Positions 1 to 33,786 of a stretch of 33,786 bases of DNA are shown one piece after another. Within the stretch, counting starts at the first letter, position 1, and each line of letters starts with the position of its first letter. Source of the stretch: Prescottella equi (GTDB lineage Bacteria; Actinomycetota; Actinomycetes; Mycobacteriales; Mycobacteriaceae); contig NZ_LWTX01000017.1 in NCBI RefSeq assembly GCF_002094305.1, forward strand, positions 1 through 33,786, written 5' to 3'. The notes beneath the pieces were generated by a model, which had not been told where the DNA came from, did no database searches, and worked only from the letters and a program-made list of their open reading frames with translations. Position numbers and translations under genes: made by a program.

Positions 1-55
1 CATCAACGTCGACGACATCCCGCAGCCTCACCGGCTCGCCGAGCGCGGCTGGTGA
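1..55 (+). CDS. pdxS: Pyridoxal 5'-phosphate synthase subunit PdxS, 3' end only
   Basis: The window opens inside a reading frame (codons from base 2) that ends INVDDIPQPHRLAERGW followed by TGA at 53-55. This is the typical C-terminus of actinobacterial PdxS, the synthase half of the DXP-independent vitamin B6 pathway. PdxS condenses ribose 5-phosphate, glyceraldehyde 3-phosphate and ammonia to PLP. Its glutaminase partner PdxT is encoded at 1081-1686, with tesB between them, the same order as I recall in M. tuberculosis. Only 17 residues are visible, so the call rests on this tail plus context. Confidence 0.8.
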   Translation, partial: INVDDIPQPHRLAERGW

Positions 56-80
56 CCTTCAGCCGGTAGAACACAACACG

Positions 81-122
81 ACGAACGCGGTGACGGCCCG
101 GTGCGGCCGTCACCGCGTTCGT
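81..122. terminator. Perfect 18-bp hairpin terminator after pdxS
   Basis: An inverted repeat with arms at 81-98 and 105-122 pairs perfectly over 18 bp around a 6-nt loop (CGGTGC). It starts 25 nt after the pdxS stop. No T-run follows, which is usual for actinobacterial terminators. It should end pdxS transcription and largely separate pdxS from tesB. Confidence 0.75.
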
Positions 123-161
123 GCGTTGCTAGCCTGAGCGCACGCGGCGGAAGGGGCCCAG

Positions 162-989
162 ATGGCGAAGATCGAGCAGATCCTGGAACTCGAGCGGCTC
201 GAGCGGGATATCTTCCGCGGTATCGCGACGGAGACGATGCTGCCGCGCACGTTCGGCGGACAGGTCGCCGGGCAGGCGCTGGTGTCCGCGGTGCGGACGG
301 TCGATGAGCACTTCCACGTCCATTCGTTGCACGGCTACTTCCTGCGGCCGGGTAACCCGGTGATGCCGATCGTCTACCTCGTCGACCGGATCCGGGACGG
401 CCGATCGTTCACCACCCGTCGCGTGACCGCTGTGCAGGACGGGCAGGCGATCTTCACGATGTCGGCGTCGTTCCACGTGCTCGACGAGGGCATCGAGCAC
501 GAGGACGTGATGCCGACCGTGCCGGCGCCGGAGGACCTGCCGGACGCGGCGTCGCTCGCGTCGGAGGAGAAGTCGTGGGAGTTCCGCGAGTGGGCGGACT
601 GGGACCTGCGCTACGTGCCGACCGAGCAGATCCAGCGTCGGCGGGGTGTGCCGGTGCAACAGCAGGTCTGGTTCCGTTCCCGCGAGGAACTACCCGACGA
701 TCCGGTCTTCCACATCTGCACCCTCGCGTACATGAGCGACATGACGCTGTTGGCGTCGGCGAGCACCACCCATCCGGATACTCCGATCCAGAGTGCGTCA
801 CTCGATCACGCGCTGTGGTTCATGCGTCCGTTCCGGGCCGACGACTGGCTGCTCTACGACCAGTCGTCCCCGTCTGCCGGTTTCGGCCGGGCGCTCACCC
901 AGGGGCGCATCTTCAATCGCGAGGGGCATCTCGTGGCCGCCGTCGTGCAGGAGGGCCTCACGCGACTCCTGCGGCGCGATCCCGGGTAG
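162..989 (+). CDS. tesB: Acyl-CoA thioesterase II (TesB)
   Basis: This 275-aa protein is a double-hotdog acyl-CoA thioesterase that hydrolyses medium and long acyl-CoAs to free fatty acid and CoA in the cytosol. The N-terminal hotdog carries the family signature FGGQVAGQAL (31-40) and HSLHGYFLRPG (54-64). The catalytic Asp/Thr-Ser/Gln triad of E. coli TesB corresponds to D193 (YMSDMTLL), S213 (SASLDHALWF) and Q263 (VVQEGLTR). The length matches the family. The ATG is preceded by a purine-rich GGAAGGGG about 8 nt upstream. It lies between pdxS and pdxT, a conserved order with no obvious biochemical link to vitamin B6. Confidence 0.93.
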   Translation: MAKIEQILELERLERDIFRGIATETMLPRTFGGQVAGQALVSAVRTVDEHFHVHSLHGYFLRPGNPVMPIVYLVDRIRDGRSFTTRRVTAVQDGQAIFTMSASFHVLDEGIEHEDVMPTVPAPEDLPDAASLASEEKSWEFREWADWDLRYVPTEQIQRRRGVPVQQQVWFRSREELPDDPVFHICTLAYMSDMTLLASASTTHPDTPIQSASLDHALWFMRPFRADDWLLYDQSSPSAGFGRALTQGRIFNREGHLVAAVVQEGLTRLLRRDPG

Positions 990-1080
990 ATCCGTGCGGA
1001 TCGGTGGATGCGGGGCGCGTCAGCAGTGGCTGATAGCGTTTCCGTAGTCAATAGCGTCGAATAGTGCAGGACATTCTCTC

Positions 1081-1686
1081 GTGACCAAACAACCGACCAT
1101 CGGCGTGCTCGCACTCCAGGGCGACGTCCGCGAGCACCTCGCGGCGCTCGAATCCAGCGGCGCCCGTGCGCTCGGCGTTCGCCGACTCTCCGAACTCGAA
1201 TCCGTGGACGGCCTGGTGATTCCGGGCGGCGAGTCGACGACGATGAGTCGGCTGCTGACCGTCTTCGATCTCCTCGATCCGATTCGTGCCCGCCTCGAGG
1301 ACGGGATGCCGGCCTATGGCTCGTGTGCCGGGATGATCCTGCTCGCGAGCGAGGTGCTCGACACCCGCCCCGATGCGCAGCACCTCGACGGGCTCGACAT
1401 GACGGTGCGGCGCAACGCCTTCGGACGTCAGGTGGACTCGTTCGAGGCCGACCTCGACTTCACCGGCATCGACGGCGATCCGGTCCGCGCGGTGTTCATC
1501 CGCGCGCCGTGGGTCGAGCGGGTCGGGCCCGGTGTGGACGTCCTGGCCCGGGTGCCGGAAGGCCCCGCCGCCGACCACATCGTGGCCGTGCGGCAGGGCC
1601 CGGTCCTCGCGACCTCGTTCCACCCCGAGGTCACCGGCGATCGTCGCGTCCACCAACTGTTCGTCGACATGGTGCGGGGTAACTGA
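1081..1686 (+). CDS. pdxT: Pyridoxal 5'-phosphate synthase glutaminase subunit PdxT
   Basis: This 201-aa class I glutamine amidotransferase supplies ammonia to PdxS for PLP synthesis. The N-terminus [14 protein letters not shown] is diagnostic. The glutamine-binding loop PGGESTT lies at 48-54, the nucleophile C82 sits in GSCAGM, and H181/E183 (FHPEVT) complete the triad. The start is GTG at 1081. The 91-bp gap after tesB could hold its own promoter, as there are two TAGCGT boxes at 1034-1039 and 1052-1057. It converges on the mycolyltransferase gene, with 30 bp between the stops. Confidence 0.95.
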
Positions 1687-1716
1687 CCCCAAACCCGGCA
1701 GCGTCCGAGGGGCGCG

Positions 1717-2751
1717 TCACCACGCGTTCAGGGCGTCGAGGATCTGCGGACGCGACTTCCACAACTCCGCGGACCAGTAACCCCACGCGTGCGTGCCGTC
1801 GGGCGTGAAGTCGTACGTCGCAGGGATCCCGAGGCTGTTCAGCCGCGCCTCGAAGGCGCGGGTGTTCATCAGTGCCAGCGATTCGAGACCCATCGCGTTG
1901 GACGTGTTGAACGACGTCACCGAACCCGATGATCCGAGGGAACCGCGCAGATCGGACGAGCCGAGGGATCCCAGCAGAGCGCCCGGTGCGTCGTACTCGC
2001 CGGGCAGGCCGTTGCCCGAGGAGATGTACATCGACAGACCCTTGAGCAGTGGTGCGAACACGAAGGGATCGTTGCGCATCCACCGGCCGTCCCACGGCGG
2101 GCCCCACATGGCATCGGAGTTGTACCCACCGGCGTCGAGCATCGCGATCCGGATCATCTCGCGCATGCCGGGAGCCGACAGATTGAGGTAGCCGGAGTAG
2201 GAACCTGCGAACTTGAACTGGTCGCGGTGATAGGCGGCCAGCGTGAGCGCCGCCGAGCCGCCCATCGACAGACCCGTCACCGCGTTGTTGGTGCGGGAGA
2301 CGCCGCGGGTCTCGAGGTAGGCGGGCAGTTCCTGGGTCAGGAAGGTCTCCCACTTGTAGGTGATCTTCTGCCCGTTGAAGTTGCTCGGGGCGTACCAGTC
2401 CGTATAGAAGCTGGACTGTCCGCCGACCGGCATCACCAGGGTGACGTTGTCCAGGGCGAACTGCTCGAACGCGTTGGTCTCGAACGACCAGGCGTTGCGG
2501 TCGTCCCGCGCGCGCATGCCGTCGAGCAGGTAGAGAGCGGCGTTACCCCCGCGCGCCGCCCACTGGATCTGGACCTTGATCGGGCCCATCGTCGAGTCGA
2601 CCCACGCCTCCTCGTAGCCACCGCGTGGGGCAGCGTTCGCGGTGGTCGTGCCCGTCACCGCCGTCAGCGCCGGCAACAGCAGAGCTGCCGCCACGAGTCC
2701 GATCAGTCGCTTCTTCAGACGGTGGGTCGATCCCGGTCTGTGAGTGCGCAT
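1717..2751 (-). CDS. Exported mycolyltransferase / antigen 85-type esterase
   Basis: This 344-aa alpha/beta hydrolase starts with a Sec signal peptide: a basic N-region (RLKKR), a hydrophobic core at about 16-33, and probable cleavage after ANA at 38-40. The nucleophile is S162 in GLSMGGS, the acid is probably E290 (GLESLAL), and H321 lies in GTHAWGYW, the pattern of the antigen 85 family. Family members move mycolic acids between trehalose monomycolate and trehalose or arabinogalactan outside the membrane, so a cell-envelope role is likely. A plain exported esterase cannot be excluded. Oddly, residues 261-277 contain the near-repeat [17 protein letters not shown], a flexible insertion just before the catalytic acid. 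The start at 2751 is fixed by the signal peptide. Confidence 0.85.
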
Positions 2752-3046
2752 TCATTCGCCTTTCCCCCAACGATCCGGGCATCCGCATGTTCGCGCCCCC
2801 GCGCGAGAGACGCCGTCCGTCGTTCTCGATCACACATCGTTGATGTCTCTGGAAGGGTCCATTGTGCCCGACGCGCTGTCTTGGGAACGTCGGCAACATC
2901 TACCGGATCGTAACCTTCCGGGGGAGGCGGTGTGTCCGGACCGGACGGGTGTGCAGGTAGCATCGAATCTCCGACAAGTGTGCAGTCGAATTGCCGTGGG
3001 ATTTGTCGTATCTGCCACGGCGCACTGCAGGAAGGGGCTCCCACGA
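2752..3046. promoter_or_regulatory. Divergent intergenic region between mycolyltransferase and yebC
   Basis: This 295-bp gap must hold promoters for both neighbours. On the minus strand a TACGAT box (2907-2912) fits an actinobacterial -10. On the plus strand TAGCAT (2958-2963) fits one for yebC. A small palindrome, GTCCGGACCGGAC (2934-2946), lies between them and could be an operator. Neither box has a convincing -35 element, so these are candidates only. The yebC ribosome binding site GGAAGGGG is at 3030-3037. Confidence 0.35.
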
Positions 3047-3799
3047 ATGAGCGGCCACTCCAAATGGGCCACCACCAAGCACAAGAAGGCCGTGATCGAC
3101 GCCAAGCGCGGCAAGATGTTCGCGAAGCTGATCAAGAACATCGAGGTGGCAGCTCGTACGGGTGGTGGCGATCCGTCGGGTAACCCCACCCTCTACGACG
3201 CCATCCAGAAGGCCAAGAAGAGCTCGGTCCCGAACGACAACATCGAGCGCGCTCGCAAGCGTGGCGGTGGCGAGGAAGCCGGCGGCGCCGACTGGCAGAC
3301 CATCATGTACGAGGGCTACGGCCCCAACGGTGTCGCCGTGCTGATCGAGTGCCTCACCGACAACCGCAACCGCGCCGCCGGCGAGGTTCGCACCGCGATG
3401 ACCCGCAACGGCGGCAACATGGCGGACCCCGGTTCGGTCTCGTACCTGTTCACGCGCAAGGGCGTCGTGGTGCTCGAGAAGAACGGTCGCACCGAGGACG
3501 ATCTGCTGGAGATCGTGCTCGAGGCGGGTGCCGAGGAGATCAACGATCTCGGTGAGAGCTTCGAGATCGTGTGCGAGGCCGGGGATCTGATCCCGGTCCG
3601 CACCGCGCTGGTCGATGCCGGCGTCGACTACGAGTCGGCCGATCCGGACTTCCGTGCGTCCGTCGAGGTTCCGGTCGACGCCGAGGGTGCCCGCAAGGTG
3701 TTCAAGCTCGTCGACGCCCTCGAGGACTCCGACGACGTCCAGAACGTCTACACCAACGTCGACGTCTCCGACGAGGTGCTCGCCGAACTCGACGCCTAG
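3047..3799 (+). CDS. yebC: YebC/PmpR family protein
   Basis: This 250-aa protein belongs to the TACO1/YebC family. It begins [15 protein letters not shown] and continues with [18 protein letters not shown], the invariant family N-terminus. The three-domain fold continues through [20 protein letters not shown] and the acidic C-terminal domain ending [14 protein letters not shown]. Members have been described as DNA-binding regulators and, more recently, as ribosome-associated factors that help translate difficult sequences. The sequence does not decide between these. The ATG at 3047 is chosen because the homology starts there and GGAAGGGG lies 9 nt upstream; the open frame extends further but without similarity. 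It sits 97 bp before ruvC with no terminator between them. Confidence 0.95.
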
Positions 3800-3834
3800 G
3801 CTCCGGCGGCGCCGACTGCGTGTTGGTGCATCGT

Positions 3835-3899
3835 CACGCGCCCACCTCCCGCTATGCTCGAACAACTGTTCGGAAAGTAGTGCGAGAGGTGGGCGCGTG
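3835..3899 (+). promoter_or_regulatory. 14-bp inverted repeat that can mask the ruvC RBS and start codon
   Basis: The arms CACGCGCCCACCTC (3835-3848) and GAGGTGGGCGCGTG (3886-3899) are perfectly complementary over 14 bp with a 37-nt loop. The right arm takes in part of the ruvC ribosome binding site (GAGAGG, 3884-3889) and the whole GTG start (3897-3899). The loop contains the -10-like TATGCT (3853-3858) and the SOS box. RNA reading through from yebC would contain both arms, whereas RNA starting at the SOS promoter would lack the left arm. The pairing is seen in the sequence; its role is inferred. Confidence 0.5.
3858..3873. promoter_or_regulatory. SOS (LexA) box of the ruvCAB operon
   Basis: TCGAAC-AACT-GTTCGG at 3858-3873 fits the actinobacterial and Gram-positive SOS box (TCGAACNNNNGTTCGA) with one mismatch at the last base. 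It overlaps the end of a TATGCT -10 candidate (3853-3858) and lies 24 nt before the ruvC start. LexA bound here would block transcription initiation. LexA control of ruvC is established in mycobacteria. Confidence 0.85.
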
Positions 3900-4472
3900 C
3901 GTGTTCTGGGTGTCGACCCCGGCCTGACGCGATGCGGCTTCGGCGTCGTGGACGCGGGCCGTGGCCGGGAGGTGAGGCCCGTGGCGGTCGACGTCGTGCG
4001 GACCCCGCCCGAGATGGAACTCGCGTCGCGTCTCCTGCGGATCTCGGAGGCGGCCGACGAGTGGCTCGACCGGTTCCGGCCCACGGTCGTCGCGGTCGAG
4101 CGAGTGTTCGCGCAGCACAATGTACGAACCGCGATGGGGACGGCACAGGCCGGCGGTGTGGTGGCCCTCGCGGCGGCCAAGCGGGGTATTCCTGTGTGCT
4201 TTCACACGCCGAGCCAGGTCAAGGCCTCGGTCACGGGTAGCGGTACCGCCGACAAGAAGCAGGTCACCGCGATGGTCACCCGCATTCTCGGACTGGACAC
4301 CCCGCCGAAGCCGGCCGATGCGGCCGACGCGCTCGCGCTGGCGATCTGCCATTGTTGGCGCGCGCCGATGCTCGAGCGGATGGCCGCGATGGAAGCGGCG
4401 GCGGCGGAGCAGAAGCGGCGGTACGAGGCACGGCTGAAGGAAATTGCGGCCGGAAAGGCAGGAACACGGTGA
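3897..4472 (+). CDS. ruvC: Crossover junction endodeoxyribonuclease RuvC
   Basis: RuvC is a dimeric nuclease that resolves Holliday junctions bound by RuvAB. The 191-aa protein has an RNase H fold with catalytic acids at D7 (GVDPGL), E68 (VAVERVF), D141 and D144 ([12 protein letters not shown]), all present. The GTG at 3897 is chosen because the family begins MRVLGVDPG; the frame is open far upstream but unrelated. Its stop overlaps the ruvA start (GTGA, 4469-4472), so translation is coupled. An SOS box lies immediately upstream. Confidence 0.96.
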
Positions 4473-5074
4473 TCGCTTCGGTTCGGGGTGAGGTTCTCGA
4501 GGTCGGGCTGGACCATGCGGTGATCGAGGCCGCGGGCGTCGGGTACCGCGTCAACGCGACACCCGCCACCCTGGCGACCCTTCGGCGGGGCGACGAATCG
4601 CGCCTGTTGACGGCGATGATCGTCCGTGAGGACTCGATGACGCTGTACGGCTTCGCCGACGCGGAGTCGCGAGATCTGTTCGGCCTGCTGCAGACGGTGT
4701 CCGGGGTGGGGCCGCGGCTGGCGATGGCGATACTCGCGGTCCTCGAACCCGAGGCGCTCCGCAAGGCCCTCGCAGAGGGCAATGTCACCGCGCTCACTCG
4801 TGTTCCGGGCATCGGCAAGCGCGGCGCCGAACGCATGGTCGTCGAGCTTCGCGACAAGGTCGAGGCCGTCGCCGTGACCGGTGATCTGCCGGGCGCGGGT
4901 GCGGCCACGTCCGCGAGCGTCGTCCGTGACCAGGTGGTCGAGGCGCTGACCGGTCTCGGCTTCAAGCTCGAGCACGCGGAGAAGGCCACCGACACCGTGG
5001 TGGCGGCCGATCCGGAGGCTCCGACGTCCACAGTCCTGCGGTCGGCACTCGCGCTGCTCGGGAAGACACGATGA
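4469..5074 (+). CDS. ruvA: Holliday junction branch migration protein RuvA
   Basis: This 201-aa protein forms the junction-binding tetramer that loads RuvB. The N-terminal OB-fold begins [12 protein letters not shown]. The two helix-hairpin-helix motifs are visible as [16 protein letters not shown] (about 74-89) and [16 protein letters not shown] (about 109-124). The C-terminal domain that contacts RuvB follows a variable linker (about 140-155). The GTG start overlaps the ruvC stop by 4 nt, and the gene overlaps ruvB by 4 nt (ATGA, 5071-5074). It belongs to the SOS operon. Confidence 0.96.
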
Positions 5075-6204
5075 TCTACGGCGACGGTATGGACGACGCC
5101 GGAGGCGCCCGCGACGCGTCGGACGAGTCGGCGGTCACGGCGAATTTCGTCTCGTCGGACGGCGAGGTCGAAGCGAGCCTGCGTCCGAAGAACCTGAGCG
5201 ACTTCATCGGCCAGCCGCGGGTCCGCGAACAGCTGCAACTGGTGCTCACCGGCGCGAAGCTGCGCGGTGGGACTCCCGACCACGTGCTGTTGTCCGGACC
5301 GCCCGGCCTGGGTAAGACGAGCATGGCGATGATCATCGCGACGGAGCTCGGCACCTCGCTGCGGCTGACGTCGGGTCCCGCGCTCGAACGCGCCGGCGAC
5401 CTCGCGGCGATGCTCAGCAATCTGGTCGAGGGCGACGTGCTGTTCATCGACGAGATCCACCGGATGGCGCGGCCCGCCGAGGAGATGCTGTATCTCGCGA
5501 TGGAGGACTTCCGGGTCGATGTCGTGGTGGGGAAGGGGCCGGGCGCGACGTCGATCCCCCTCGAGGTCGCCCCTTTCACTCTGGTCGGAGCCACCACCCG
5601 TTCGGGTGCGCTCACCGGGCCGCTCCGGGACCGCTTCGGCTTCACCGCGCACATGGACTTCTACGAGCCGCACGAGCTGCAGCTCATCCTGCTCCGATCG
5701 GCCGGCATCCTCGGGATCGAACTCGGCGAGGAGGCCGGTGCGGAGATCGCGGGGCGCTCGCGTGGCACGCCGCGCATCGCGAATCGGCTGCTGCGCCGGG
5801 TCCGTGACTACGCGGAGGTCCGCGCCGACGGCATCATCACCCGCGAGATCGCGCAGGCGGCGCTGGCGGTGTACGACGTGGACCAGCTCGGCCTCGACCG
5901 GTTGGACCGGGCGGTGCTGGGCGCGCTGGTCCGAAGCTTCGGTGGTGGGCCGGTGGGAGTCTCGACGCTGGCCGTCGCGGTGGGGGAGGAACCCTCGACG
6001 GTCGAGGAGGTGTGTGAGCCGTTCCTGGTCCGGGCGGGCATGATCGCCCGGACGCCGCGCGGTCGCGTCGCGACGGCGGCCGCGTGGGCGCAACTGGGCC
6101 TCACACCTCCGCCGGACGCCGCGGTGGGCGGCATCGAGGTCCGCGCCCGCGAACCGCAGCTCGGTCTGTTCGACCCGCAGGACCCGGACGGGGATGAATC
6201 GTGA
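5071..6204 (+). CDS. ruvB: Holliday junction branch migration ATPase RuvB
   Basis: RuvB is the AAA+ hexameric motor of branch migration. In this 377-aa protein the Walker A GPPGLGKT is at 76-83, the Walker B/DEIH box at 127-130, sensor-type ATTRSG at about 174-179, and GPLRDRFG (183-190) contains the arginine finger. A C-terminal winged helix follows (about 275-350). The N-terminus carries about 33 extra acidic residues before [13 protein letters not shown], common in actinobacteria. The ATG at 5071 overlaps the ruvA stop. A second ATG at 5089 (M7) is possible but less well coupled. Confidence 0.96.
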
Positions 6205-6283
6205 GGTGATTTCACCGCCCGGGAACCCTCGTTGTTCGATATGAGCGAAATGCCATCGGTGACGATTTCCCTTTCGCGCGACC

Positions 6284-6309
6284 CGCTAGTGGCACACTGG
6301 TCACTAGCG
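6284..6309. promoter_or_regulatory. Inverted repeat upstream of yajC
   Basis: CGCTAGTG (6284-6291) and CACTAGCG (6302-6309) are perfect 8-bp arms around a 10-bp spacer in the 178-bp ruvB-yajC gap. The repeat lies 74 bp before the yajC start, where a promoter must sit. It has no T-run. An operator or a weak ruvB terminator are both possible. Confidence 0.35.
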
Positions 6310-6382
6310 CGGGGCCGACCGGTCCCGTGATCATCGCCGTGTGTAACGCCTTACATGACGAAACCCGAGGACTGACTTCCTG

Positions 6383-6715
6383 ATGGAATTGCTGTTTCCG
6401 CTTCTGATTCTTGCTCTGCTCGTGCCGATGTTTCTCGGCATCAGGCGCCAGAAGAAGGAGATGCAGAAGACCGCCGATCTGCAGGACTCCCTGAAGATCG
6501 GTGACCGTGTCATGACCACTGCCGGCCTCCACGCGACGGTGGCCGGACTGGACGAGGGAACGGTCGATCTCGAGATCGCTCCCGGTGTCGTCACCACCTG
6601 GTCGCGGATGGTCGTCCGTGAGCATGTGGTCGACGAGGACGCAGCCGGCACCGAGTCCGTCGAGCACGACGACGAGACCCCGGACGACACGCAGCGTCGC
6701 CTGAACGGCGAATAG
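6383..6715 (+). CDS. yajC: Preprotein translocase subunit YajC
   Basis: This 110-aa single-pass membrane protein associates with SecDF in the Sec translocon. One N-terminal membrane segment (ELLFPLLILALLVPMFLGI, 2-20) is followed by the basic RRQKKEMQ and the family core LKIGDRVMTTAGLHATVAGLDEG (37-59). The C-terminus (about 80-110) is acidic and low in complexity. The length is normal. It precedes secD by 146 bp, with two hairpins between them, so secDF may only partly depend on the yajC promoter. Confidence 0.93.
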   Translation: MELLFPLLILALLVPMFLGIRRQKKEMQKTADLQDSLKIGDRVMTTAGLHATVAGLDEGTVDLEIAPGVVTTWSRMVVREHVVDEDAAGTESVEHDDETPDDTQRRLNGE

Positions 6716-6724
6716 TGCGGTAGC

Positions 6725-6763
6725 CGCCCTCGTCGGCAGGATTTCCCCCTGCCGACGAGGGCG
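6725..6763. terminator. Perfect 16-bp hairpin between yajC and secD
   Basis: The arms 6725-6740 and 6748-6763 pair perfectly over 16 bp around a 7-nt loop (ATTTCCC), beginning 10 nt after the yajC stop. The stem is strong enough to act as a terminator or attenuator although no T-run follows directly. Confidence 0.65.
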
Positions 6764-6769
6764 TGTTCA

Positions 6770-6804
6770 CGCTCGGCCCGCCGAGCGGCTCGCTTGTCTT
6801 TTTT
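6770..6804 (+). terminator. Second short hairpin followed by T6 before secD
   Basis: CGCTCGG (6770-6776) pairs with CCGAGCG (6781-6787) around CCCG. TTTTTT occurs at 6799-6804, rare in this GC-rich DNA. The 11-nt distance from stem to T-run is longer than in a textbook terminator. Taken with the stem just upstream it suggests a tandem attenuator ahead of secD. Confidence 0.4.
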
Positions 6805-6861
6805 GCGTCATCACCTTTGCGTCATCATCTGAACCGCACGTACCGAGGAGACAGACAGACC

Positions 6862-8547
6862 GTGGCACCTTCGACAGGATCGGTGCACCCAGTGCGCGCG
6901 CTCGCCGTTTTCACGGCGCTCGTCGCCGCGCTGTATGCGCTGGTCTTCTTCACCGGAGACAAGTCCCCGACTCCCGAGCTCGGGATCGACCTGCAGGGCG
7001 GAACACGTGTCACCCTCACCGCGCGGACACCGGACGGCAGTACACCCAGCCAGGACAGCCTCCGTCAGGCCCAGCAGATCATCGAGACGCGCGTCAACGG
7101 CCTGGGCGTCTCCGGGTCCGAGGTGGTGATCGACGGTGACAACCTGGTGATCACGGTGCCCGGCGACGACAGCTCGCAGGCACGGTCGCTCGGTCAGACT
7201 GCCCGGCTCTACATTCGCCCGGTCGTCGGCTCGCAGGCCGCAGCTGCCCCCGGTGCGCAGCCGGCACCTGCGACGCAGGCCCCGACCACGCCGGCTCCGG
7301 CGCCGACCGAGCCCGCCGCCACCCCCGACGTGCAGGAGCGCCCGTTCCCGGCGCAGGATCCCACCGAGCCGGCCGAACCCTCGCCGTCTCCGGCGCCCGC
7401 TCCCGCGCCCGGTGAGCCTGTACCCGGTTCTCCCGAGGCAGCCGCAGCCGAGATCGCCAAGGCGAAGGAGACACGTCAGAGCGAGGACCCGGCGGTCCAG
7501 CAGCAGGCGATGGCCACGCTCGACTGCTCGGCGCCCGATCCGCTCCAGGGCAACGATGACCCGAATCTGCCGCTCGTCGCCTGTTCGACGGACGGCACCA
7601 CCGTGTACCTGCTGGCGCCGAGCATCATCGACGGCCAGGAGATCTCCGACGCCAGCTCCGGTTACAACACGCAGCAGTCCCGCTACGAGGTGAGCCTGAG
7701 CTTCAAGTCGAGCGGCAGCTCCACCTGGGCGCAGTTCACCGCCGCCAACATCGGCAAGCAGGCCGCCTTCACGCTCGACTCGAAGGTCGTCAGCGCGCCC
7801 GTCGTGCAGGGTGCGACGCCGGCCGGTAGCTCGACCTCGATCACCGGCCAGTTCAACCAGACGCAGGCGCAGGAACTCGCGAACACCCTCAAGTACGGGT
7901 CGCTGCCGCTGTCGTTCCAGGCGTCCGAGGCCGAGACGGTCTCGGCGACCCTGGGACTCGCGTCGCTCGAGGCGGGCCTCATCGCCGGCGCGGTGGGCCT
8001 CGTGCTCGTGCTCGTCTACTGCCTCGTCTACTACCGCATGCTGGGCGTATTGACCGCGCTGTCACTGGTGTTGTCGGGTCTCATGGTCTACGCCGTGATG
8101 GTGCTGCTCGGCCGGTACATCGGCTTCACCCTCGACCTGGCGGGCATCGCCGGTCTGATCATCGGTATCGGCATGACAGCCGACTCGTTCGTCGTGTTCT
8201 TCGAGCGGATCAAGGACGAGATGCGCGAGGGCCGGAGCTTCCGGTCCGCCGTACCACGTGGTTGGGCGCGTGCGCGCCGGACGATCCTGTCCGGTAACGC
8301 GGTCAGCTTCATCGCGGCTGCGGTCCTGTACGTCCTCGCCGTCGGCCAGGTGCGCGGCTTCGCGTTCACCCTCGGCCTCACGACGATCCTCGACGTGGTC
8401 GTGGTGTTCCTGGTGACCTGGCCGCTGGTGTACATGGCATCCAAGTCCCGCTTCTGGTCGAAGCCCGGCGTCAACGGTCTCGGCGCGGTCCAGCAGGTCG
8501 CTCGCGAACGCAAGCTGGTCGCGGCGTCGACCTCCGAGGAGGCATGA
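6862..8547 (+). CDS. secD: Protein translocase subunit SecD
   Basis: SecD with SecF forms an RND-type, proton-driven membrane complex that helps pull exported proteins across after SecYEG/SecA. This 561-aa protein has TM1 at about 12-30, the conserved [12 protein letters not shown] (41-52), a large exterior domain, then five membrane segments from about 370. The motif [26 protein letters not shown] lies in TM4. Residues about 124-200 form a Pro/Ala/Glu-rich linker inside the exterior domain, as I recall for mycobacterial SecD. GTG 6862 is chosen because the family begins just before the TM ([10 protein letters not shown]) and GAGGAG lies at 6845-6850. A GTG further upstream overlaps the hairpin and is rejected. 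It is coupled to secF by an ATGA overlap. Confidence 0.95.
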
Positions 8548-9725
8548 AAATGAGTGAGTCGAACACCTCTGCAACCTCCTCCGGGGCGACCGAGGCAGCC
8601 TCCGATCGTGCAGTGCTGCCGCACCACAGCTGGCTCCAGCGGCTCTACACCGGTACCGGCGGATTCGAGGTCGTCGGACGCCGCAAGTTCTACTACTGGT
8701 TGACCGGTGCGATCGTCGCGCTGTCGCTCCTGAGTATCCTCGTGCGCGGCTTCTCCCTCGGCATCGAGTTCGAGGGCGGCACCCGCATCCAGTTCCCGAC
8801 CCCGGAGGGTGTGACCACCGAACAGGTCGAGACGGTCTACAGCGACACCCTCGGCCAGGAGCCGGTCTCGGTGCAGACGGTGGGCTCGGGCTCGAGTTCG
8901 TCGGTCGAGATCCGCTCCGAGGCGCTCGACGCCGGTCAGGTCAACGAGCTGCAGAACGCGCTGTACGACGAGTTCCAGCCGAAGGACAGCAACGGCAACA
9001 CGTCGAAGAACGCGATCAGCGTCGCGGACGTCAGCGAGACGTGGGGCGGGCAGATCACCAAGAAGGCGCTCATCGCGCTCGTGGTGTTCCTCGTCATCGT
9101 CAGCATCTACATCGCTGTCCGGTTCGAAAGAGACATGGCGATCGCCGCGATCGTGTCGTTGTTCTTCGACATGATCGTCACCGCCGGCGTGTACTCGCTG
9201 ATCGGTTTCGAGGTGACGCCGGCGACGGTGATCGGTCTACTCACGATCCTCGGCTTCTCGCTCTACGACACCGTCGTCGTGTTCGACAAGGTGGAGGAGA
9301 ACACCCGGGGAATCCTGCACCTGAACCGGCGGACGTACGCCGAGCAGGCGAACCTGGCCGTCAACCAGACGCTGATGCGGTCGATCAACACCACGGTCAT
9401 CTCGATCCTCCCGGTGATCGCGCTGATGGTGGTCGCGGTGTGGCTGCTGGGTATCGGCACCCTCAAGGATCTGGCACTGGTCCAGTTGGTGGGCATCATC
9501 GTCGGCGCCTACTCGTCGATCTTCACCGCGACGCCGATGCTGGTGTCGATCAAGGAACGGTGGGGGCCGGTCGCCGCACACACCAAGAAGGTGCTCGCGA
9601 AGAGGGCGGCCGCCGGCACCCGTGTCGGGGCGTCGCAGCCCGAACCTCGGGTTAGCGCGGCGGCGGGTCCCGCGCCGCGACCCGGTGCGGTACCGACCGG
9701 GAAGCGCAACAAGAAGAGGCACTGA
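8544..9725 (+). CDS. secF: Protein translocase subunit SecF
   Basis: This 393-aa partner of SecD has a short cytosolic N-tail, TM1 at about 50-70, an exterior domain containing [12 protein letters not shown] (73-84), then five TMs. The TM4 motif reads [23 protein letters not shown]. The C-terminal tail (about 355-393) is basic and Pro/Ala-rich, ending KRNKKRH. The ATG at 8544 overlaps the secD stop. A second ATG two codons on (8550) is an alternative. One base separates its stop from the lipoprotein start. Confidence 0.95.
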
Positions 9726-9726
9726 C

Positions 9727-11466
9727 ATGGCGGACGCCACCAGTCGCAGCAGGTTCCGCCGCCGGGCGGCCAGGTCGATCGTCGCCCTGGCCGCCGCGGC
9801 CGCGGTCGGCGCGACCGCAGCGTGCAGCAGTGAACCGACCGATCAGGTGCCCTCGTTGGGCTACGCGATCGACAACGTCGTCACCACCTACAACGGCAAC
9901 ACCGTCGAGGGCTCGGCGACCGGGGCGCTGCAGTCGTTCGGTCGGGTTCTCACCGGTATGAGTTACACGGGTCCGTCGGGTGCACCGGTGGCGGACACCG
10001 ATTTCGGAACCGCGAGCGTGGTGCCCGGGGACTCGCTCACCGTGCAGTACCGACTCAACCCGTCGTCGGTCTACTCGGACGGGGTGCCGATCTCGTGTGA
10101 CGACTTCGTGCTCGCATGGGCGGCCGGCAGCGGCCGCTTCACCCGGCCCGGCGACAGCGGTGCGGTGCCGATGTTCGACGCCGCCACGCGTGCCGGCTAC
10201 GCGGACATCGAACGGGTCGACTGCCAGCCCGGGGCCAAGGACGTCACGGTCGTGTTCTCGCCCGGCCGCGGCTACCTCGGCTGGCGGTCGTTGTTCGGCG
10301 CCACCGAGCTGATGCCGGCGCACGTCGCCGCGCAGGCTGCGGGTGTGCCGGACCTGGTCGGTGCTATCCGTTCCGGCGATGCGGACGCGGTGGGGCGGAT
10401 CGCGGATTTCTGGAACACCGGTTGGCGTCTCGAGCCCGGCGACCTCGAACTGGCCAAGTTCCCGTCGTCGGGTCCGTACCGGATCGAGTCGTACACGACC
10501 GACGACGGCCTGGTGCTCGTGGAGAACGAGCGGTGGTGGGGTATCAAGCCGCAGACGTCGCGGATCGTGGTGTGGCCCAAGGGCTCCGACGTGCAGGCCG
10601 GAATGGATGCCGGGGACGTCGAAGTCGTGGACATCGGTGCCGGTTCGCTGGCCGGGTTCGAGCCGGACGGCGGATTCGACGTCGCACACGAGCCGTCGCG
10701 CAGTGTGGAGCAGTTCGTGCTCGCGACGCAGGGTGTGTTCGGTTCGCCCGACGCCCGCCGCGCGTTCGCGCTGTGTCTGCCGCGGCAGCGGCTGTACGAC
10801 GAACTCGGTCACCCCGGGTTCGACCGTGCGGACGGCATCGGATCGGGTGTGATCGACTCCCGGATCACGGGGCCGGACACGCTGTTCTACCCGTCGGCGG
10901 TCGCCGCGGAAGGCGGCACGTACACCGACCCCGACATCCCCGGAGCGCGCGAGGCCGCCGGTCAGCAGCAACTGACCGTCCGTGTCGGGTACCTCGGCCC
11001 GGACGAGCGTCGTGCGCGCACCGTGCAGATCGTCGCCGAGTCCTGCGCCGGCGCCGGTATCACCGTCGAGGACGCGGGTTCACCCGACTTCTCCCCGACG
11101 GCGCTGCGCGCCGGACAGGTCGATGCGGTGCTGGCAGGCACCGCGTCCGCGGCCGGTGCTGCCGGGACCGACTCGATCGACGACGCGGCGTTCGCGCTGC
11201 GGACCGGCAACGGCGACAACTTCGGCGGCTTCTCGAACCGCCGGTTCGACCAGGTGGTCGACCAGCTCGCCGTCGACGCGTCGCTCGCGGCCCGCATGTC
11301 GCTGCTCGGCGAGGCCGAGGCGATCCTGTGGAACGAGATGCCGACGATCCCGCTGTTCGACCAGCCCCGCACGATCGCGCACTCGAAGGGCATGCACGCC
11401 GTCGTGCCCAATCCGACGAGGTCCGGTTCGGGATGGAACATGGACAGGTGGATACTTCTCAGGTGA
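9727..11466 (+). CDS. Solute-binding lipoprotein, ABC peptide transporter family 5
   Basis: This 579-aa protein has a basic twin-Arg-rich N-terminus (RFRRRAARS), a hydrophobic stretch and a lipobox ending in C33 (ATAACSS), so it is probably a lipid-anchored exported protein. The body resembles DppA/OppA-type binding proteins (SBP_bac_5): FGRVLTGMSY, an early YRLNPSSVYSDGVPISCDDFVLAW, and a C-terminal EAEAILWNEMPTIPLFD. No ABC permease or ATPase is nearby. It is wedged between secF and apt, matching the position of the M. tuberculosis lipoprotein Rv2585c. The ligand is unknown. The ATG at 9727 follows the secF stop directly and its 3' end overlaps apt by GTGA, so all four genes from secD to apt look like one unit. 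Confidence 0.85.
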   Translation: MADATSRSRFRRRAARSIVALAAAAAVGATAACSSEPTDQVPSLGYAIDNVVTTYNGNTVEGSATGALQSFGRVLTGMSYTGPSGAPVADTDFGTASVVPGDSLTVQYRLNPSSVYSDGVPISCDDFVLAWAAGSGRFTRPGDSGAVPMFDAATRAGYADIERVDCQPGAKDVTVVFSPGRGYLGWRSLFGATELMPAHVAAQAAGVPDLVGAIRSGDADAVGRIADFWNTGWRLEPGDLELAKFPSSGPYRIESYTTDDGLVLVENERWWGIKPQTSRIVVWPKGSDVQAGMDAGDVEVVDIGAGSLAGFEPDGGFDVAHEPSRSVEQFVLATQGVFGSPDARRAFALCLPRQRLYDELGHPGFDRADGIGSGVIDSRITGPDTLFYPSAVAAEGGTYTDPDIPGAREAAGQQQLTVRVGYLGPDERRARTVQIVAESCAGAGITVEDAGSPDFSPTALRAGQVDAVLAGTASAAGAAGTDSIDDAAFALRTGNGDNFGGFSNRRFDQVVDQLAVDASLAARMSLLGEAEAILWNEMPTIPLFDQPRTIAHSKGMHAVVPNPTRSGSGWNMDRWILLR

Positions 11467-12041
11467 TTTCTCAGATGGATGCACCCGAAGCCACGAACCC
11501 GGAACTCGCCTCGGCGCTCGAGCGTGCGGGTGATGCGGTCTCCCGTCTGACCCGTTGGTGCGACGACTTCCCGACGCCCGGTGTCCGGTTCGCGGATCTC
11601 ACGCCGGTGTTCGCGGACGGGCCGGGATACCGGTCGGTGATCGAGGGTCTCGCGGCCGCCGGCGTCGGAGCCGATCTGGTTGCCGGGGTCGACGCTCGCG
11701 GGTTCCTGCTCGGCGGCGGTGTCGCGATGGAACTCGGATGCGGCGTCCTCGCGGTCCGTAAGGCGGGCAAGCTGCCGCCGCCGGTGCACGCCGAGAGCTA
11801 CGCGCTCGAGTACGGCGCCGCGACACTGGAGATTCCGTGTGACGCGCCCGATCTGTCGGGGCGCCGGGTGTTCGTGATCGACGACGTGCTGGCCACCGGC
11901 GGCACCCTGCTCGCGGCGGCGGAGCTGCTGGCGCGGGCCGGTGCGGACGTGATCGGCGTGGCCGTCGTCCTCGAGATCGAGGAGTTGGGCGGGCGTGCGC
12001 GGTTCGACCGGTACCCGCTGACATCGCTGGTCAGAGTCTGA
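11463..12041 (+). CDS. apt: Adenine phosphoribosyltransferase
   Basis: Apt salvages adenine, making AMP and pyrophosphate from adenine and PRPP in the cytosol. The 192-aa protein shows FPTPGVRFADLTPVF (36-50), AVRKAGKLPPP (97-107), the flexible-loop residues ESYALEYG (111-118) and the PRPP-binding loop VIDDVLATGGT (138-148). The GTG at 11463 overlaps the upstream stop by 4 nt. An ATG at 11475 would remove only four residues. Its position just before rel fits the purine/ppGpp neighbourhood seen across actinobacteria. Confidence 0.94.
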   Translation: MISQMDAPEATNPELASALERAGDAVSRLTRWCDDFPTPGVRFADLTPVFADGPGYRSVIEGLAAAGVGADLVAGVDARGFLLGGGVAMELGCGVLAVRKAGKLPPPVHAESYALEYGAATLEIPCDAPDLSGRRVFVIDDVLATGGTLLAAAELLARAGADVIGVAVVLEIEELGGRARFDRYPLTSLVRV

Positions 12042-12045
12042 GGAC

Positions 12046-12051
12046 TACAGT
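12046..12051 (+). promoter_or_regulatory. Candidate -10 element for rel
   Basis: TACAGT at 12046-12051 fits the actinobacterial TANNNT -10. It would start rel mRNA with a leader of about 65 nt. No clear -35 element is visible. Rel may also be read from the apt operon, since no terminator is seen in the 81-bp gap. Confidence 0.3.
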
Positions 12052-12122
12052 TGTGCCTGGTGGTGTAGCAGTGCCGCCAGGTTCCGAGTGGCCGTGGCAG
12101 TGCGGTGGCAGGAGGTGACGGC

Positions 12123-14459
12123 ATGACCCAGCATCTTGATCGTTCCCAGAACACTGATGCCACGAATACCGGCGGGGCGAATCCCGCCGAGAAGAGCGCG
12201 CCGGTGCCGACGTCGGCATCGCGGCGGGTGCGGGCGCGACTGGCTCGCCGCATCACCGGTCAGCGCAACGCGCCGATCCGGCCGGTGCTCGAGCCGCTCG
12301 TCGCGGTGCACCGCGAGCTCTATCCGAAGGCCGATTTCTCGCTGCTGCAGCGCGCGTACGACGTCGCCGAGCAGCGGCACGCGACGCAGTTCCGCAAGTC
12401 GGGCGATCCGTACATCACGCATCCGCTGGCGGTGGCCAACATCCTGGCGGAGTTGGGCATGGACACCACGACACTGGTCGCGGCGTTGCTGCACGACACG
12501 GTGGAGGACACCGGATACTCGCTCGAGGAGTTGACGGCCGAGTTCGGCGACGAGGTGGCGCATCTCGTCGACGGCGTGACCAAGCTCGACAAGGTCGTGC
12601 TCGGATCGGCGGCCGAGGGCGAGACCATCCGCAAGATGATCATCGCGATGGCGCGGGATCCGCGGGTGCTGGTGATCAAGGTCGCCGACCGCCTGCACAA
12701 CATGCGCACGATGCGCTTCCTGCCGCCCGAGAAGCAGGCGCGCAAGGCTCGCGAGACGCTGGAAGTCATTGCGCCACTGGCACATCGACTCGGCATGGCG
12801 ACGGTGAAGTGGGAGCTCGAGGACCTCTCGTTCGCGATCCTGCATCCCAAGAAGTACGAGGAGATCGTGCGCCTGGTCGCGGACCGGGCGCCGTCGCGGG
12901 ACACGTACCTGGCCAAGGTGCGGGCGGAGATCAATGCGACGCTGTCCGCGTCGCGGATCAACGCGGTCGTCGAGGGCCGGCCCAAGCACTACTGGTCGAT
13001 CTACCAGAAGATGATCGTCAAGGGCCGCGACTTCGACGACATCCACGACCTGGTCGGCGTGCGGATCCTGTGCGACGAGATCCGGGACTGTTACGCCGCG
13101 GTCGGCGTGGTGCATTCGCTGTGGCAGCCGATGGCGGGCCGGTTCAAGGACTACATCGCGCAGCCCCGCTACGGCGTGTACCAGTCCTTGCACACGACCG
13201 TGATCGGACCCGAGGGCAAGCCGCTCGAGGTGCAGATTCGCACCCGGGACATGCACCGCACCGCGGAGTTCGGTATCGCCGCGCACTGGCGGTACAAGGA
13301 GACCAAGGGCAAGCACTCGAACGACATCGCCGAGGTCGACGACATGGCGTGGATGCGCCAGTTGCTCGACTGGCAGCGTGAGGCGGCGGACCCGGGCGAG
13401 TTCCTCGAGTCGCTGCGCTACGACCTCGCGGTGAAGGAGATCTTCGTCTTCACCCCGAAGGGTGACGTGGTGACACTGCCGGCGGGATCCACGCCGGTCG
13501 ACTTCGCGTACGCGGTGCACACCGAGGTGGGCCACCGCTGCATCGGCGCCCGGGTCAACGGCCGGCTGGTGGCGCTCGAGCGGACCCTCGAGAACGGCGA
13601 GGTCGTCGAGGTCTTCACGTCGAAGGCCCCGAACGCCGGGCCGAGCCGCGACTGGCAGACGTTCGTGGTGTCGCCGCGCGCGAAGGCGAAGATTCGGCAG
13701 TGGTTCGCCAAGGAGCGCCGCGAGGAGGCGCTCGAGGCGGGCAAGGACGCCATCGCGCGTGAGGTGCGCCGCGGTGGTCTTCCGTTGCAGCGCCTGCTCA
13801 ATGCCGAGGCCATGACCGCGCTGGCGCACGAGCTGCGGTACACGGACGTCTCGGCGCTGTACACCGCGGTGGGCGAGCACAACGTGTCCGCCCAGCACGT
13901 GGTGCAGCGGCTCGTGGCGCATCTCGGTGGCGAGACCGCCGTCGAGGAGGAGCTGGCAGAGCGGTCGACACCGTCGACTATCCCCACCCGATCGCGCACG
14001 TCCGGAGACGTCGGCGTGCTCGTGCCGGGCGCACCGGGCACCGTGGCGAAGCTCGCCAAGTGCTGCACCCCGGTGCCGGGAGACGAGATCATGGGGTTCG
14101 TCACGCGCGGCGGCGCCGTCAGCGTGCACCGCACGGACTGCACCAACGCGACGTCGCTGCGCGAGCAGTCGGAGCGGATCATCGACGTCGAGTGGGCGCC
14201 GTCGCCGACGTCGCTGTTCCTCGTCGCCATCCAGATCGAGGCGCTCGACCGGCACCGGCTGCTGTCGGACGTCACGAAGGCGCTCGCGGACGAGAAGGTC
14301 AACATCCTGTCGGCGTCGGTCACCACATCCGGTGACCGGGTCGCCGTCAGCAAGTTCACGTTCGAGATGGGCGATCCGAAGCACCTCGGTCACGTGCTCA
14401 ACGTGGTCCGCAACGTCGAGGGCGTCTACGACGTCTACCGCGTCACCTCGGCGGCCTGA
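12123..14459 (+). CDS. relA: Bifunctional (p)ppGpp synthetase/hydrolase Rel
   Basis: This 778-aa enzyme makes and degrades the stringent-response alarmone. The HD hydrolase domain is intact: [10 protein letters not shown] (99-108) and HDTVED (124-129). The synthetase domain follows with [15 protein letters not shown], the RFKD motif (in [13 protein letters not shown], the RxKD form of bifunctional enzymes) and [12 protein letters not shown] domain ([18 protein letters not shown], from about 437), a zinc-finger-like region ([17 protein letters not shown]) and a C-terminal ACT domain (about 700-775) complete the usual order. The ATG at 12123 is preferred over the GTG at 12105 because GGAGGTGA (12111-12118) is ideally spaced for it. 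The N-terminal 45 residues are variable and basic. Confidence 0.95.
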
Positions 14460-14475
14460 GAACCCCCGATACACG

Positions 14476-14524
14476 GCTGAAGGGTCCCTTCGTGCGTTGG
14501 GAGCGCACGAAGGGACCCTTCAGC
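14476..14524. terminator. Perfect 21-bp bidirectional terminator hairpin
   Basis: The arms 14476-14496 and 14504-14524 pair perfectly over 21 bp around a 7-nt loop (TTGGGAG). It lies between the convergent stops of rel (14459) and the cyclophilin gene (14538) and can serve both strands. The core AAGGGTCCCTT within each arm is itself nearly palindromic. Confidence 0.85.
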
Positions 14525-14537
14525 TGTTCGGGACGGG

Positions 14538-15326
14538 TCAGGCGACCTTGGCGGTCTCGATGGTGACCGTGTCGGTCGGTGTGCCGTCGCCCGGGGACGT
14601 GGAACCCTCGACGCCCGCAGCGGCAATCTTGTCGAGCGTCGCCAGACCCTCGTCGGAGATCGTGCCGACCACGGTGTAGTTGGGCTGCAGCAGCGAGTCC
14701 TCGAACACCAGGAAGAACTGGCTGCCGTTGGTGTCGACGCCGGCGTTGGCCAGCGCGACGGTGCCGCGCGGGTACACGACGGGGTTGCTCGACGCCGGGT
14801 CGTTCGGTGCGAACTGGTTCGTCGGGTACTCGTTGTCGTACCGGTAGCCGGGTCCGCCGCTGCCGCGACCGCTGGGGTCACCGCACTGGAGCATGCCCAG
14901 GCCGGGAGCAGTGGAGATCCGGTGGCAGGGGGTGTTGTCGAAGTAGGCCTGCTCGGTGAGGCTGACGATGCTGTTGACACTGCACGGCGCTTCACCGCGG
15001 TCGAGAGTCATGCCGATCGGCCCCTGGCCGGTGGTGAGGTCGACGGCGACGGTTCCGGCCGTGGAGACAGCGGTCCCGTTGGGCGGTTGCACTTCCTTCG
15101 CGGCCGTGCCGGCGGCCGGGTACGTGCAGTCGACGGTCGGTGCCGCGGGTGCGGACGGCGCGGGCAGCGCCGGGTACTGCGACAGGTCGATCTTCGGGGC
15201 CTCGGGGGTGGTCCACATGCTCGACGAACTCGTCGTCGTGTCGGACGATCCGCCGTCGTCGCTGCCGCACGCGGTGAGGAGGAGGGCGAGGCCGAGTCCG
15301 GCTGCCGCGAATGCCGTGCGCTTCAT
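14538..15326 (-). CDS. Lipoprotein peptidyl-prolyl cis-trans isomerase (cyclophilin type)
   Basis: This 262-aa protein has a lipoprotein signal: MKRT, a hydrophobic run, and the lipobox LLLTAC with C20. It should be an extracytoplasmic folding enzyme. A Ser/Thr/Pro-rich spacer (about 25-65) leads into a cyclophilin domain (about 90-262): FDNTPCHRI with the catalytic Arg, LQCGDPSGRGSGGPGYRYDNE and ANAGVDTNGSQFFLVF. The tryptophan typical of drug-binding eukaryotic cyclophilins is not evident. The start ATG shares one base with the stop of the upstream cyclophilin gene (TGATG). An upstream open frame is only a shadow. Confidence 0.88.
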   Translation of the reverse strand: MKRTAFAAAGLGLALLLTACGSDDGGSSDTTTSSSSMWTTPEAPKIDLSQYPALPAPSAPAAPTVDCTYPAAGTAAKEVQPPNGTAVSTAGTVAVDLTTGQGPIGMTLDRGEAPCSVNSIVSLTEQAYFDNTPCHRISTAPGLGMLQCGDPSGRGSGGPGYRYDNEYPTNQFAPNDPASSNPVVYPRGTVALANAGVDTNGSQFFLVFEDSLLQPNYTVVGTISDEGLATLDKIAAAGVEGSTSPGDGTPTDTVTIETAKVA

Positions 15327-16186
15327 CAATCCAACCTCACGCTGGTGATGTCGATGGGCAGGTTCGGCTTGCCGCCGCCCGCGGACATCGATCCGTCGTC
15401 GCCGGCGGCGGCGACTTTCTCGATGGTCTGGAGTCCGGTCTCGTCGATCGTGCCGAACACCGTGTACTGCGGCGGCAGCGTCGAGTCGCCGTAGACGAGG
15501 AAGAACTGGCTGCCGTTGGTGCCCGCGCCGGCGTTGGCCATCGCGATGGTGCCGCGCTTGTAGGTGACGGGCGTCTGGGCGGCCAGGTCGTCGGGCGCGT
15601 ACTGGTCGGTGGGGAACTCGTTCGCGAACTGGTAGCCCGGTCCGCCGCTGCCGGTGCCCGTCGGATCGCCGCACTGCAGCACCTGCAGGCCCTCTCCGGT
15701 GACGAGGCGGTGGCAGGTGGTGCCGTCGAAGTAGCCCTGTGACGCGAGGCTGACGAAACTGTTCACGGTGCAGGGGGATTCGGCGTTGTTCAGCGTCAGC
15801 CCGATGGGGCCCTGCGTCGTTTCCATGCTCGCGCTGACCGTCGCGACCGTCGTGTCGATGCCCTCGGCGCGCGGCGGGTTGTTCGGCTTGGCGGGGGCCT
15901 CGGCCGGCGTGTACGCACAGTTGACGAGGTTGGGCAGCGGCTCGGCGCGGCCCGCGGGCATCGCAGCGGCGCTGGGCGTCTCGGACGCGGCGGTGGTCTC
16001 CGTCGAGTTGTCGTCCTTGCCGGACAGCGTGACGACGACGGCACCGACCGCGATCACGACGATCGCGCCGACGATCGACCCGGCGATCGTCATCTGCTTG
16101 CGCTTCCGTGCGCGTTCGGCGCGCCGTTCGAGCTGGCGTTCCAGCTTTCGTTTCGCAGCCTCACGGCGCTGCTGATTGCTCGGCAC
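15326..16186 (-). CDS. ppiB: Membrane-anchored cyclophilin-type peptidyl-prolyl isomerase
   Basis: This 286-aa protein has a basic, coiled-coil-like cytosolic N-tail (QQRREAAKRKLERQLERR), one TM segment (about 33-53), a Ser/Thr/Ala-rich linker and an exterior cyclophilin domain: FDGTTCHRL, VLQCGDPTGTGSGGPGYQFANE, MANAGAGTNGSQFFLVY. The domain plan matches the M. tuberculosis PpiB next to rel. I choose the GTG at 16186 because GGGAGG (minus strand, 16196-16201) is 9 nt upstream and the homology starts there. An ATG at 16249 would add 21 unrelated residues. It is translationally coupled to a second, lipid-anchored cyclophilin. Confidence 0.85.
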   Translation of the reverse strand: MPSNQQRREAAKRKLERQLERRAERARKRKQMTIAGSIVGAIVVIAVGAVVVTLSGKDDNSTETTAASETPSAAAMPAGRAEPLPNLVNCAYTPAEAPAKPNNPPRAEGIDTTVATVSASMETTQGPIGLTLNNAESPCTVNSFVSLASQGYFDGTTCHRLVTGEGLQVLQCGDPTGTGSGGPGYQFANEFPTDQYAPDDLAAQTPVTYKRGTIAMANAGAGTNGSQFFLVYGDSTLPPQYTVFGTIDETGLQTIEKVAAAGDDGSMSAGGGKPNLPIDITSVRLD

Positions 16187-16382
16187 TGCAGTCGTCCTCC
16201 CGTACGTTTCGTTCGGTCTTCTTCGGAACTCTCCCGTGGCGCCCGTCACCGCACATGGGACATGCGCGAGTCTGCCACCTCAACCTGAGAGGATCCTGGC
16301 GGGGCGACGGCCTAGGCTGTACTGATCCGCTCCGGATCCCGTATGACCCCGTTAACCGCCCCGTACTCTAGGAGTTGTCGCC

Positions 16383-17063
16383 GTGCTCGTCACCGGATTC
16401 CCCGCCGGAATGTTCCAGACCAACTGTTACATTCTCGCGCACGACGACTCGGGGGAGTGCGTCGTCGTCGATCCGGGTCAGGACGCCGCCGAGCCGCTCA
16501 TGCAGTTCCTCGCGCAGTCGGAACTCGAGCCGAAAGCGGTTCTGCTCACGCACGGTCACCTCGATCACACGTGGTCGGTTCATCCGGTGTGCGAGCACTA
16601 CGGAATCCCGGCGTACATCCATCCCGACGACCGGTACATGCTCACCGATCCGGGACGCGGCATCGGGCCGTCGATGAACCAGTTCATCGCGGGCGTCGAG
16701 TTCCTGGAGCCGGACGAGGTGATCGAGCTGGCCGACGGGGACGAGTTCACCGTCGCCGGCATCGATTTCGTCGTCGACCACACGCCCGGGCACACCCAGG
16801 GCTCGGTGGTGCTGCGCACCGAGATCGCAACCGAGGAGGGCCCGCTCCAGGTGGCGCTGACCGGCGACACCCTGTTCCAGGGTTCGATCGGCCGTAGCGA
16901 CCTGCCCGGTGGCAACCACGAGCAGTTGCTGCAGTCGATCGCGCGGAAGCTGTTGGTGCTCGACGACACCACCGCGATCCTGCCCGGGCACGGGGGCTCG
17001 AGCTCGATCGGCCAGGAACGCGCGTCCAACCCGTTCCTCGTTGGACTGACCGCCTCCCAGTAA
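16383..17063 (+). CDS. Metallo-beta-lactamase fold hydrolase, glyoxalase II-like
   Basis: This 226-aa protein carries the full dinuclear metal site of the fold: THGHLDH (56-62), H137 (TPGHTQGS), D162 (LTGDTLF) and H203 (LPGHGG). It is of the short glyoxalase II-like group (Rv2581c in M. tuberculosis occupies the same place). The likely reaction is thioester or similar ester hydrolysis; the true substrate is unknown. The GTG at 16383 follows AGGAG at 16370-16374. The gene is divergent from the cyclophilins across a 196-bp gap with a TAGGCT -10 candidate at 16313-16318, and it ends 15 bp before hisS. Confidence 0.9.
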   Translation: MLVTGFPAGMFQTNCYILAHDDSGECVVVDPGQDAAEPLMQFLAQSELEPKAVLLTHGHLDHTWSVHPVCEHYGIPAYIHPDDRYMLTDPGRGIGPSMNQFIAGVEFLEPDEVIELADGDEFTVAGIDFVVDHTPGHTQGSVVLRTEIATEEGPLQVALTGDTLFQGSIGRSDLPGGNHEQLLQSIARKLLVLDDTTAILPGHGGSSSIGQERASNPFLVGLTASQ

Positions 17064-17078
17064 GGAAAAGTAGGCACC

Positions 17079-18359
17079 GTGAGTAAGTCAGGTCTCAGCA
17101 CCTTCTCGGCCCCCAAGGGCGTTCCCGACTACGTTCCGCCGCAGTCCGCGGAGTTCGTCGCCGTGCGCGACGGATTGACCCGCGCGGCCCGGCTCGCGGG
17201 CTACGGCCACATCGAACTCCCGATCTTCGAGGACACCGGGTTGTTCGCCCGGGGCGTCGGCGAATCCACCGACGTCGTCTCGAAGGAGATGTACACGTTC
17301 GCCGATCGCGGCGAGCGTTCGGTGACGTTGCGTCCCGAGGGCACGGCCGGTGTGATGCGCGCTGTGATCGAGCACGGCCTCGACCGCGGTCAGCTTCCCG
17401 TCAAGCTCAGCTATGCCGGCCCGTTCTTCCGTTACGAGCGCCCGCAGGCGGGCCGCTACCGGCAGTTGCAGCAGGTGGGTGTCGAGGCGATCGGCGTCGA
17501 CGATCCCGCGCTCGACGCCGAGGTGATCGCGATCGCCGACGCCGGGTTCCGCAGCCTGGGTCTCGACGGTTTCCGCCTCGAGATCACCTCGCTCGGCGAC
17601 GACACCTGCCGGCCGCAGTACCGGGAGCGCCTGCAGGAGTTCCTCTTCGGGCTCGACCTGGACGAGGACACCCGCCGCCGCGCGGAGATCAATCCGCTGC
17701 GCGTCCTGGACGACAAGCGGCCGCACGTCAGGGAGATGACGGCGGACGCGCCGCTCATGCTCGACCACCTGTCGGAGAGCGCGAAGGCGCACTTCGACGA
17801 GGTCCTCGCGCACCTGGACGCCCTCGGGGTGCCGTATGTCGTCAATCCCCGCATGGTGCGCGGTCTGGACTACTACACCAAGACGACGTTCGAGTTCGTC
17901 CACGACGGCCTGGGCGCGCAGTCCGGTATCGGCGGCGGCGGTCGCTACGACGGGCTGATGGCGCAGCTCGGTGGTCAGCCGCTGTCGGGCATCGGGTACG
18001 GCCTCGGGGTGGATCGGACGATCCTCGCGCTCGCGGCCGAAGGCAAGTCCGCCGGCAACCCCGCCCGCTGCGAGGTCTTCGGGGTCCCGCTGGGCGCCGC
18101 CGCGAAGACCGAGATGGTGAAGATCGCCCACGCGCTGCGTGCGGCCGGGATCCGCGTCGACATGGTGTACGGCGACCGTGGCATCAAGGGGTCGATGAAG
18201 GCCGCGGATCGTTCCGGAGCTCGCATCGCGCTGGTGCTCGGCGACGAGGACCTCGCGGCCGGCACCATCGCCGTCAAGGATCTGAGCAACGGAGAACAGA
18301 CGTCGGTGGCCATGGAAGGCGTTGTCGCGCAGATCGGTTCGATTCTTGCCGACGCCTGA
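17079..18359 (+). CDS. hisS: Histidyl-tRNA synthetase
   Basis: This 426-aa class II aminoacyl-tRNA synthetase charges tRNA-His. The protein shows the N-terminal [10 protein letters not shown] (9-18), [13 protein letters not shown] (83-95), motif 2 [19 protein letters not shown] (114-132), the histidine-specific [13 protein letters not shown] (261-273), [11 protein letters not shown] (283-293) and motif 3 GLGVDR (308-313). The anticodon-binding domain occupies about 330-426. The GTG at 17079 is preceded by AAGGAAAAG. It is probably co-transcribed with the hydrolase 15 bp upstream, and it overlaps the next gene. Confidence 0.96.
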
Positions 18360-18987
18360 CGGGCGGTCCGGGGAAGAGTTCTCCCTCGACCTCGTCCCGG
18401 CGGCGATGCTCGCTCCGCGGATGCGGAAGGTCGCGCTGGTCGCGGTCGTCATCGGAGTCGTCGTGGGCGGCGTGGTGGCGATCTTCGCCGCTCCGCTGGT
18501 CGCGCTCGCGGTGGGTGCGGTGATCGCGCTGCCCACCGCGGTCTCCGCGCTGCTGGCGACGCGTCGTCGAATCTGGCTGTCCGGTACGACGATTCACGCG
18601 TCGAACGGCCTCATCGAGCGCCGCGTCGACGTCGCGCGGGCGGTCAGCGTCGAATTCGTCGTGCGCGCCGCCCGGATCAGCCAGGTGGCCGTCCGGATCG
18701 GTGACGGTCGCGTGGTCCGCACCGTCCCCCTCGCGCTTTACACCGCCGACGGCGGTCGGGAACTCGACGTGCTCGGCCTGCGCAAGCTCGCCGATGCGCT
18801 GTCGGCGAGCGAGTTGGCTCCGGCCGCCGGTGCGGCGTCGCTGCTGATCGACCAGTTGCGGGCGGAGGCGCGCGGCGCCGGGCTCGAGGAACGGCCGCTG
18901 TACCGAGCCGTCGTCCTGGTCCGGGACGCGGGACGGGTGCCGCAGACGACCCTCACCGACGAGGAAGTGGCCGGGTTGTCGAACTGA
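18346..18987 (+). CDS. Small membrane protein with PH-like domain, unknown function
   Basis: I do not recognise this 213-aa protein. Two adjacent hydrophobic segments (about 27-45 and 48-65) form a membrane hairpin. A beta-rich cytosolic part follows, beginning [23 protein letters not shown], which resembles bacterial PH-like (YcxB/DUF3093-type) domains; this is a weak impression. The start is uncertain. TTG 18346 lies 12 nt before the hisS stop and would couple translation, but no ribosome binding site is clear. TTG 18322 and ATG 18406 are alternatives. It ends 105 bp before the LAL regulator. Confidence 0.65.
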
Positions 18988-19079
18988 CCCGAATCCGAGG
19001 CGGCGGGACCGGACCGACCGCGCAGTAACTCCCTGATTGCGGGTTGCGCGGTTCGATGCGCGGGGGCCACCGACAGGAT

Positions 19080-19085
19080 TATCGT
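19080..19085 (+). promoter_or_regulatory. Candidate -10 of a leaderless promoter for the LAL regulator
   Basis: TATCGT (19080-19085) fits TANNNT and lies 7 nt before the ATG at 19093, the spacing expected of a leaderless transcript. No ribosome binding site is visible before that ATG, in agreement. No -35 element is clear. Confidence 0.3.
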
Positions 19086-19092
19086 TCGAAGC

Positions 19093-21696
19093 ATGGTCGG
19101 TCTCTGGCCCGTCCTGGACCGTAAGGCTGCGTTCGAGGGCGCTCGGGAACTGCTCCGCGACGGACGATCGTGCGGAGTGGTGCTGGTCGGTACCGCCGGT
19201 GTCGGCAAGACCACGATGGCGCGGGAACTGGTGGGTTCGCTGACCGGTGAGGCGCGCTGGATCGTGGGCACCGAGTCCACCCAGAGCATTCCTCTCGGCG
19301 CCTTCGCGCCCCACCTGGCCCGGACCACCTCGCGCGACCCGGTCGTCGCCCTGCGAGCGGTCCGGGACGTACTCGCCGAGGACGGCTCGGCCCCGGACGG
19401 CGGCGCCGCCATCGTCGGCGTCGACGACGCCCATCTGCTCGACGAGTTCTCCGCGGGCCTCGTGCACCAACTGGCGGTCGGCCGCGACGTCCGCCTCGTC
19501 GTCACGGTCCGCAGCGGCGCGCCGGTCCCGTCGGCGATCGAGGCACTGTGGAAGGACGGGCTGCTCACCCCGTTCGTCGTGGAGCCGTTCACCCGCGCGG
19601 AGATGGACGAGGAACTGCACCAGGTGCTCGGTGCCCCGGTCGAGCGGTTCAGCGCGGACGCGATCTGGGAGGCGTCGGAAGGGAATCCGCTGTTCCTGCG
19701 GCACCTCGTGGAGGGTGCGCTCGACGGCGGCACGCTGCGCCGATCCGGTGGGGTCTGGCAGCTACGGGGGCGGCCCGGGGTGTCCGCGGCGCTCGCGTCG
19801 CTGCTCGAATCACGGTTCGCCCGCACCCCGCGAGACGCGCTCGACGTGGTGGACTACCTGGCGTTCTGCGAGCCGCTCGAACTCGAGGTGCTCAGCGAAC
19901 TCGTCAGCCGGCGCTCCATCGAGGAGGCCGAGCGGCTGGACTTGGTACGGATTCGGGATGTCGGCAACGCGCACGTGGTGCGGCTCGCCCACCCGCTGTT
20001 CGGCGAGGTCATCCGTGACAGGGCGGGGGTGCTCGCGGCGCAGCGCATCAAACGGCGGCTGGTGGAGGTGCTGCGCGAATCACCGGACCCGGGCGTGGTG
20101 ACCTCGATGCGGATCGCGGAACTCGCCGTGGAGTCGGGCATCGAGCCGGATCCCGAACTGCTGGTTCGCGGTGCCGAGGACGCGATCGCGATGGCCAGCC
20201 TGGAACTCGGGGCCCGGCTGGCAGCTGCCGCCGTTCGCCGCGGCGGCGGATTCGACGCGTCGTTCGCGCTCGGCCGCGCGCTGATGTGGCAGGGCAAGGG
20301 CGACGACGCCGAGGAAGTCTTCGCGGCCGTGGACCCCGACGAACTGTGTGAGTACGACGTCGCGCGATGGTTGCTGACCCGCGTCGCGAGCCTGTATCTC
20401 GAGGCCGGCAGACCGCAGGAAGCGGTCGCACTGTTCCGGCGTGAGCGCGATCGGATCAGCGATCCGATGCTGGCGGTGTCCGTCGTGGCCCTCGACGCGG
20501 TGCTGCACCTGTACGACCGCGAGCTCGGGACGGCGATCGCACTGGCGCGGGAGGTGGAGGCGGCCCCGGAGGCGCACCCGTGGGCCCGCGCGAGCGGTGT
20601 CTTCGCCGGGGTGGCGGCACTGACGGTGTCGGGGCGCGGACTCGAGGTGGGCGCCCTCGCGGCATCCGCGTGGGAGGCGATCTCGCACGGCGACGGACTG
20701 CTCCGCTTCCACATCGGGTACTTCGAGGTACTCGCCCTGACACTCGTGGGGCGGCTCTCGGCGGCGGAGTCGACCGCCGCCCGTTATCGCGAGATGGCGG
20801 CCGGCCAGCCGAACAGCGCGGCCCTGGCCGATGTGGCGTCGGGCGTCGTCGAACTGACCGGCGGCCGGCTCGACGACGCGGCCGAACACCTCACCGAGGC
20901 GCTGGCCGTCCTGGACCGCGAGACCCGTTCCGAATGGATGCTGCTGGCCGCAGTGAGTCTGTGTCAGGTGCGTGCCGCGCAGGGCAAGGGTGCCGACGCG
21001 GCCGCGGCGCTCGTGGTCGCCGAACGCAACTCCGGTCCGGAACTCGCGTTCTTCGACCCGCTGATCGACATCGCGCGGGCCTGGGTCGCGGGATCGGCGG
21101 GGGAGGTCTCGGCGGCGGTGCACGCGGCACGGCGCGGCGCGGACCTCGCGGCGCGATCCGGTCAGTTCGCCGTCGAGGCGATCGCACTCGACGTCGCGAC
21201 GACGTTCGGTGACTACACGACCGCATCCCGGCTCGGCGAGCTCGCCGCCTTCGTGGACGGACCCTTCGCGCGGGTCGCGGCGGCGCGCGCGCAGGCGTTG
21301 GCGAAGGCCGACGGCCCGGCACTCGATGCGCTCGCGGCAGAGTTCGAACGCACCGGGACCCTGTTGGCTGCGGCCGACACGTACGCGCAGGCCGCGACTG
21401 CATACTCCCGATCCAACGATCGACGCGGCGAGTTGACGTCGGCGGCGAAGGCGCACTGGCTGGCGTCACGTTGCGACGGGGCGACGACGCCGGCACTCGC
21501 GAAGGCGGCCCGTCCGCTCCCACTCACCGACCGCGAACGAGAGGTGGCGGTGTTGGTGGGCCGGGGACTGTCGAACAAGGACATCGCCCGGCGTCTCGTC
21601 CTGTCGGTCCGCACCGTGGAGGGCCACATCTACCGTGCGTGCGAGAAACTGGCCCTCAGTCACCGCAGCGACCTCGCCAAGCTTGTCCGGGTGTGA
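19093..21696 (+). CDS. LAL-type (STAND ATPase) LuxR family transcriptional regulator
   Basis: This 867-aa protein has an N-terminal P-loop ATPase (Walker A GTAGVGKT at 33-40, Walker B VGVDDAH at 109-114), an ARC/winged-helix region to about 330, and a long alpha-helical TPR-like middle (about 350-790) that usually senses a ligand. A C-terminal LuxR helix-turn-helix contains LTDREREVAVLVGRGLSNKD and VRTVEGHIYRACEKL (about 805-865). This is the MalT/LAL architecture of large switch regulators. The ATG at 19093 is preferred because family homology begins with the LDRKAAFEGAREL segment. Its target is unknown. The next gene downstream (106 bp) is malate dehydrogenase. Confidence 0.9.
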   Translation: MVGLWPVLDRKAAFEGARELLRDGRSCGVVLVGTAGVGKTTMARELVGSLTGEARWIVGTESTQSIPLGAFAPHLARTTSRDPVVALRAVRDVLAEDGSAPDGGAAIVGVDDAHLLDEFSAGLVHQLAVGRDVRLVVTVRSGAPVPSAIEALWKDGLLTPFVVEPFTRAEMDEELHQVLGAPVERFSADAIWEASEGNPLFLRHLVEGALDGGTLRRSGGVWQLRGRPGVSAALASLLESRFARTPRDALDVVDYLAFCEPLELEVLSELVSRRSIEEAERLDLVRIRDVGNAHVVRLAHPLFGEVIRDRAGVLAAQRIKRRLVEVLRESPDPGVVTSMRIAELAVESGIEPDPELLVRGAEDAIAMASLELGARLAAAAVRRGGGFDASFALGRALMWQGKGDDAEEVFAAVDPDELCEYDVARWLLTRVASLYLEAGRPQEAVALFRRERDRISDPMLAVSVVALDAVLHLYDRELGTAIALAREVEAAPEAHPWARASGVFAGVAALTVSGRGLEVGALAASAWEAISHGDGLLRFHIGYFEVLALTLVGRLSAAESTAARYREMAAGQPNSAALADVASGVVELTGGRLDDAAEHLTEALAVLDRETRSEWMLLAAVSLCQVRAAQGKGADAAAALVVAERNSGPELAFFDPLIDIARAWVAGSAGEVSAAVHAARRGADLAARSGQFAVEAIALDVATTFGDYTTASRLGELAAFVDGPFARVAAARAQALAKADGPALDALAAEFERTGTLLAAADTYAQAATAYSRSNDRRGELTSAAKAHWLASRCDGATTPALAKAARPLPLTDREREVAVLVGRGLSNKDIARRLVLSVRTVEGHIYRACEKLALSHRSDLAKLVRV

Positions 21697-21802
21697 CGGT
21701 CGGCACTCTGTGGCGTAGCTCGTGGGATGTGACCGATCCCATTCTCCCGCCGACGAATTCGTGCCTACGGTGGAGGTGTCGACTTCGACTCGAGGAGGCA
21801 GT

Positions 21803-22807
21803 ATGAACGCGGCACCTGTGGACAAGGCACCCGTCACGGTCACCGTGACCGGCGCATCCGGCCAGATCGCCTACGGACTGCTATTCCGGATCGCGGCCGG
21901 CGACATGCTCGGCCCCGACACCCCGGTCCGGTTGCGATTGCTCGAGATCCCGGCGGCAGTCCGCGCCGCGGAGGGCGTCGCGATGGAACTCGAGGACGGG
22001 GCGTTCCCGCTGCTGAACGGCGTAGAGATCACCGACGACCCCGTCGTCGGCTTCGACGGTGCGAGCGTCGCGCTGCTCGTCGGTGCCCGGCCTCGCACGA
22101 AGGGCATGGAGCGCGGCGACCTGCTCGCCGCGAACGGCGCGATCTTCACGACGCAGGGACGAGCGATCGAGGCCGCGGCCGCCGACGACGTCAAGGTCCT
22201 CGTCGTGGGCAACCCCGCCAACACCAATGCCCTCATCGCGATGAACAATGCGCCCGGTGTGCCACGCACCCGGTTCAGTGCGCTGACCCGGCTGGACCAC
22301 AACCGGGCCATCGCGCAGTTGGCGCACCGGACCGGCGAGCCTGCGGCATCGATCCGGCGCATGTCGATCTGGGGTAACCACTCGGCAACCCAGTACCCGG
22401 ACCTGTCCCACGCGCTCGTCGGGAACAAGCCCGCCGAGGACGCCGTGTCGGACCGCCGGTGGATCGAGGACGTGTTCATTCCGACCGTGCAGCAACGTGG
22501 TTCTGCGATCATTCGTGCTCGCGGTTCGTCGTCCGCGGCCAGTGCCGCGAGCGCCGCGATCGACCACGTGCGCGACTGGACCGCCGGTACCGCCGACGGG
22601 GACTGGGTGTCGATGGCGGTGTGCTCCGACGGCTCGTACGGGGTGCCGGAGGGGTTGATCAGCTCGTTCCCCGTGACGTGCGCCGACGGCGAGTTCCGGA
22701 TCGTGCCGGACCTGGACGTCGACGAGTTCTCCCGGGCGCGCATCGATCTGTCGATCGCCGAACTCGCGCAGGAACGCGACGCCGTCCGCGCGCTCGGTCT
22801 CGTCTGA
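21803..22807 (+). CDS. mdh: Malate dehydrogenase
   Basis: This enzyme oxidises malate to oxaloacetate with NAD in the TCA cycle. The 334-aa protein is of the cytosolic-type MDH group: nucleotide loop [11 protein letters not shown] (17-27), substrate-binding arginines in [11 protein letters not shown] (94-104), GNPANTN (136-142), catalytic TRLDHNR (D165, R168) and H193 in [10 protein letters not shown]. The ATG at 21803 has GAGGAGG at 21792-21798. A TACGGT -10 candidate at 21766-21771 lies in the 106-bp gap after the LAL gene. The gene converges on the EspA-like gene with 31 bp between the stops. Confidence 0.96.
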
Positions 22808-22838
22808 CCACGCCGAGCCCGAGCGCGCCGACCGCGCG

Positions 22839-24185
22839 TCAGTGCGCCCTGCCCTCGATTCCCGAATCCTCGAAGCCGCCCAGCGCATCGATCTCGACGC
22901 TGCCGATCACTGCGGGCGCGACCATCGGCAGCTCGCCGACCACTTCGTCGCCCGGTACGGCGGCGGCCAGGTAGCCGGCGTTCCCCCGGTGGACCGTGTC
23001 GTCGTACGCCCCGCGCGGTTGCGCTCCCGTGCCGGTCGGGGCGTAGCCGGGTGCCGGGGTGCCGGCACCGGACGTGCGGGTCCCACCCTCGGCGTACGGG
23101 GTGGTCGCAGTAGTGGCCACGGAGGGTTGCGCGGCCGACGGGCCGCGCCCGGTCGATCCGGCCCAGGTCCCCGCGCTCCCCGCGACGAAGCCGGGGACGA
23201 ATCCGCCACCGGCGCCACCGGATCCGCCGGCCCCGCCGAACGACGCTGCGGTAGGAGCGAATTCGCGGGTGGACACGGGTGCCATGCTCGCGGCGTGCGT
23301 CTGTGGCGGAAGCGCGTCACCGTACTGCGGCGACGAGTCGGCGAGCGACCTGCCCACGGACTCGAGCACCGACCCCGCGACCGCGACGGGCGACTGTCCG
23401 CCCGCAGCGAGGAGACCGGCCGCCGGCGCGGGAGCCGCGGGAACGGGGATCTCGGCGCCCAGCGCAGCCATCGCGGACTGGTGGCCGGCGAGTTCGGCGC
23501 GAGTCGCGGCGACCACCGACAGCGCGCGTTGCAGGTGGTCGGCGGCCGCGGCCAACAGCATCGTCTGACCCGGGGGAGTGAGCGCGACCGGAGCGGCTGC
23601 CACGGCGGTCGCTGCGAACGATTCGGCGACCGCGACGAGTTGCGCATTGCCGCGCGAGACCGTTGCCGCGGCGTCCTGGGTGACGGACGCGATGGCATTG
23701 CCGCGTTCGCTGAGTTGTTCTCCGGTGATTCGGACCTGCTCGCCCTGCGACTGCGCCGCCAGGGCCGCGGAGCCGTCCCAGGCACCGTCCAGAGCGCGCA
23801 GCCCCGAGACCCCCATCGACAGCGCGGTGTCGATGACCGACGACGACTGGCGCAGCAACGCGGTGGGGTCGAATCCGCCGAACGCGCCCGTCCCGAAGGC
23901 GCTCGCGAGATCGGCCACGGGCTGCAGTAGTTGATCGATACCGGGCAGCGGCGGAAGGGGTGGCAGTTCGGGAAGAGGTGGCAGCGCCGGCGCCGGAGGA
24001 AGTGCCCCCGCGGCGATGTCGACGAACGGCGTGTTCAGCGCCGGACCGAGCGGGGAGGCTGCGAGCGCCTCCATCGGTGTCCGGGGAACCGGCATGTCCA
24101 GGACCGGCCCGACGGGGGACGCCTGCAACAGATCCAGCACGGTCGGCTGCGCGGTGCCTGCGGTCGGTTCGGGTGTCGTCGTCAT
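22839..24185 (-). CDS. Large WxG-motif protein, probable EspA-like type VII secretion substrate
   Basis: The 448-aa product has a Pro-rich N-terminus with an internal repeat (ASPVGPVLDMP at 22-32 and ASPLGPALNTP at 43-53), then the PPLPELPPLPPLPG run (69-82). A helical region (about 105-250) carries a W-x-G turn at 136-138 (DGAWDGSAALAAQ). The C-terminal part (about 290-420) is Gly/Ala/Thr-rich and probably disordered. There is no signal peptide or TM. The WxG turn between helices is the hallmark of type VII (ESX) substrates, and its partner next door has the matching YxxxD motif. An EspA/EspE-like effector is my inference. It overlaps the upstream small gene by 4 nt. Confidence 0.65.
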   Translation of the reverse strand: MTTTPEPTAGTAQPTVLDLLQASPVGPVLDMPVPRTPMEALAASPLGPALNTPFVDIAAGALPPAPALPPLPELPPLPPLPGIDQLLQPVADLASAFGTGAFGGFDPTALLRQSSSVIDTALSMGVSGLRALDGAWDGSAALAAQSQGEQVRITGEQLSERGNAIASVTQDAAATVSRGNAQLVAVAESFAATAVAAAPVALTPPGQTMLLAAAADHLQRALSVVAATRAELAGHQSAMAALGAEIPVPAAPAPAAGLLAAGGQSPVAVAGSVLESVGRSLADSSPQYGDALPPQTHAASMAPVSTREFAPTAASFGGAGGSGGAGGGFVPGFVAGSAGTWAGSTGRGPSAAQPSVATTATTPYAEGGTRTSGAGTPAPGYAPTGTGAQPRGAYDDTVHRGNAGYLAAAVPGDEVVGELPMVAPAVIGSVEIDALGGFEDSGIEGRAH

Positions 24186-24511
24186 GCGTTGCCTCCCAGG
24201 GCGCTGCGCGCGTCACCGAGGACGCGTCCGGTGGCGTGATCGGTGGCGTCGTATGCGGCGGCGACCGCGTGCGCGACCGCCCCGGTGCCGGCGTAGTGGT
24301 TCGCGAGCGCGGCGACGGACCGTGCGTGCGCGGTCTGAGTGGCCGCGAACGTTGCCACGAAATCGGCGCCTATCGCGCCGAACACCGGTGTCAGTGCAGC
24401 GACGTTCGCGGCCAGGTCCAACCCACCCGCCGTCGCGATGTGAGTCGCGGCCCCCGCCGCGACGTCGCCGTACACCCGAATCTCATCGGGCGCAGCAGAA
24501 AACCCGTCCAT
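24182..24511 (-). CDS. EspC-like small type VII secretion protein
   Basis: This 109-aa, almost wholly helical, Ala-rich protein starts MDGFSAAPDEIRVYGDVAAG and has a central turn around GAIGADFVATFAAT. It resembles the ESX-associated EspC family in length, N-terminal pattern and charge. At 87-91 it shows Y-D-A-T-D, the YxxxD/E secretion signal of ESX substrates, after the second helix. It overlaps the large WxG protein by ATGA, so the two are made together, as with EspC/EspA. A TACAGT -10 candidate on the minus strand (24542-24547) lies upstream, but co-transcription from the TetR gene 63 bp away is also possible. The ATG at 24511 is preferred over one 30 bp upstream because of the purine-rich GGGGGG before it. 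Confidence 0.7.
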   Translation of the reverse strand: MDGFSAAPDEIRVYGDVAAGAATHIATAGGLDLAANVAALTPVFGAIGADFVATFAATQTAHARSVAALANHYAGTGAVAHAVAAAYDATDHATGRVLGDARSALGGNA

Positions 24512-24574
24512 GATGACCCCCCATTGGTCGACTCGGCACACACTGTAACCGACCGTCCGGCCCGCAGTCGTCCC

Positions 24575-25282
24575 TCATCGCTCAGGCTGTGGACAACTTT
24601 TCGCGAGCCGGTCGAGAACGCCTCGGGCGTGGTGTGCGATCTCGGTGGTGGGACCGAATCGCCCCAGCACGCGCAGGACTGCGTCCGCCACGAGCTCGGG
24701 CGGAAGTCCCGGCGCCGGCGAGCCGGAGTGGTCGACGGCGGCGTCCGAGCGGGCGTTGATGGTGGCCTCCACCAGGCGGAACGGCAGCGCGGCGGCGGCT
24801 CGTCCGACGTTCGGATCACCGATGGTCGCCAGGGCCTCGCCCGCAAAATCGGCGTACTGCTCCATGAGTTCACCACGCAGAGAACGGAATTCGGTGAACC
24901 GATCCGTCGTCACCTCGGGCAATAGATACAAGGCGCCGAGGTTCCAGCGTGACTCTGCGAGTTGGGCGGTGTCGAAGAGTGTGAGCGCGTAGAGGCGGAC
25001 GACGGGATCCGGGCAGTTCCTTCGCAACATCTCGGCGCACGCGAGGGGTCCCGCGACCGTGTCCAGGAGCAGCGCGGCGAGGATGTCGTCCTTGGTGGCG
25101 AAGTGGTGGTACATCGACGCCTGCCGGATTCCGACGGCGTCGGCGATCATCCGCGTCGACGTTCCGGTGAATCCGCGCGTGGTGAACAGTTCGGCCGCGG
25201 CGTCGAGAATCTCCTCGCGTGCGGTCGCACCCGGCCGTGTGCGGGTCTTCAGTCGTGGCCGTCCGGCACCCGTCGTCGTCAT
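24575..25282 (-). CDS. TetR family transcriptional regulator
   Basis: This 235-aa one-component repressor has the classic N-terminal helix-turn-helix: REEILDAAAELFTTRGFTGTS, then MIADAVGIRQASMYHHFATKDDIL (45-68). The ligand domain begins around 75 and has no recognisable signature. It is divergent from the permease operon across 243 bp, a common layout for local control. It is also the first gene upstream of the EspC/EspA-like pair, so which set it controls is open. The ATG at 25282 is set by the minus-strand GGATGAGGAC just before it and by the TetR domain start. Confidence 0.92.
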   Translation of the reverse strand: MTTTGAGRPRLKTRTRPGATAREEILDAAAELFTTRGFTGTSTRMIADAVGIRQASMYHHFATKDDILAALLLDTVAGPLACAEMLRRNCPDPVVRLYALTLFDTAQLAESRWNLGALYLLPEVTTDRFTEFRSLRGELMEQYADFAGEALATIGDPNVGRAAAALPFRLVEATINARSDAAVDHSGSPAPGLPPELVADAVLRVLGRFGPTTEIAHHARGVLDRLAKSCPQPER

Positions 25283-25525
25283 GTCCTCATCCTTACAGGA
25301 AAGTGCTGCACCGTGTTTCGTCGTCCTGACCTGTGATTGTGAGGGCTCGGACACCGTCCCGTAACCGGGGACACGCGTCCGCAACGGAAATCGCCGATCG
25401 CGACCCACGATCGCAACCTGCGCGACATCGTGCGCGTCGTTGCGGCCCGAAAACTGTCGAGTGACAGAAACCAGTGCCCGGGCCTCCCGGGCCGGTGACG
25501 CTTTCCGCCTCTCGTAGGAGGGTTC
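25283..25525. promoter_or_regulatory. Divergent control region between TetR and permease operon
   Basis: The 243-bp gap contains several symmetric elements. TCCTTACAGGA (25290-25300) overlaps the TetR ribosome binding site region. GTCCC-N7-GGGAC lies at 25356-25372. CGCAAC (25412-25417) and GTTGCG (25439-25444) are inverted, 21 bp apart. CTGTC-GAGT-GACAG (25454-25467) and GCCCGG-N5-CCGGGC (25476-25492) are hairpin-like elements near the start of the operon. The permease ribosome binding site AGGAGGG is close to its ATG. No guanidine riboswitch consensus (ykkC type or paired ACGR loops) could be recognised. Which element is the TetR operator cannot be decided by eye. Confidence 0.35.
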
Positions 25526-27061
25526 ATGACAGCCACCGTGACGACAGCGTCGAGCGACCGGGGCGACCTGGCCGAGTTCGGCTACGAGCAGCAGTTGCAC
25601 CGCTCGCTCGGCAAGTTCGGGTCCTTCGCGGCCGGCTTCTCGTTCGTCTCGATCCTCACGACGATCTTCCAGCTGTTCGGGTTGGGTTTCGGCTTCGCCG
25701 GGCCGGCCTTCTTCTGGACCTGGCCCGTCGTCTTCCTCGGGCAGTTCATGGTCGCGCTGTGTTTCGCCGAAATGGCGGCGCGCTACCCGATCTCCGGCGC
25801 GATCTACCAGTGGGCCCGGCGCCTCGGCGGCGCGATCGTCGGCTGGTTCGCGGGCTGGTTCATGATCATCGCGCAGATCGTCACCGCGGCCGCCGCCGCG
25901 ATCGCGCTGCAGGTGGTGCTGCCGTCGATCTGGAGCGGCTTCCAGGTGATCGGTGACGATCCCGCTCTCACCTCGCCGGACGGCGCTGCCAACGCGGTAC
26001 TGCTGGGGTCGATTCTCCTGGTGCTCACGACCACGATCAACTGCATCGGCGTGAACTGGATGTCGCGGATCAACAGCATCGGCGTGACCTGCGAGATCGT
26101 CGGAGTGATCGCCGTGATCGGCATGTTCTTCACCCACGCCCAGCGGGGCCCGGACGTGGTGTTCGACACCGGCGTCGCCGGCTCTCAGCCCGGGTACATC
26201 TGGGCGTGGATCGTGTCGGGCCTGATGGCCGCGTACGTCATGGTCGGCTTCGGTTCCGCGGGTGAACTCGCCGAGGAGACGCACAACCCGCGTCGGGTCG
26301 CGCCGCGCACGATCCGCCTCGCGCTGTCGGTCTCGGCGCTCGGCGGTGGCCTGATGATCGTCGGTGCGCTGATGGCCGCGCCGAGCCTCACCGACGGTCG
26401 CCTGGCCACCGAGGGCCTGCCCTACGTGCTGACGTCGATCCTGAGTTCGCCGTGGGGGACCGTGCTACTGGTGGACGTCGCGATCGCGGTGTTCGTGTGC
26501 ACCCTCGCGATCCAGACCGCGGCGTCGCGGCTGATGTTCGGGATGGCTCGCGACGGCAAACTGCCGGCCAGCGAGGTGCTCGCCAAGGTCAACCCCCGCA
26601 CCGGAACCCCGATTGCACCGAGCGTCCTGATCGGCGTGTTGTGCATCGCCGTGCTGGCCGTGAACGTCGGCAACTCCGCGATCTTCGCGACGCTCTCGAG
26701 TGTGTGCATCGTGCTCATCTATCTCGCATACCTCATGGTCACCGTGCCCATGCTCGTGCGGCGCCTGTCCGGTCGCTCGCTCGGCGGTCCCGATGTGGAC
26801 GCCGACGGCCGAAAGCTGTTCTCGCTGGGCGTGTTCGCGATTCCCGTCAACATCGCTGCCGTTGCCTACGGCGCCCTCATGGTCGTCAACCTGTCCTGGC
26901 CCCGCGCCGAGATCTTCAACCCCACGGGGGAGTACGCGGTCCTGCAGTGGGCCGCCCCCCTCGCGGTGCTCGCCGTCGTGATCGTGGGCGCCGCCTGCTA
27001 TTCGTCCCGCGGCACCGCGCGCAGCGACCGCATCCCGACCCCCGTCACGATCGGAGCCTGA
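25526..27061 (+). CDS. APC-family permease, urea-carboxylase-associated type
   Basis: This 511-aa membrane protein has about 12 TM segments and belongs to the amino acid/polyamine/organocation (APC) superfamily. It shows the first-helix region FAAGFSFVSILTTIFQLFGLGFG (34-56), MAARYPISGAIYQWARRLGG (86-105) and GSAGELAEETHNPRRVAPRT (244-263). Such permeases accompany urea-carboxylase-associated proteins, which suggests import of a small nitrogen compound such as guanidine, a guanidino compound or an amine; the substrate is inferred only. A strong AGGAGGG precedes the ATG. The next gene starts 1 nt after its stop, so it leads a four-gene operon. Confidence 0.88.
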   Translation: MTATVTTASSDRGDLAEFGYEQQLHRSLGKFGSFAAGFSFVSILTTIFQLFGLGFGFAGPAFFWTWPVVFLGQFMVALCFAEMAARYPISGAIYQWARRLGGAIVGWFAGWFMIIAQIVTAAAAAIALQVVLPSIWSGFQVIGDDPALTSPDGAANAVLLGSILLVLTTTINCIGVNWMSRINSIGVTCEIVGVIAVIGMFFTHAQRGPDVVFDTGVAGSQPGYIWAWIVSGLMAAYVMVGFGSAGELAEETHNPRRVAPRTIRLALSVSALGGGLMIVGALMAAPSLTDGRLATEGLPYVLTSILSSPWGTVLLVDVAIAVFVCTLAIQTAASRLMFGMARDGKLPASEVLAKVNPRTGTPIAPSVLIGVLCIAVLAVNVGNSAIFATLSSVCIVLIYLAYLMVTVPMLVRRLSGRSLGGPDVDADGRKLFSLGVFAIPVNIAAVAYGALMVVNLSWPRAEIFNPTGEYAVLQWAAPLAVLAVVIVGAACYSSRGTARSDRIPTPVTIGA

Positions 27062-27062
27062 A

Positions 27063-27941
27063 GTGACCGTCCCCGACCTCGTCGAACACTCCGACGACAC
27101 CTCCACCACCGCCACCGCTCGCGCACATGCCCGAGCCCAGGCCGGTACGCGCACCGACGCGATGCCGGTAGTGCCCGCCGCCGACTGGCCGACACCTCCG
27201 GAGGGCGTCGCCGCCGAACGCCTCGTGTGGGCCGAAACCGTTCCCGGCGGCCGGTACGCGTCCAAGGTGCTCGCCCGGGGCACCCGCATCCGGCTACGGG
27301 ATCTCGAGGGCGACGCCTGCGCCAACGTGCTGCTCTTCCGGGCCGACGCCCCCTGGGAGCGGCTCAACGTGGCCGACACCGTCAAGGTGCCGTGGCAGGC
27401 GTACCTCGGCCCCGGGCACCCGTTGCTCTCCGATGCCGGCCGCGTCCTCGCCACCGTCGTCGCCGACACGTCCGGACACCACGACGCACTGTGCGGCACC
27501 ACCAGTGCCGCCGCGAATCGGGCGCGATACGGCAACGGGGCCCTGCACTCGCCGACGCCCGCCGGGCGGGAGTTGTTCACCGTCGCCGCAGCCAAGCACG
27601 ACCTCGCCCCCCGGGACCTGCCGCCGTCGCTGTCCTTCTTCCACGGCATCCGGGTCGACACCGACGGGGCCCTCGTCAGTACGGGTACCGCCGGTGCCGG
27701 GGCGTACGTCGACCTGCTGCTCCATCTGCCGGTGATCGTGTTGGTCGCGAACACCGCGCACCCGCTCGATCCGGCGCCGGAGTTCCGCACCACCTCGCTC
27801 GAACTCCTCGCCTGGACGGCAGCCGAGGAACTCGACGTCCTCCGCAACGACGATCCCGAATACCGGCGCGCCGTCGCCAACACCGAGGACGCCTGGACTG
27901 CGCTGCACGGCGCGGCGCCGCTCGAAGGAAAGGACGCATGA
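27063..27941 (+). CDS. DUF1989 urea-carboxylase-associated protein, longer subunit (carboxyguanidine deiminase-like)
   Basis: This 292-aa protein contains a DUF1989 domain from about 58: ETVPGGRYASKVLARGTRIRLRDLEGDACANVLLF, SGHHDALCGTT (139-149) and SFFHGIRVDTDG (190-201). It matches the longer of the two urea-carboxylase-associated proteins. Biochemical work on such pairs showed that they form a carboxyguanidine deiminase, turning carboxyguanidine to allophanate and ammonia in guanidine use. The first 50 or so residues are an unusual Thr/Ala/Arg-rich extension that may partly be untranslated if a later start is used. The GTG at 27063 lies 1 nt after the permease stop. Its 3' end overlaps the next gene by ATGA. 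Confidence 0.85.
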   Translation: MTVPDLVEHSDDTSTTATARAHARAQAGTRTDAMPVVPAADWPTPPEGVAAERLVWAETVPGGRYASKVLARGTRIRLRDLEGDACANVLLFRADAPWERLNVADTVKVPWQAYLGPGHPLLSDAGRVLATVVADTSGHHDALCGTTSAAANRARYGNGALHSPTPAGRELFTVAAAKHDLAPRDLPPSLSFFHGIRVDTDGALVSTGTAGAGAYVDLLLHLPVIVLVANTAHPLDPAPEFRTTSLELLAWTAAEELDVLRNDDPEYRRAVANTEDAWTALHGAAPLEGKDA

Positions 27942-28603
27942 TGACCACCCTGCTCCCCGCCGCCGACCTGGCGCTCGTCCCGGGCGAGATCGTTCTCGAC
28001 GACACCGTGGCACCCCGCGGCCCGTGGTCCGCCGTCGTGGCCGCCGGCGACGTCCTGACCATCGTCGACCTGCACGGCAACCAGGCGGTCGACACGCTCA
28101 TCTACGCGGCGGGCGATCACTCCCGCCGCTATTCGGCGGCCGCTACGGTCGTCGGGCAGCACAACCTGTTCCTCACCACCGGCAGCGTGCTGCGCTCGGA
28201 CGACGCGAGCCCGCTCATGACGATCGTCGCCGACGAGGTCGGCAACCACGACACGGTCGGCGGTGCCTGCTCACAGGAGTCGAACACGCTGCGCTACGGC
28301 CACCACACCAAGCACCAGCACGCGTGCGTCGAGAACTTCCTCGTCGAGGGCGCCCGCTGGGGTCTCGGTAAGCGCGACCTGGTCTCGAACATCAACTTCT
28401 TCATGAACGTGCCGGTCGATCCCGACGGTGCCCTGGGCATCGTCGACGGCCTCTCGGCTCCGGGCAAGCGCCTTGCGCTCCGTGCCGACGTCGACGCGTT
28501 GGTACTGGTGTCGAACTGTCCGCAGATCAACAACCCGTGCAACGGCTTCGATCCCACTGCCGTCCGCATGATCGTCACTCGCCCCCGGGAGGTGCAGCCA
28601 TGA
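27938..28603 (+). CDS. DUF1989 urea-carboxylase-associated protein, shorter subunit (carboxyguanidine deiminase-like)
   Basis: This 221-aa partner is the shorter DUF1989 protein: [91 protein letters not shown] and a Cys-containing tail, [21 protein letters not shown]. The conserved His and Cys residues are suited to binding a metal. It pairs with the preceding gene as the second subunit of a probable carboxyguanidine deiminase. There are two adjacent ATGs (27938 and 27941), the first overlapping the upstream stop. It overlaps the carboxyltransferase gene by 4 nt (ATGA, 28600-28603). It is much better conserved than the longer subunit. Confidence 0.88.
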
Positions 28604-30585
28604 CCGCCAAGTGCACGGTGCTCCGGCCGGGAATGGGCACCACCGTCCAGGACTATCCCGGTCGGACCGGCTACTGGCAGATCGGGGTACCCCCGTCGGG
28701 CCCGATGGACGACCTGTCCTTCCGTCTCGGCAACGTCGCAGTCGGAAACGCCGAGGGTGCGGCGGGATTCGAAGCCGTCATGGCCGGGCCCGCGCTGCGG
28801 TTCGACGAGCCGACGTACGTATGTGTCACCGGTGCGCCGACCACCGTCACCGTGGACGGTGCCGTGGTCCCGCAGTGGCGGCCGGTGCGGGTGCCGGCCG
28901 GGGGAGTGCTCGACGTCGGGGCCGTGTCCGGCCCCGGGCTTCGCGTCTACGTCCTGGTCGCGGGCGGCATCGATGTTCCCGAATTCCTCGGTAGCGCATC
29001 GACGTTCACCCTCGGCCGTTTCGGTGGACTCGACGGCCGAACCTTGCGCGAGGGCGATGTATTGGCCCTCGGCGACACGCCGACGTCCGCACCCACTGCG
29101 GTCCCGGCCGGTTCCGTTCCGGCCCTGTCGCAGCGCTGGGAGCTCGCAGTGACCGAGGGACCCCACGGCGCCCCGGAGTTCTTCACCCGCGCCGACATCG
29201 ACGCGCTGTATCGCACCGACTACGAGGTGCACTTCAACTCCGACCGAACCGGGGTGCGCTTGATCGGCCCGCGGCCCGACTGGGCCCGTCCGGACGGCGG
29301 CGAGGCCGGGTTGCACCCGTCGAACATCCACGACAACGCCTATTCGATCGGTGCTCTGGACTTCACCGGGGACACACCGATCCTGCTCGGCCCCGACGGG
29401 CCCAGTCTCGGCGGATTCGTCTGCCCGGTCACGGTGGTCGCGGCCGACCGGTGGAAACTCGGGCAGCTCGCGCCGGGCAACACGGTGCGATTCGTTCCGG
29501 TCCGCGCCGATCGAGCGGCGTCGCGGCGGGACCTCGGTCTCGGACGCCGAGCCGGACTGCCGGCGGTGCTGTCGGCGGGAGGCGACGGCGACGACGGTGT
29601 GCTCGCCAGGCGGGACGGCGACACCGCCGTCACGTATCGCCGATCGGGCGACGACAACGTGCTCGTCGAATACGGCGACATGACGCTCGACCTGGCGCTG
29701 CGGGCGCGGGTGCACGCGCTGCACCAGCGGCTCGAGACCGAACGGCCGGCCGGCCTGCTCGACCTGACGCCCGGCATCCGGTCGCTGCAGGTGCGGGTGG
29801 ACCCGGACGTCCTGCCGGTTCCGAGGCTGCTCGGCCTGTTGGCCGAGGCCGAGGACCAGCTCCCCGCCGCGAACGAGTTGGTCGTTCCCAGCCGAACCGT
29901 GCGGATGCCGCTGTCGTGGGACGACCCGGCGACCCGCGAGGCGATCGCGCGCTACATGCGCGGGGTGCGCGCGGACGCGCCGTGGTGCCCGTGGAACATC
30001 GAGTTCATCCGCCGCATGAACGGACTCGACTCGGTGAACGACGTGTTCGACACCGTGTTCGGGGCCGACTATCTCGTCCTGGGCCTCGGCGACGTGTATC
30101 TGGGAGCGCCGGTCGCGACGCCGCTCGATCCGCGGCACCGGCTGGTCACCACCAAGTACAACCCGGCCCGCACCTGGACGCCGGAGAACGCGGTGGGCAT
30201 CGGCGGTGCGTACCTGTGCATCTACGGGATGGAGGGGCCGGGCGGCTACCAGTTCGTCGGCCGCACCACGCAGGTGTGGAACCACCGGCACCCGCAGTCG
30301 TCGGGTCCGTTCGAGGACGGCACGCCGTGGCTGCTGCGCTTCTTCGACCGGATCTCCTGGTATCCGGTGGAACCCGACGAGTTGCTCGATCTGCGAGCCG
30401 ATCTCGCGGCCGGACGAGGAGCCGGGGGGATCGAGATCGCCGACGGTCGGTTCTCGTTGGCCGAGCACGAGCAGTTCCTCACCGACAACGCGGACTCGAT
30501 CGCGGCGTTCCGGGCGAGCCAGGCGGTCGCGTTCGCCGACGAGCGACGCCGGTGGGCCGATGCCGGCGAGTTCGCCCGCGTCTGA
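28600..30585 (+). CDS. Stand-alone carboxyltransferase of urea/guanidine carboxylase type (AHS2-AHS1 fusion), lacking biotin domains
   Basis: The 661-aa protein contains only the carboxyltransferase half of urea amidolyase-type enzymes. The KipA/AHS2 domain covers about 1-305 ([20 protein letters not shown] from 15, [10 protein letters not shown] at 271-280). The KipI/AHS1 domain covers about 345-600 ([63 protein letters not shown]). A helical tail follows (622-661). Urea carboxylase is normally about 1200 aa, with an ATP-grasp biotin carboxylase before and a biotinyl carrier after this region. Here neither an ATP-grasp domain nor an MKM biotin site exists. It may use a biotin carboxylase encoded elsewhere, or act like the PxpBC part of 5-oxoprolinase. 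It is the last gene of the permease operon and starts with an ATGA overlap. Confidence 0.87.
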
Positions 30586-30631
30586 GGACTCGATCACATC
30601 TCCCTCGTAGCGGGACGGCGATTTGCCCGCT

Positions 30632-30675
30632 GGGGTGAATGGGTGTTCACTCATAGGTGAACGCTCATTCACCCC
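30632..30675. promoter_or_regulatory. Operator array of four GTGAA/TTCAC half-sites upstream of the MFS gene
   Basis: Half-sites GTGAA (30635-30639), TTCAC (30646-30650), GTGAA (30657-30661) and TTCAC (30668-30672) alternate in direction. Each is separated by exactly 6 bp, so equivalent points recur every 11 bp, about one helical turn. The whole 44-bp segment is a near-perfect palindrome, with outer arms GGGGTGAATG/CATTCACCCC. This is what a doubled TetR dimer site looks like. The likely ligand is the TetR protein encoded just after the MFS gene. Confidence 0.75.
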
Positions 30676-30733
30676 GGTCGTCAGAGGCTGCCCGCAGGCC
30701 CGCCGACCGGCTCGTACGTCCGGAGATGATCCA

Positions 30734-32218
30734 TTGGCAGCACGACCCCTCGCCACCGCGCTCCCCGGGGAGCAGGCGTCGCCGCGTCGCTCCAGCGCCC
30801 TGATGACCGCGGTGCTGTGTCTGTGCGGCACCCTCGTCTCGCTGCAGCAGACACTCGTCGTACCGCTCCTCCCGGACCTGCGTCACATCCTCGACGTCAG
30901 TGCCGACAACGCATTCTGGCTGGTCACGATCACGCTGCTGAGTGCGGCGGTAGCCACCCCGATCGTCTCGCGCCTGGCCGACATGGTCGGGAAGAAGCGC
31001 ATGATGATGGTGTCGATGTCGGTGATGGTGAGCGGCTCGCTGCTCGCCGCGATCGGCGGCACCTTCGTCACGGTGCTGATCGGGCGCGGCATGCAGGGAT
31101 TCGCTTCGTCGCTCATCGCGGTCGGCATCGGCATCCTGCGGGACGAACTGCCTCGCGAGAAGGTGCCGGCAGCGACGGCGCTGATGAGTGCGACGCTCGG
31201 TATGGGTAGCGCGCTGGGGCTTCCGCTGGCCGGCGTGATCTATCCGCACCTGGGCTGGCACGCGATCTTCTGGATCTCCGCGGCGGCGGGTGCCGTGATG
31301 CTCGCTGCTGTCGCGTTCGTCGTGCCCGAATCGAAGGTCCGCTCGCCCGGCCGGTTCGACATCCTCGGCGCCGTCATCCTGTCGGTGGCGCTCACCGCTC
31401 TGCTTCTCGGGATCTCCAAGGGCGGCGCGTGGGGCTGGGGCAGCACCCGCACGCTGGGCTGCTTCGCCCTCGCGGCGGTGGTACTGGCGATCTGGATCCC
31501 GTACCAGCTGCGAGTCACCGACCCGATGGTGAATCTGCGAACGTCAGCACGTCGCCCGGTGCTGCTGACGAACATCGCGTCGATGATCGTCGGATTCGCG
31601 ATGTTCGCGAACATGCTCGCGACCACCCAACAGCTCCAGATGCCGGAGAGCACCGGCTACGGATTCGGACTCAGCGTGCTGACGGCTGGACTGTGCATGG
31701 TTCCGGCGGGCATGTCGATGGTGGTGTTCTCGCCGCTGTCCGCGAAGATCACCGTCCGATTCGGTGCCCGTACCACCCTCATCACCGGTGCGCTGATCCT
31801 CGCGGCGGCCTACGTCATCCGGTTCTCCTTCAACGGGTCCATCGCCCTGATCATCCTGGGCGCGATGGTCGTCAACATCGGTACCGCGATCACCTACTCG
31901 GCCATGCCGATCCTCATCATGCAATCCGTGCCGATCACCGAGACCGCCGCGTCGAACGGGCTGAACTCGCTGGTGCGGTCGATCGGCACGTCGACGTCCA
32001 GTGCGGTCGTGACCGCTTTGTTGACGGCGATGACGATGGACATCGCGGGCGTTCACCTCCCGACGCTCGACGCGTTCCGCGCGGTGTTCGCGGTGGCCTT
32101 CGCGATGGCGATGCTCGCGGCCGCGGTGGCGTGGTTCATCCCGCGGATGCCGCGCAAGGTGCCCGTCTCCACGGTGGTCGAGGCTGCAGCCGAGGCCCGG
32201 GCGGAGACCGCGTCGTGA
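30734..32218 (+). CDS. MFS drug/solute exporter, DHA2 (14-TM) type
   Basis: This 494-aa integral membrane protein has about 14 hydrophobic segments and the MFS loop motif SRLADMVGKKRMMM (about 79-92), with motif C-like GLPLAGVIYPHLGWHAIFWI in TM5/6 and GGAWGWGS, typical of the DHA2 EmrB/QacA group of proton-driven exporters. The substrate is unknown. I choose TTG 30734 because GGAG (30722-30725) is well placed and the residues that follow lead quickly to TM1. The open frame reaches back to 30623, but that would place coding sequence over the operator. It overlaps the TetR gene downstream by 4 nt, so exporter and repressor are coupled. Confidence 0.85.
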   Translation: MAARPLATALPGEQASPRRSSALMTAVLCLCGTLVSLQQTLVVPLLPDLRHILDVSADNAFWLVTITLLSAAVATPIVSRLADMVGKKRMMMVSMSVMVSGSLLAAIGGTFVTVLIGRGMQGFASSLIAVGIGILRDELPREKVPAATALMSATLGMGSALGLPLAGVIYPHLGWHAIFWISAAAGAVMLAAVAFVVPESKVRSPGRFDILGAVILSVALTALLLGISKGGAWGWGSTRTLGCFALAAVVLAIWIPYQLRVTDPMVNLRTSARRPVLLTNIASMIVGFAMFANMLATTQQLQMPESTGYGFGLSVLTAGLCMVPAGMSMVVFSPLSAKITVRFGARTTLITGALILAAAYVIRFSFNGSIALIILGAMVVNIGTAITYSAMPILIMQSVPITETAASNGLNSLVRSIGTSTSSAVVTALLTAMTMDIAGVHLPTLDAFRAVFAVAFAMAMLAAAVAWFIPRMPRKVPVSTVVEAAAEARAETAS

Positions 32219-32790
32219 CTAGGGTGGGGGCCGTGACCGGAAAGTCCACGCGCGACAACATCATCGACGCGGCCCGTCGGCTGTTCGCCGAGCGTGGCTA
32301 CACGTCCACGACGATCAAGGACGTCGCCGAACTGGCCGGCTATTCACCTGCAATGGTGATGAAGATGATGGGCAGCAAGGCCGAGTTGTACAAGGCGGCG
32401 GCGCCGACCTTGCCGTCGGTCGCCGACGATCCGCATTTCTGCGAACACGAGTCACCCGGATATCGATTGGTGCGCAACATCGTCGAACGCCGTGACGGCG
32501 ACGAGTCCGAGCCGTGGGTGATGATGCCGCTGCTGATCCACGAGGCGCCCGACCGCGCGGCGGCTCAGGCCGACGCGCGCGAGCGCTACATCCGTGGCAT
32601 CGCAGGCAAGATCGGCGACACCTCCGACGACAAACTGCCGACCCAGATGGTCGTCGCCGTGCTGCTCGGCCTCGCGAGCGGCATCCGAACGATGGGAATC
32701 CTGTCGGCGGACGTACTCGACTCCGAGGATCTCGTCAGCCGCTACGGCGCGGTGGTCCAGTCGATCATCGACGGAATCGAGGCGCCGTAA
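32215..32790 (+). CDS. TetR family regulator coupled to the MFS exporter
   Basis: This 191-aa regulator has an N-terminal helix-turn-helix: TRDNIIDAARRLFAERGYTST, then IKDVAELAGYSPAMVMKMMGSKAELYKAA (34-62). The recognition segment reads MVMKMMGSK instead of the common YYHFxSK, marking a divergent TetR subgroup. The ligand domain is unassigned. The GTG at 32215 overlaps the MFS stop (GTGA); GTG 32224 and 32233 are alternatives. The natural target is the half-site array at 30632-30675, giving a self-contained repressor-exporter unit. A hairpin terminator follows. Confidence 0.88.
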   Translation: MTRVGAVTGKSTRDNIIDAARRLFAERGYTSTTIKDVAELAGYSPAMVMKMMGSKAELYKAAAPTLPSVADDPHFCEHESPGYRLVRNIVERRDGDESEPWVMMPLLIHEAPDRAAAQADARERYIRGIAGKIGDTSDDKLPTQMVVAVLLGLASGIRTMGILSADVLDSEDLVSRYGAVVQSIIDGIEAP

Positions 32791-32815
32791 CCTCGGCCTT
32801 ACGGGTATCCCGCGA

Positions 32816-32845
32816 CAGCCGGCACCCTGTTTCGGATGCCGGCTG
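32816..32845. terminator. Hairpin between convergent TetR and HNH genes
   Basis: CAGCCGGCA (32816-32824) and TGCCGGCTG (32837-32845) form a perfect 9-bp stem with a 12-nt loop that can pair further (CC with GG). It lies between two convergent stops (32790 and 32851) and could terminate both strands. There is no T-run. Confidence 0.6.
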
Positions 32846-32850
32846 CCGCG

Positions 32851-33786
32851 TCATGCGGCGTGTGGTCCGGCGCGGTTGTGGGCGGGGACGGGTTTCTTGT
32901 AGGGGTCGACGGTGCTGGGTGGGGTGAACCACGGCTTTCTGTCGACGCCGATTTTCACTTCCCAGTGGGAGTGGTGCAGCAAGGTGTGGTGGTAGCGGCA
33001 GAGTAGGACGAGGTTGTCGAGGTCGGTGGGGCCGCCGTCTGCCCAATGCTTTACGTGGTGGCCTTCGCAGTGGGCGGGTGGTGTGCCGCAGCCGGGGAAG
33101 GCGCAGCCGTGGTCGCGGGCGATCAACGCCCGACGCTGCTTCTTCGACACCGTCCTGCTGCTGCGGCCCAGATTCAAGGGGACGCCGTCGTCCACGACGA
33201 TGGCGGTGAGGTGGCAGTCGCACGCGAGCCTGCGCGCGGTCGCGATCGACAGCGGCCCGGTGTGGGGCAGGCGTGCGATGTCTTTGTCGCCGAACAGGTC
33301 CGAATCGCCGTCTGGATTCACCCACTCGTGAGCCGACTTGCTGCGGGCGAGATCGCTGGCGTTCACGTGTAGTGACAGGTGGGGTCGCTCGCCGCCCTCG
33401 ATCGGGGCGTCGCCGGAGTCGAGGTAGCGGCGCAGGATTTCGGCGAAGGCATCGGCTCGCTGCCGTGCCGGGGTGCGTTTTTCGGCGGGGTCGTCGACCG
33501 GATTCCTCGGTTTGGTCAGCGCGGAGAGTGCGGTCAGGAGCATTTCGCCGGTGACGGCGTCGAGGTCACCCTTGACCGCGACGCGTCCGTTCAGGGTTTT
33601 CGAGGCGTGGAATTCGTTGCGTTCGGTGTCTTCGCTGGGTGGGAGTTCGTCGGATTCGAAGATCCGCTCGAGCCGGGAGATGCAGGTGCGGACGGTCGTG
33701 GTGGTCGCGGCGGGACCGGACGCGGCGTCCAGCAACACTTTCCGGCACGAACCAAGCGCTTCGTTCGGCATGCCGCGCGGCGGGGT
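32851..33786 (-). CDS. DUF222/HNH endonuclease domain protein (13E12 type), 5' part beyond window
   Basis: The frame is open to the right edge, so at least 311 residues of a longer protein are seen and the true start lies outside. The C-terminus carries an HNH nuclease motif: CAFPGCGTPP, HCEGHHVKHWADGGPTDLDNLVLLCRYHH, with two Cys pairs and the HH...N...H core. The upstream part (for example VKGDLDAVTGEMLLTALSAL) is of the DUF222 type. Such proteins resemble the multi-copy 13E12 repeat family of mycobacteria and are common, often repeated, in rhodococcal genomes. Function is unproven; a role linked to mobile DNA or phage defence is often suggested. It ends 61 bp from the TetR stop. Confidence 0.85.
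   Translation of the reverse strand, partial: TPPRGMPNEALGSCRKVLLDAASGPAATTTTVRTCISRLERIFESDELPPSEDTERNEFHASKTLNGRVAVKGDLDAVTGEMLLTALSALTKPRNPVDDPAEKRTPARQRADAFAEILRRYLDSGDAPIEGGERPHLSLHVNASDLARSKSAHEWVNPDGDSDLFGDKDIARLPHTGPLSIATARRLACDCHLTAIVVDDGVPLNLGRSSRTVSKKQRRALIARDHGCAFPGCGTPPAHCEGHHVKHWADGGPTDLDNLVLLCRYHHTLLHHSHWEVKIGVDRKPWFTPPSTVDPYKKPVPAHNRAGPHAA

Follow-up and report, generated by a model that had tools for sequence, protein, structure and literature searches.

A guanidine carboxylase variant of mycobacterial relatives that retains only the carboxyltransferase and probably borrows its biotin half

In the known urea and guanidine carboxylases, one polypeptide combines a biotin carboxylase (BC), a carboxyltransferase (CT) and a biotin carrier (BCCP). 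Here we describe from Prescottella equi a variant of guanidine carboxylase that is new, is widespread in one bacterial family and consists of the CT part alone. On balance we judge it likely that this protein serves as a guanidine carboxylase subunit and receives carboxybiotin in trans from an alpha subunit shared with acyl-CoA carboxylases, most likely AccA3. No report of a guanidine or urea carboxylase without BC was found in the portions of the literature searched, which covered few subscription papers. The CT gene lies in an operon with genes for an AmtR regulator, a permease and a presumed carboxyguanidine-deiminase pair, within a window (the whole stretch of DNA analysed, 33,786 bases) that is the entire contig C17 of a 5.2 Mb genome. 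The features of this region are:

24575..25282, minus strand: TetR regulator of the AmtR type, oriented divergently to the permease gene (best PDB match 5e57, AmtR, E 2.6e-56)
25350..25385, plus strand: two GlnR-like sites beginning 20 bp from each other in the promoter region of the permease gene (site search; weak, suggestive)
25526..27061, plus strand: APC permease of the urea-carboxylase system (profile TIGR03428), presumed guanidine importer
27063..27941, plus strand: UAAP1 (DUF1989, by profile), presumed carboxyguanidine deiminase subunit; ATGA overlap with UAAP2
27938..28603, plus strand: UAAP2 (DUF1989, by profile), the other presumed carboxyguanidine deiminase subunit; ATGA overlap with the CT gene
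28600..30585, plus strand: putative carboxyltransferase-only guanidine carboxylase subunit (CT_A_B and CT_C_D), 661 aa (domain and family profiles, alignment)
29359..29361, plus strand: Asp254 codon, equivalent by alignment to K. lactis position 1330 (Asp in guanidine, Asn in urea enzymes)
30091..30093, plus strand: Asp498 codon, equivalent by alignment to K. lactis Asp1584, a conserved residue
30623..32218, plus strand: MFS transporter adjoining the CT gene, start codon uncertain, putative member of the system (frame and profile reading)

Domain content, specificity residues and operon

In the 661-aa protein, domain profiles match residues 28-300 (CT_A_B) and 345-565 (CT_C_D), both with scores far above the cut-off, and the CT part is complete. 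Together with the family profile TIGR02712, these matches bear out the initial annotation, which had read the chain as AHS2 and AHS1 domains only, in urea-carboxylase order. TIGR02712 aligns residues 5-658 with profile positions 449-1112 of 1201 at a score of 962.6, below the cut-off of 1303.85. Because the match spans only these positions, an N-terminal BC (positions 1-448 unmatched) and a C-terminal BCCP with its biotinyl lysine (positions 1113-1201 unmatched) are missing from the protein; the reading frame is unbroken and stops directly after the CT part. Genome-wide profile searches with Biotin_carb_C and Biotin_lipoyl gave zero matches on contig C17, in agreement with the earlier statement that the window holds neither a BC nor a biotin carrier, and BC genes were found elsewhere in the genome. 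The window also lacks an allophanate hydrolase (AtzF), as had been stated, and the genome-wide search located one, with a score above the cut-off, at an unlinked site (C8:201301-202929). By eye, this unlinked gene stands beside an apparent ABC transporter and a GntR-like regulator (region L028 4543-8211, C8).

Alignment with the K. lactis urea amidolyase reveals aspartic acid at the equivalents of both position 1330 and position 1584 of the CT protein. In the accessible text of Palatinszky et al. (PMC11410670), the aspartic acid at 1584 is required, aspartic acid at 1330 separates guanidine from urea carboxylase, and carboxyguanidine deiminases are defined within PF09347 (DUF1989). Across 161 distinct aligned sequences (170 rows less copies; 96 CT-only and 65 full-length), both diagnostic residues occur in 96 of 96 CT-only and 53 of 65 full-length sequences, and the remaining 12 carry asparagine at the first position and are of the urea type. 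Given the aspartic acids and the DUF1989 pair, which was identified as UAAP1 and UAAP2 by profile match and not by CgdA/CgdB tree placement, the operon most likely serves guanidine rather than urea. At the same specificity position, the PxpC of the P. equi genome itself has glutamine, and two CT-only genes of a distant group (about 50% identical, same operon type; L259 7524-9512 in G480 and L260 223-2232, minus strand, in G054) have methionine, neither aspartic acid nor asparagine.

The initial annotation had described the permease and both DUF1989 partners as coupled by 4-nt overlaps. All three genes are present and ATGA overlaps join UAAP1 to UAAP2 and UAAP2 to the CT gene, but the permease and UAAP1 genes lie 1 nt apart with no overlap. 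Three GlnR-like sites occur in the window against 1.34 expected, a number that is not significant. Guanidine riboswitches are common in guanidine carboxylase operons and not strictly defining; no Rfam match reached the gathering score in the window or in L004, L094, L097, L101 and L105. On the 3′ side of the CT gene, an MFS transporter is found in the window and in seven of the eight other genus loci read, at the position that allophanate hydrolase takes in many other loci. At 22839-24541 of the window lie two alanine-rich frames that, from their look, we take to be possibly ESX-secretion-associated; kin of the longer frame occur near the operon in 11 CT-only versus 0 full-length loci, and a CBS-domain-like cluster in 14 CT-only versus 0 full-length loci. 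A replacement gene peculiar to CT-only loci was not borne out, the main neighbors (an AmtR-like TetR, the permease, UAAP1, UAAP2 and AtzF) being identical in both architectures.

Distribution, origin and signs of function

The CT gene is unbroken, at 87-100% identity, in eight of 14 genomes of the genus (P. equi included) and lies in frame-shifted pieces in one further genome, G003. These intact copies rule out a sequencing break that split a normal full-length urea carboxylase, an artefact that the initial annotation had raised, and a split gene is also contradicted by CT-only loci, where no BC or BCCP fragment lies beside the operon. The CT-only architecture is confirmed as real and not an assembly artefact.

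The CT protein has a match at E 1e-100 in 265 of the 401 family genomes. Among the family matches listed, best first, only three frames have full-length size (G397, G377 and G326), and 80 further matching family genomes that were looked at include both CT-only and full-length sizes. We classed 172 loci from sequence, the best-scoring ones rather than a random sample, and found 107 CT-only loci and 63 with BC and BCCP; L207, at a contig edge, is without BC, and L208 has BC and no recognised biotinyl motif. Removing copies and leaving out one short row reduced the 107 CT-only loci to 96 distinct sequences. A class-wide draw of 246 genomes gave 27 matches, and outside the family 17 of 18 are full-length-sized and one (G480) is CT-only. 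Compared across homologue neighborhoods, the design that had been taken for an undescribed variant is not peculiar to P. equi and is widespread in the family. Within a set of 52 CT-only loci (51 distinct), each with at least 4 kb on either side, UAAP1 and UAAP2 accompany the CT gene in all 52, the permease in 45 and AtzF in 27.

Phylogenetic analysis of the CT part in a 78-row tree places the 46 CT-only rows on one side of one branch (SH-aLRT 99), and architecture requires one change on this tree, a count as low as which was reached in 0 of 500 shuffles. The CT-only clade (Rhodococcus, Nocardia, Gordonia, Williamsia and Mycobacterium kin) is nested among full-length guanidine carboxylases of genera that include Streptomyces, Actinoplanes and Microbacterium, with six full-length rows from the family or Mycobacterium (L105, L111, L162, L171, L233 and L236) outside it. 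This pattern fits a single loss of both BC and BCCP, then spread. With the two distant CT-only rows L259 and L260 added, the tree requires two changes, but the single-clade alternative is not rejected (p-AU 0.678).

The 96 distinct CT-only sequences retain 195 of the 226 columns (86%) that are conserved throughout the full-length enzymes, compared to 204 of 231 (88%) and 223 of 238 (94%) in two held-out full-length control clades. An AlphaFold model of the CT protein has a mean pLDDT of 77.7, with values below 50 at residues 230-244, 267-272, 496-537 and 541-550, and it matches the structures of urea carboxylase and K. lactis urea amidolyase with a TM-score of 0.80 over the query. By sequence and model, the CT-only protein looks functional and not decaying. 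KipI/KipA proteins can act as regulators, and domain loss would suit either a regulator of that kind or a non-catalytic remnant; with the aspartic acid pair in all 96 distinct CT-only sequences of the alignment, good column retention and a deiminase pair alongside in all 52 loci, such a role seems to us very improbable.

PxpBC comprises CT_A_B/CT_C_D proteins that function without BC and BCCP, and the initial annotation had set biotin-free chemistry of this kind beside biotin subunits supplied in trans. The CT protein scores 132.2 against a cut-off of 500 for PxpC and 31.4 against 145.55 for PxpB, both far too low, and the P. equi genome encodes a separate PxpC on C13 with a PxpA-like gene beside it, read by eye. 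Because of these low scores, the separate PxpC, the aspartic acid pair and the retention of full-length-enzyme columns nearly as in full-length clades, ATP-dependent, biotin-free chemistry on guanidine or another substrate is disfavored, and we consider it quite improbable; supply in trans fits better.

Source of the biotin half

Adjacent BC and BCCP genes just outside the window, the other refutation named in the initial annotation, are not suggested by the gene order of relatives, in which none lies beside the operon. A BC gene occurs in one of the 52 CT-only loci (AccA1 at 8.6 kb, in G299); outside this set, AccA1 lies about 3.4 kb from the CT gene in G256, and a BC piece lies 9 kb away at a contig edge in L148. 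The G299 operon (L109 1-15722), which has AccA1 on one side and an HpcH/HpaI-like gene (by eye) on the other, appears as if inserted into a leucine-breakdown locus.

Since many mycobacterial relatives retain the CT-only form, the biotin half that it lacks is probably provided by shared fatty-acid carboxylase machinery. Under this proposal, the permease would import guanidine, and a biotinylated alpha subunit carrying BC and BCCP, most likely AccA3, would make carboxybiotin from ATP and bicarbonate and present it to the CT protein, which would carboxylate guanidine. UAAP1 and UAAP2 would then convert carboxyguanidine by deimination into allophanate, which the unlinked allophanate hydrolase on C8 would break down as the last step.

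The BC genes of the P. equi genome are those of AccA1, an AccA2-like protein, AccA3, pyruvate carboxylase and urea carboxylase, where the three Acc names are our presumed assignments from neighbor genes and general background. The urea carboxylase, on C5 (L004 8209-11790), covers TIGR02712 positions 1-1200, passes the cut-off and has asparagine at the specificity position, as a urea-type enzyme; it exemplifies the single-chain form with BC, CT and BCCP. It lies downstream of transporter genes that by eye resemble urtABCDE. A full-length urea-type enzyme is present in all eight genus genomes with an intact CT-only gene, and this C5 protein could in principle lend its BC and BCCP in P. equi. However, many CT-only family genomes have a single match and therefore no full-length relative, and the BC genes found in G165 are limited to those of AccA1, AccA3 and pyruvate carboxylase; lending by the C5 enzyme is accordingly improbable.

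Comparison of G165, where no AccA2-like gene was found, with G049, whose BC genes are AccA2-like, AccA3 and pyruvate carboxylase, leaves AccA3 as the sole BC-BCCP alpha subunit common to both. An AccA3 match is present in 47 of 48 genomes that are CT-only by frame size (a set that includes G284 on the size of its 1,028 frame alone), with P. equi, G165 and G049 among the 47. Since AccA3 is expected nearly throughout the family, finding it counts for little. In G020 (one contig, 99% complete), which has an intact CT-only gene, the searches found no AccA1 and no AccA3; the BC genes there are those of an AccA2-like alpha subunit and pyruvate carboxylase only, and the stretches read contain no masked bases. 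No single alpha subunit is therefore universal among CT-only genomes.

Supply in trans by AccA1, an MCC-type alpha subunit, or by any expressed alpha subunit rather than specifically by AccA3 would accommodate the AccA1-type alpha subunits found in 24 of 24 and 59 of 60 CT-only genomes (by frame size in the 60-genome set) and the short distances in G299 and G256. It would also suit the BC domains of full-length loci, which in best segments are nearer to AccA1 (46-56% identical) than to AccA3 (41-49%). Against it, G020 and G049 have no AccA1-grade match though their CT-only genes are intact, and AccA1 lies on another contig or at a distance in most genomes with listed coordinates. Because AccA1 also occurs in 16 of 20 genomes that have no CT gene, its presence is uninformative as a marker of CT-only genomes. 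We regard this version of trans supply as rather unlikely, and AccA3 most likely leads among the candidate alpha subunits for the predicted binding to the CT protein.

Comparison with known systems

If the clade lost BC and BCCP and retained CT, the enzyme would have become a further subunit of a shared carboxylase pool, and lipid synthesis would be predicted to show crosstalk with the use of guanidine. The 'urea amidolyase' annotation would also need correcting for this nitrogen operon in Rhodococcus, Nocardia and Mycobacterium kin. A more tentative proposal, which may well not hold, is that guanidine use runs on essential AccA3, which would charge both crotonase-type AccD and AHS-type CT subunits and so couple nitrogen scavenging to mycolic acid synthesis.

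The P. equi CT is 63-75% identical to that of full-length guanidine-type loci and shares with bacterial guanidine carboxylase the same aspartic acid residues and operon partners, but it differs from that family (TIGR02712) in having neither BC nor BCCP, whether fused or adjacent, and in scoring below the family cut-off. M. smegmatis MSMEG_2184-2189 is an operon of the same kind (permease, two unknown frames, 'urea carboxylase/amidolyase' and amidase) that, in the accessible portions of earlier studies, is controlled by AmtR and GlnR (PMC4222082; PMC3662644; PMC4617892). MSMEG_2187 is annotated there as a urea amidolyase, and we liken it here by annotation; in the same portions, the operon is assigned to urea use with no mention of a missing BC or BCCP or of guanidine (PMC4222082; PMC3662644). 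The M. smegmatis strain did not grow on urea despite urease activity, which the authors left unexplained in the available text; assigning the operon to guanidine would not on its own account for this. For Rhodococcus jostii RHA1, PMC4222082 lists a permease gene, RHA1_ro06919, and a gene named 'urea carboxylase', RHA1_ro06922.

In the use of separate CT subunits with one common BC-BCCP alpha subunit, the proposed arrangement resembles mycobacterial acyl-CoA carboxylases (AccA3 with AccD4, AccD5 and AccD6). AccD proteins are crotonase-type CTs; unlike them, the P. equi CT is of the AHS1/AHS2 type and would act on a guanidino compound. According to the parts of the literature available, AccA3 assembles into enzymes with AccD4, AccD5 and AccD6 (PMC5407890) and serves several CT subunits (PMC5407890; PMC11001197).

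PxpBC, KipI-KipA and the MSMEG_0435-MSMEG_0436 pair likewise combine CT_C_D and CT_A_B without BC, and over the CT_A_B part the P. equi CT is at most 35% identical to the MSMEG_0435 and YbgK chains. By its title, PDB entry 9YX5 shows MSMEG_0435-MSMEG_0436, a CT_A_B/CT_C_D pair, bound to the long-chain acyl-CoA carboxylase complex of M. smegmatis, and its chain records include AccA3. To judge from these records, 9YX5 is the best precedent for a CT of such fold meeting AccA3; the bound pair is of the PxpBC type, outside the CT-only clade, and may bind in the manner of a regulator. The reason for this binding may bear on all CT_A_B/CT_C_D proteins, and a shared carboxylase pool that admits AHS-type subunits would offer one possible reason for the presence of such a pair on a mycobacterial AccA3 complex.
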